A stretch of 39,915 bases of DNA from a virus. A program made the position numbers and the translations under genes. Positions 1-39,915 of the stretch are shown here, in pieces (the stretch's first letter is position 1; the number at the start of each line of letters is the position of its first letter). The notes under the pieces were generated by a model. That model was not told the DNA's origin and did no database searches. It worked only from the letters and a program-made list of their open reading frames with translations. The stretch is from positions 1-39,915 of IMG/VR virus record IMGVR_UViG_3300028802_000040; one strand, 5' to 3'.

Positions 1-2
1 TC

Positions 3-710
3 GTGCAAGAGATTGACCGGATGCTCGGACTCTCGGAAATCTCGCATGGCACCAGGCCCCAGAACACCCGCAGCGCCGAGGGCATTGACCGCCTGCAGCA
101 AGTCGCGAGTATCCGGTCAACCACGGTGTACGACAACATCTCGCAGGGCACGGCGGAGTTTGACTGGATCATCTTAGAGATGTTCCGCACCTCGCAAGAG
201 GGACCGGCGAAGTATGCCCGCATTCTGGGCTCCGATGCCCGCTGGACCATCAGCAAGCTCGAAGCCGCCGACTTAAAGGGCGGCGTGGATACCTGGGCAG
301 AGCCCGCCGCGACCCTCCCGAAGTCTCACAATGACCGGCTCGCCACGATGGAAATGTTCCTGGAGAAGGGCTTGCTCGATCCCAAAGACCCGATGGTGCT
401 GGCCAAGCTCTACAAACAGTTCGGCGTCGATAACATCTTCCCCGACCTCTCGGCGGAAGACAGCTACATCACCCGTGAGTTGGAGCGGCTCAAGGCGGGG
501 CAACCCGTGGAGCCAGGGCCGTTTGACCATCACACGCAGCACTTCGCCCGGCAGTCCGCCTATGTGAAAGGCGAGGAGTTCGAGACCCTTGATCCACAGG
601 TGCAACAGATCATTGTCCAGCACGTCATGATGCACCAACAAATTCTCGCGGAGCAGCAAGCCGCCGAGCAGCAACAGCAGCCGCCGCCAGAACAGCAGGA
701 CGCGGCGTAA
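3..710 (+). CDS. Portal protein, C-terminal part (cut by window edge)
   Basis: This is the 3' part of a gene whose beginning lies before the window; 235 residues remain. The sequence around SEISHGTRPQNTRSAEGID and the following acidic helical stretch, with a Gln/Pro-rich tail (EQQAAEQQQQPPPEQQDAA), resemble the end of phage portal proteins. The portal forms the dodecameric ring at the capsid vertex through which DNA is packaged and ejected. Position supports the call: it is followed by a small protein, a scaffold-like protein and the major capsid protein, the usual head-gene order. The identification rests on order and sequence character; the most diagnostic N-terminal region is missing. Confidence 0.7.
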   Translation: MQEIDRMLGLSEISHGTRPQNTRSAEGIDRLQQVASIRSTTVYDNISQGTAEFDWIILEMFRTSQEGPAKYARILGSDARWTISKLEAADLKGGVDTWAEPAATLPKSHNDRLATMEMFLEKGLLDPKDPMVLAKLYKQFGVDNIFPDLSAEDSYITRELERLKAGQPVEPGPFDHHTQHFARQSAYVKGEEFETLDPQVQQIIVQHVMMHQQILAEQQAAEQQQQPPPEQQDAA

Positions 711-722
711 AGGAGGAATGGT

Positions 723-914
723 ATGGGTATGATGACATCCGCGCTCAAGAAGATGGGCCTCATCGACAACGATGCGGAGACCTCCACCGACGCCAAGAAA
801 AAGACCAGGGAGGAGGCGATAGAGCGCACCATGAAACGGGCCGAGGAGAAGACAGGCAAACCGCTCAACCGCTTCCAGCAAGAACGTCAGAAAGCGCGGG
901 GCGAGGAGAAATAA
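723..914 (+). CDS. Small charged protein between portal and scaffold
   Basis: A 63-aa, very lysine- and glutamate-rich protein, predicted helical, with no recognisable domain. A good ribosome-binding site (AAAGGAGGA) precedes the start. It sits between the portal and scaffold genes, 12 bases after the portal stop and 9 bases before the scaffold start, so it is almost certainly cotranscribed with the head genes. A role as a minor head or assembly factor is inferred from position only. Confidence 0.6.
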   Translation: MGMMTSALKKMGLIDNDAETSTDAKKKTREEAIERTMKRAEEKTGKPLNRFQQERQKARGEEK

Positions 915-923
915 GGAGGAACC

Positions 924-1646
924 ATGGCTGAAGAAAGTTCAGAAGGCGCGGCCCCAACTCAAGAAGAGATAGCGGAGTTTCGCGAGTTCAAGGAGCTGAC
1001 GGGCCTGAGCGGCAAGCAAGGCGCGGCCTTGATCGAAGACTACATTAAGATCAAGGACCAGCAGAAGGCCGCGCCAGTCAAGGAGCCGCCCGCCAAGGCC
1101 GCGAAGGAAGAGAAGCCAGCGCGCAGCGAGGCCGATGAGAAGATAAAGGAAGACCTCTACGGCATCATCCCCGGCCTCAAGAACATTGACCTGCTCCAGC
1201 AGAAAGTCGTGCAGCTTGAGTCGGAAATCGGTGAACATGCGAAGGATCGTTTCGTCAATGCGACGGTCCAGGCGGAAGAGATCACGGCGCAATGGCTGAC
1301 GAAGGAACTCGGCGTCGATCTCGATACGCCAGAGGGTCAGAAGTACCTCGATGTCGTGACCAAGCGCGTGGGGAATGCGATATTTAGCGACCAAAAACGG
1401 CTCGATCAACTCGCCCTGGGCAAGGCAACGGTGGCGAGGGAGGTACTGAAGCAGATGAAGAAAGATGGTGACTTCGATGTGGACAACGTCCCCAAGCGAG
1501 CCCCGGCACGGCCCCTGCCGTTCATGGGGCGTGGCAATAACCCCATGACGGATGTCAAGGTAGAAAACAAGGAGCTGGAAGGCTTGAGTCACGAAGAACG
1601 ACTCCAGAAAATCTCCGATCGGCTCTATCCGCAGGTGTGGAGATAA
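924..1646 (+). CDS. Scaffold-like head assembly protein
   Basis: 240 aa. Residues about 1-80 are acidic and low in complexity, rich in Ala, Lys, Glu and Pro; residues about 80-110 form a predicted coiled coil (IDLLQQKVVQLESEIGEH); the C-terminal end is helical (LSHEERLQKISDRLYPQVWR). A charged helical protein directly before the major capsid gene is the typical character and place of a phage scaffolding protein, which shapes the procapsid and then leaves. The start follows an AAGGAGG site. No protease domain is visible, so a scaffold-protease fusion is unlikely. The call comes from position and composition, not from a diagnostic motif. Confidence 0.65.
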   Translation: MAEESSEGAAPTQEEIAEFREFKELTGLSGKQGAALIEDYIKIKDQQKAAPVKEPPAKAAKEEKPARSEADEKIKEDLYGIIPGLKNIDLLQQKVVQLESEIGEHAKDRFVNATVQAEEITAQWLTKELGVDLDTPEGQKYLDVVTKRVGNAIFSDQKRLDQLALGKATVAREVLKQMKKDGDFDVDNVPKRAPARPLPFMGRGNNPMTDVKVENKELEGLSHEERLQKISDRLYPQVWR

Positions 1647-1658
1647 CGAGGTACAACT

Positions 1659-2975
1659 ATGGCTGCTGGTGATCCAATTTTTGACAGTGTTGCTTACGAA
1701 CAAGGGCTCAAGACGGTCTATGAACCCGAAATCAACTACCAACAAAATGACATGCTCGACCTAAAAGAGCTGTGGACCATGAGCGCCTTTCGGTGGGAAG
1801 GGTTGGTCGTCAAACCCTTGGTGAGCCTGGGGCGCGGACATAGCTACATGGCGGTGGGCTCGATGTCGCAATTTCCCTCGCCGGTCAACGAGATCACCAA
1901 GCAAGCCGAAATCTACGCCAAGTGGATGCGCGGTTCGCTGCTCGTCTCCGAGGAGTCGATGGTCGCCTCCGCCACCTCGAAAGGCGCGTGGATGGGCTCG
2001 CAAGAGTTTATGATGGAGCGCTTCATCAAGAACCAGGCGCGCGAGGAAAACCGCATGTTCGCCTCCGGCTCTGGCACTGGCGTGCTCTGTCTGGTCGATG
2101 GCGCGGGCGCGGGCACGACCGCCCTCACCGTCGATGCCCCGGCTGGCGTTCCCAATGATGGCTGGGGCACCCGCTACTGCCAGGTGGGTATGAAGATCGC
2201 GATTCACAATGGCACGACCATTTTCGCCATTCGCACGATTACCGCCATTGCCGTGGAAAGCGCCACGGCGGGCACGCTCACCCTCAATGCCGCCGTCACC
2301 GCGCTCGAAGCGCCTAACGATGCGTTCGTCTCGCGCGTGGTCAATGACAACATCGCCGAGGTATTGCTCGCGCAGGATACAAGCTACGGGAATGAGCCGA
2401 TGGGCCTCGGTGGGATTATCGACGATGGGACGCTCGTGGCCAACTTCCAAGGGCTCTTGCGCTCGACCTATCCCGACTACAAAGCCGTCGTGATCCCCGT
2501 GACCGCGATCTCCTTGGATGCGCTCCAACAGCTTGACGATACCATTAACGATCAAGGCGAAGGGCTCCCAACCCACTATGCCGTGCAGTCCGCCGTCAAG
2601 CGGGCGTATACCGCTGGCATGGATGTGGCGCGTGGATTCATGCAAGCCACGGGTGGACCAGGCAACTTCGACCTGGGGCTCGAACCCAAGGGGGTCCCGC
2701 TCAAGTACAATGCGCGCCCGATCTTGGAATCCCGCGACATTCAGATCGGGGAATGGCTGGCCGTCAACAAGCCCGCGCTCAATAAATACGAGTTGGTGAA
2801 AGGCGAATGGGCCAGTAATGTCGGTGGCTCGATCCTCATTTGGGATGGATCGGGCCGCGATGCGTTTATGATTCGCTGGCGCAAGGCATTCAACTACGGC
2901 ACCCGGCGTCCCAACGCGCACGGCAAATTGACGGGGATTCCCACCGGCGTGGCCATTCGTCGGCACAACATCTAA
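1659..2975 (+). CDS. Major capsid protein
   Basis: 438 aa, expected to build the icosahedral shell (HK97-like fold inferred). It is not highly charged, is rich in beta-forming segments, and has the N-terminal pattern of phage capsid proteins: MAAGDPIFDSVAYEQGLKTV and then a long helical arm region (NEITKQAEIYAKWMRGSLLVSEE). The centre (residues about 150-230) is Ala/Gly/Thr-rich and looks like an inserted beta domain. The C-terminus (FMIRWRKAFNYGTRRPN) is typical of shell proteins that end near a subunit contact. It follows the scaffold gene by 12 bases with a weak AACGAGG site. Confidence 0.8.
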   Translation: MAAGDPIFDSVAYEQGLKTVYEPEINYQQNDMLDLKELWTMSAFRWEGLVVKPLVSLGRGHSYMAVGSMSQFPSPVNEITKQAEIYAKWMRGSLLVSEESMVASATSKGAWMGSQEFMMERFIKNQAREENRMFASGSGTGVLCLVDGAGAGTTALTVDAPAGVPNDGWGTRYCQVGMKIAIHNGTTIFAIRTITAIAVESATAGTLTLNAAVTALEAPNDAFVSRVVNDNIAEVLLAQDTSYGNEPMGLGGIIDDGTLVANFQGLLRSTYPDYKAVVIPVTAISLDALQQLDDTINDQGEGLPTHYAVQSAVKRAYTAGMDVARGFMQATGGPGNFDLGLEPKGVPLKYNARPILESRDIQIGEWLAVNKPALNKYELVKGEWASNVGGSILIWDGSGRDAFMIRWRKAFNYGTRRPNAHGKLTGIPTGVAIRRHNI

Positions 2976-2986
2976 GGAGCAATATC

Positions 2987-3355
2987 ATGGGTGCATTCAA
3001 TAAATATGGTGATTACGAGTCGATGGCTTTTACGCTCCCCGTGGGGGCCGCGGCTCCCTTAACCTTCACCTTCAAACGGCCATACCCTTTTCGCGTCATT
3101 TCCCTGGATCAATCCTGCGCCGCCTGTAACGCCACGGATAAAGTCACCGTCTCATTGGTGGTGGGCACGACCACGATCATGACCGGAGCCCCCAACACCA
3201 CGGTAAAGACGATCATTTCCAATACCGCCGCCGATGCGGGCCAAACACTCGAAGTCGCCGCCGATGCCCTGTGTCACGTCACCTTGGCCTACGCCGGGAC
3301 GGCGGCGAGCGTCAACGGGATTTGTATTATGCTGACCATTCAACCCACCCGTTAA
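2987..3355 (+). CDS. Possible capsid decoration or head protein
   Basis: 122 aa starting MGAFNKYGDYESMAFTLP. The chosen ATG follows TAAGGAGCAATATC; the frame is open for 147 bases upstream, but that part overlaps the capsid gene and lacks a ribosome site. The protein is beta-rich, with Thr/Val/Ala repeats and few charges, as expected for a small shell-associated protein. Four cysteines are present, two of them in CAACNA at about residue 46. Its position directly after the capsid gene makes a decoration protein the best guess. No family was recognised. Confidence 0.55.
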   Translation: MGAFNKYGDYESMAFTLPVGAAAPLTFTFKRPYPFRVISLDQSCAACNATDKVTVSLVVGTTTIMTGAPNTTVKTIISNTAADAGQTLEVAADALCHVTLAYAGTAASVNGICIMLTIQPTR

Positions 3356-3365
3356 GGAGTCTGTC

Positions 3366-4049
3366 ATGGCAGAGAAGAAGTTCGATCCTCCAGATGAGGT
3401 AATGACCATTACCGAGGCGAAGCCGGAACCGAAGCCCCACGCGGAACCGACCATCACCCTCTCCCAATCGCAGATAGGGGAGATGGTCCAGAAGATGGTC
3501 CGTGAGCAACTCGCGGAGCAGGCGGCAACCGCCAAGCGCACGGCGGAGGCGGACGCCCGAAAAGCGCAGTCGCTCAAGGATGCCGAAGTCGAGAAGCAAG
3601 CAGCGCTCCGGGCGCAGGACGACCCGTATGAGCCCATCCCTGGCATTATGTGGGTGTTCAATCGGTCGCGCCGTCCGATTGAAGTCGTCTGGGATATGCG
3701 CACAACCGTCCTGCCACCACTCACCGTGAAGCCGGTCACCGATGCGGTCGCGTTTCAAGCGCTCAAGACGGGAGCCTACAAAAACATGGGCACGCCTGAA
3801 GGCGTCTCGGTGATCGTGCTCAAGGGTGATCTCAACTGGCGCGTGCCGCTCTCTGATGAGGAACAAGCGTACTACGAAGGGACGGACCCGATTCTGCACT
3901 CGCGCATCCCGTTGGCGCAGACCCTCACGTATGAGGGCAAGGTGCTCAGTCCCCCAGAAGTCGTCCACTTCACGCCTACCGGGGCTCCCGCGCATAGCCC
4001 GCCGCTTGAGCGTGATGTGACGGTCACCGCCGTGGGGGCGAAGCCATGA
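3366..4049 (+). CDS. Head-region protein with N-terminal coiled coil
   Basis: 227 aa. Residues 1-35 are Pro/Glu/Lys-rich. Residues about 35-85 form a predicted coiled coil (QIGEMVQKMVREQLAEQAATA). The rest looks like a compact mixed domain (DPYEPIPGIMWVFNRSRRPI through the Tyr-rich EEQAYYEGTDP). The start has a TAAGGAG site. Its stop overlaps the next start as ATGA, so the two are likely translated together. A multimeric minor structural protein is inferred. No known family was recognised. Confidence 0.5.
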   Translation: MAEKKFDPPDEVMTITEAKPEPKPHAEPTITLSQSQIGEMVQKMVREQLAEQAATAKRTAEADARKAQSLKDAEVEKQAALRAQDDPYEPIPGIMWVFNRSRRPIEVVWDMRTTVLPPLTVKPVTDAVAFQALKTGAYKNMGTPEGVSVIVLKGDLNWRVPLSDEEQAYYEGTDPILHSRIPLAQTLTYEGKVLSPPEVVHFTPTGAPAHSPPLERDVTVTAVGAKP

Positions 4050-4594
4050 GTTCGTGGCGAGACGCCTATGCGCGCTCGACGAACGACCCCTACGCGCTCA
4101 GTCCCGCGTTCGTGCGGGCGCTCCATCGCCTGGATGACGGACGGCTGCGTATGCGGTGGAGTGGGCGTGAGCAACAGTGGGCGCTGGAACGGAGAATACA
4201 ACGACCCCTGGCGTTCTTCCGGGGACGCGCGCCGATGGCGTGGCAGTGGAACGAGGATCACACCTACAAGCACTATTTCGAGAATGACGCCTGGGTCATG
4301 GCGCGGGATGGGGTGATTTTGATTGACCTCATCCCGCCACAACCACGCCCTGGACAGTGGCTCATCACCAACTTGCAATTCTGGTATATCCCGCGCTGGC
4401 TGGGCACCTATACGGATGTCGCCGATAAGCTCGACGCGGAAAACGCGGAGATCGCGCGGCGCAAGGAACATACGCGACGGGATCGCTGGCGCGGAATCGC
4501 GGAGAACATCTGGGAAGATTACCAGTGGGAAGGCCACCGCGTCGCGGTGCCGCCCGCTTACGAAGGAGTGGCCCATGGCAGTCACAGTCGTTGA
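4046..4594 (+). CDS. Hypothetical structural-operon protein
   Basis: 182 aa, basic, with unusually many Trp, Arg and Tyr residues (WRDAYARS, MAWQWNEDHTYKHYF, WYIPRWLGTY, RDRWRGIAENIWEDYQWEG). The start ATG overlaps the previous stop as ATGA. The 3' end overlaps the next gene by 20 bases, so three genes here are tightly coupled. No transmembrane segment or catalytic motif is visible. The location suggests a head-completion or neck component; the family is unknown to me. Confidence 0.5.
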   Translation: MSSWRDAYARSTNDPYALSPAFVRALHRLDDGRLRMRWSGREQQWALERRIQRPLAFFRGRAPMAWQWNEDHTYKHYFENDAWVMARDGVILIDLIPPQPRPGQWLITNLQFWYIPRWLGTYTDVADKLDAENAEIARRKEHTRRDRWRGIAENIWEDYQWEGHRVAVPPAYEGVAHGSHSR

Positions 4595-4919
4595 GTCGCA
4601 TATCGCGGAGCGCGCGTTCTACATCCGCTTGCAGTTCACGGCGGCGGCTGATGTCTATTTGGTGAAGTTCCCTTCACCGCAACGCAACGTCGGTGGGCAG
4701 GCCAATATCCTCCCTGGCGGCAACCTGACCGGGTTTACCGCTACGATCACCAAGGGCATGAACCCCACGATCCTGCCCAATGAAGGGAGTTTCGTCCTCG
4801 CGGTCGCCGACAACTATGTGGTCGATGTTACCGATACGCCGTTCAACGTTCTCTACGTGGCCAATTCCGCGTGGACGGGGGCCTCGACGCTGGAAGTCGT
4901 GCTCATGGGGGTCTCGTGA
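4575..4919 (+). CDS. Small beta-rich structural protein
   Basis: 114 aa beginning MAVTVVESHIAERAFYIRLQF. The start is chosen because CGAAGGAGTGGCCC directly precedes this ATG; the frame is open upstream but only inside the previous gene. The composition (alternating Val/Thr/Asn/Gly, short strands such as YVVDVTDTPFNVLYV) points to a beta-sandwich, perhaps a decoration, stopper or tail-completion protein. The stop overlaps the next GTG start (GTGA). No family was recognised. Confidence 0.5.
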   Translation: MAVTVVESHIAERAFYIRLQFTAAADVYLVKFPSPQRNVGGQANILPGGNLTGFTATITKGMNPTILPNEGSFVLAVADNYVVDVTDTPFNVLYVANSAWTGASTLEVVLMGVS

Positions 4920-5629
4920 AAACCGGGCAAGTCTTGCTCCGTGAATTACGTGGCATCTTGGATGAGCAGGTCGAGAACAAATGGCCTGACCCCGTGTTGA
5001 TCGGCTACCTCTCGGATGGCGTGCAGCAGGTCAGCATGAAGCTCAAGGATAGTAACCAGCGCTGGCAGGTCCGCGTACTCAATACCGCGAGCGCTCCGCT
5101 CTCTATCTATGGCGTCACCTATACGCCCGCGACGGCGCTCGCGGCCATCGCCGGGCAATCGCTCGTGGTCCTCCCGCGTGACTGTGTCGAGATTTACCAT
5201 GTGTATCCCGAGACACAGGCAAACCGGGACCTCGGCTATGAGTTCGTCCCGATGGTGCAGCCGCCGCAGAACCTGGAGCATCGCGTGCTCACCCCTGGCA
5301 TCGAATCCACGCGGCACTACAGCTACAGCTTCCAAGGCGATTCCCTGCGGATACTGCCCAGCCTCTACCGCGCCATGAGCCTGGAGATTCACTACAACTT
5401 CGCGCCGCCAGAGGTGACGCTCTTCGTCAATGTCGATCTCCCAGAGTGGACCTACGAATGCGTCCTGCTCTACGCCAAGTATAAGGCGTATCAAACCATC
5501 TCCATGCCCACGACGGGGCAAATCTATACCGCGTGGGATGCGGCCATAAAACGGGCGCTGTCCTACTCAACCCCACGGTCGTCACAAGCGCCGGTCGTTG
5601 TCCGGGGCATGTGGGACGAGGAGTGGTAA
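4916..5629 (+). CDS. Head-tail adaptor candidate, copy 1
   Basis: 237 aa, starting at a GTG that overlaps the previous stop (GTGA). This start gives the N-terminus MKTGQVLLRELRGILDE, which lines up with the paralogue immediately downstream (MKTGAVLLQELRYMLDE) and so fixes the start. An N-terminal helical part with a YLSDGVQQV segment, a beta-rich centre and a C-terminal helix ending in WTYECVLLYAKYKAYQ fit phage adaptor (connector) proteins of the DUF6682-like type that bind under the portal; that family name is from memory and needs a profile search. Two paralogues in tandem suggest a hetero-oligomeric or two-tier neck. Confidence 0.5.
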   Translation: MKTGQVLLRELRGILDEQVENKWPDPVLIGYLSDGVQQVSMKLKDSNQRWQVRVLNTASAPLSIYGVTYTPATALAAIAGQSLVVLPRDCVEIYHVYPETQANRDLGYEFVPMVQPPQNLEHRVLTPGIESTRHYSYSFQGDSLRILPSLYRAMSLEIHYNFAPPEVTLFVNVDLPEWTYECVLLYAKYKAYQTISMPTTGQIYTAWDAAIKRALSYSTPRSSQAPVVVRGMWDEEW

Positions 5630-5630
5630 C

Positions 5631-6377
5631 ATGAAGACTGGGGCCGTGCTGCTGCAAGAACTCCGCTACATGCTCGATGAGCCGACCGAGATCAAGTGGA
5701 ATAACCCCCAGCTCTATACCTTCCTCAATGACGGATCGCGCCAAGTCAACATGCTGCTCCGCACGGTGGAGCAAGGTTGGCATGTCCGTGTCCTCAACAC
5801 GGCCAGTACGCCGCTTCAAGTGTATGGCGTGACCTATACCCCTGGGACCGCGCTCCTGGTAGCGAATAACGGGAGTCTCCTGACCCTGCCCCGCGATAAC
5901 ATGCAGATCGTCCATCTCTACCCGGAACTAACGATTGATCGGACGGCGGGCTACCGCTTTCATCCGTCGAACCTCACGCGCTTTCGCTTCGAGCAGATGG
6001 CGCTCACCGCGCCGGTCTCCACCGACCGCGAATACTACTACGAGTTTCAGGGACAGACGACACTGAAGTTCGCGCCCGCCGTCAACCAAGAAATGAAATT
6101 CGAGCTACATTACGTCTATGATCCCTCCGAGATTGTTGGCCCCAGTGACGTGGATCAAGTACCGGAGTGGGCGTACCTCGCGGTCAGGCTCTATGCCAAG
6201 TTCCTGGCCTATCAAGCCATCGCGCACCCAGAGACAGAGAAAATCTATGTAGACTGGGATGCGGAGATTAAGAAGCTCCAGCAGTATGCGAACCCGCGCA
6301 GTCGGCCACTGTTCCCCAGTGAAGAGGAGCGCAAGAATGATTCGATGCACACTGGCGGCAATACTACTGCTCGGTAG
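5631..6377 (+). CDS. Head-tail adaptor candidate, copy 2
   Basis: 248 aa and clearly paralogous to the preceding gene over the full length: shared landmarks are the MKTG start, the (L/F)xDG segment near residue 35, WxVRVLNTAS, YGVTYTPxTAL, and the closing AxxxYAKxxAYQxI(A/S). The ATG lies directly after the previous stop; a start 11 codons earlier would lie inside the previous gene and lose the match to copy 1. The C-terminus is longer and hydrophilic (LFPSEEERKNDSMHTGGNT). Its last 41 bases overlap the tail-fibre gene. Function is inferred as for copy 1. Confidence 0.5.
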   Translation: MKTGAVLLQELRYMLDEPTEIKWNNPQLYTFLNDGSRQVNMLLRTVEQGWHVRVLNTASTPLQVYGVTYTPGTALLVANNGSLLTLPRDNMQIVHLYPELTIDRTAGYRFHPSNLTRFRFEQMALTAPVSTDREYYYEFQGQTTLKFAPAVNQEMKFELHYVYDPSEIVGPSDVDQVPEWAYLAVRLYAKFLAYQAIAHPETEKIYVDWDAEIKKLQQYANPRSRPLFPSEEERKNDSMHTGGNTTAR

Positions 6378-9243
6378 TCTGCTGCTCGGTTCCCCCGCCT
6401 CCGCCGTGACTACCACCACCTACAACAGCACCAAGGACCTCGACGCGGGGGCGATTGACTATACGACCCCGGTCAACAGTCAAGTCTTGTACCTCGCCCA
6501 GGTCGCGGTCAATTTCTCCGCCGCGCCCGAAGCCGCCGAGACTATCACCGTCGATGTCGTCAATCAGATCGGACAAAATTTCGCGATTAACGTACTCAAG
6601 TACGCGGCGATTGCTGGCAATCCCACCGCGCTTACCTTGATCGCCAACGCCGCGATCCCGGTCGCCGTGGGCTCGGCCATTCGCGTGCGTGTGACCAATG
6701 CCAGTCAGAGCGTGGGCGAAAGCAACGACGACCCGACCGCCTACGTCACCGTGACGATGGACTCGACCGAGCGCACGGGAGAGGGCCTCACGCTCTCGGT
6801 GAACGGCAAGATCGCGCAGACCAGTACGCCGCAGACCGATGGGATTGGGACGGTCGCCAGTGGGGTGCCACCAGGCACGTATGTGTTGAAGGCCGGGGAT
6901 TCCATGCAAGGTCCGCTGGCAATGGATAACGCGCAACCTATCCGCTGGCTGGAGGCGACAGCGGGGGGAACAAATATCGTCGCCTTCCAAGCGCCCGCGA
7001 CACTCGGGGCGGATCGCGTGTGTGTCTTTCAAGACGCTGCGGCCCCTATTCCAGACTCCTGCGTGGGTGATGGCACCGATGCAGGGGGGACCGTCAACAC
7101 GTTCTCGACGGTCGCCGTGCCGCTGGGCTCCAATGTCCTCGCCGATAGTCCCACCGATACGTTGACGATGACCTTCCAATCCCCCTTCAAAATTACGGGC
7201 GATAGCGCCACCGATACGCTCGCGTTTGCGATTAACACGCAGACGGCCAATACGCTCTATGCGGGCCCCACGTCTGGCGGGCCTGCGGCTCCCGCATTTC
7301 GTGTCTTGGTCGATAATGACGTCCCAGATACCGTCACCGCCACCAATTACGTGCTCAAAGCGGGCGATATCATGACTGGACCGCTTACCCTGGATAATGC
7401 GCAACCAACTCGCTGGCGGGAGGCGACAGCGGGTGGCACCAATCATATTGCGTTCGTGGCTCCCGCGACGATTGCCAGTGACCGGACGTGTACGTTTCAA
7501 GATAGCTCGTCGCCCATTCCCGATAGCTGTGTAGGCAACGGTGTCGATGATGCCGGGAGCGGGGGCACGGCGTCCAATAGCTTTGAGACGATGAACGCCC
7601 CCACGGGCACCGACCCGGTTGCTGACAGTGCCACGGATACACTCAATTGGACGATTGACGCGCCGTTCACGCTGACGGGCGATAGCACGACCGATACGAT
7701 GGCGTTTGGCATTCCCGTGCAGACCGCCAATACCTTCTATGCGGGGCCGACGACCGGCGCGGCTGCGGCTCCCGCGTTTCGTGCGCTCGTCGATAATGAC
7801 GTGCCCGATACTGTGACCGCCACCAACTACGTCCTCAAAGCCGGGGATACGATGACGGGCCCGCTCTGGATCGCCAATGGGTTATCGCTGCGCTTGATGG
7901 AGGATACCACGAGTGGCACCAACTATATCTGGCTTGCGGCTCCGGGGACGCTGGCGGCGAACCGCACCTGTATCATGCAAGACGCGATGGCTCCTATTCC
8001 CGATTCCTGCGTGGGTGATGGCACCGATGCAGTCGGACTGGTGGCAGAGACGGACCCGACGCTCACCAACGATGGGGCGGTGACGATTGGCAGTGGCGCG
8101 GTCGATCCGACCACGCTCACGTTCGATAGTGATGCGGGCACCGATGGGACGCTCTCGTGGACTGGCGCGACCGACGCGTTTCAGATGAACGGGAACCTTG
8201 GCATTGGTGGCCCCCCGGCGGCAAGCTACCCGCTACACGTCAATAAGAATGTGACCAGTCCATTGTACATCACCAACCAGAACGCCAACGCATCCGGCGT
8301 CGCGGTCTTTCGGGCGGAGTCTGACACTACCGCTGTGAACATAAATGCCTATGGGTCAACGTTCGCGGGCACCATCTTTGGCCAGTCCGTTGCGGGGATG
8401 GGTGGGTTATTCGATGTGACTGGCAATGGCCTCATGATCGGCGGTATTCCCGCTGGAAAGCCAGTATTCATTGGTGCCGGGAATACCCTTGCCCAAACGA
8501 TAACGGATGCGGACACCACGGTGCACGGCATCTTGAATGTCTCGCCCACCGGATATTCTAGTGCCCGCTTAGGTCAACGACTGAGCACGGACAATGCGGG
8601 AAACTATGGCGGGGCGGCATTCACGACGTGGTCAGCGGGCTCTGCGTTGCACTCGGCCTTTTTCGAGATTAACCGCTCGCGCTCCAGTACGATGGGCACG
8701 CATACCATCGTGCAGTCCGGGGACTCGTTGGGCTATATCATCTTTCGTGGCAGTGACGGAGCCGCGTTTCAATCTGGTGGATGGATCAGCGCCTCGGTCG
8801 ATGGCACGCCCGGAGCCAATGACATGCCGGGACGCCTCTCCCTGAATACCACCCCGGATGGGGGAGTCACCCCCAATGAGCGCGTGCGCATTGACTCCGC
8901 TGGACGGGTGGGGATTGGCACGGTCGCGCTCAACACCGACAGTCGCCTAGAAATTGAAGGGCACCTCACTTTCGAGGGCTCTCCTCCCGTCGTCTCCGCC
9001 TGTGGCACGTCTCCGAGCATCGTCGGGACGGACGTGGCCGGAAAGGTCACGACCGGGTCGGGGACAGTCACCTCCTGCGTGCTGACCTTTGCTACGCAGT
9101 GGGCGACCACCCCTGCCTGTGTGGTCAGCGAAGAAACAGCGGCGGTCGCCATTCGTGGCGTGACCAGCACCGCGGCGTTGGTGATCGCGGGCGCGGACAT
9201 CTCCTCGGATGTCATTCATTATATCTGCATGGGACGCGGCTAA
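6337..9243 (+). CDS. Large tail fibre protein with signal peptide and triple repeat
   Basis: 968 aa. The ATG after GAGGAGCGCAAGA gives a textbook Sec signal peptide (MIRCTLAAILLLGSLLLGSPASA, cleavage expected after ASA), very unusual in a virion protein. Then come three copies of a module of about 160 residues starting near residues 183, 339 and 499. Each opens with VLKAGDxMxGPL, a motif common in phage fibre shafts, and contains a two-cysteine segment ending IPDSCVG. The C-terminal third is Gly/Thr/Ser-rich and ends with a small domain carrying four cysteines (VSACGTS, VTSCVLTF, TPACVVSEE, YICMGRG). A receptor-binding or adhesin role is inferred. The paired cysteines and signal peptide suggest a protein that can be exported and oxidised. 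Confidence 0.65.
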   Translation: MIRCTLAAILLLGSLLLGSPASAVTTTTYNSTKDLDAGAIDYTTPVNSQVLYLAQVAVNFSAAPEAAETITVDVVNQIGQNFAINVLKYAAIAGNPTALTLIANAAIPVAVGSAIRVRVTNASQSVGESNDDPTAYVTVTMDSTERTGEGLTLSVNGKIAQTSTPQTDGIGTVASGVPPGTYVLKAGDSMQGPLAMDNAQPIRWLEATAGGTNIVAFQAPATLGADRVCVFQDAAAPIPDSCVGDGTDAGGTVNTFSTVAVPLGSNVLADSPTDTLTMTFQSPFKITGDSATDTLAFAINTQTANTLYAGPTSGGPAAPAFRVLVDNDVPDTVTATNYVLKAGDIMTGPLTLDNAQPTRWREATAGGTNHIAFVAPATIASDRTCTFQDSSSPIPDSCVGNGVDDAGSGGTASNSFETMNAPTGTDPVADSATDTLNWTIDAPFTLTGDSTTDTMAFGIPVQTANTFYAGPTTGAAAAPAFRALVDNDVPDTVTATNYVLKAGDTMTGPLWIANGLSLRLMEDTTSGTNYIWLAAPGTLAANRTCIMQDAMAPIPDSCVGDGTDAVGLVAETDPTLTNDGAVTIGSGAVDPTTLTFDSDAGTDGTLSWTGATDAFQMNGNLGIGGPPAASYPLHVNKNVTSPLYITNQNANASGVAVFRAESDTTAVNINAYGSTFAGTIFGQSVAGMGGLFDVTGNGLMIGGIPAGKPVFIGAGNTLAQTITDADTTVHGILNVSPTGYSSARLGQRLSTDNAGNYGGAAFTTWSAGSALHSAFFEINRSRSSTMGTHTIVQSGDSLGYIIFRGSDGAAFQSGGWISASVDGTPGANDMPGRLSLNTTPDGGVTPNERVRIDSAGRVGIGTVALNTDSRLEIEGHLTFEGSPPVVSACGTSPSIVGTDVAGKVTTGSGTVTSCVLTFATQWATTPACVVSEETAAVAIRGVTSTAALVIAGADISSDVIHYICMGRG

Positions 9244-10598
9244 TGGGGAGAATTTTTGTTTTCGAGCAAGCCGGGCCGACCGCTGGGATGTGGCAACAAA
9301 GATCAGTCCCAGCGAACCTTGCGCCCCAGTACCACACGGCGCTGACCAACGTCATGCTCAAGCAGGGCATGACGCATATCCGGCCAGGCGTGCGCAAGCT
9401 CAATGGCGTGCTGTTCGGCGCGGATGGCAACCGGACCATGCACGGGATGACGACTTGGAAAGATTCCGTTGACGGCGATCAGATTATCGCGGCGGCTGGT
9501 ACTCACCTCCAGCGTATGCCGGTGATCGGTGGCGACCCGGAGGACCTGACGACCGCGTATCCTTCAGGCTTCGCGGCCCGCACGGGCTACCGCACGCAGT
9601 TTGTGCACTTCAACGGCTGTCTCTACATCGTGAATGGCCTCGATGCCAACGTGAAATACAATGGGACCACCCTCACGAAGATGGGTCTATCGGCCCCCAC
9701 GACGCTGGCGGCTCCGACGAAGTCGGGCGGCGGATTGACGATGGTGCGGGATTACCGCGCACGCCTCGTGTCGAGCGCGGCGAACGGCTCACAAGAGTCT
9801 GAGCCGACCGCCGTCATGAGCGTGACCTACACGGAGCAGCAAGGCGCGTTTGTCGCCCCTTCCGTGCCCAGCAATGACCCGCAGGTGGACCGCTGGAATC
9901 TCGAAGCAAGGCCCCAGTCTGGGGCACTCTACTACCGCGTGAACCCAACGCCGGTCACTCTGGCAACCACCATCGGGGATAATCTCTCGGACCTCCTCCT
10001 GCAAGCGGGCACGGCCTCTGCTAATCTGCTCAACAACTCGCTTCCCCCTGGCCCCTTCCATGTCCTGTGTGAGCATCAGGGGCGGCTCGTTGGGGCGATA
10101 GGCAACCGGCTCTACTACAGCGACCAAGGGCTCGATGCGGCGGGGCTCTATTTCAAACCGGACGCATGGCCGCCAGGGAACGTGATCAACTTCGGCGAGA
10201 ATGGAGGGAATTATATCACGGGGCTGGTCTCCTTCTTTACCTCGTTGGTGATCGGGCAAGATTTTGGCGCGTGGACGATTGAGAAGTCGCTCGCGGATGA
10301 ATCCGCCCGTGAGATATTTCCGCTCACGGTCGCGCCCAACAGTACGGGCGTCGGATTCGCGGACATCACCAACGTGGCCGTGGCACCAGGGCGAATGCTC
10401 TTCTCTGGCAAGGATCGCATCTACCAGATCATCCAGAACAGCAACGCGCTCAGGTCCACGATTGCCGTCGTGCCGGTCACTGATAGCGTCTCCGCGCTCT
10501 ACCGGCAGATTGATTATGACCAGGGCGGGGCCTCGGTATACGACAACGACAATAAGCAGTGGGTTTTCTTTGGCCGAGGGAGAACGCGTCGTGTCTAG
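9243..10598 (+). CDS. Tail accessory factor, N-terminal module (P22 gp10-like)
   Basis: 451 aa; the ATG overlaps the previous stop as TAATG. The sequence is beta-rich with propeller-like strands: NGVLFGADGNRTMHGMTTW, FNGCLYIVNGLDANVKYNG, EHQGRLVGAIGNRLYYSDQG, SLVIGQDFGAWTIEK. This pattern (map or gauge a value, then report whether it is visible at a position) is characteristic of the phage stabilisation or tail accessory proteins related to P22 gp10, which plug the neck and connect to the tail needle. The usual C-terminal part is absent, but a module that resembles it is encoded 2.9 kb further on. It overlaps the next gene by 8 bases. Confidence 0.5.
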   Translation: MGRIFVFEQAGPTAGMWQQRSVPANLAPQYHTALTNVMLKQGMTHIRPGVRKLNGVLFGADGNRTMHGMTTWKDSVDGDQIIAAAGTHLQRMPVIGGDPEDLTTAYPSGFAARTGYRTQFVHFNGCLYIVNGLDANVKYNGTTLTKMGLSAPTTLAAPTKSGGGLTMVRDYRARLVSSAANGSQESEPTAVMSVTYTEQQGAFVAPSVPSNDPQVDRWNLEARPQSGALYYRVNPTPVTLATTIGDNLSDLLLQAGTASANLLNNSLPPGPFHVLCEHQGRLVGAIGNRLYYSDQGLDAAGLYFKPDAWPPGNVINFGENGGNYITGLVSFFTSLVIGQDFGAWTIEKSLADESAREIFPLTVAPNSTGVGFADITNVAVAPGRMLFSGKDRIYQIIQNSNALRSTIAVVPVTDSVSALYRQIDYDQGGASVYDNDNKQWVFFGRGRTRRV

Positions 10599-13518
10599 CA
10601 TCGTGACCTACACCTATCCGTCGAACACGATTACGCGGGGCGACACCTATCTGACCGGAGCCCAGAGTCTTGTCGTCCCTAAGACGGCAGGCACATTGCC
10701 GGTTAATCCGCGATGCACGATCTACACGGTGGAACTCGATTATGTATACGAGGTGAGTGGCACTGACCAGGGGTTTATTAGCTGCCTTGCCGGGCCGGGC
10801 GTCCCTGGGTGCTGGATCTCCGTACCGATAGGCGCGGAACAATCAAATAGTGGTCACATGTCGGTGACATCGGCACTGGTACCCACCGGACATTCGTACT
10901 TCGCGGGCGGTAATGCGGGCATCCTACGGACTCATCTTGGTCTCGAACATAAGGCCACCAACTATAGTATGCGCCTCACGATCTCGAATCTCGTCATTAC
11001 GGCCACGGTTGAATCGGATGACGTACCCACCGACCCGCCCCATCCTCCAGGTCCGCCCCAGGGAGACCTCCCCTTCTACGCACTCGAAGTGATTAACAAG
11101 CCCTACTTGGCTAGTGGCGGCAGTATCGCCGGGAACATAGAGCAGGTATGGAGTCCGAGCGGCAATCGTGACCTCACTGGCGTGTCCGTCTTCAAAATTG
11201 AAATCGTCACGCCCGCCGCGCGGGATACGCCTATCGCTGTCGCGTTGGCCGTGGTCTCCGGCTCGAGCGCCCAGACGGCGACGGCTACCTTAGTCGCCGG
11301 AGTCGCGGCGTTCTCAATCGCGCTCAACTCCGCGCTCGCCGCTGGTGAGTACAAATACCGGATCGAATGCACGAGTGCCTGTATCGTGAATAAGGCCGTG
11401 ATCTACTCCCCCACCTTCTACTACAAAGGCTCTGGCGCAACTGCTTTCAGATACTTGGAGTTTACGACCCAGCCACCGGATACCGCGATCATCGGCACGG
11501 CCATAGCCAATATCGTGGTGAAGTCCGTGAACGATGCTGGCACGGTACAGACGGGCACGGCAGGCACCTGTACCGCCGTGAACTTCAGCTTTGCTGGCCC
11601 CAACAAGGATACGTACCTGCAAGGGACGAAGACGGTTTCGTTCGTCTCTGGAGTCGCGACCTACACGGGACTCATCCACGTACAGCCTGGGCGCTACTTC
11701 CTGAAGGTGAACGCCTCAGTCACTACCCACCGAGAGAACTGGTCGGAAGTGACCAACGTCTCAGGCGATGCGCCCAACATGCCAGGACTCCGGCAGATGC
11801 ACAGCGAAGATGCGGTGTGGAGAAAGACGACGGACATCACAGCCCCAACGTTCGCCACCCTCACGGCGGACGAGTTACAGATCCTCGATGGCGATTTCGC
11901 CGTCACCAACAAGGTGACATGTGATGGCATTCGGGATGTGTTCCACTACAAGATGTTCTTGAAGAAAGTCTCGGTGAAGTACAAGCTCAGCAGCATCGGG
12001 ACCGCGCCGACGATTAAGATATACACGAGCATCGACAGCACGACGCCCATCTCTGGCACCTGGACGCTGCTCGCTACGCTTACGCCGGTCAGTACCAAGG
12101 TGGAGATTCGCACCTATGTCCCCTCTGCTCCGGTTTATACAACCGGCTTGTGGGTGACACAGGATAAGAATGGTGGATCATCTACCTGCGACTGGTACTC
12201 GGTGCAAGTTGTCGGCGATTACATCAAACCCGACTTTAGTATCGTGACCCTCAATACCGGCGAGATCGACGACGAATACATCTCGGTTCCCTCACCGCTG
12301 AAGAACCTGCAAGGCGCGCAGGTGGTGACACGAGACATCATCATCACCAACAACACGACCACCGATTACGCGACGGTCGTCCAAGCGGTTCCAGCCCGCT
12401 ACGGTGGCGATAGCAAGGTCACTGGCGAGATCACCGTGCGCGATCCAGAGTCAGGCGCGATGGTCTACACGAGAGCCTTTCCCGCAGGCGCGGGGCAGGT
12501 ATTGCGGTTGCGCTATGAGATCACCGCCGCCGAGAATGACTTGTCGGGCCTGCACTATATCAAGCTCAAGGTGAAGGAGTACGAACTCGGTATGTCGTAT
12601 TTCTATGGCCGCGAGCAGTCTGGCAACGATTGGATACTGGGGAACATGGGCACCGGCGTCGAGCTGACCAGGATCGCCGTCAACGTCAATTGGTTTACCG
12701 GCGGGTCGGCCATCGGGACCCATGACCCCTGGGCGTACCTGATTGAGACGTACTCCACCACCCAGACGTTCCTGGTGCATCGCGTGACCGCCCCCACCGG
12801 GGCGGAGGCCGGCACCTTCACGGTGACGGGAATTGGCCTCGTCCCTGGCCTGCCGTATATTTTTAACGACCAGATGTGGCTCCTGCCCTTCAGCGTCACC
12901 GGAAGCATCGGGTATCTCATCCCCAACGTCTCGACGGTGGCGCTGGGCACGGTGATTGATGGCACCACACTGGCGAGCTTCAATATGTCTCCCTCCTATT
13001 TCGACACCCTCCCGAATGCCTATACCGTCATTGATCCTGGCGCGCCGACGTGGGTGTCGCTGCGCAATCCGCACACCTTCAATGGATGGGGAGGACAACT
13101 GGTGTCGCACTCCCCGGACCCCGGCGCGCATGGCCGAGTGTGGGCGGTCGATGTGGCCCACCGCGCGCACGCCAACTTTGGGGCCGTCGCGTCACGCGCC
13201 TACTGTTTCGACTACCGGACCGGACGAATTTGGCGCTTCCGGTCTCTCGCGGGGGGACTGATTGGCGTGGAGAGCTACACGACGCCGGGCGGGACGGATG
13301 CGTCCCCATGCGTGGCCGACATCTACATCACGATTACGGCGGGCACCCTGGTTAGCGCCCAGTTTTGCTTCATCCGCGGCACGAAGATTTATGTGGTGTT
13401 CGACTACCGCTACCTGTATCGTTACGACCTGCCCACCTTGGCGAATCCGACCCTGATGTGGGACCACGGCGCGGGGTGGATCGCGGGCGGACTAGATATG
13501 CCGCTCTTTGAGTTTTAA
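10591..13518 (+). CDS. Adhesin-like tail protein with Ig-like segments
   Basis: 975 aa from a GTG start preceded by CGAGGGAGAA; the frame is open for 327 bases upstream but only within the previous gene. It has about ten segments of beta-sandwich character. The part around residues 285-390 (PPDTAIIGTAIANIVVKSVNDAG with ATYTGL) is typical of bacterial Ig-like or invasin-type domains. Two Pro-rich linkers (PTDPPHPPGPPQGDLPF) separate domains. The C-terminal 150 residues show propeller-like repeats (CFDYRTGRIWRFR, VVFDYRYLYRYD). A host-binding tail protein is inferred. It lies between two genes that together resemble one tail factor, as if inserted there. Confidence 0.5.
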   Translation: MSSIVTYTYPSNTITRGDTYLTGAQSLVVPKTAGTLPVNPRCTIYTVELDYVYEVSGTDQGFISCLAGPGVPGCWISVPIGAEQSNSGHMSVTSALVPTGHSYFAGGNAGILRTHLGLEHKATNYSMRLTISNLVITATVESDDVPTDPPHPPGPPQGDLPFYALEVINKPYLASGGSIAGNIEQVWSPSGNRDLTGVSVFKIEIVTPAARDTPIAVALAVVSGSSAQTATATLVAGVAAFSIALNSALAAGEYKYRIECTSACIVNKAVIYSPTFYYKGSGATAFRYLEFTTQPPDTAIIGTAIANIVVKSVNDAGTVQTGTAGTCTAVNFSFAGPNKDTYLQGTKTVSFVSGVATYTGLIHVQPGRYFLKVNASVTTHRENWSEVTNVSGDAPNMPGLRQMHSEDAVWRKTTDITAPTFATLTADELQILDGDFAVTNKVTCDGIRDVFHYKMFLKKVSVKYKLSSIGTAPTIKIYTSIDSTTPISGTWTLLATLTPVSTKVEIRTYVPSAPVYTTGLWVTQDKNGGSSTCDWYSVQVVGDYIKPDFSIVTLNTGEIDDEYISVPSPLKNLQGAQVVTRDIIITNNTTTDYATVVQAVPARYGGDSKVTGEITVRDPESGAMVYTRAFPAGAGQVLRLRYEITAAENDLSGLHYIKLKVKEYELGMSYFYGREQSGNDWILGNMGTGVELTRIAVNVNWFTGGSAIGTHDPWAYLIETYSTTQTFLVHRVTAPTGAEAGTFTVTGIGLVPGLPYIFNDQMWLLPFSVTGSIGYLIPNVSTVALGTVIDGTTLASFNMSPSYFDTLPNAYTVIDPGAPTWVSLRNPHTFNGWGGQLVSHSPDPGAHGRVWAVDVAHRAHANFGAVASRAYCFDYRTGRIWRFRSLAGGLIGVESYTTPGGTDASPCVADIYITITAGTLVSAQFCFIRGTKIYVVFDYRYLYRYDLPTLANPTLMWDHGAGWIAGGLDMPLFEF

Positions 13519-13520
13519 TC

Positions 13521-14150
13521 ATGGCATTTCTCTTTGGCGTCTTTGCCCAAGTCAAACTGGCCCGCGATAATGACGGCGGCGGTGGTGGGGTTATTGACCT
13601 CACCGACCTGAACATGGCGCTCGTGTTCAGTGAAGATCATGAGACCGCGCCCGCGCAGCGGTATTCACTCTGGTATCTCGCCGCTGATGTCGCGTGTCTC
13701 TACCAGAACATTGCCCAGCCGAATCAAATCCTCATTGGTGAAGCAGGCAATGTGTACCGTCTTGACGAGACGGCGGCAAGTGACGACGGCGCGGGGATCG
13801 AATACATCGAAGAAACCGGGCCACTACCCCCGCCTCTCGCGGGTGAGAGCCCAGAATATAACGTGACGAGCGACAAGCGCTTGCATGAAATATGGTGGCA
13901 AGTGGCCACGCAGCCACCTCTGGGTGGACATCTCGTGACCGTGACTGTCACCGATCAAGACAATGAGGCGTACAGTCTCAGTAAGACGGTCGTCCAGACG
14001 ACGACCAAGATGCGCGTGCAGATGTCGATGAAGGCCAGGCAGTGGCGACTCATGCTGAGGGTTGTTCCCACGACGGACTTTGACGTGGTCAGTAGAGGGT
14101 GTAGCTTTCAAGTGGTGGACGGCCCCTATGAGTCCATCACGATACACTGA
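13521..14150 (+). CDS. Tail accessory factor, C-terminal module
   Basis: 209 aa; the start is two bases after the previous stop. The segment QILIGEAGNVYRLDETAASDD followed by a domain with K-RLHEIWWQVAT, MRVQMSMKARQWRLMLRV and SRGCSFQVVDG matches the usual C-terminal end of P22 gp10-like or related phage stabilisation proteins. Those normally follow, in the same polypeptide, the beta-propeller part that is found here in the gene at 9243-10598. A short Gly-rich run (DGGGGG) near residue 20 may be a linker. Thus it is probably the separated C-terminal module. A homology search on concatenated proteins would test this. Confidence 0.45.
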   Translation: MAFLFGVFAQVKLARDNDGGGGGVIDLTDLNMALVFSEDHETAPAQRYSLWYLAADVACLYQNIAQPNQILIGEAGNVYRLDETAASDDGAGIEYIEETGPLPPPLAGESPEYNVTSDKRLHEIWWQVATQPPLGGHLVTVTVTDQDNEAYSLSKTVVQTTTKMRVQMSMKARQWRLMLRVVPTTDFDVVSRGCSFQVVDGPYESITIH

Positions 14151-14186
14151 TGAGCATAAACAGCAGCAAAACACAGGAGAAAGCGT

Positions 14187-15155
14187 ATGCCGCCGTTTCC
14201 TAACTTTGGGAATACCAGTAGCTCCGGCTATGTCCCAGTAGCCCGCCGTCCCCGTGGCGCGCGGATCAAAGCCCCTACCTTTGAGGCTCCGAACATCGAA
14301 GCGCTCAATGCGCTCCGGGCGCGGTCTGGCGCGTTGCAATCGACCATTGACAATCCGCTTGGCGCGCCCGGCGTTGGCGGCACCATTACCGCGCTCAACT
14401 CCCAGTTAGTGCGACAAGCGCAGGCCGCGCGTGGGCAGGCGATGGGGCGGGCGACGACCAGTGGACAAGCGGGATTCGCGGGCGCGATGGCGCAGTCTGG
14501 GGCGGACATTGAAGGCGCGTTGGGCGATGCCCGCTACCAGGGGCAGACGAAACTAGTGAGTGATGTGCTCGGGCAAGCGAATCAAGAAATGGCGGGCAAT
14601 CTCAGGGATCGGGGCGGTATCGAAGGACAGCTCAATGCCCAACAACTTGACCGCGCGCGGATACTCGCCGAGGTCGCGGCCCAGAACGCGCAGATAGACC
14701 GGGATTATTGGGCCGGTGAGCAACAAGCGGACATCGAAGATGCGCGCGGACGGTTGGCGTGGGAGCAATATCAGCAGCAACAGCGCGAGTATGACCTGAG
14801 CCGGGGAGATCGTAACCAGCAGTTTGACCTGGGGCGGCAAGATCAGAACCGCGAGTATGACCTGAGCCGGGGAGATCAGAACCGGCAGTTTGACCTGGGG
14901 AGGCAAGATCGTAACCGAGCGTATGACGACCAACAAGATGATCGCAACCGCGCGCGAGAATTGGCGATGGCCGCCGCGCGTCGCCAATTCGAGATGGACA
15001 CCCAACGCAACAACGAAGAGTATCGCCTGAAGAGCCAGCAACAGCAGCAGAGCTATGGCCCCGTCGAAGACATCTACGATCAGATGGACATTCCACGGCG
15101 GCGGTATGGCTCATACTTTAGGCTTGGCAACCTGAGATCCAATCGCGCGCAGTAG
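14187..15155 (+). CDS. Internal or ejection protein with hendecad repeat helix
   Basis: 322 aa. The N-terminal 40 residues are Pro/Arg-rich, followed by an Ala/Gln/Gly-rich helical region (residues about 75-190) typical of phage internal virion or ejection proteins. Residues 200-254 hold five consecutive 11-residue repeats of the form (R/Q)xYDLSRGDRN / xxFDLGRQDxN, which should form a long straight helix with alternating acidic and basic faces. A short C-terminal basic tail follows. The start has an ACAGGAGAAAGCGT site. It lies between the tail factor and other coiled-coil genes. It may be a DNA-ejection tube component; this is inferred from position. Confidence 0.55.
   Translation: MPPFPNFGNTSSSGYVPVARRPRGARIKAPTFEAPNIEALNALRARSGALQSTIDNPLGAPGVGGTITALNSQLVRQAQAARGQAMGRATTSGQAGFAGAMAQSGADIEGALGDARYQGQTKLVSDVLGQANQEMAGNLRDRGGIEGQLNAQQLDRARILAEVAAQNAQIDRDYWAGEQQADIEDARGRLAWEQYQQQQREYDLSRGDRNQQFDLGRQDQNREYDLSRGDQNRQFDLGRQDRNRAYDDQQDDRNRARELAMAAARRQFEMDTQRNNEEYRLKSQQQQQSYGPVEDIYDQMDIPRRRYGSYFRLGNLRSNRAQ
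14784..14948 (+). repeat. Five tandem 33-bp in-frame repeats
   Basis: Five head-to-tail 33-bp units begin at 14784, 14817, 14850, 14883 and 14916. Units 1 and 3 are nearly identical, as are units 2 and 4, so the array grew by doubling of a 66-bp pair. They encode the 11-residue repeats of the surrounding gene; the fifth unit is more diverged. Confidence 0.9.
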
Positions 15156-15164
15156 GAGATACCG

Positions 15165-15905
15165 ATGGCACGACGACGCATGATCGCACCAATAGAAAAT
15201 ATGTGGGGTGAGGGACAGGACCCGCAAGACGTGCTCGAAGAACTACAGCGGATGAATGAACAGGCACGAATCGAACAAGGGCAGCGCGCGCTCAACGCGC
15301 TCAACGGTCCACGGCGGCTAATACAGCCGGGCTTCGCACGCGGCAGTGGCAGCACGTTCGGCATGGGTGAGGGGCTCGATACCGCAGTACGCGAGCAGCA
15401 ACAGCGACAGAATAGACTCCTCGGCTCCGCTATGGCTATTTCCGATCTCACCGGCAAGACGACCGGGAGCACTACCAATGCGCTGCCTGATACGGTGAAT
15501 AACATCGGGCCGCAGGGCCAGAGAGCCGGGACGGAAGGCGAATGGGGACCGAGTCCCTTTGAAGATCGCCAGGCGCAGCGCGACGAAGAAGCGAAGCAAC
15601 GCCGGGCTGATGTCGCGCTCTATATGACCGAAGGCACGAGCCCCAAAATGCGCCCACCTGAGAGTCAGAACAGAATCAACATGGCGCTGGATTTAGCAGC
15701 AGAGCGACAGGGATTGCAGCTTGCCCCACGAGGGCTCTCTGGAGGGCCGGGCGACGGCAGTCCTGGTACACTGTGGGCGCGCGGTCCCGAAGGGGAGGAC
15801 TACATGCAGTCCGAGGAGGAGACAAGCGCCCAACAACTAGAGCGCAATCGCCGCATGAACGCGGAACAGATCGCGCGGGTGCGTCGAGAGCGAGGGGGAT
15901 GGTAA
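15165..15905 (+). CDS. Hypothetical helical virion protein
   Basis: 246 aa, basic, rich in Arg, Gln and Glu, with helices at the start (DPQDVLEELQRMNEQARIEQ) and the end (SAQQLERNRRMNAEQIARVRRERG) and Gly-rich, poorly ordered stretches between. No family was recognised. It is the second of three consecutive Gln/Arg-rich proteins between the tail and the very large ejection protein, which suggests an internal virion protein. The stop overlaps the next ATG (TAATG), so translation is likely coupled. Confidence 0.5.
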   Translation: MARRRMIAPIENMWGEGQDPQDVLEELQRMNEQARIEQGQRALNALNGPRRLIQPGFARGSGSTFGMGEGLDTAVREQQQRQNRLLGSAMAISDLTGKTTGSTTNALPDTVNNIGPQGQRAGTEGEWGPSPFEDRQAQRDEEAKQRRADVALYMTEGTSPKMRPPESQNRINMALDLAAERQGLQLAPRGLSGGPGDGSPGTLWARGPEGEDYMQSEEETSAQQLERNRRMNAEQIARVRRERGGW

Positions 15906-17308
15906 TGGGCGCGCTGGAAGACTACATCACGGAACTCAGACTCAAACAGGAACAGGAGAAGGAAGATGCGCAGGCCCGGCTCGACGACTTAGCGCTCCGG
16001 CAGAATGTGCAAGAAGCCAATATCGCCGCGCACCAACTCCAAGGCGGCTTTCGCGTCTCCGCGAATCAGATGCAGGGGATGTCGGCGGAAGAGCGCCGCG
16101 AAGTGCAGGAACGGGCGAGCAAGGAGCTGCCAGACCGGATGATCGCCCAGAGCCGCGCGATGACAGCGCAAGAGGAACGGGACGTCAGGGACGAAAACGC
16201 GAAGCAATTTAAGGGGACGCTTGACCAAATCCGTCAGATCGCCAGTCTCCGCAACATGCGCTTCACCGACCCCCAATTTGACGCGAAGATTCCACGCGAT
16301 GATGCGCTCCGTAGTGAGATCGTCCTTGACCCAGCCACCGGCAGTCAGCGCGTCCAGCCCAAGCCGGGGCTCAGTGAGCAGGCCACACGGATACGCGAGT
16401 ACGCCCAGAATTTTGGACTCCCCGAAGGCGTGGTACAACAGAAGTTTGAGGAAGACTCGCTGGCGGACCTCCTGGCCCGCAACGAACAACAGAAGGTACT
16501 CGACGCGCCAGAGGAACGCGCGCTCAAGAAAGCCCAGATGCAAGAGAGGTGGAGAGACCTGGCGGATGCGCAGACCAAACGGGAGGCAACCGCGCGCTTC
16601 GCACCCATCGAACAGCAGCTCAAATACGCCAACGCCGCCAAGCAATTCGCGGGTAACTATGCGCTGATAGAAGCGATGCGGAATAATCCCGACGCGACTG
16701 ACGAGCAAAAGATGATCCTGGCCTACGCGGACGATCAGCGTGACAGCAGCGAACTCCGAGCCGTGGAGAGGAAAGTCCCGGCGCTGCAAAAACACTTCTT
16801 CGACAAGCACATCACCGCGGTCCTCAATGCGCAGGCGGCTGGTGAGGAGGAGTATCGCGGCTTCTCTCTCAAGGGACTCCTACCGGGCGAAGTGTCAACT
16901 AAGATGATTGCGCACTTTACGCCAATCGCGAAGGACCAGGCGCGTCAGTATCTCATCAGCAGTCAGGACCCGGAGAAGGCGGCGAAGGAAGCGGGCGGCA
17001 TCGGGAGCACCTTTGATGAAGTCGCGAACAAGGCGCAGCAAGAGACGCAGAATTTTCTCGCCTCGTTGCGACCTTCGACTCCAGCGCCGGACCCGCTGAG
17101 AGACGTCTCCCCTGGGCTGGCGAATCTGCGTGACGTAGGGGCCAGCGCAGGCAAAGCCCTCTTGGAGGCTCCCGAAAATCTGCAGGCGATGCTCTCCTCT
17201 CCAGAGACCCGATCCTATCTCCAGAAGCTCCTCGCAAGGAAAGCCGCGCAGCGAGACATGACGCTGGAAGAGCACCTCCTGCGTGCCCGTCGTCGAGGAA
17301 CCATGTAA
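15905..17308 (+). CDS. Coiled-coil internal virion protein candidate
   Basis: 467 aa, highly charged and almost entirely helical, starting MGALEDYITELRLKQEQEKEDA. The chosen ATG overlaps the previous stop; another ATG six bases upstream is possible. Helical segments include MSAEERREVQERASKELPD, DQTKREATARFAP-like regions and a final basic segment (LARKAAQRDMTLEEHLLRARRR). Such proteins in this genome position of podoviruses travel inside the capsid and enter the cell with the DNA. No catalytic motif is visible, so the role is inferred from position and composition. Confidence 0.5.
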   Translation: MGALEDYITELRLKQEQEKEDAQARLDDLALRQNVQEANIAAHQLQGGFRVSANQMQGMSAEERREVQERASKELPDRMIAQSRAMTAQEERDVRDENAKQFKGTLDQIRQIASLRNMRFTDPQFDAKIPRDDALRSEIVLDPATGSQRVQPKPGLSEQATRIREYAQNFGLPEGVVQQKFEEDSLADLLARNEQQKVLDAPEERALKKAQMQERWRDLADAQTKREATARFAPIEQQLKYANAAKQFAGNYALIEAMRNNPDATDEQKMILAYADDQRDSSELRAVERKVPALQKHFFDKHITAVLNAQAAGEEEYRGFSLKGLLPGEVSTKMIAHFTPIAKDQARQYLISSQDPEKAAKEAGGIGSTFDEVANKAQQETQNFLASLRPSTPAPDPLRDVSPGLANLRDVGASAGKALLEAPENLQAMLSSPETRSYLQKLLARKAAQRDMTLEEHLLRARRRGTM

Positions 17309-17325
17309 CCGTGCCATGGAGCGTT

Positions 17326-17559
17326 ATGAAAATCTACGAAGAACGAGAAGTCGTCGAGGATATGAAGCCGTGTATGAAGCGCCCCATCATCGTTCACGCA
17401 AAGGAGATGGAAGAACCGTTTCGCGTGAACACGCTCGAAGGCGATTATAAGCAAGGAAAGCCGGGCGACTACCTCATGCGCGGTGTGGACGGAGAATTGT
17501 ACATCTGCGACCGGGATATTTTCCAAAAGTCCTATGACTTCCGAGAGGAAGCCGCCTAA
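17326..17559 (+). CDS. PGDYG-like small phage protein
   Basis: 77 aa with ATG start (MKIYEEREVVEDM); a GTG 15 bases upstream is possible. The C-terminal half, KPGDYLMRGVDGELYICDRD and then IFQKSYDF, matches the widespread phage motif PGDxxxxGxxGExYxCxxxIFxxxY, known to me as the PGDYG group. Its function is unknown. Phage and bacterial relatives are usually 80-110 aa. It sits between two large virion genes; this is not where the family is usually noted and may reflect local rearrangement. Confidence 0.65.
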   Translation: MKIYEEREVVEDMKPCMKRPIIVHAKEMEEPFRVNTLEGDYKQGKPGDYLMRGVDGELYICDRDIFQKSYDFREEAA

Positions 17560-17568
17560 CCCACGACT

Positions 17569-20500
17569 ATGGCTACATCGCTACAGGAGTTGATGGACGA
17601 ATGGCGGCGGAAGCGCGCGGAAGCAGCAACATCAGCGCCCGTAGCGGAGCCTGAATCAGAGGGCTTCTGGGCTAGCCAAGGGAAGAAGCTCACAGAGCAG
17701 ATTGCCGAACCGGGGGGCCTCGAATCCCAGACGCCCGTGACGACTGAGAACCTCGCGAAGATTGGCACCGGACTCAAAGAAGGCGTTGTCAGGGAGATCA
17801 ACAAGCCCCTTGGTGAGATCATGTCGGACATCGCCTCCGCGCCCGTGTCGATACTCCGCACGGGCGTGGGCTCCTTTCTCAACTCCGCGCGGACTATCTG
17901 GGAAGACCCGGTTGAAGGTATCCCTCTCGCGGCGGAACTGCTGGCTGGTGGGGCGGCGATGTACGGCGGCGTTACCGCGCCGTGGGCGCTTCCCATCGCG
18001 GCAGCCACGCGCATGGGGGCCGAAGCGGCGGTTGGTCTCATTAAGGGCAAGAACCCCAACACAATAGAGAACTGGTCGCAGGTGCTCTTTGGACCCGCGC
18101 GCTTCGCGATGGGCACGGCGGTGGCGGGTGGGGCCATCAAGGGGGCACTGAGAGAAGCCGTCGAGACCGGGACCAAGACCGGACTCGCAGGCAAGGTGGC
18201 GAACTTCCTCGACCTCAATAAACTCTCCCTGCCCAAGCATAAGCTCGCCGACGTGACCGTGAAGCCGCTCGAAGAATTAATGACGGCCCCAGAGCGAGCC
18301 TTGGCACGGTTGGCCGACACCCTCAACCGGGATGACGAGTTACGGGCGCGCAATAAGTATTTCAATCTCAAGCCCACCGCGCAGTTGAAGAAAGAAGCGG
18401 AGATTATCGACGCCGCCGATCAAGTCTTAACCCGTGATCCCGCCGACTACGTGGGGGAGCGCGCGAAAGACATTGCCGCTGAGGTCCGCAAGGAGGTGGA
18501 TAAACGCGGGCGGATGCAGCAGTACATGACCGACGTGGGCGAACTGCACGACCTCGAAGATCACGCCGCGCTGCAAGGCGGTGTGCTTCCGCTCCATCTC
18601 CTGCCTGTTGGTCCTGAGCAGCGGGCGAAAGCGCTCGCCGATCCTGACTATCACCGGCAACTGACGGGCGAGGTGCTCAATGACTTGAGAAACGATACGT
18701 ACCCAGAGGGCGAGCTCAAGCTCATGGAGAAGAAGTACGGGCCGCTCAACGTCGCGCAGGCAAAGGCGTCATGGAAGATACAGCAAGACCTCGACGAGAA
18801 GATGGGGCGGCGTATCCCCGCGTATACGCAGGACCCGAAGACAGGCAAGCTCACGCCGATCAATCTGACAGGTGATGAGGTCACGGATGGGGTACAGCGG
18901 GCGCTGAACAACATGCAGCGGGGCGAGTACGATCCGACGCAGACGGCGCAGGTGACGACGAAGATCCCGCCTAAGCCACCGAGCTGGCGGATTTCCAGGG
19001 ATGCGCAAGCAAGCATGGATGCGGGGCGCGGCGGCATGGATGAGGGCATGGTGCGCAACATTGTCGATACGGCGACCGCGCGCATTGCCCAGCGCCACCC
19101 CAAGGTGATGGGCCTCGTCAACAACTACCAGCTCAACAGTTTCTCAATCGGCAATCATGGCGCGTGGGATCCCGAAACCGGAACCATGGACATCACGCTT
19201 TCCGCCGTGGAGGAGGCGAAGAAGAAGGCACTGAAATCGGGGAACATCGAGGATGCCTATGACGATATTGAAGGGCTCCTTGAGCACGAGTTACTGCACA
19301 CCGCGCAGACGCACCTGGGACTCACCGACTACATCAACATGCGTCCGGTGGGGAACGAGACCCAAGCCGACATCATGGGCATCACCGAACCCTCGGCGTA
19401 TGCCAGGGGAGAGTTATTCTTAGAGAATCAGAAACGTGTGCGCGAAGGACAGCCACGGATGGATTTGGCCGAGCGTAAGGCGTTTCGCCAAGCGCACCGG
19501 CAAGAGTTTTTCAAGAGTCGCGTCGAGCCGCTCACCACCCGCATTGGGCCTGAAGGACCAGAGCGGCTGGAGCAACTCAAGCAAGGCATTCTCCCGACCG
19601 TCGAGCCGGTCCCCTATTCCGATATGGTCGGACGGCCCGCTGGACCGCTTGCGGTGACGAGAGTCCCGCACCTCAAAGACGTGAAACCGGAGATGCTTGA
19701 CCGTCTGGAGAAGTCCCTAGAGACCGTCCCCAACGAAAAACTCAACGCCCTGTCCGCCGAGATGCGCCGTAACCGCGAAGCTGACCGTGCGACTCGGCAA
19801 ACCAGGCGTGTCGATCCGGCGATGGCCGACGAGGAACTCGATACTATCCTCAAGACCCACCAGACCTTTATTGACGAGCAGATGGATGAGGCACGACTGG
19901 GCAGTGCGGCCACGAAACTGGCCCAGGAAGGGGCGCAGGTCAGAGGCCAGCTCACCGACGTGGCCCAGCGAGACGCGCGGACCTCACTGCTAGAGTACCT
20001 CAAGGAATCACACAGCAAGCTCTGGGATAAAGCCGCTGACCTCAAAACGAACTATGAAGCCGAGGTGCTCAAGGCGACGCCCGAGTCCATGCGGCCTCTC
20101 CTCAAATCCCGCTTCATGGACCTCCGCGACGACATGCGTGCCCTGCGTCAAGGGTCTCACCATGTTGCCGATGATCCTCTTGTTGCAGGGCAGACCGCCG
20201 TCAAGAAGGCGCTGGGCTACTTCGGCATTGCGCCGTGGGCGTGGGATCCACAACACATGCTCAGCAAGAATGGCAATCCCTTCTTGACCTGGATTGGCAG
20301 CCTGGCCAACAAGGCGGACTACGTGAGCGGCAACGCCGAGTATGCCTTTCAGCAGGCGGCGGCGCGGATGTTTACCAAGCATGGGGTGGATTCGAGCTGG
20401 AACGATTACCTGATTGTCGGCCAACGTCACAAGGAGTGGTTCGAGGAAGGGATGAAGCGGATTCAGCAGGGACTCACGCCCCAGGCGAAAGAAAACATCG

Positions 20501-22452
20501 TGCGGGAATTGTTCGAGAAGGGAGTCGCGAGCGCGCGTGACCCCAAGCGCGTCGATCCCACCGTCCCGCTCGCGACCATGCCCAAGTTCGCCGAGGAGGA
20601 TGTCGCGCAGTGGGCGAAGACCCTGGACTTCGGCCAAGACCTGATGGACAACGTGCGCACACCGCTGTTCGCCTTCGCCAAGGAGATGAACATGAGCCCG
20701 GGGCGGCTCGCCGTGTATCAGCGCAACCTGCTGTTCCCCACCTCCGTGGCCGAGACGGAACTGGATGCCCTCACCGATGGCATCGCGCAGCTCCAGGCGC
20801 GGATGACCGCGATGGCGGCGAAGGGGGATACCGTCGAGACCAGTGCGGCCATGAGCCGCGCCAAAGAGGTACTAGAGAATCTGAACCGCAGGAAAGAGAT
20901 GGCGACCGAGAGTGTCGGCAAGATCGGCGAGGCCATCAGCGAAGCCTCCGCGCGCTACGACGAGCACGGCATCGCCAAGGCCCGTGTCTATGATCCGTCG
21001 ATGTTCGCCAAGCATACCGATCTGGTCTTTGGCAATGACCCCTACAAGACGTACCTGGGGCATATCAGCGCCACCGTGCGCAAAGCCGTCTATGACCAGA
21101 TGCTCCCGAATATCGACGCCAACCTCGCGAAGTTCATGGAGACACAGGGCACGAATGATAAGACGCGGGCGATCCAACGATGGGTCAACGACTTCACGCT
21201 CGACCAAGTCGGCCAGCGCAAGAACCACTCATACGATAAGTGGGCCACGGCGCTGAATCGGGGCGGTATCCCGATCAAGGCGCAGACCTTGAAGAAGAGT
21301 ATCGGCGCGATAAACACCCTACGCTACGTGCTCGACATTGGGATGAACGCCCGCTTCTATCCGCTCCAGATGACCCAAAATGCGCTGTTTCTGATGCCCT
21401 TGGTGGGAGAGGAATCGTTCACGTATGGGCTCGGCAAGTTTCTCCCTGGTAAATGGAAAGACGCGGCGGAGGAGGCCATCGCCGTCGGTGCTGTGAGTGG
21501 TGATATTCCTAAGTTTTTCACGGAGGATGTCCCTGAACGGATGCTTGCCATGGCGGAGAAGACGGGGAAGCTCGTGCAATTCACCGAGAAGATGAACCGC
21601 GTTCAGGCGTACCACGCGGGCAAACACAATGCACTCCAGAACGGTCTCAGCGAGCAACAAGCAATCCGCCACGGGCTGCAGGTGGTCCGTGACACGAACT
21701 TTTTCATGACCCCGAGCAACCGCGCGACCGCGACTAATACGCCTGGGGGCTCGATGCTCATGCGCTACCGTTCGTTCTCCAATAACTACGCGACGTTCCT
21801 GGCGGGCCACATCCGCAAGGGGAACTGGGATGTCGTGGGCTCTTCGTTGGGCGTGCTGCTCTCCATGTCTGGCACGGCGGGCATCCCGCTCTATGGCCTC
21901 GTCCAGTGGTCGCTGGCGCAACAAGGAATTAACCTTCCGAACATAGACCCGGTCGAATACATGACCGGGGCGTCTACTGGGGGAGCGGGCTCGGCACTGC
22001 CTGGCCTGCCCACGTCGATGCGCGGCGTCTCCCCAGTCACCGCTCCGCTCGCGGCGTTCGCGGAGAATCCGACCTTCAAGGAAGGAGCCGTCGCCGCGAC
22101 CCGCGCCCTGGTTGGTGGTCCCACCGTGCGTATCGCGTCCGCCGTGGCCGAACTCATGCGGGGCGGTGTGACGCGGACTCCGGGGGGCCAGGTGAAGTCG
22201 CGGCGGACAACCGGGAGAATCCTCGCCAGCGCGGGTGGATTCGCGCCCACGGCGGAGAATGAATACCGTGCGGGGCGGGCGGAACTCCAGCGCGCGCTGT
22301 CCGCCGGCGATAGAGCCGCGCTGCCCGCGATGCGACAGCGGAAGTCCGACCTGGGCGCGTGGCTCAACTGGCGTGAGCTACAGAGTCAAGCCAAGTCGTC
22401 GATTAGTCGTCAGAAGAACCGCTCGGCGCTTAGTATGTTTCTGGGGTCGTAG
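17569..22452 (+). CDS. Very large ejection protein with HELLH metalloprotease motif
   Basis: 1627 aa, the largest gene here. Residues about 85-200 include hydrophobic Ala/Gly-rich segments (LAAELLAGGAAMYGG, ARFAMGTAVAGGAIKGA) that could cross a membrane. Residues 573-577 read HELLH, with E597 20 residues after the second His as a possible third ligand (GNETQAD), as in gluzincin-type zinc peptidases. A mostly helical centre (Glu/Arg-rich) and a C-terminal part with another hydrophobic stretch (LGVLLSMSGTAGIPLYGLV) follow. Giant proteins at this place in short-tailed phages are ejected into the host, some with wall-degrading enzymes. Zinc protease activity is inferred from one motif only. No polymerase motifs were seen. 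Confidence 0.6.
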   Translation: MATSLQELMDEWRRKRAEAATSAPVAEPESEGFWASQGKKLTEQIAEPGGLESQTPVTTENLAKIGTGLKEGVVREINKPLGEIMSDIASAPVSILRTGVGSFLNSARTIWEDPVEGIPLAAELLAGGAAMYGGVTAPWALPIAAATRMGAEAAVGLIKGKNPNTIENWSQVLFGPARFAMGTAVAGGAIKGALREAVETGTKTGLAGKVANFLDLNKLSLPKHKLADVTVKPLEELMTAPERALARLADTLNRDDELRARNKYFNLKPTAQLKKEAEIIDAADQVLTRDPADYVGERAKDIAAEVRKEVDKRGRMQQYMTDVGELHDLEDHAALQGGVLPLHLLPVGPEQRAKALADPDYHRQLTGEVLNDLRNDTYPEGELKLMEKKYGPLNVAQAKASWKIQQDLDEKMGRRIPAYTQDPKTGKLTPINLTGDEVTDGVQRALNNMQRGEYDPTQTAQVTTKIPPKPPSWRISRDAQASMDAGRGGMDEGMVRNIVDTATARIAQRHPKVMGLVNNYQLNSFSIGNHGAWDPETGTMDITLSAVEEAKKKALKSGNIEDAYDDIEGLLEHELLHTAQTHLGLTDYINMRPVGNETQADIMGITEPSAYARGELFLENQKRVREGQPRMDLAERKAFRQAHRQEFFKSRVEPLTTRIGPEGPERLEQLKQGILPTVEPVPYSDMVGRPAGPLAVTRVPHLKDVKPEMLDRLEKSLETVPNEKLNALSAEMRRNREADRATRQTRRVDPAMADEELDTILKTHQTFIDEQMDEARLGSAATKLAQEGAQVRGQLTDVAQRDARTSLLEYLKESHSKLWDKAADLKTNYEAEVLKATPESMRPLLKSRFMDLRDDMRALRQGSHHVADDPLVAGQTAVKKALGYFGIAPWAWDPQHMLSKNGNPFLTWIGSLANKADYVSGNAEYAFQQAAARMFTKHGVDSSWNDYLIVGQRHKEWFEEGMKRIQQGLTPQAKENIVRELFEKGVASARDPKRVDPTVPLATMPKFAEEDVAQWAKTLDFGQDLMDNVRTPLFAFAKEMNMSPGRLAVYQRNLLFPTSVAETELDALTDGIAQLQARMTAMAAKGDTVETSAAMSRAKEVLENLNRRKEMATESVGKIGEAISEASARYDEHGIAKARVYDPSMFAKHTDLVFGNDPYKTYLGHISATVRKAVYDQMLPNIDANLAKFMETQGTNDKTRAIQRWVNDFTLDQVGQRKNHSYDKWATALNRGGIPIKAQTLKKSIGAINTLRYVLDIGMNARFYPLQMTQNALFLMPLVGEESFTYGLGKFLPGKWKDAAEEAIAVGAVSGDIPKFFTEDVPERMLAMAEKTGKLVQFTEKMNRVQAYHAGKHNALQNGLSEQQAIRHGLQVVRDTNFFMTPSNRATATNTPGGSMLMRYRSFSNNYATFLAGHIRKGNWDVVGSSLGVLLSMSGTAGIPLYGLVQWSLAQQGINLPNIDPVEYMTGASTGGAGSALPGLPTSMRGVSPVTAPLAAFAENPTFKEGAVAATRALVGGPTVRIASAVAELMRGGVTRTPGGQVKSRRTTGRILASAGGFAPTAENEYRAGRAELQRALSAGDRAALPAMRQRKSDLGAWLNWRELQSQAKSSISRQKNRSALSMFLGS

Positions 22453-22475
22453 TGAAATTTGACAATCACCGCGCG

Positions 22476-22497
22476 GATACGCTATGAAGAGCGTATC
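22476..22497. other. Perfect hairpin after the late operon
   Basis: GATACGCT at 22476-22483 and AGCGTATC at 22490-22497 form an 8-bp stem with a 6-base loop. Flanking CGCGCG runs (22470-22475 and 22504-22509) can extend it across a bulge. It lies 24 bases after the stop of the giant ejection protein and before a second hairpin; it may stabilise the 3' end of the late transcript. Confidence 0.6.
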
Positions 22498-22523
22498 AAT
22501 CGCCGCGCGTCCACAACCACCAC

Positions 22524-22560
22524 GAAGGGGTAGGCCCCCCTGCCTACCCTTCTCATTCTT
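22524..22560. terminator. Terminator between convergent late and early genes
   Basis: GAAGGGGTAGGC (22524-22535) pairs with GCCTACCCTTC (22542-22552) with one bulged G and a C-rich loop, followed by TCATTCTT. It separates the + strand late operon from the - strand gene ending at 22559 and could work in both directions. The T-tract is weak. Confidence 0.6.
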
Positions 22561-23047
22561 ACCGATCACCCTGGTCCTTCTTTTCTATTAACGCATTGGC
22601 TGTCTCACGGAGTAAATCCCGTGCTGTTGTAGTGAGTGGAGGGAATCCATTACGCTGCTCATACATCCGCACGGCCTGCTCGTACTCATCCAGCTCTGAC
22701 GCCGTGACGAGATCGTCCATCGTCTCTTGAAGCTGCGCATTGAAGGCAGTGAGCCGCGCGTCGTCCGCCTGTCGCTCAGAGAGTATGGACTGGCCGTCTT
22801 CTGGAAAGACGATGGGTACGCCGTGGTGGTACTCAGTCTCGTCATCCGCGGCCTCTTGCATTCCTGGCCGATGGACGATCCGCACCGTTTCCGTGATCTC
22901 GAAGGCACAGGCCGAGGGGCTTTCCTCCATCGCGGGGGAATACGAGAGGACGAGGGTATGTACCTGTGTGTCCTGCTCTTGCGCGAGAAATTGTTCAATG
23001 ATGGCGGTGATATCGCTCGCCATCGCGTTCATTGTTGCACGGTCCAT
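22559..23047 (-). CDS. Hypothetical acidic early protein
   Basis: 162 aa, acidic. The ATG at 23047 is chosen because GAAGGAGATTGAC precedes it. The same frame stays open upstream, antisense to the TnpB gene, but that part has no ribosome site and looks like a shadow. Predicted mixed alpha/beta N-terminus (MDRATMNAMASDITAIIEQF) and a helical acidic C-terminus (AFNAQLQETMDDLVTASELDEYEQAVRMYE). No family was recognised. It is codirectional with the recombination operon but separated from it by the + strand TnpB gene, suggesting it was once its last gene. Confidence 0.55.
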   Translation of the reverse strand: MDRATMNAMASDITAIIEQFLAQEQDTQVHTLVLSYSPAMEESPSACAFEITETVRIVHRPGMQEAADDETEYHHGVPIVFPEDGQSILSERQADDARLTAFNAQLQETMDDLVTASELDEYEQAVRMYEQRNGFPPLTTTARDLLRETANALIEKKDQGDR

Positions 23048-23059
23048 GTCAATCTCCTT

Positions 23060-23150
23060 CAAAGCGCATTGGTGAGCGAGGGCGAACGCGCTTTGCATAG
23101 GGCTGGCAAGCGCAGTCTCGCCAGCACGTTCATCCGCCGTATGTTGGCGG
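23060..23150. other. Three consecutive hairpins between divergent genes
   Basis: Three stems lie in 91 bases: CAAAGCGC/GCGCTTTG (23060-23067 and 23088-23095), GCTGGC/GCCAGC (23102-23107 and 23120-23125) and CCGCC/GGCGG (23134-23138 and 23146-23150). The first directly abuts the ribosome site of the - strand gene starting at 23047. They lie upstream of the TnpB-like gene and may be a 5' regulatory RNA of the - strand gene, or the left-end palindromes of an IS605-type element. Confidence 0.5.
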
Positions 23151-23180
23151 CTCGCTCGACTTTGCACGGGGCGGGGTTTT

Positions 23181-23215
23181 TTGCTTTTTGTCTTCGATGC
23201 TGCTACACTCTTTGT
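23181..23215 (+). promoter_or_regulatory. Leaderless-type promoter of the first TnpB-like gene
   Basis: TTGCTT (23181-23186), a 17-bp spacer and TACACT (23204-23209) are followed, after six bases, by the GTG at 23216. Transcription would begin at or next to the start codon. No Shine-Dalgarno sequence is present. The layout matches several other early genes in this window. Confidence 0.5.
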
Positions 23216-24268
23216 GTGCAGGTCGTGAATCTTTCCTATAAACTCAAGATGTATCCGTCCGCCAACAAAGCCGACACGTTGGCGCTTCTGTCGTCCCTCT
23301 TCCAACGCACCCATGCGGCCTGCACAACCACACTGGTGCAGGAAGGGGGGCGGCTCCCCAGTACCAAGGGGCTCGGTGAGTTCATCGGGCGTGCCTACCG
23401 AAGAGCGTTCATCGACTACCGGCGCACAACCAAAGCAGGACATATCCCCGGACCGCTCAAGGCCGAATTGATTGATAGCGCGGAGATTCAGCAGCCCAGA
23501 AAGGCCAAGAGCTTCGATCAATGGATTATGTTGCGGGGCACGAGTACCACACGCGGGAAGAGCGGCGGCTTCTATATTCCCGCCAACCGGCATAGAGCGA
23601 TTAACAGGACGCTGGCCTTGCCTGGTGCCAAGCTGAATGAAAGCGCTGAAGTCTTTCGCAAGAACGGCAAGTGGTATGCGCGCGTGAGTGTCTCTGTTCC
23701 GCTCGCTGAGGTGCAAGAAACGCGAGGAACCATCGGCGTTGACGTGGGAGCCCGTACCTGCGTTGCGCGGTCTGATGGGTACAAGGGCTGTGATCTCCGG
23801 CCTATCTTCAAGAAACAACGTGACCGCCGAGCCATGCAACAAAAACATGGGATCGACAAGCGGTCGAATGGTACGTTCCAGAAGCAACTGCTGAGCAAAG
23901 AGGCTCGCTCTTTGGTGTCCGTGGCACTGAAGACGGGAAGAGCGATAGCAGTTGAAGACCCCAAGCGACTCATCCGGTGGAAAGGTCACGCGGCGCGATT
24001 CTTTGGTATGAGAGTAGCGTTGCTGGCGGCTATCGTAGGAGTCCCATGTATCGTGGTCAACCCGGCTTACTCTAGCACTACCTGCCCTAAATGCGGGAAG
24101 GTCGAGCGACACATGAGACATAAAGAGACGTTCAGGTGTTGGCAGTGTGGCTATACGCATAATGCTGACTTCGTAGCGGCTCAGAATATCTGTCATTGGG
24201 GCTACCGTGTTACTGCGGTTTCACAAGGGTTACTTAGTCTTTGTCCTGGTGGGGGCAAAGTCGAGTGA
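23216..24268 (+). CDS. TnpB-like RuvC nuclease, copy 1 (no TnpA)
   Basis: 350 aa from GTG 23216; a second GTG at 23225 is possible. The complete RuvC catalytic set of TnpB/Cas12 proteins is present: D176 in GVDVGAR, E247 in AVEDPKR and D318 in HNADFVAAQN. A four-cysteine zinc finger (C290-x2-C293, C308-x2-C311) lies between the second and third motifs, as in the TnpB family. TnpB proteins are RNA-guided DNA nucleases, usually 350-420 aa. The N-terminus (NLSYKLKMYPSANKADTLALL) resembles the usual TnpB opening. No TnpA transposase or CRISPR array is nearby. It is a + strand island between - strand early genes, so an insertion is likely. Intact active-site residues suggest it is functional. Confidence 0.85.
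   Translation: MQVVNLSYKLKMYPSANKADTLALLSSLFQRTHAACTTTLVQEGGRLPSTKGLGEFIGRAYRRAFIDYRRTTKAGHIPGPLKAELIDSAEIQQPRKAKSFDQWIMLRGTSTTRGKSGGFYIPANRHRAINRTLALPGAKLNESAEVFRKNGKWYARVSVSVPLAEVQETRGTIGVDVGARTCVARSDGYKGCDLRPIFKKQRDRRAMQQKHGIDKRSNGTFQKQLLSKEARSLVSVALKTGRAIAVEDPKRLIRWKGHAARFFGMRVALLAAIVGVPCIVVNPAYSSTTCPKCGKVERHMRHKETFRCWQCGYTHNADFVAAQNICHWGYRVTAVSQGLLSLCPGGGKVE
24239..24260 (+). ncRNA. Candidate 3' hairpin of a TnpB guide-RNA scaffold
   Basis: CTTTGTCC (24239-24246) pairs with GGGGCAAAG (24252-24260) at the very end of the TnpB-like gene. In known TnpB systems the guide RNA (omega RNA) overlaps the 3' end of tnpB and ends with hairpins just before the guide. Here the guide would lie antisense to the nuclease gene that follows. 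RNA evidence is needed; this is a structural resemblance only. Confidence 0.3.
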
Positions 24269-24271
24269 GCT

Positions 24272-24673
24272 TCAGTTCGTGACAAACGCACGAACTAAAT
24301 CAAGCGCTTCCCCGCTCCGTACCTGCTCAGGGGTGCAGCGCAGGTAATGCCAGCCCGCGAAAGTCAGCGCATTGTGTTTTTCGATGTCGCCGAGAAAGCG
24401 CTTTTTTAACCGATGAACACCGCCATCACACTCAATCCCTATCTTGGCGTGTGGGCAGGCAACATCAAGCCGCCAGTTGCGCGATTCGTGAAACGTGAAT
24501 TCCCGAAACCACTGGCCAGGCAGCGCGGCGTCGACAATTTGCGCCAGCAGCACCGCCGCGTAATCGACGGTTGCCTCCCCCTTCCGTTCCTTCACTACCG
24601 GCGTACTCGGCGGCTTCCCGTGGACCCGCTGATGCAGAATCTTGAACTCGTTTTCGTCCAGACGGAGGCTCAT
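24272..24673 (-). CDS. PD-(D/E)XK-type nuclease (DUF559/Vsr-like)
   Basis: 133 aa with an ATG preceded by GGAG. The core reads WRLDVACP (D70), then IGIECDGGVH (E81, D83, H87), then RFLGDIEKHNALTFAGWHYLR, a typical order for restriction-endonuclease-fold proteins such as Vsr, DUF559 and MTES_1575-type enzymes. These cut or resolve DNA. Together with the RecT-like gene in the same operon it may supply the nuclease part of a phage recombination system or a Holliday-junction resolvase; the substrate cannot be told. It is the last operon gene and converges with the TnpB-like gene, their stops being 3 bases apart. Confidence 0.65.
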   Translation of the reverse strand: MSLRLDENEFKILHQRVHGKPPSTPVVKERKGEATVDYAAVLLAQIVDAALPGQWFREFTFHESRNWRLDVACPHAKIGIECDGGVHRLKKRFLGDIEKHNALTFAGWHYLRCTPEQVRSGEALDLVRAFVTN

Positions 24674-24684
24674 CCGTGCTCCAT

Positions 24685-24894
24685 TTATGTCTCCTGTTCG
24701 GTCGCGCGTGGGGGCCGAGCCTTGCGCACCCGCTTCTTCTTCTCCGCCCCCAACGCACAGATAAAATCCCCCGTCACCTCTTCGATTGTGACCGAGGTCA
24801 CTGACCGTGGCCGTTGGAACTCATGGGTATTCAGGTAGAGCGCTAGCGCCTCGTATCCTTCCTTCTTTGACATGCGGTATTCGTTGTTACTCAA
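24685..24894 (-). CDS. Small operon protein starting with TTG
   Basis: 69 aa. The start is chosen as TTG at 24894: it overlaps the previous stop (TTGA, a four-base overlap) and has GGAGAAC eight bases upstream. An ATG at 24873 lacks a ribosome site. The C-terminus is strongly basic (KKKRVRKARPPRATEQE). The sequence TSVTIEEVTGDFICALGAE has a beta-hairpin appearance. No family was recognised; the overlap ties it to the recombination operon. Confidence 0.5.
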   Translation of the reverse strand: MSNNEYRMSKKEGYEALALYLNTHEFQRPRSVTSVTIEEVTGDFICALGAEKKKRVRKARPPRATEQET

Positions 24895-25202
24895 ATCGCG
24901 TTCTCCTTGATAACTACTATCGTCTTCTCCGCCGGCAGCAGCGCGAGAATCTCCGTCATTGTCGGGCGTGGCGCATCGCCAAGTAACTCCGCCAAGAGCG
25001 CGTCGGGATTGGCGAACTCGTGTGTCCATACCGGGCGACCGAGCGCCTCTTCCGTCACGCGATGAAATTCGTCAAATGGCAGACAGAGCTCCACGGTGGT
25101 GAGTTGCAAGAGGGCCACATCACGCGCCGGTTTATGTTTCCACAGGCCACCATGATAGATGGCGATAGCCCTATCGGATCCAATAGATATTCGTTCCCGC
25201 AC
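24891..25202 (-). CDS. Hypothetical recombination-operon protein
   Basis: 103 aa from GTG 25202, chosen because CGGAGAC lies five bases upstream. An earlier in-frame GTG at 25256 would overlap the preceding gene and lacks a site. The protein has a small beta domain (RERISIGSDRAIAIYHGGLWKH) and a helical C-terminus (DALLAELLGDAPRPTMTEILALLP). No family was recognised. It is overlapped by the next gene by four bases. Confidence 0.5.
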   Translation of the reverse strand: MRERISIGSDRAIAIYHGGLWKHKPARDVALLQLTTVELCLPFDEFHRVTEEALGRPVWTHEFANPDALLAELLGDAPRPTMTEILALLPAEKTIVVIKENAI

Positions 25203-25216
25203 AATGTCTCCGTTAG

Positions 25217-25690
25217 TTACTTTACAAAGTAACGCCACAGTAAGGTACTGACCCACGCGCAGCCGACCACGATAGTGAGCCCCACGACAACCGCCGCCAG
25301 ACAGCCCAGCGCATCAGGCAGGCGCGAGTGCGGGCGTGGCACGGGGGGCGAGAGATGCTGGTCATGCAACGTCTCGCCCAGGATACGCCAAAACAGCGCC
25401 AGTGAGCGGTTGGGCACCTCGTCGATGTTGACGCAGTGCACGGAAAAACAGTGCACGTTGCGATGGGTGTACGGCGTCGTGCACTGTTGGTGATACCGCT
25501 CGGCCTGACGAACATGCCAGCGCTCCTCCACGGTCCCCTCGTAGGCTTCTTCGCAGATCACGATGTTGCCCGGCGCGTGCTCCTGGTAGAGGGCAATCGC
25601 TTCCGTATATTGCTGACGCTGTGAGATGGGGGCCACGATGAGCAGTGTGCCTCCTACGGAAAGAGGAAGGTGAATGATCTTACGATCCAC
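25217..25690 (-). CDS. Hypothetical protein with C-terminal membrane segment
   Basis: 157 aa, starting at a GTG that overlaps the RecT-like stop by 11 bases, with AGGAG seven bases upstream. The N-terminal 120 residues are soluble and contain five Cys residues and many His; the C-terminus (LGCLAAVVVGLTIVVGCAWVSTLLWRYF) is a clear single transmembrane helix, ending with a short basic tail. It is thus likely a tail-anchored membrane protein with a cytosolic domain. The function is unknown; a membrane protein is unexpected among recombination genes. Confidence 0.55.
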   Translation of the reverse strand: MDRKIIHLPLSVGGTLLIVAPISQRQQYTEAIALYQEHAPGNIVICEEAYEGTVEERWHVRQAERYHQQCTTPYTHRNVHCFSVHCVNIDEVPNRSLALFWRILGETLHDQHLSPPVPRPHSRLPDALGCLAAVVVGLTIVVGCAWVSTLLWRYFVK

Positions 25691-26750
25691 TTACCTGCTC
25701 CTCCCGTGGCCCGTTATCCACACACCACTGCGTGATATAGCCGCTCTCAAGCTGGTCCGTGATTTCGACCCGTTGCGCCAAGCCCAAATCTTTCCATGCC
25801 ATCTCAAAGTGCGCCCGGACAAACGCCTCGAATTCATCGCGCGTAATGCGTGCCTTCGCGATGATGGTGGCGTAGTCAAAGGGCACTGCCGTCACCATCC
25901 CATTCGTGATCGCCTCGCAGATACCGTCATAGTGGGCAAGGGCGATGTCCTTCGTGCTCGCGTAGTGGTACGGGCTCGTGGAAATGAGCCAGTCCTTGAA
26001 CCGCTCGGGCTCGACCTGGGCCACCTTGAGCAGCGCGAACAGACGACGACGCTGCGCCTCGGAGATGGTCGCCGATGGTGGGGGCTCGGGCGTGTGAGTG
26101 AACGTTGGCTTGCTCTCCTCTTGCGCCTTGCCAAGACGCAAGGGTTTGGGATCGCCACTCAGCTTCTCCATCAGCGTCGGCTTTGCAGGTAGCGCGACCG
26201 TAGCCGTGGGTGGTGTCGTAATCGCTTCGCCTGATTCACCATCGACCTCCACGTCTAACTCCTCGGGCGAATAGGGAGCCTGCCCACCAAAAACATCTGG
26301 CGCGTAAAAGCGCGCGCCATTGGTCAGCGCCCGCGCAAACAGCATGTTTTTGGGGTAATGCTTCCAGCTATGCACGTTGCGACCGGCCAGCAGGCCCGCC
26401 GTTTCCGCATCCTTCATCGTGAAGCTACTTACCCCAGCCGACTTGCCGTTCTCGAAGAACTCCAGGTCGCACTGAATTGCAGTCAACAGCTTCACCCGGT
26501 AGTCGTAGCGCTTGGATTTTTTGATCGCGGCGGCAATGATATTCGCGCTGTACGTCGGCTTACCGTTCTGGATGTACACGCCAGAGATCGCGGCGAGTGG
26601 ACCAATCCCGATCTCGGCACCGGCTAAAATTTTGACGATGGCCTGCGAGGCATCGCGCACGTCGGTGAAGTATCCGCTCTTCACCATGATTTCACCGACG
26701 CGGAATACGTCGAGGGTGAGAGGCGTGGGAATGAGCGCGGGTTCGTTCAT
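25680..26750 (-). CDS. RecT-like single-strand annealing protein
   Basis: 356 aa, ATG with TAAGGAGACCCACC upstream. Residues 20-80 (KSGYFTDVRDASQAIVKILAGAEIG, then SGVYIQNGKPTYSANIIAAAI) fit the signature of RecT-type phage recombinases, which anneal complementary single strands during recombination or replication. The motif W-KHYPKNMLFARALTNGARFYAPD is also typical. The linker after residue about 190 is Pro/Thr-rich, and the last 130 residues form a second helical domain not usually in RecT. Family-level identification is good. Partners are likely the neighbouring nuclease and small proteins. Confidence 0.65.
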   Translation of the reverse strand: MNEPALIPTPLTLDVFRVGEIMVKSGYFTDVRDASQAIVKILAGAEIGIGPLAAISGVYIQNGKPTYSANIIAAAIKKSKRYDYRVKLLTAIQCDLEFFENGKSAGVSSFTMKDAETAGLLAGRNVHSWKHYPKNMLFARALTNGARFYAPDVFGGQAPYSPEELDVEVDGESGEAITTPPTATVALPAKPTLMEKLSGDPKPLRLGKAQEESKPTFTHTPEPPPSATISEAQRRRLFALLKVAQVEPERFKDWLISTSPYHYASTKDIALAHYDGICEAITNGMVTAVPFDYATIIAKARITRDEFEAFVRAHFEMAWKDLGLAQRVEITDQLESGYITQWCVDNGPREEQVSGS

Positions 26751-26761
26751 GGTGGGTCTCC

Positions 26762-27142
26762 TTAGAATTGTTGTGATGGTTCGTGGTCAGGGTGGCTCAG
26801 ATGATTCCGCATGAAGTCAAGAAAATCCTCCTTGGTGGCAATGTAATCCGCGCATCCTTTCGTGCAGATCGAAGGCTGCATCCTACACTGGACGTGATAG
26901 CTCGGCTTCTTCGTGAAATGGAAGTCATCGCCAACGGCGATGAACCATTCCCCGCTCTCACTCCTCTCGACAGCGGACACCATCCCGAGGCTCCGTGCCT
27001 CCTCGTCCAGTATCTCACTGATGAGCGCGGTCGTTTCACCCACCATCCTCTGCTCCGTCCCGCTCAACGCTTGCCCGCGTAGCAGCTTCGTCTCCGTTGC
27101 GTCCCGCTCAATCTTCCGCTTCATCCGTTCGTAAAAACTCAT
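26762..27142 (-). CDS. First gene of the recombination operon, hypothetical
   Basis: 126 aa from ATG 27142, preceded by CAAGGAGATAGAT; an upstream in-frame start lacks a site. A helical N-terminus (MSFYERMKRKIERDATETKLL) precedes a compact domain with two Cys (VQCRMQPSICTKGCADYIA: three Cys). No family was recognised. A good sigma-70-type promoter lies directly upstream (27163-27191), so it should have a short leader with the ribosome site. It leads the operon encoding the RecT-like protein. Confidence 0.55.
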   Translation of the reverse strand: MSFYERMKRKIERDATETKLLRGQALSGTEQRMVGETTALISEILDEEARSLGMVSAVERSESGEWFIAVGDDFHFTKKPSYHVQCRMQPSICTKGCADYIATKEDFLDFMRNHLSHPDHEPSQQF

Positions 27143-27162
27143 ATCTATCTCCTTGTTAGTTG

Positions 27163-27191
27163 TTTGTAGCAAATGCGTGATACGATGTCAA
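27163..27191 (-). promoter_or_regulatory. Promoter of the recombination operon
   Basis: On the - strand, TTGACA (27191-27186) is separated by 17 bp from TACAAA (27168-27163). The start point would be near 27156, giving a leader of about 14 bases with the AAGGAG site. The -35 box lies inside one arm of an inverted repeat. Confidence 0.6.
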
Positions 27192-27208
27192 CAGCATCAT
27201 GTTGACAT
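27185..27208. promoter_or_regulatory. Operator-like inverted repeat over both -35 boxes
   Basis: ATGTCAAC (27185-27192) and GTTGACAT (27201-27208) form a perfect 8-bp inverted repeat around an 8-base spacer. Each arm holds a perfect TTGACA box facing outwards, so a dimeric repressor bound here would block both divergent promoters at once. Confidence 0.6.
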
Positions 27209-27230
27209 AAGCGCGTGGATATTATACAGA
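27202..27230 (+). promoter_or_regulatory. Leaderless-type promoter of the zinc-ribbon gene at 27237
   Basis: TTGACA (27202-27207), a 17-bp spacer and TACAGA (27225-27230), followed by six bases and the ATG at 27237. A competing -10 (TATACA, 27223-27228) has a 15-bp spacer. Either predicts an mRNA without a real leader. Confidence 0.55.
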
Positions 27231-27236
27231 TCGGTC

Positions 27237-27401
27237 ATGGAAAAAATCTTTACCTTTCTCATCTATACGTGTCAGCGGTGTGGTACGGAGTGGCAGGCGC
27301 GTGTCGCCCATCCACTGCGCTGTCCCCGCTGTAGCTCGCCGCTGTGGCGGATGCCAAGAAAACCCCCTCACCAGAAAGGAGATCGTCATGCGCGCACTTG
27401 A
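27237..27401 (+). CDS. Zinc-ribbon microprotein 1
   Basis: 54 aa: MEKIFTFLIYTCQRCGTEW opens the protein, with C12-x2-C15 and C29-x2-C32 zinc ligands and the shared residues W19, R22, S34-P35 and W37, followed by a Pro/basic tail. One of four such proteins in the window. The family is common in phages and bacteria as unnamed small zinc ribbons; nucleic-acid or protein binding is likely but unproven. The start has no ribosome site and lies six bases after a -10 box. The 3' end overlaps the next gene by 14 bases, so it heads a + strand operon. Confidence 0.6.
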   Translation: MEKIFTFLIYTCQRCGTEWQARVAHPLRCPRCSSPLWRMPRKPPHQKGDRHART

Positions 27402-27654
27402 GCAGCAGGAGCAACAACTCATGCGCCAAGCGGCAACGGCGTATTTCAGGATCCCCCAGTTTCTACGCTACCAGGCGGACCGGGCCAATCATGTGGGGAA
27501 TCTGGATACGGCGTGGCCGCTCCCCCCACAGCCCGAGGTCGCGGAGTTCCTGCGTCTCTGTGAGTCGTGGGCGCGGGTACGCCGCCACATCGCCGCTCAG
27601 CGGACCCCGAATCTACGCCTGGCCAGAGTCAGGCGTCACAGGCAGTTACCGTAG
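27388..27654 (+). CDS. Hypothetical small basic protein
   Basis: 88 aa with ATG following AGAAAGGAGATCGTC. Helical N-terminus rich in Gln and Ala (MRALEQQEQQLMRQAATAYF), then a Pro-containing middle (WPLPPQPEVAEFLRLCESW), and a very basic end (RVRRHIAAQRTPNLRLARVRRHR) that may bind nucleic acid. No family recognised. It overlaps the zinc-ribbon gene. Confidence 0.5.
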   Translation: MRALEQQEQQLMRQAATAYFRIPQFLRYQADRANHVGNLDTAWPLPPQPEVAEFLRLCESWARVRRHIAAQRTPNLRLARVRRHRQLP

Positions 27655-27663
27655 GAGTATACG

Positions 27664-27840
27664 ATGTTATCGTTGTTACTGACCCTCATTATTCTGGCCG
27701 TGATTTTGTATCTGATAGACTTAATCCCCATGGACCCGACCGTGCGCAGGGTCATTCAGGTCTTGGCGATCCTTTTCATGGTTCTCTATGTGATTCAGAC
27801 GTTGTTTGGGGTACTGCCGCTGCCAATGAGGTTGCGCTAG
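27664..27840 (+). CDS. Two-TM membrane protein (Thivi_2564-like; holin candidate)
   Basis: 58 aa with TAGGAGTATACG upstream. Two hydrophobic helices (MLSLLLTLIILAVILYLIDL and VIQVLAILFMVLYVIQTLF) flank a short loop, IPMDPTVRR. This IPMD loop between two helices matches a small membrane-protein group I know as Thivi_2564, common in phages. Size and topology also fit a class II holin, but no endolysin is beside it, so a lysis role is not established. Too short for many gene finders. Confidence 0.6.
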   Translation: MLSLLLTLIILAVILYLIDLIPMDPTVRRVIQVLAILFMVLYVIQTLFGVLPLPMRLR

Positions 27841-27843
27841 CCC

Positions 27844-28053
27844 ATGAAAGCGCCCCGCTATAATCGCCTCCCCACCTGTCTACACGGCCACCTACTCGTG
27901 GCCGACAATCTCATCAAGCACGGAGACAGTCTGGTCTGTCGAACCTGCAACGTGACTGCAACCCGCAAAAGGAACTCGCGTCTGATTTTTCCGCCCCGCA
28001 AAACAAGGCAGTCGAACCATGAACGAATCATATTTTTACCGCGCCCTTCGTGA
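27844..28053 (+). CDS. Small zinc-finger protein
   Basis: 69 aa starting three bases after the previous stop. Residues 12-34 hold a CLHGHLLVADN...CRTC pattern, resembling the zinc-binding finger often linked to HNH-type or phage DNA-binding proteins (CxxGHxxxxxN...CRxC). A basic tail follows (TATRKRNSRLIFPPRKTRQ). There is no clear ribosome site; translational coupling to the membrane-protein gene is likely. The 3' end overlaps the end of the antisense TnpB-like gene by 26 bases, so its original C-terminus may have been changed by that insertion. Confidence 0.55.
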   Translation: MKAPRYNRLPTCLHGHLLVADNLIKHGDSLVCRTCNVTATRKRNSRLIFPPRKTRQSNHERIIFLPRPS

Positions 28054-29086
28054 GATACCGGCGTATCCCTGCGCGTGCCCATCGAGCGAGGTTCCAACTT
28101 GCCACGGTGTCGCTATGCCCATCGAAGCCACAGCTTACACAGTGAAAGACTTCCCCTCGCCTGTTCATCTTCTCGCAATGTCCACACGTCGGGCAGGTCA
28201 TGCTCGAATATGCGGGCCACTGCTCCCAGACGAAAACCACTCCGTATTCCTCAGCGATCTGCCGGACACGCGCACCAAAGTGCTGACGTGGCCAACCACC
28301 GATACTGCCCGATGGCTTGAGGTTGGACAGCGGCTTACAGGCTTCAATGACCAGAACTTTTCCGGTCTTGGCGGCAAGCGTTACCGCCTTACGAGCTTCG
28401 CGGTCGAGCAGTTGCTTGACCGCTGTTTTATCCGATCTTTTCTGATGTCTTTGTTTCTGTCGCGCCCGGTTGCGCTCGCGCGCCGCGTTCATAACAGGGC
28501 GCAGGCTCTTGCTCTTGTATCCATCCGAGCGGGCTACGCCGATATTCACCCCGACATCACAGGCAAGAACATCAGCAGACAGAACCGGCTTCACCTGGGG
28601 GAACTCAACGAACACCCGCGCAACCAGACCGCCTTTCTTCCCTTGCCGGACTTCGCAGGTAGGCCGGAGTGTGGCCCCTCGCCTGAGAGCGTTCTTGAGT
28701 GCGCGGTGCGTTTGCGTCGGCATGGCCTTACACGTCGGCGGCTTAATCCAGTAGGTATACGTCGTGCCCTTCGCGGGCTGAATCGTGGCATCACAGAGCA
28801 ACGGAAAGTCAGTCGGGCAGTGAAAGGGATCACCCGTTGCTTTCTCGGCTGCGAAGCCCGCGTTGATAATGCCACGGGCGCGTTGCTGCGCTTGGTTCGC
28901 AATCCAGCCGAGGCTTGCCGTACTTTCCGCCGTGCGCTTGGCTACCGGGCCTTGGTCGAAGTATTTCTGGCAGTAGTCCAGCGTGTAAAAACGATACCAG
29001 TGTGCGGCGTAGCGAGCCTGTTCCGCTTTGCCTGGGTTGGCTTCGATCTTCAGCGTATAGGAGCGAATAATACGGGGAGGTTTCAT
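28028..29086 (-). CDS. TnpB-like RuvC nuclease, copy 2 (coupled to zinc ribbon)
   Basis: 352 aa from ATG 29086. This start overlaps the stop of a 40-aa zinc-ribbon gene (ATGA), which fixes it; earlier in-frame codons lack support. The RuvC triad is complete: D177 (LACDVGVN), E248 (VLVIEACKP) and D326 (GHSDTVAS). The zinc finger is C298-x2-C301 and C316-x2-C319. Like copy 1 it has ARSDGYKS after the first motif, but otherwise the two differ greatly, so they arrived separately or split long ago. It is a - strand island in a + strand operon and has no TnpA. RNA-guided DNA cleavage is expected for the family; target and guide are unknown. Confidence 0.85.
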   Translation of the reverse strand: MKPPRIIRSYTLKIEANPGKAEQARYAAHWYRFYTLDYCQKYFDQGPVAKRTAESTASLGWIANQAQQRARGIINAGFAAEKATGDPFHCPTDFPLLCDATIQPAKGTTYTYWIKPPTCKAMPTQTHRALKNALRRGATLRPTCEVRQGKKGGLVARVFVEFPQVKPVLSADVLACDVGVNIGVARSDGYKSKSLRPVMNAARERNRARQKQRHQKRSDKTAVKQLLDREARKAVTLAAKTGKVLVIEACKPLSNLKPSGSIGGWPRQHFGARVRQIAEEYGVVFVWEQWPAYSSMTCPTCGHCEKMNRRGEVFHCVSCGFDGHSDTVASWNLARWARAGIRRYLTKGAVKI

Positions 29087-29205
29087 TTCTTGGGGGTATT
29101 CCACAAAGGGGAATGACATTTCGCGCACGACATAACTTCAGACTTGCGTGGAATCCACTGATGCCCACACCGCAGGCACGTAACAGAAGCAACCTTTATT
29201 TTCAT
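29083..29205 (-). CDS. Zinc-ribbon microprotein 2, upstream partner of TnpB copy 2
   Basis: 40 aa: MKIKVASVTCLRCGHQWIPR and then a C-terminal half with C27-x2-C30 and W35; ligands C10, C13, C27, C30. It is one of four paralogous zinc ribbons here and, at 40 residues, near the smallest a finger can be. Its TGA stop overlaps the TnpB start as ATGA, so both proteins are made from one mRNA by coupled translation. It has no ribosome site; the ATG lies seven bases after a TATGAT box. It may regulate or assist the nuclease; this is inferred from the coupling only. Confidence 0.65.
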   Translation of the reverse strand: MKIKVASVTCLRCGHQWIPRKSEVMSCAKCHSPLWNTPKK

Positions 29206-29212
29206 AATGGAG

Positions 29213-29241
29213 ATCATAATGACGATAAAACAGAAAGACAA
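29213..29241 (-). promoter_or_regulatory. Leaderless-type promoter of zinc ribbon 2 and TnpB copy 2
   Basis: On the - strand TTGTCT (29241-29236), 17 bp, TATGAT (29218-29213, five of six consensus bases), then seven bases to the ATG at 29205. The start point should fall on or next to the ATG. Confidence 0.6.
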
Positions 29242-29293
29242 GACCCCACCAGAAAAAAGTCAGACGCTCTCGGCCACAATGCCGGAGAACGAT

Positions 29294-29359
29294 CCGTCAA
29301 GACTGCGCTTTGACGGACCTATGCAAACCGGGCGCGCCCTCACGCGCCAATCCGGTTTG
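29294..29359. ncRNA. Two strong hairpins between divergent promoters
   Basis: CCGTCAA/TTGACGG (29294-29300 and 29310-29316) is followed eight bases later by a 13-bp hairpin: CAAACCG plus GGCGCG (29324-29336) pairs with CGCGCC and CGGTTTG (29343-29348 and 29353-29359), with one four-base bulge and a six-base loop. There is no T-tract, so it is not a terminator. It may be a structured RNA, a protein-binding site, or left-end palindromes of the TnpB element. Confidence 0.4.
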
Positions 29360-29421
29360 ATGGTACGCGAGGTTTCAATCCCGCAAAGTCCTGGCGTGGA
29401 CCAAAGACCAGGGGGAGGTCG

Positions 29422-29433
29422 TATAATGCCCAT
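29422..29433 (+). promoter_or_regulatory. Consensus -10 box and leaderless start of the HTH gene
   Basis: A perfect TATAAT (29422-29427) is followed by six bases and then GTG at 29434. The -35 is poor (TGGACC, 19 bp upstream). No ribosome site is present before the GTG. Confidence 0.5.
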
Positions 29434-29817
29434 GTGCGCGCGCTTCCCGGTTTTGTGCTCCCCGAGCAGTTGTCTTCCGATCCGGTCCCAACCGGGGCAG
29501 AGCGACTCTCGCGTGCCGTCCTAGAGGAAGCGTTGACCACGTACACGCGAGGGGGGGGCGCTCCGGCCCGCGACGGACCGCGTACCGCGCTGGAGCAGGC
29601 ACATACCGACGCGGGCGCGTGGTTTGCCAGCGACGATGCGAGTTGGCCATTCTCCTTTGTGAGTATCTGCGAGACGCTGCATCTCAATGCCGGGCGGATT
29701 CGCGCCGCGCTCGGCAGTCCAGAGGCGGCGCACTCCGCGCTGTTGGCACGGAGAATAACTCATCCTCATCCACCGCCTATTGAACCCAACAGGCGCGTGC
29801 ATCGCAAGAAGAAGTAA
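29434..29817 (+). CDS. HTH-type small phage regulator
   Basis: 127 aa from GTG 29434. The C-terminal half contains a pattern widely seen in phage and bacterial small proteins: A-AWF-SDDASWPFSFVSICETLHLN, then AGRIRAAL, in which the segment SICETLHLNAGRIRAAL looks like a helix-turn-helix. The N-terminal part (ERLSRAVLEEAL) is helical. Function is unknown, but DNA binding and early regulation are plausible. An ATG at 29432 in another frame gives only a short ORF. The gene lies directly upstream of the replication genes. Confidence 0.55.
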   Translation: MRALPGFVLPEQLSSDPVPTGAERLSRAVLEEALTTYTRGGGAPARDGPRTALEQAHTDAGAWFASDDASWPFSFVSICETLHLNAGRIRAALGSPEAAHSALLARRITHPHPPPIEPNRRVHRKKK

Positions 29818-29847
29818 TGATCGGCTCTTTGGGATAAGAAGAGACGG

Positions 29848-29885
29848 CCCCCGAATCCACGATCATGACATCGTGGAGAGGGGGG
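29848..29885. promoter_or_regulatory. Long hairpin upstream of the primase gene
   Basis: CCCCC-GAAT-CCACGAT (29848-29863) faces ATCGTGG-AGAG-GGGGG (29870-29885) across a six-base loop, giving 12 pairs and a symmetric internal loop. It sits 76 bases upstream of the primase start. It lacks a T-tract; a regulatory RNA, attenuator or protein-binding site are options. Confidence 0.4.
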
Positions 29886-29961
29886 AAACGCCATGAAGCA
29901 AGTCGGGAAAACAACGTTGTAACACACTCGGTCAACAAATCCCACGGATGGAGGTCGAAAA

Positions 29962-30555
29962 ATGAACCTGCTTGATCTCATCAGAGAGGACGTATCACTA
30001 CGCAAAGTCTCAGAGCATGACGGGGGTGAGTGGGCGGGTCCGTGCCCACTGTGTCAGGGCACGGATCGCTTTCGCGTCTGGCCCAACTCCCCGCGGGCGG
30101 TGAAGTTTTGGTGCCGGCAGTGCTCGCTTTCCGGCGATGCGATCCAGTACCTCCGCGAAGTCAGACATCTCCCCTTCCGTGCAGCAGCCGAGCGGGTTGG
30201 GAAGGTCATCTCCCTCACCGACCGCATACAGAAAGACCGGGAACGCCAGGTCAAAACGCGCCTGATCGCCGAGTATTGGCAGTGGGGGCATACCCAACTA
30301 CGGATATGGACAGAAAAATTCCGCGCACTCAACGCCGAGCTGGAGATCGCCACGATCGGCTACCGTGCCACAATGCGTCGCCCCGACCTCTACAGCGAGG
30401 CGGAGACGGAGTATTGGGAGCAACGCCTCGCGGACCTGTACGAAGCCCTGCCCGCGGTGGAACACACCTGCGACATCCTGACCTACGACTGCTACGCCAA
30501 GGAGAGATTCATGCATTTTACAACCGAACGAGGAGGACGTGATGGAAGACGATAG
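29962..30555 (+). CDS. CHC2-type primase zinc-finger protein
   Basis: 197 aa with GGAGGTCGAAA upstream. The N-terminus matches the DnaG-type primase zinc-binding domain: C28-x2-C31, C51-x2-C54, with GPCPLCQGTDRFRVWPN and FWCRQCSLSGDAIQYLRE. The rest is helical without a TOPRIM domain, so this protein alone should not synthesise primers. It may be a regulatory or helicase-loading subunit, with the polymerase domain elsewhere or lost. It overlaps the RepA-like gene by 14 bases. Confidence 0.7.
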   Translation: MNLLDLIREDVSLRKVSEHDGGEWAGPCPLCQGTDRFRVWPNSPRAVKFWCRQCSLSGDAIQYLREVRHLPFRAAAERVGKVISLTDRIQKDRERQVKTRLIAEYWQWGHTQLRIWTEKFRALNAELEIATIGYRATMRRPDLYSEAETEYWEQRLADLYEALPAVEHTCDILTYDCYAKERFMHFTTERGGRDGRR

Positions 30556-31702
30556 ATTCGATATTCACCAAGCGATCACCGAGATGCCGGAGTACCGTAA
30601 CGGGGTGGATGCGCTGGAGAACGAGGCGATGCTCGCCCAGGAACGTGAGCCGCTGGTGAAAACAGACTCGCTTCCCGCGCGTGGCGAGTTCTTCACCGTC
30701 GTGCGCTGTGCGGCGAACATTGAACCGGAAATTGTAGACTATCTCTGGTATCCGTATTTTCCACTCGGCAAGGTCGGGCTGCTTGGTGGCGATAGTGGAG
30801 TCGGGAAAAGCTATTTGACCGCCGCCATTGCCACCGCCCATTCCCTGGGCTCGTGGCCGTTCTTTACCAATGACCACGAGCCCTCACGCACGCCAGGGCA
30901 TACGCTGATTTTGTCGGCGGAAGATGGCGTCGCGGATACCTACATTCCCCGGCTGATAAACCTTGGCGCTGACCTCAGCTATATCCATTTCGTTGAAGGG
31001 AAACGTGACTGGGAAGGCACGCTTCACCGGGTGTTGCTCAATGACAAGCTCTTACTCATTCGCATGATTCGGGAACTCAACGCCAAGTTGGTGATGTTCG
31101 ATCCGCTGCAAAGTTTCCTCCCTCCCAGAACGAAAATGAACGACATGGAATCGGTCAGACCCGTGCTCGATGCCGTGATCGAAGCAGCCTCAGTGACCGG
31201 GTGCTACATCAAACTCGTGGGGCACTTGAGTAAGGCCAAGCAGGAAACGGCAGGCTATAAGTTCCTGGGCTCCGTCGATTGGTTCAACGCCTGTCGCTCC
31301 GCTATGTTGGCCGTCCCCAATCCCGAGAACCGAGAGACCGAGCGCTTCTTCTACCACGTCAAACATTCGCTGGGACCCAAAGCCCCAGGCCGAAGCTACT
31401 CCATCACGCACGCCAACACGCCAATCTTCTTGTGGGGACCCAGTACCGAAGTCTCGGTAGAAGATGCTCTGAATGGTGGCAGCAAGCACGACACCACAAA
31501 AGAGGACGATGCCGTCACTTTCCTGACAGCCGAACTTGCCGATGGTCCACGTATGGGGAAGGAGCTTGAAGCCGCCGCGAAAGAACAGTTGTATATCTCA
31601 CGGAGAACCCTGTGGAGAGCGAAAAAACTCCTGAAAATTCAGGCACATCAAGGGAAAGGCGAGTTCGCCGGTCAATGGTTTTGGGCACTGCCGGAGCCAT
31701 AA
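30542..31702 (+). CDS. repA: RepA-like AAA/RecA-fold replication ATPase
   Basis: 386 aa from ATG 30542, with GAGGAGG just upstream. Walker A is GDSGVGKS (83-90); SAEDG (125-129) and Walker B LVMFDPLQ (D187) follow, with a glycine-rich-free sensor region LVGHLSK. This is the hexameric RepA/AAA_25 helicase type of plasmids and phages. The C-terminal 70 residues form a winged-helix-like part (ADGPRMGKELEAAAKEQLYISRRTLWRAKKLL). It is directly followed by an iteron region, so it is the likely initiator or helicase for replication there. Confidence 0.75.
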   Translation: MEDDRFDIHQAITEMPEYRNGVDALENEAMLAQEREPLVKTDSLPARGEFFTVVRCAANIEPEIVDYLWYPYFPLGKVGLLGGDSGVGKSYLTAAIATAHSLGSWPFFTNDHEPSRTPGHTLILSAEDGVADTYIPRLINLGADLSYIHFVEGKRDWEGTLHRVLLNDKLLLIRMIRELNAKLVMFDPLQSFLPPRTKMNDMESVRPVLDAVIEAASVTGCYIKLVGHLSKAKQETAGYKFLGSVDWFNACRSAMLAVPNPENRETERFFYHVKHSLGPKAPGRSYSITHANTPIFLWGPSTEVSVEDALNGGSKHDTTKEDDAVTFLTAELADGPRMGKELEAAAKEQLYISRRTLWRAKKLLKIQAHQGKGEFAGQWFWALPEP

Positions 31703-31727
31703 AATGACGGCCCATGCACCACACCCC

Positions 31728-31920
31728 AGTGTGCCACGAGTGTGTCACGAGTGTGCCCCCTTAAGAAAGGTTGGCACACTGGCACACTGGACGTTTTCGG
31801 CTCTCCTCCTGAACACACTTTTTATATATATATATATATATATCAAGTACTTAGCAGTTTCATGGCACACTGGCACATGCCAGTGTGCCAGTGTGCCAAG
31901 GTTTTCTCAGGTGTCACACT
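31728..31920. other. Candidate replication origin with iterons and TA tract
   Basis: Nine or so copies of the 9-mer AGTGTGCCA or its complement TGGCACACT occur here: + at 31728, 31739, 31750 (exactly 11 bp apart), - at 31772 and 31780, then - at 31863 and 31871 (partial) and + at 31882 and 31890. A (TA)10 tract (31823-31842) lies in the middle. The copies at 31863-31890 form a perfect 13-bp inverted repeat with a 2-base gap. Iterons plus an easily melted tract next to a RepA-like gene are the hallmarks of an origin. Confidence 0.65.
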
Positions 31921-31994
31921 TCGATTGGCATACCCTTACGACAACGCTTGCAACTGTTAGCGTACATAGCTAGCACCCAACAAGGAGACTGACC

Positions 31995-32318
31995 ATGAGC
32001 AGTTTTAGATTTTCCACCATTCACGCCATGATACCGGCGTCTGACTATTTCGCGGTCTATGCCGCGGAGGAAGCGCCCTTTTACTTTCTCGACCGGCTGC
32101 AATGTCTCGTGGCTGGGCGGACGTTCGGAGCTACTGAAGAAGATGAGGAGGAGGAGGAAATTGCCTTCATGGAAGTGGGCAGGGACGGATATCATGATCC
32201 CACGGACGCGAGCAATTTTTTGGCGTTCTGTCATGAACGAGACATCACGGATGAATTGAAGGCGAAGTGGTCGCAGGAAGGGAAATCCCGCCACGAGAAG
32301 AAGACGAAGGCAGCGTAG
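31995..32318 (+). CDS. Hypothetical acidic protein
   Basis: 107 aa, ATG after CAAGGAGACTGACC. Residues 45-62 include a run of acidic residues (EEDEEEEEIAF). The N-terminus is aromatic-rich (MSSFRFSTIHAMIPASDYF); the C-terminus is basic (KWSQEGKSRHEKKTKAA). No family was recognised. It is the last + strand gene of this block and follows the origin. Confidence 0.5.
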   Translation: MSSFRFSTIHAMIPASDYFAVYAAEEAPFYFLDRLQCLVAGRTFGATEEDEEEEEIAFMEVGRDGYHDPTDASNFLAFCHERDITDELKAKWSQEGKSRHEKKTKAA

Positions 32319-32338
32319 GCCCGTACTGGGGGGAGATC

Positions 32339-32357
32339 GGGGCACCTATGCCCCTTT
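32339..32357 (+). terminator. Weak terminator-like hairpin
   Basis: GGGGCA (32339-32344) and TGCCCC (32349-32354) form a 6-bp stem with a CCTA loop, then TTT. It lies 21 bases after the stop of the gene at 31995-32318 and before the convergent small - strand gene. Confidence 0.4.
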
Positions 32358-32389
32358 CCGGCAGGAATTGGGGCAGTCTCAGGGGCCGT

Positions 32390-32617
32390 TCACCTTCTCT
32401 TTTCGAGCTGCTCAATGCGCCGCTGGACGTAATCGAGGCTATCATGGAGGTGGGTAAGATCCGATTCGACTTGCATGGCCTTCGTCTGGAGGGTCTGTAC
32501 GGTATCGTGGAGGGCGAGGGTACGGAGCAGAAAGAAGAGCACGAGACCTTGCGAGAGCGCGAGCAACCCCAGGAAAACGTTTCGTGTGACGTCCGAGGTG
32601 TCCATTGCCCGTAGCAT
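32390..32617 (-). CDS. Small membrane protein with coiled coil
   Basis: 75 aa from ATG 32617; ATG 32605 (MDTSDVTRNVF) is an equally good start. One transmembrane helix (VFLGLLALSQGLVLFFLLRTLAL) is followed by a coiled coil (TVQTLQTKAMQVESDLTHLHDSLDYVQRRIEQLEKRR). This resembles spanin-like or other small membrane-anchored phage proteins, but no lipobox or partner is seen. There is no strong ribosome site. The topology argues for a real gene; antisense + strand frames here look like shadows. Confidence 0.5.
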   Translation of the reverse strand: MLRAMDTSDVTRNVFLGLLALSQGLVLFFLLRTLALHDTVQTLQTKAMQVESDLTHLHDSLDYVQRRIEQLEKRR

Positions 32618-32623
32618 AGCACG

Positions 32624-32651
32624 CCGCCGCCCGGACTACTCCGAGCGGCGG
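32624..32651 (-). other. Stable 12-bp hairpin after the ParB-like operon
   Basis: CCGCCGCCCGGA (32624-32635) and TCCGAGCGGCGG (32640-32651) form a 12-bp stem, with one G-T wobble and a four-base loop. It lies just beyond the stop of the - strand ParB-like gene. There is no T-tract, so a rho-dependent end or RNA-stabilising role is more likely than intrinsic termination. Confidence 0.5.
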
Positions 32652-32660
32652 TTAGTGTAC

Positions 32661-33701
32661 TTACGCGGCTTTCGCGACGCTCAGGTCAACGAAGAGCGGG
32701 AACGGCTGGGGGTTTTTCCCCTTGGTGCGCCATACCAGCTTGGTCACCGTCTTCCCTTGGACGTAGAGATTGAAGGCGAGGATGATATAGGCCACGATCT
32801 CCTTGCGAGAGAGCCGGTTCACCTTATTGCGGTGGTCGTTCAATTTCCTATGGAGTTGATAGACCGGAGACGTGATCTCAAATCCTAACTCGCTCTCCAG
32901 TTGCGCCCAGAAAGCGTCGGCCATTTCTTTGTTCACCGCGCTCGCGTAGTAGTGAGCGAAGATGCTGATGCCTGCGGGAATGAGGGGTTTCGTTCCTGCC
33001 GCGAAGGGGATGCTTTCTCGGATGCTGCCACAGACAGCAAGTACCTTTTCGATTTCGATATGGGTGTACAAATTTCCCGCCGCTCCAATCGCGGTATAGC
33101 GTCCCGCTTCATAGGCCAACACGTTGGCGAGCGCTTGGGCCAAGGGAACCGAGGTGACTGCGTCCTCTCCGGCCAGGGCGAGCATGTTGCCTGCGGTGCG
33201 CTTCTTGTTGGTGTCCATATTGCGCTGGGATTCCGGGCGCACGCCAAAGACGATAAGGGTTTCGATATCCTTGCCCGACTCCACAATCCCCTCTAGGCGG
33301 TGTTGGCCGTCGAGCAGCGCGCCGGTGTTATCTACACGGATGGTGTCTCCGGTTAAATCCCACCCTTCGTTCTTCATGTCTCGTGCCAGAATTCTCACGG
33401 TGGCGGTATCAATGGGACGGTTCTTCCAGTTGAGCTTGAGCAAGATCGCCGCGAGTGCTGGCGTGATCTTTACGAGATAGAAGCTGAACGTGAGGGGAAC
33501 GTTGTTCGCATCCAGCGTGAACGGCTGGCCATTCGAATCGTAGGCGGTAAAGAGAAAAGGCTCCTTACTCCCTACGGAGAGTTCCGCTTGTGCAGGTGTT
33601 TGATCCGTCGCTTCTTGGGTTTTTGATTCTAAAGGCATAATGATTCCTCCGTTGTCTGGGGTAAAAGGGTTAGGGACATTCGTGACATCTTGATGGGCCA
33701 T
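32661..33701 (-). CDS. ParB-fold protein, type 2
   Basis: 346 aa from ATG 33701, preceded by CAGGAGAAAGTC; the frame is open upstream but overlaps the previous gene. The centre carries the ParB/Srx-like motif GALLDGQHRLEGIVESG (DGQHR at 131-135), followed by a helical domain. This type, with VFGVRPESQRNMDTNKKRT after the motif, is common in phages and actinobacterial mobile elements; the role is unknown, perhaps DNA binding or nucleotide-dependent regulation. It lacks the classical ParB helix-turn-helix. Residues 1-50 are disordered. It forms an operon with another ParB-like gene and a zinc ribbon. Confidence 0.65.
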   Translation of the reverse strand: MAHQDVTNVPNPFTPDNGGIIMPLESKTQEATDQTPAQAELSVGSKEPFLFTAYDSNGQPFTLDANNVPLTFSFYLVKITPALAAILLKLNWKNRPIDTATVRILARDMKNEGWDLTGDTIRVDNTGALLDGQHRLEGIVESGKDIETLIVFGVRPESQRNMDTNKKRTAGNMLALAGEDAVTSVPLAQALANVLAYEAGRYTAIGAAGNLYTHIEIEKVLAVCGSIRESIPFAAGTKPLIPAGISIFAHYYASAVNKEMADAFWAQLESELGFEITSPVYQLHRKLNDHRNKVNRLSRKEIVAYIILAFNLYVQGKTVTKLVWRTKGKNPQPFPLFVDLSVAKAA

Positions 33702-33721
33702 GACTTTCTCCTGTGAGGGGG

Positions 33722-34648
33722 TTAGTGTAAGAGTTGAGAACCACTGGGACTGAGCATCTCCGGGCTGGGGCTTTTCCTCCTTTCCTGCCACAGCGTGTTC
33801 ATTTCATTTATCCAGGCCGTGGCAATTGCTAGGCGTTCGTTCAGGGTACGAATGGTGTGAGGGGGGAGCATGCCGAGGTAAGCACTCGGCGTGACCTCCC
33901 CATTGCCAATAAGGCAAAGAGCGTCGTATCTTTTATGGACCGGGCGATACCACGCCAGGTGTTCTTCATCGGTTTTGACCATGATCTTGAACCCATCCCG
34001 GTAGATTTCACCACCTTTCGGGGTGGGTTTCCTCTTTGGTTGGCTTGGCTTCTTTACCGGCTCTTTACTTCTCTTCGCGGCGACCTCCTTTTTCGCTTGC
34101 GCCATTGTTATTTCTCCCTCCTTCATCTTCTCAAAAGTTTCCGGCGCTTCCTCCTTTATCTTCTTGGCGTCTTGGACATAACGCGGACTGGCTCCGGCAT
34201 CTTTAGCGGCTTTGTCGCGGGCTTCTCCTTTCTCCTGTTCCGGTAATTTTACCGGAACAGAATCTTTTCCTTTGTTGTTCTGTGTTGCTTGCCTTCGTTT
34301 CTTCGCCTCCTCCGCGTATAGTTCCTCGAGCTTCACTGCGGCGGCGGCTCTTTGGCTTGGGGTCTTGTGTCGCCGACCATTGTCATTCGCGAGAATCCAC
34401 GATGCAGCGGTTTCCAGGTTCGTACAGCCTTTCAGCTCCTTTATCTCAAAGGGTAGCCCAAGGCGGGTGCAGATTTCATAGCGGTGGTGTCCATCAAGTA
34501 GGATCGGATCTTCCACTCCTTCGCGCTTCCACACGACGAGGGCATCACGACATCCCTCCCTTTTAAGGAGTTCCTCCAACGTCTGTTTTTCTTCTCGTGT
34601 TAGGACAGGTAGTCGGTCCTGTAGCACTGGATCAATTGTGATCTTCAC
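33722..34648 (-). CDS. ParB-like protein with HTH
   Basis: 308 aa from GTG 34648, which overlaps the stop of the zinc-ribbon gene (GTGA) and follows AAGGAGGAGAAC. The N-terminal ParB-fold motif is ILLDGHHRYEICTRLGL (DGHHR at 52-56). A central helix-turn-helix (ARDKAAKDAGASPRYVQDAKKIKEEAPE) after a basic AEEAKKRRQ segment is typical of the non-partition ParB-like proteins of plasmids and phages. A basic stretch (SKEPVKKPSQPKRKPTPKGG) joins a C-terminal helical domain. No ParA is present in the window, so gene regulation is more likely than partitioning. Confidence 0.7.
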   Translation of the reverse strand: MKITIDPVLQDRLPVLTREEKQTLEELLKREGCRDALVVWKREGVEDPILLDGHHRYEICTRLGLPFEIKELKGCTNLETAASWILANDNGRRHKTPSQRAAAAVKLEELYAEEAKKRRQATQNNKGKDSVPVKLPEQEKGEARDKAAKDAGASPRYVQDAKKIKEEAPETFEKMKEGEITMAQAKKEVAAKRSKEPVKKPSQPKRKPTPKGGEIYRDGFKIMVKTDEEHLAWYRPVHKRYDALCLIGNGEVTPSAYLGMLPPHTIRTLNERLAIATAWINEMNTLWQERRKSPSPEMLSPSGSQLLH

Positions 34649-34818
34649 TCGTTCTCCTCCTTTCTGGTTAGGGGTTTCGTAGCGGCTTTGCCCGGTGGTC
34701 TGGGCTTGTCCCAACTCGCCGACTTGCAGCGGGGACACTGGCGAACATCCTCCTGACGAGGGAACCAAGACCAACCACAGCGCAGACAGGTGATAGGGCC
34801 AGCGCGTTCAATTCTCAT
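34645..34818 (-). CDS. Zinc-ribbon microprotein 3, upstream partner of ParB-like gene
   Basis: 57 aa: MRIERAGPITCLRCGWSWFP opens it; ligands C11-x2-C14 and C28-x2-C31; W36 and the DKPRPP segment follow. The last residues (LTRKEENE) are encoded by the ribosome site of the next gene. The TGA stop overlaps the GTG of the ParB-like gene, giving coupled translation. The ATG lies six bases after a -10 box and has no ribosome site. Same family as the zinc ribbons at 27237, 29205 and 34942. It heads a - strand operon. Confidence 0.65.
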   Translation of the reverse strand: MRIERAGPITCLRCGWSWFPRQEDVRQCPRCKSASWDKPRPPGKAATKPLTRKEENE

Positions 34819-34824
34819 ATAATA

Positions 34825-34853
34825 AGGATACCCATAAATGAATAAGATGTCAA
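34825..34853 (-). promoter_or_regulatory. Leaderless-type promoter of zinc ribbon 3
   Basis: On the - strand TTGACA (34853-34848), 17 bp, TATCCT (34830-34825), then six bases to the ATG at 34818. TTGACATC at its upstream end recurs in the recombination-operon promoter at 27191, hinting at shared control. Confidence 0.6.
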
Positions 34854-34906
34854 TACCTGTTTAAGGAAACTTAGGTAGTAGGCAAAAAAATATACAGGGA
34901 GAGGGC

Positions 34907-34935
34907 TTGCGAACATATTCCCGAAGGTGTACACC
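34907..34935 (+). promoter_or_regulatory. Leaderless-type promoter of zinc ribbon 4
   Basis: TTGCGA (34907-34912), 17 bp, TACACC (34930-34935), six bases, then ATG at 34942. Both boxes are weak, but the spacing is identical to the other members of the group. It diverges from the promoter of zinc ribbon 3. Confidence 0.4.
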
Positions 34936-34941
34936 TTGGGG

Positions 34942-35100
34942 ATGTCGAAGTCATTTCTCGCGCGGCGCTACACTTGCAAGGTGTGTGGGCATGAGTGGTA
35001 TCCGCGCGGGCCAGGCAAGCCATTACGGTGCAGCAAGTGCAAGAGTCCGTACTGGAACAAGCCGCGCGACAAGAAGCTCTCGGAGCGGGTGCTTGCCTAG
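34942..35100 (+). CDS. Zinc-ribbon microprotein 4
   Basis: 52 aa: MSKSFLARRYTCKVCGHEWY opens it; ligands C12-x2-C15 and C30-x2-C33, with W19, R22, S35-P36 and W38, then a basic tail (NKPRDKKLSERVLA). It belongs to the same family as the other three small zinc ribbons and stands divergent to zinc ribbon 3, with about 120 bases between their starts. No Shine-Dalgarno sequence is seen, although GGGG precedes the ATG. Confidence 0.6.
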   Translation: MSKSFLARRYTCKVCGHEWYPRGPGKPLRCSKCKSPYWNKPRDKKLSERVLA

Positions 35101-35269
35101 AGATGAAATTCGGCTATTCGTAGAGTGCGCGCAAGGCAGACGAGCGGGAAACAATCGAAGGAAGAGGAGGGGCCAGCCAAGTACACTAACCCGACCTGAT
35201 AGGGATGCGGTAGAGTCGCTACCGCGCGAGTCACAACGTAACTATAGTGTTTGATAGGAGAAATACAGT
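35101..35269. other. Intergenic region with hairpin
   Basis: No gene was found. GCGGTAG (35207-35213) and CTACCGC (35219-35225) form a perfect 7-bp stem, possibly ending the zinc-ribbon transcript. TATAGT at 35243-35248 may be the -10 box of the secreted-protein gene at 35270; a matching -35 is not evident. Confidence 0.4.
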
Positions 35270-35743
35270 ATGTATTCAAAAGCATTCTTGTCCGCCACTT
35301 TCGCGAGCCTCCTGCTCGCCTCCACCAGTTTCGCTCAAGCCACCCGCCCCGAACCACCGCGCCCTCGCCCCTTTCCCGTCGTCGAGAGGGAGCCCCTGAC
35401 TGTCGGGGCGACCTGCGTCCAGGGAGACGGTGAGGAAGGCGATATTCTGCACTTCGCCAAAATTCGTTTCACCCTTGACCGTGGGATGCTCAACCCCCGT
35501 GACAACCGTGATGGAGCCGCGTTGAACCTCATCCCTCGCGACATTCCGCTGACTGTCATCGTCCGCCACGATCCCAAGCGGATTCACGATGTGTCGGCTC
35601 GCGTGTTGGCGTTTCTCCGTGCCCGCTCTGATGGGCTGAGCAACCGGGCGAAGTTGCATATCCTGAGCACCGAGTATTCGACCGAGTGTGGCACAGCGGA
35701 CGCGAGCGACGATCCGCAGCCGCCGCACCCGCCCCGTCACTAA
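35270..35743 (+). CDS. Secreted protein of unknown function
   Basis: 157 aa, ATG after ATAGGAGAAATACAGT. The first 24 residues (MYSKAFLSATFASLLLASTS, FAQA) are a Sec signal peptide with cleavage expected after SFA or AQA. A Pro/Arg-rich stretch (TRPEPPRPRPFPVVERE) follows, then a mixed domain with VGATCVQGD and a second Cys near the end (STECGTA), and a His/Pro-rich tail (PQPPHPPRH). Two cysteines fit an exported, perhaps disulfide-bonded protein. It is not a lipoprotein. No family recognised. A terminator follows. Confidence 0.55.
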   Translation: MYSKAFLSATFASLLLASTSFAQATRPEPPRPRPFPVVEREPLTVGATCVQGDGEEGDILHFAKIRFTLDRGMLNPRDNRDGAALNLIPRDIPLTVIVRHDPKRIHDVSARVLAFLRARSDGLSNRAKLHILSTEYSTECGTADASDDPQPPHPPRH

Positions 35744-35784
35744 AAGTTATCACCTCTTCCTTGTCCCGCCCTGGCCCGCGCACG

Positions 35785-35813
35785 ACTCCCCCTCTCATAG
35801 GGGGAGTTTTTTT
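35785..35813 (+). terminator. Strong intrinsic terminator
   Basis: ACTCCCCC (35785-35792) pairs with GGGGGAGT (35800-35807) across a short loop and runs straight into seven T bases (35807-35813). It ends the + strand transcript of the secreted protein and lies between it and the convergent - strand series. Confidence 0.85.
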
Positions 35814-35838
35814 GTACCCGGCTTATCGCGCGGTGCAC

Positions 35839-36414
35839 TTAGGGGTGGGTGCCGTAGGATGTCATCAGCGGGTGGTGATCCTCGTGCGCGCTGCTGGCGG
35901 CCCACGTATTGAGCGCCTCGCGAAACGCTTCTTCCGTGGCGGGAGATTGGAACTGGATGAGTCCGAGTTCATATTTATCGCGGAGCATGGTCGGAGAGTA
36001 GGCCAGGAGTGTGTCAATGAACGGCTGGGCAATGCCAGCGGCGGCGAGCGCGGTGGAGAATGCCATGTCAGCGGCGGTGGCGCGTGCCTCCTCGCTGGGG
36101 TTGAACTCCGGCGTCGTCGTCTCTTCCCTCGCGTCGCCATCGTAGTGGTGGCCAGTGAGGGTATGGGTATGCGCTTCCATGACATCGCAGGGAACGAAGG
36201 CGAAACCATAGCCGAGTGGGGCACCGACAAAGTGACAGTCGTTCCAGTGCAGTTTGCGAGCGAGCTTATCGCAGGCGGTGGCATGGTTCTCGATCACGCT
36301 CTTGCGCGATTCATGGGTGATGTAGGCCGCTTCGCCACGGGTCTGGGTCCAGGCTTTGACGCGGGCGGGAAGTTGATCGGTTCTGGGAACGAACTTGGTG
36401 AAGATAGTTGGCAT
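35839..36414 (-). CDS. Hypothetical protein
   Basis: 191 aa from ATG 36414, after CAAGGAGACTGACACG. The N-terminal part (MPTIFTKFVPRTDQLPARVKAW) is followed by a Tyr/His/Arg-containing domain (HWNDCHFVGAPLGYGFAFVPC) and a helical C-terminus (FREALNTWAASSAHEDHHP). It does not match any family I recognise. It is the last gene of the - strand series. Confidence 0.5.
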   Translation of the reverse strand: MPTIFTKFVPRTDQLPARVKAWTQTRGEAAYITHESRKSVIENHATACDKLARKLHWNDCHFVGAPLGYGFAFVPCDVMEAHTHTLTGHHYDGDAREETTTPEFNPSEEARATAADMAFSTALAAAGIAQPFIDTLLAYSPTMLRDKYELGLIQFQSPATEEAFREALNTWAASSAHEDHHPLMTSYGTHP

Positions 36415-36418
36415 CGTG

Positions 36419-36727
36419 TCAGTCTCCTTGTTGTTGTGAGGCGAACAGTGAAGGTTGCGCGGGCAGGGGAACAGGGAGCCCCGCCAGGACCGCTTTGATC
36501 TCAGACTCATATTTCGTGAACAGCTTCAGGCAGACGGGGGGAAGGCCACCGTCGTACTCGTTGCCGTCCCAGGTGGCCCAGTCGTGATGGGGACGCCAGG
36601 CCGCCTGACCCTTGTTGCGCCACTGGTACTCGGTTGTCCGTTGGCCAGCGAAGAGCGTCGAGGGAATGACACTGACGCGCCATTGGGTCTGCTGGTAGGG
36701 TAGGGTGGGAGAAGTGTAGTATGTCAT
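36419..36727 (-). CDS. Hypothetical protein, Trp/Tyr-rich
   Basis: 102 aa, ATG after CAAGGAGACTAATC, a site that overlaps the stop of the preceding gene. Rich in aromatic residues (YQWRNKGQAAWRPHHDWATW). A predicted C-terminal helix is LKLFTKYESEIKAVL. No family was recognised. Four bases separate its stop from the next start. Confidence 0.5.
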   Translation of the reverse strand: MTYYTSPTLPYQQTQWRVSVIPSTLFAGQRTTEYQWRNKGQAAWRPHHDWATWDGNEYDGGLPPVCLKLFTKYESEIKAVLAGLPVPLPAQPSLFASQQQGD

Positions 36728-36729
36728 GA

Positions 36730-37071
36730 TTAGTCTCCTTGTATGGGTGCCGTGAGGCGGTAGGGGTTGGCGAATGAGCCCGCGTCATTGCTCACCCCGT
36801 ATTTGGGCTTCACCTCGAGTCTTTGCCCATCCGAGGTGACGAACGGGTTACTGTCAGATCCCGCCTCCCAGAGGCCGTCGCCGGGCGTGAGGTCGTTGAA
36901 CTTGGCCTTGACCTCCTCGGTGCGCCCGCTGGGCGTGGTGAGGATATACGGATTGGTGTAGGTGCCGTGGTCGTTGCCATGGTATTTCGGGGTGAGCGTG
37001 CCATAGTCTTGCGCGTGGGCCGTGGTACTGAGCAGGGTGGTGAGGGTGATGGTGGTCAGTAGACGTTTCAT
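36730..37071 (-). CDS. Small secreted protein with internal repeats
   Basis: 113 aa, ATG after CAAGGAGAAGCCCA. A signal peptide (MKRLLTTITLTTLLSTTAHA) is followed by three related segments of about 27 residues: KYHGNDHGTYTNPYILTTPSG, KFNDLTPGDGLWEAG with SDSNPF, and KYGVSNDAGSFANPYRLTAP. The shared pattern is K(Y/F)...(N/D)xG...NP(Y/F). No family was recognised. A periplasmic or surface role is inferred from the signal peptide. Confidence 0.55.
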   Translation of the reverse strand: MKRLLTTITLTTLLSTTAHAQDYGTLTPKYHGNDHGTYTNPYILTTPSGRTEEVKAKFNDLTPGDGLWEAGSDSNPFVTSDGQRLEVKPKYGVSNDAGSFANPYRLTAPIQGD

Positions 37072-37149
37072 TGGGCTTCTCCTTGTTGGGTGAGGGGTTA
37101 GTCGTCCAGGGGGGACTTGTCTTCATTGCGCCATGCGCGCACGAGCCGC

Positions 37150-37260
37150 TCATGAGTCAAGCCGCAGACAGGCGACGATGCGCCACGGGGAAAATTTCTT
37201 GGCTTGTCTCCGTGCCGTGGTGAGGTTGCCGTTCATGAAGTTCGCAAGCATAGTGTCCAT
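37150..37260 (-). CDS. NGN-motif small phage protein, probably frameshifted
   Basis: 36 aa as it stands, ATG after CAAGGAGACTTGGAC. MLANFMNGNLTTARRQAKKF matches the common small phage protein with (F/L)xNGNxxxAxxxAK(R/K)(F/Y)S, normally 55-65 aa. The reading frame ends early at a TGA, but the neighbouring frame continues with GLTHERLVRAWRNEDKSPLDD to a stop at 37098, which would complete the expected length. A one-base indel near 37165 is likely. Confidence 0.5.
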   Translation of the reverse strand: MDTMLANFMNGNLTTARRQAKKFSPWRIVACLRLDS

Positions 37261-37356
37261 GTCCAAGTCTCCTTGTAAGGGTAGGGATTAGGGTCACGGC
37301 AACCCATGTGATGGTGGGCTGCTGTGGCCCCCCTCATGAGAGGGGGAAGAGGGTGG

Positions 37357-37761
37357 TTAGACGGCGCAGGCCACGCCATTGGGATAGGTGGAGGAGGTCA
37401 GCAGCTCCTTGCCGATATACAGGGAACAGCCACGACAATCGGACTGATGGTAGTAGTACAGGCCATTGGCCTTGCAGATCGCGGCGACTTGGCGCAGCGC
37501 GAATTTTTCCCGGTCGGCAATGCGCGTGCGGACGTTCATCCCGCTTTCGTGGATGGTGGTCACGCGGTAGGGAATGCCGGTCGTCTCATCCCGCTCGATG
37601 ATGAGGGAACACACGTCATTGCTGTCGCCACATTCCTGTTCATCCCAGGTATGGAGCGTGTGCTGGGCCCGGCGCAGGGCGTTGACTTCCCAGAGCCGCA
37701 GCGTGATGCCACGGGCAAGGAAATGGTGATGGAGGATGGTGTTTTTATCCGCGACTGACAT
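37357..37761 (-). CDS. Hypothetical small protein
   Basis: 134 aa from ATG 37761, after AAGGAGATCCATCAC. Helical start (SVADKNTILHHHFLARGITLRLWEV), a centre with two cysteines (EQECGDSNDVCSLIIERDE), and a C-terminal part with Cys-x2-Cys (SDCRGCSLYIG). No family was recognised. Like its neighbours it has the conserved leader of this gene series. Confidence 0.5.
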   Translation of the reverse strand: MSVADKNTILHHHFLARGITLRLWEVNALRRAQHTLHTWDEQECGDSNDVCSLIIERDETTGIPYRVTTIHESGMNVRTRIADREKFALRQVAAICKANGLYYYHQSDCRGCSLYIGKELLTSSTYPNGVACAV

Positions 37762-37850
37762 GTGATGGATCTCCTTATGGGTGAGGGGTGAGTGAAAGGG
37801 GTGAAGGGTCTCATCCAAACCCCCTCAGTCGAAGGGGCATGGGAAGACGC

Positions 37851-38561
37851 TTACGCACGAGGCTGGTAGAGCAGGGTGAGTTGGTCGGCCAGATCGGCGG
37901 GGAGGGGCACCCACGCGGCCATGCCATGTGAGGCACCGACCGCGTGCCACCGTATGGTGCTGTCGCCCCAGACGCGGCAGACGGCGAGGGTTCTGCCGGA
38001 TATCGTATTGAGTGAGCCCAGCCAGGACGCATAGTCAAGGACACGGACCTGGCCCGTATTGTCCTTGCCAGGACTCGTGACTGTGACAGCAGGGAAGGGA
38101 GAGTCCTCGGTTATGGGGATATAGGTGGAGTCGAGTTTCTCCAAGGCAAGCGAAGAGGCATAGCGCTCTATGCGGGTCACGATATGGCCTATACTGGCAT
38201 ACGCGGCCTCGTAGGCTTCCTCTTGCCATTGGTCGCGTTGTTGCTCCTCTTGCTGCTGCCTTTTCTGCTCAGCGCGCGCCATTCTATTCGCGCCCGCGAG
38301 CGTCTCAGCGGTTACGGTATTGTTGCCGACGGTGATGGTAATCATGGTGATGGGTCTCCTCGGGGTGAAAGGGTGGGTGAAAGGGTGAGGGTCCCGCCAG
38401 TGGCCTATACTGGCATACGCAGCCTCATAGGCTTCGTCTTGCCATTGATTGCGTTGTTGCTCGGCCGCCGCTTGTTTTTTCTGCTCCGCTCGCGCCATTC
38501 TGTTGGCCGCTGCGAGGGTATCAGCGGATACGGTATTGTTGCCTACGGTAATCGTAATCAT
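37851..38561 (-). CDS. Hypothetical protein with duplicated N-terminus
   Basis: 236 aa if read from ATG 38561. It contains two copies of a segment of 54 residues: MITITVGNNTVSADTLAAAN... and MITITVGNNTVTAETLAGAN..., both ending in EAYEAAYASIGH. The second starts at ATG 38345 with its own ribosome site (GAGGAGACCCATCACC). The 18 residues between (WRDPHPFTHPFTPRRPIT) are translated from a former leader. This shows a recent tandem duplication of the gene's 5' end and leader, leaving an in-frame extension. The original gene is probably 164 aa (37851-38345). The C-terminal domain (GRTLAVCRVWGDSTIRWHAVG) is of unknown family. Confidence 0.55.
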   Translation of the reverse strand: MITITVGNNTVSADTLAAANRMARAEQKKQAAAEQQRNQWQDEAYEAAYASIGHWRDPHPFTHPFTPRRPITMITITVGNNTVTAETLAGANRMARAEQKRQQQEEQQRDQWQEEAYEAAYASIGHIVTRIERYASSLALEKLDSTYIPITEDSPFPAVTVTSPGKDNTGQVRVLDYASWLGSLNTISGRTLAVCRVWGDSTIRWHAVGASHGMAAWVPLPADLADQLTLLYQPRA

Positions 38562-38607
38562 CGTGATGGTTCTCCTTGGGGTGAAAGGGTGAGGGTCCCG
38601 CCAGTGG
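38376..38607. repeat. Direct repeat of a gene leader
   Basis: A 28-bp sequence (GGTGAAAGGGTGAGGGTCCCG, continuing CCAGTGG) occurs at 38376-38403 and again at 38580-38607 in the same orientation, 204 bp apart. It marks the edges of the tandem duplication in the gene between. Confidence 0.8.
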
Positions 38608-38608
38608 A

Positions 38609-38827
38609 CTAGGCGTGGTCTCCGTTCGTCACAACCTCATACTCAGGGTTCAACTCCGCTATCCTCTCCACCACGTCCCAGAGAGGAGTGGCGAGGGTGA
38701 ACGCGGTCTCCATGTCCCGCGTTCCCATGACTCGGTAGGTCTCACTGTTGGTCGGATACCTGGCGACCCAGCAGGAGGCTCCGCCGTAGATATGCAGGTA
38801 TGGCTTGTGTGTCCGTGCTGTCTTCAT
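38609..38827 (-). CDS. Hypothetical small protein
   Basis: 72 aa, ATG after AAGGAGACCCATCAC. Mixed alpha/beta sequence (KPYLHIYGGASCWVARYPTN, then ETAFTLATPLWDVVERIAEL). The length and pattern suggest a small compact domain. No family was recognised. The stop is two bases from the repeated leader sequence. Confidence 0.5.
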   Translation of the reverse strand: MKTARTHKPYLHIYGGASCWVARYPTNSETYRVMGTRDMETAFTLATPLWDVVERIAELNPEYEVVTNGDHA

Positions 38828-38863
38828 GTGATGGGTCTCCTTGGGGTTAAGCGCGTTGTTCCC

Positions 38864-39100
38864 CTACTCTTGCTCGCACTCGGCGCGACAGGCGTCAATT
38901 GCTTCTTGCTCACTGTCAAAAGGACCTACTGGATCACTGTCCGGTAGACAGCCAGGAAGGCAGAATTGAAAATACCACCCAGCGGTGCTGCTTTCGTCCG
39001 CCCAGTCCAGCGCTTCTTGCGACTGACGGACGTAATAGACTTCACAGTCAGGCAGGGCATGGGCATCGGTCTCGCATTCGATCTTGCTATAGAATTGCAT
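38864..39100 (-). CDS. DSDP-GPF-type small phage protein
   Basis: 78 aa, ATG after AAGGAGATCCATCACC. The C-terminal part CLPGCLPDSDPVGPFDSEQEAIDACR resembles a motif common in small phage proteins (DSDPxGPFxTExEAxxAAR), usually of unknown function. Five Cys residues, including C-x3-C, could bind metal or form disulfides. Good ribosome site and family resemblance make it a real gene. Confidence 0.55.
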   Translation of the reverse strand: MQFYSKIECETDAHALPDCEVYYVRQSQEALDWADESSTAGWYFQFCLPGCLPDSDPVGPFDSEQEAIDACRAECEQE

Positions 39101-39142
39101 GGTGATGGATCTCCTTGGTTGCGGTCATTGTGTCAAAATGGT

Positions 39143-39319
39143 TTAGCGGTTCCAATTGTCAATCATTTGTTTCGCGGCTTTTAGGGTAGGGGCTGCATTG
39201 TCACAATTGCCGTTCTTATCGACAATGTTCCAGCAAGACTCATCTGATCCCGCTCAGAACCCCGCGTTCAATATGCGGTATCCTTTGTAGCGGTAGTCTT
39301 TCTCTTTTCTCGCGCGCAT
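39143..39319 (-). pseudogene. Small phage gene with an in-frame TGA
   Basis: ATG 39319 follows AAAGGAGCCCCTCTC. The frame reads MRARKEKDYRYKGYRILNAGF, then TGA (39256-39254), then continues in the same frame for 36 codons (ending PTLKAAKQMIDNWNR) to a TAA at 39143. The two halves together match a typical small phage protein (YxGYxI... ...PTLxxAKxxID). Other genes here use TGA as a stop (for example the TnpB-like gene), so this is a nonsense change unless readthrough occurs. Confidence 0.55.
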
Positions 39320-39660
39320 GAGAGGGGCTCCTTTGGGTTAGGGGTTAAAAAATACTCGCCGAACCTGCTCCGAACAGGCACGACGCAATCTTCTATCCCT
39401 TGCTTGGATGAGCAGTTCCGCATGCTCAGGCTTCCTTCCCCCTCGGTTCCCGCAAGCTCAGTCTTGTCCTGTCTCGCGATCAAGGGCGTGGTCCCCACTC
39501 GGGTATGTCAAAGCAGCTTCTCGGTAGCGGGGCTCAAAGCTGTCTACCGGCTCCCAGCGTCTCTTTCTTCGCCGGTCGCAAAAATCTAATAAAGCAATCG
39601 CAGTGCCAATATGCTAAAACGAAAAACTCTAATGAATTCAACGAATCAATCGAATTTAGC
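39320..39660. other. Region without a supported gene
   Basis: I found no gene with a ribosome site and coding character here. Frames on both strands are open for up to about 76 codons but lack signals. G-rich tracts (GGGTTAGGGGTTA at 39335) resemble the leaders found elsewhere in the series. A promoter for the - strand series probably lies in or beyond this region. Confidence 0.4.
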
Positions 39661-39716
39661 AGTGACAAAAAACGGCATTATGACAAATAATGTCACTAAA
39701 CCGACAAAAAAATGTC
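39661..39716. promoter_or_regulatory. Overlapping palindromes
   Basis: CATTAT-GACAA-ATAATG (39676-39692) and TGACA-AATAA-TGTCA (39681-39695) are perfect overlapping inverted repeats, flanked by AGTGACA (39661) and a further TGTCACT. The region is AT-rich. It looks like a set of repressor or initiator binding sites upstream of the - strand series. Confidence 0.45.
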
Positions 39717-39765
39717 ACTTGCGAATGAAACAGGTGTCGAGACTGAGAATCCCACACCTCATCTC

Positions 39766-39903
39766 GTGACATCGGCCAGGTTACATCGGCTCACACTTCG
39801 CCTTGTGACATCGGCTCACGTCACATCGGCTCACGTCACATCGGCTCACACTCTCTTAGGTCACATCGTCGAAGTCATATAGGCTCACCTCATATAGGCT
39901 AAC
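39766..39903 (+). repeat. Degenerate tandem repeats, unit about 15 bp
   Basis: About eight copies of the pattern TCACATCGGCTCACG follow one another; the best copies begin at 39806, 39821 and 39836, and the last two have changed to TCATATAGGCT (39875 and 39889). The array runs to the edge of the window and may continue. Iterons, a ParB-type site or a packaging/terminal signal are options. Confidence 0.65.
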
Positions 39904-39915
39904 GCTCTCAAACTT

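Follow-up and report, generated by a model that had tools for sequence, protein, structure and literature searches.

Zinc-ribbon genes directly ahead of diverse selfish nuclease genes, TnpB included, in uncultured phages: candidates for a nuclease control module

Background

The C proteins of type II restriction-modification (R-M) systems are helix-turn-helix proteins. Their controller genes are small, lie ahead of the nuclease gene, which they sometimes overlap, are expressed from a leaderless transcript, and carry palindromic boxes at their own promoter (PMC4824078). In phage T4, the homing nuclease I-TevI is an autorepressor equipped with a zinc finger, whose operator overlaps the promoter, and MobE has a stop/start overlap with nrdA (PMC2988022). 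In the open-access literature searched, no zinc-ribbon partner is described for phage homing nucleases or TnpB, nor did it mention a small zinc-ribbon protein encoded ahead of TnpB of the IS200/IS605 type or of TldR.

The locus studied here resides in an IMG/VR virus record of 39,915 bases, here taken over its whole length and called the window. A small zinc-ribbon gene (ZnR) lies in it directly upstream of a TnpB gene, and overlaps it, as R-M controller genes sometimes do with nuclease genes. The fold differs, the helix-turn-helix of C proteins being replaced by a four-cysteine zinc ribbon, and ZnR is therefore not classed as a C protein. Moreover, the nucleases found beside ZnR are mobile phage types, with no partner methylase seen. 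A zinc module, a promoter-overlapping operator (putative in the present case) and translational coupling are features shared with I-TevI and MobE; in I-TevI, however, the nuclease itself represses, whereas the ZnR cassette has a gene of its own for the candidate regulator, common to several nuclease folds. The TnpB of the pair has the RuvC and TNB domains typical of the family, but differs from the nuclease-dead TldR in retaining the catalytic residues, and, as far as the searched literature shows, from described TnpB and TldR in having the small partner.

The features of the locus, and of a second TnpB locus in the window, are as follows.

29083-29205, minus strand: ZnR, a 40-aa zinc-ribbon protein of subtype A (CxRCG-Wx9-CxxC-W), 68% identical to the ZnR preceding TnpB in contig L033
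29083-29086, minus strand: ATGA overlap of the ZnR stop and the TnpB2 start, seen also in relatives
28028-29086, minus strand: TnpB copy 2 (TnpB2), 352 aa, RuvC residues D177/E248/D326 and TNB zinc domain kept
29213-29241, minus strand: predicted sigma-70 promoter TTGTCT-17-TATGAT, with 7 nt between its -10 box and the ZnR ATG, a leaderless geometry; weak alone, geometry as in related cassettes
29203-29221, no strand assigned: CATWATG-n5-CATWATG direct repeat covering both the -10 box and the start codon; CATWATG occurs 6 times in the window, nowhere else as such a pair; speculative operator
29283-29363, minus strand: element of two hairpins ahead of ZnR-TnpB2, sharing 76% identity with 23056-23136; putative non-coding RNA
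23056-23136, plus strand: the other copy of this two-hairpin element, ahead of TnpB1
23216-24268, plus strand: TnpB copy 1 (TnpB1), 36% amino acid identity to copy 2, without ZnR; promoter TTGCTT-17-TACACT predicted 6 nt before its GTG
27237-27401, plus strand: second zinc-ribbon gene, outside subtype A and with no adjoining nuclease

Results

The ZnR gene and the TnpB copies

The original prediction of a 40-aa zinc ribbon ending in ATGA on the nuclease start is confirmed by the coordinates, as TnpB2 begins inside the ZnR stop codon. The protein (MKIKVASVTCLRCGHQWIPRKSEVMSCAKCHSPLWNTPKK; 29083-29205, minus strand) matches relatives in viral contigs with E values down to 2e-13 in profile searches, and is therefore more than a chance ORF. 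ZnR ahead of the phage TnpB is a real protein, coupled to the nuclease gene. The residues CxRCG..W.P...C..C....W are invariant in the alignment of ZnR proteins. ZnR is a four-cysteine zinc ribbon in which a Pfam scan found no helix-turn-helix, the predicted structure consists of two short strands without a helix, and a fold search retrieved generic zinc ribbons only (E > 0.8). No match was obtained by tblastn against cultured phages, and a search of 399 genomes from a single bacterial phylum, run without a positive control, retrieved no ZnR of subtype A. The ZnR family of uncultured phages, located directly ahead of diverse selfish nucleases, is apparently undescribed.

TnpB2 carries the TNB/OrfB zinc-ribbon domain (PF07282, E 8.7e-13), and its RuvC D-E-D triad was assigned by alignment with relatives. 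Its structure model is poor (pLDDT 58), and no close relatives were found in viral contigs, the best having about 25% identity. The coding sequences of TnpB1 and TnpB2 do not align as DNA. The 3' end of TnpB2, where a TnpB gene would have its guide RNA, is overlapped by a convergent gene, and no Rfam match was found; the hairpin element is located 5' instead. The overlapping gene (27844-28053, plus strand) encodes a 69-aa cysteine-containing protein weakly similar to a part of HNH endonuclease families (phrog_826, E 1.2e-4). At the other copy, an ORF resembling a DUF559/Vsr-type nuclease (24272-24673, minus strand) ends 4 nt from the TnpB1 stop. A 16-nt inverted repeat (15/16) around the TnpB1 coding sequence, at 23150-23165 and 24255-24270, is no more than chance would give in the region searched and was discarded. 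A stretch of about 230 bp is also tandemly duplicated in the window (38171-38611), its copies being 80% identical.

The two-hairpin element spans 82 nt (E about 1e-9 between copies) and is found upstream of both TnpB promoters. Five base pairs have changed on both sides between the copies and are still paired, and copy 2 is followed by a third hairpin and a T-run. The element is possibly a non-coding RNA. Both strands fold well, so that either may be the transcribed one; with two sequences to compare, the element could be an RNA of the guide type, the leader of the divergent genes, or what is left of a transposon end. A search of other phages by DNA pattern gave one match, in L003, which is a chance match inside a T4-like structural gene.

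Genes flanking ZnR in viral contigs

Profile searches of viral contigs, from which 80 of at least 278 relatives were used, and an independent search by DNA pattern for the core of the zinc ribbon, which gave 80 loci among the matches listed, together yielded 101 distinct ZnR genes. According to Pfam, the genes directly downstream (75 genes) include 9 HNH_3, 3 HNH, 2 HNH_5 and 4 TnpB; those directly upstream, taken as a control (66 genes), include one HNH and no TnpB. The zinc-ribbon/TnpB pair, which the original prediction suggested seeking in metagenomic phages, thus recurs in four other viral contigs (L033, L034, L042 and L153), all with PF07282 matches. The ATGA overlap is present in both L033 and L034. 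In L042 the TnpB linked to ZnR is truncated and another TnpB ORF, unrelated to it, comes next, which suggests a later insertion.

Subtype A was defined, after the neighbours had been inspected, by a short N-terminus of 8-11 residues plus W-x-P-R-x-x-(E/D)-(V/I)-x-x-C; by this rule it comprises 34 of the 101 ZnRs, and a mobile-type nuclease lies downstream of 24/34 of them vs 5/67 of the other ZnRs (Fisher p 7.5e-11), two subtype-A genes being too near a contig end for the neighbour to be judged. The window ZnR fits the rule too. Nucleases following subtype A are of the HNH, GIY-YIG, DUF559 and TnpB types, labelled by Pfam or, for a few HNH-like proteins lacking a Pfam match, by sequence reading. 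The contigs found by the DNA pattern only split in the same direction (5/9 vs 3/37). When four more ZnR copies were sought later, an HNH-type gene was found downstream in L270 and L279, none in L281, and one case was not resolved. In 19 of the 24 cassettes the nuclease start falls -8 to +1 nt from the ZnR stop.

A small partner dedicated to TnpB, as originally supposed, is not what these neighbourhoods reveal, and the idea was rejected, subtype-A ZnRs being commoner ahead of HNH, GIY-YIG and DUF559-type nucleases. The partnership with TnpB is facultative, since ZnR is missing both from TnpB1 and from ten full-length relatives (48-70% identity) of the L034 TnpB, and occurs, among TnpBs of that type, only in the three already known. 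The L233 TnpB is ATGA-coupled to an unrelated 42-aa ORF. In the TnpB family of L034, L153 and L233-L244 a Ser/Thr replaces the expected RuvC-II Glu, and these proteins may be nuclease-dead. ZnR is probably a portable on/off controller of selfish nucleases, not a helper for TnpB alone.

Cassettes have been duplicated in two phages. L040 carries, at two places, ZnR-HNH units which are 69% identical over 746 nt, from the promoter to the HNH end, and two paralogous ZnR-HNH units in G013 are 68% identical over 688 nt. Identity of about 68% from promoter to nuclease end in both phages indicates that the pair duplicates as a unit.

Promoters and palindromes

Strong sigma-70-like promoters are predicted just upstream of subtype-A genes, in many cases with 6-8 nt left to the start codon (mean score 9.95 vs 7.56 in shuffled sequences, on a scale that tops out at 12 matches and a bonus for spacing). 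De novo motif search gave cTTgACAaa..CTTAC.TATAgGTTATAC, with an information content of 15.4 vs 8.7 for shuffled sequences and 9.3 for the other ZnRs. The motif holds the near-palindrome TTAC(C/T)TATA(A/G)GTAA, between -35 and -10; in the promoters the palindrome, which approximates TTAC(C/T)TATAGGTAA, lies around the -10. It is present in 61% of subtype-A loci vs 2.5% of shuffled sequences, about 40% of the loci being without it. At a threshold of at least 11/14 matches the motif occurs in 20/33 subtype-A vs 8/67 other loci (p 8e-7), and elsewhere at about 0.06 matches per kb. It is common to HNH, GIY-YIG and TnpB cassettes, although the PWM threshold is reached at only one of the four ZnR-TnpB loci, and was not found ahead of TnpB relatives lacking ZnR. 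Because the motif is common to cassettes with unrelated nucleases, and ZnR is their shared protein, ZnR is the likeliest binder of the palindrome.

The family palindrome, present in most subtype-A cassettes and reminiscent of the palindromic boxes of R-M controller genes, is absent from the ZnR promoter of the window. As to the claim of one promoter for both genes, the 7-nt distance to the ATG matches that of many related cassettes; the boxes (9/12 matches; 3 found vs 1.5 expected) are not significant alone. The CATWATG repeat could, speculatively, be a local operator, and it is membership of the family that suggests a regulatory role for the window ZnR.

Discussion

We give about an even chance to the hypothesis that ZnR binds DNA to regulate its own expression and, by translational coupling, that of the nuclease, in a manner comparable to R-M controllers but on another fold. 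ZnR would open a bicistronic cassette for a selfish nuclease, and the promoter located right at its start would produce a leaderless, or nearly leaderless, mRNA. Ribosomes terminating on ZnR would restart at the overlapping start codon, so that the nuclease would be made only along with ZnR. Accumulating ZnR would then bind the palindrome around the -10 box and limit expression, and one controller could serve HNH, GIY-YIG and TnpB nucleases alike. What the sequences show is the order and overlap of the genes, the recurrence of the pair, its duplication as a unit, and the palindrome of the family promoters. Binding of that palindrome by ZnR, repression, and a like action of the diverged window copy are what the hypothesis adds. 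Among the roles first envisaged for the small protein (regulator, inhibitor, guide-RNA helper), regulator is the best supported; nothing was found specifically for the other two.

Alternatively, ZnR may be a detached DNA-binding or structural subunit, acting with the nuclease on DNA in target finding or homing. Fusion proteins of ZnR and HNH-type nuclease domains indeed exist, with the ZnR N-terminal in L115 and C-terminal in L142, an arrangement that also suits a direct role in the nuclease and counts against the autoregulator; strong coupling would yield matched amounts of the two proteins, and a zinc finger is found in the I-TevI linker (PMC2988022). Yet one partner should suit HNH, GIY-YIG, DUF559-type and RuvC enzymes, it is lacking beside most relatives of the L034 TnpB, and the promoter palindrome is left unexplained. 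We regard the subunit as unlikely.

Leaderless-type promoters and stop/start overlaps, as well as the similar coupling of T4 mobE to nrdA (PMC2988022) and of the L233 TnpB to its 42-aa ORF, would also suit a leader cistron or passenger, which provides the nuclease with a promoter and re-initiation while the ZnR protein plays no part in controlling it. What is conserved, however, is the ZnR protein itself, with its invariant residues, and not the overlap alone, which makes a mere leader quite unlikely.

That ZnR is a resident phage gene, at whose 3' end homing nucleases and TnpBs preferentially land, is in our opinion highly doubtful: free-standing homing nucleases (PMC2988022) and TnpBs do often abut the stop codon of a resident gene, but a landing site occupied in about 70% of cases, over diverse contigs, would be used very heavily, the window pair is antisense to the flanking plus-strand genes, and ZnR, HNH and promoter have been duplicated together, the paralogous units favouring a co-moving cassette.

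More tentatively, and with a little under an even chance, the autoregulators may be taken as a zinc-ribbon family forming a portable module (promoter, operator, ZnR, coupled start) for unrelated nucleases, protein-guided and RNA-guided. Selfish nucleases must cut rivals without killing the carrier, and to our knowledge the control of free-standing phage nucleases is largely unknown. If the hypothesis is correct, the problem of nuclease restraint would have a general solution, a small controller shared by HNH, GIY-YIG and TnpB cassettes. TnpB would be placed among the phage homing-type genes, and ZnR would represent a compact natural switch for RNA-guided nucleases.
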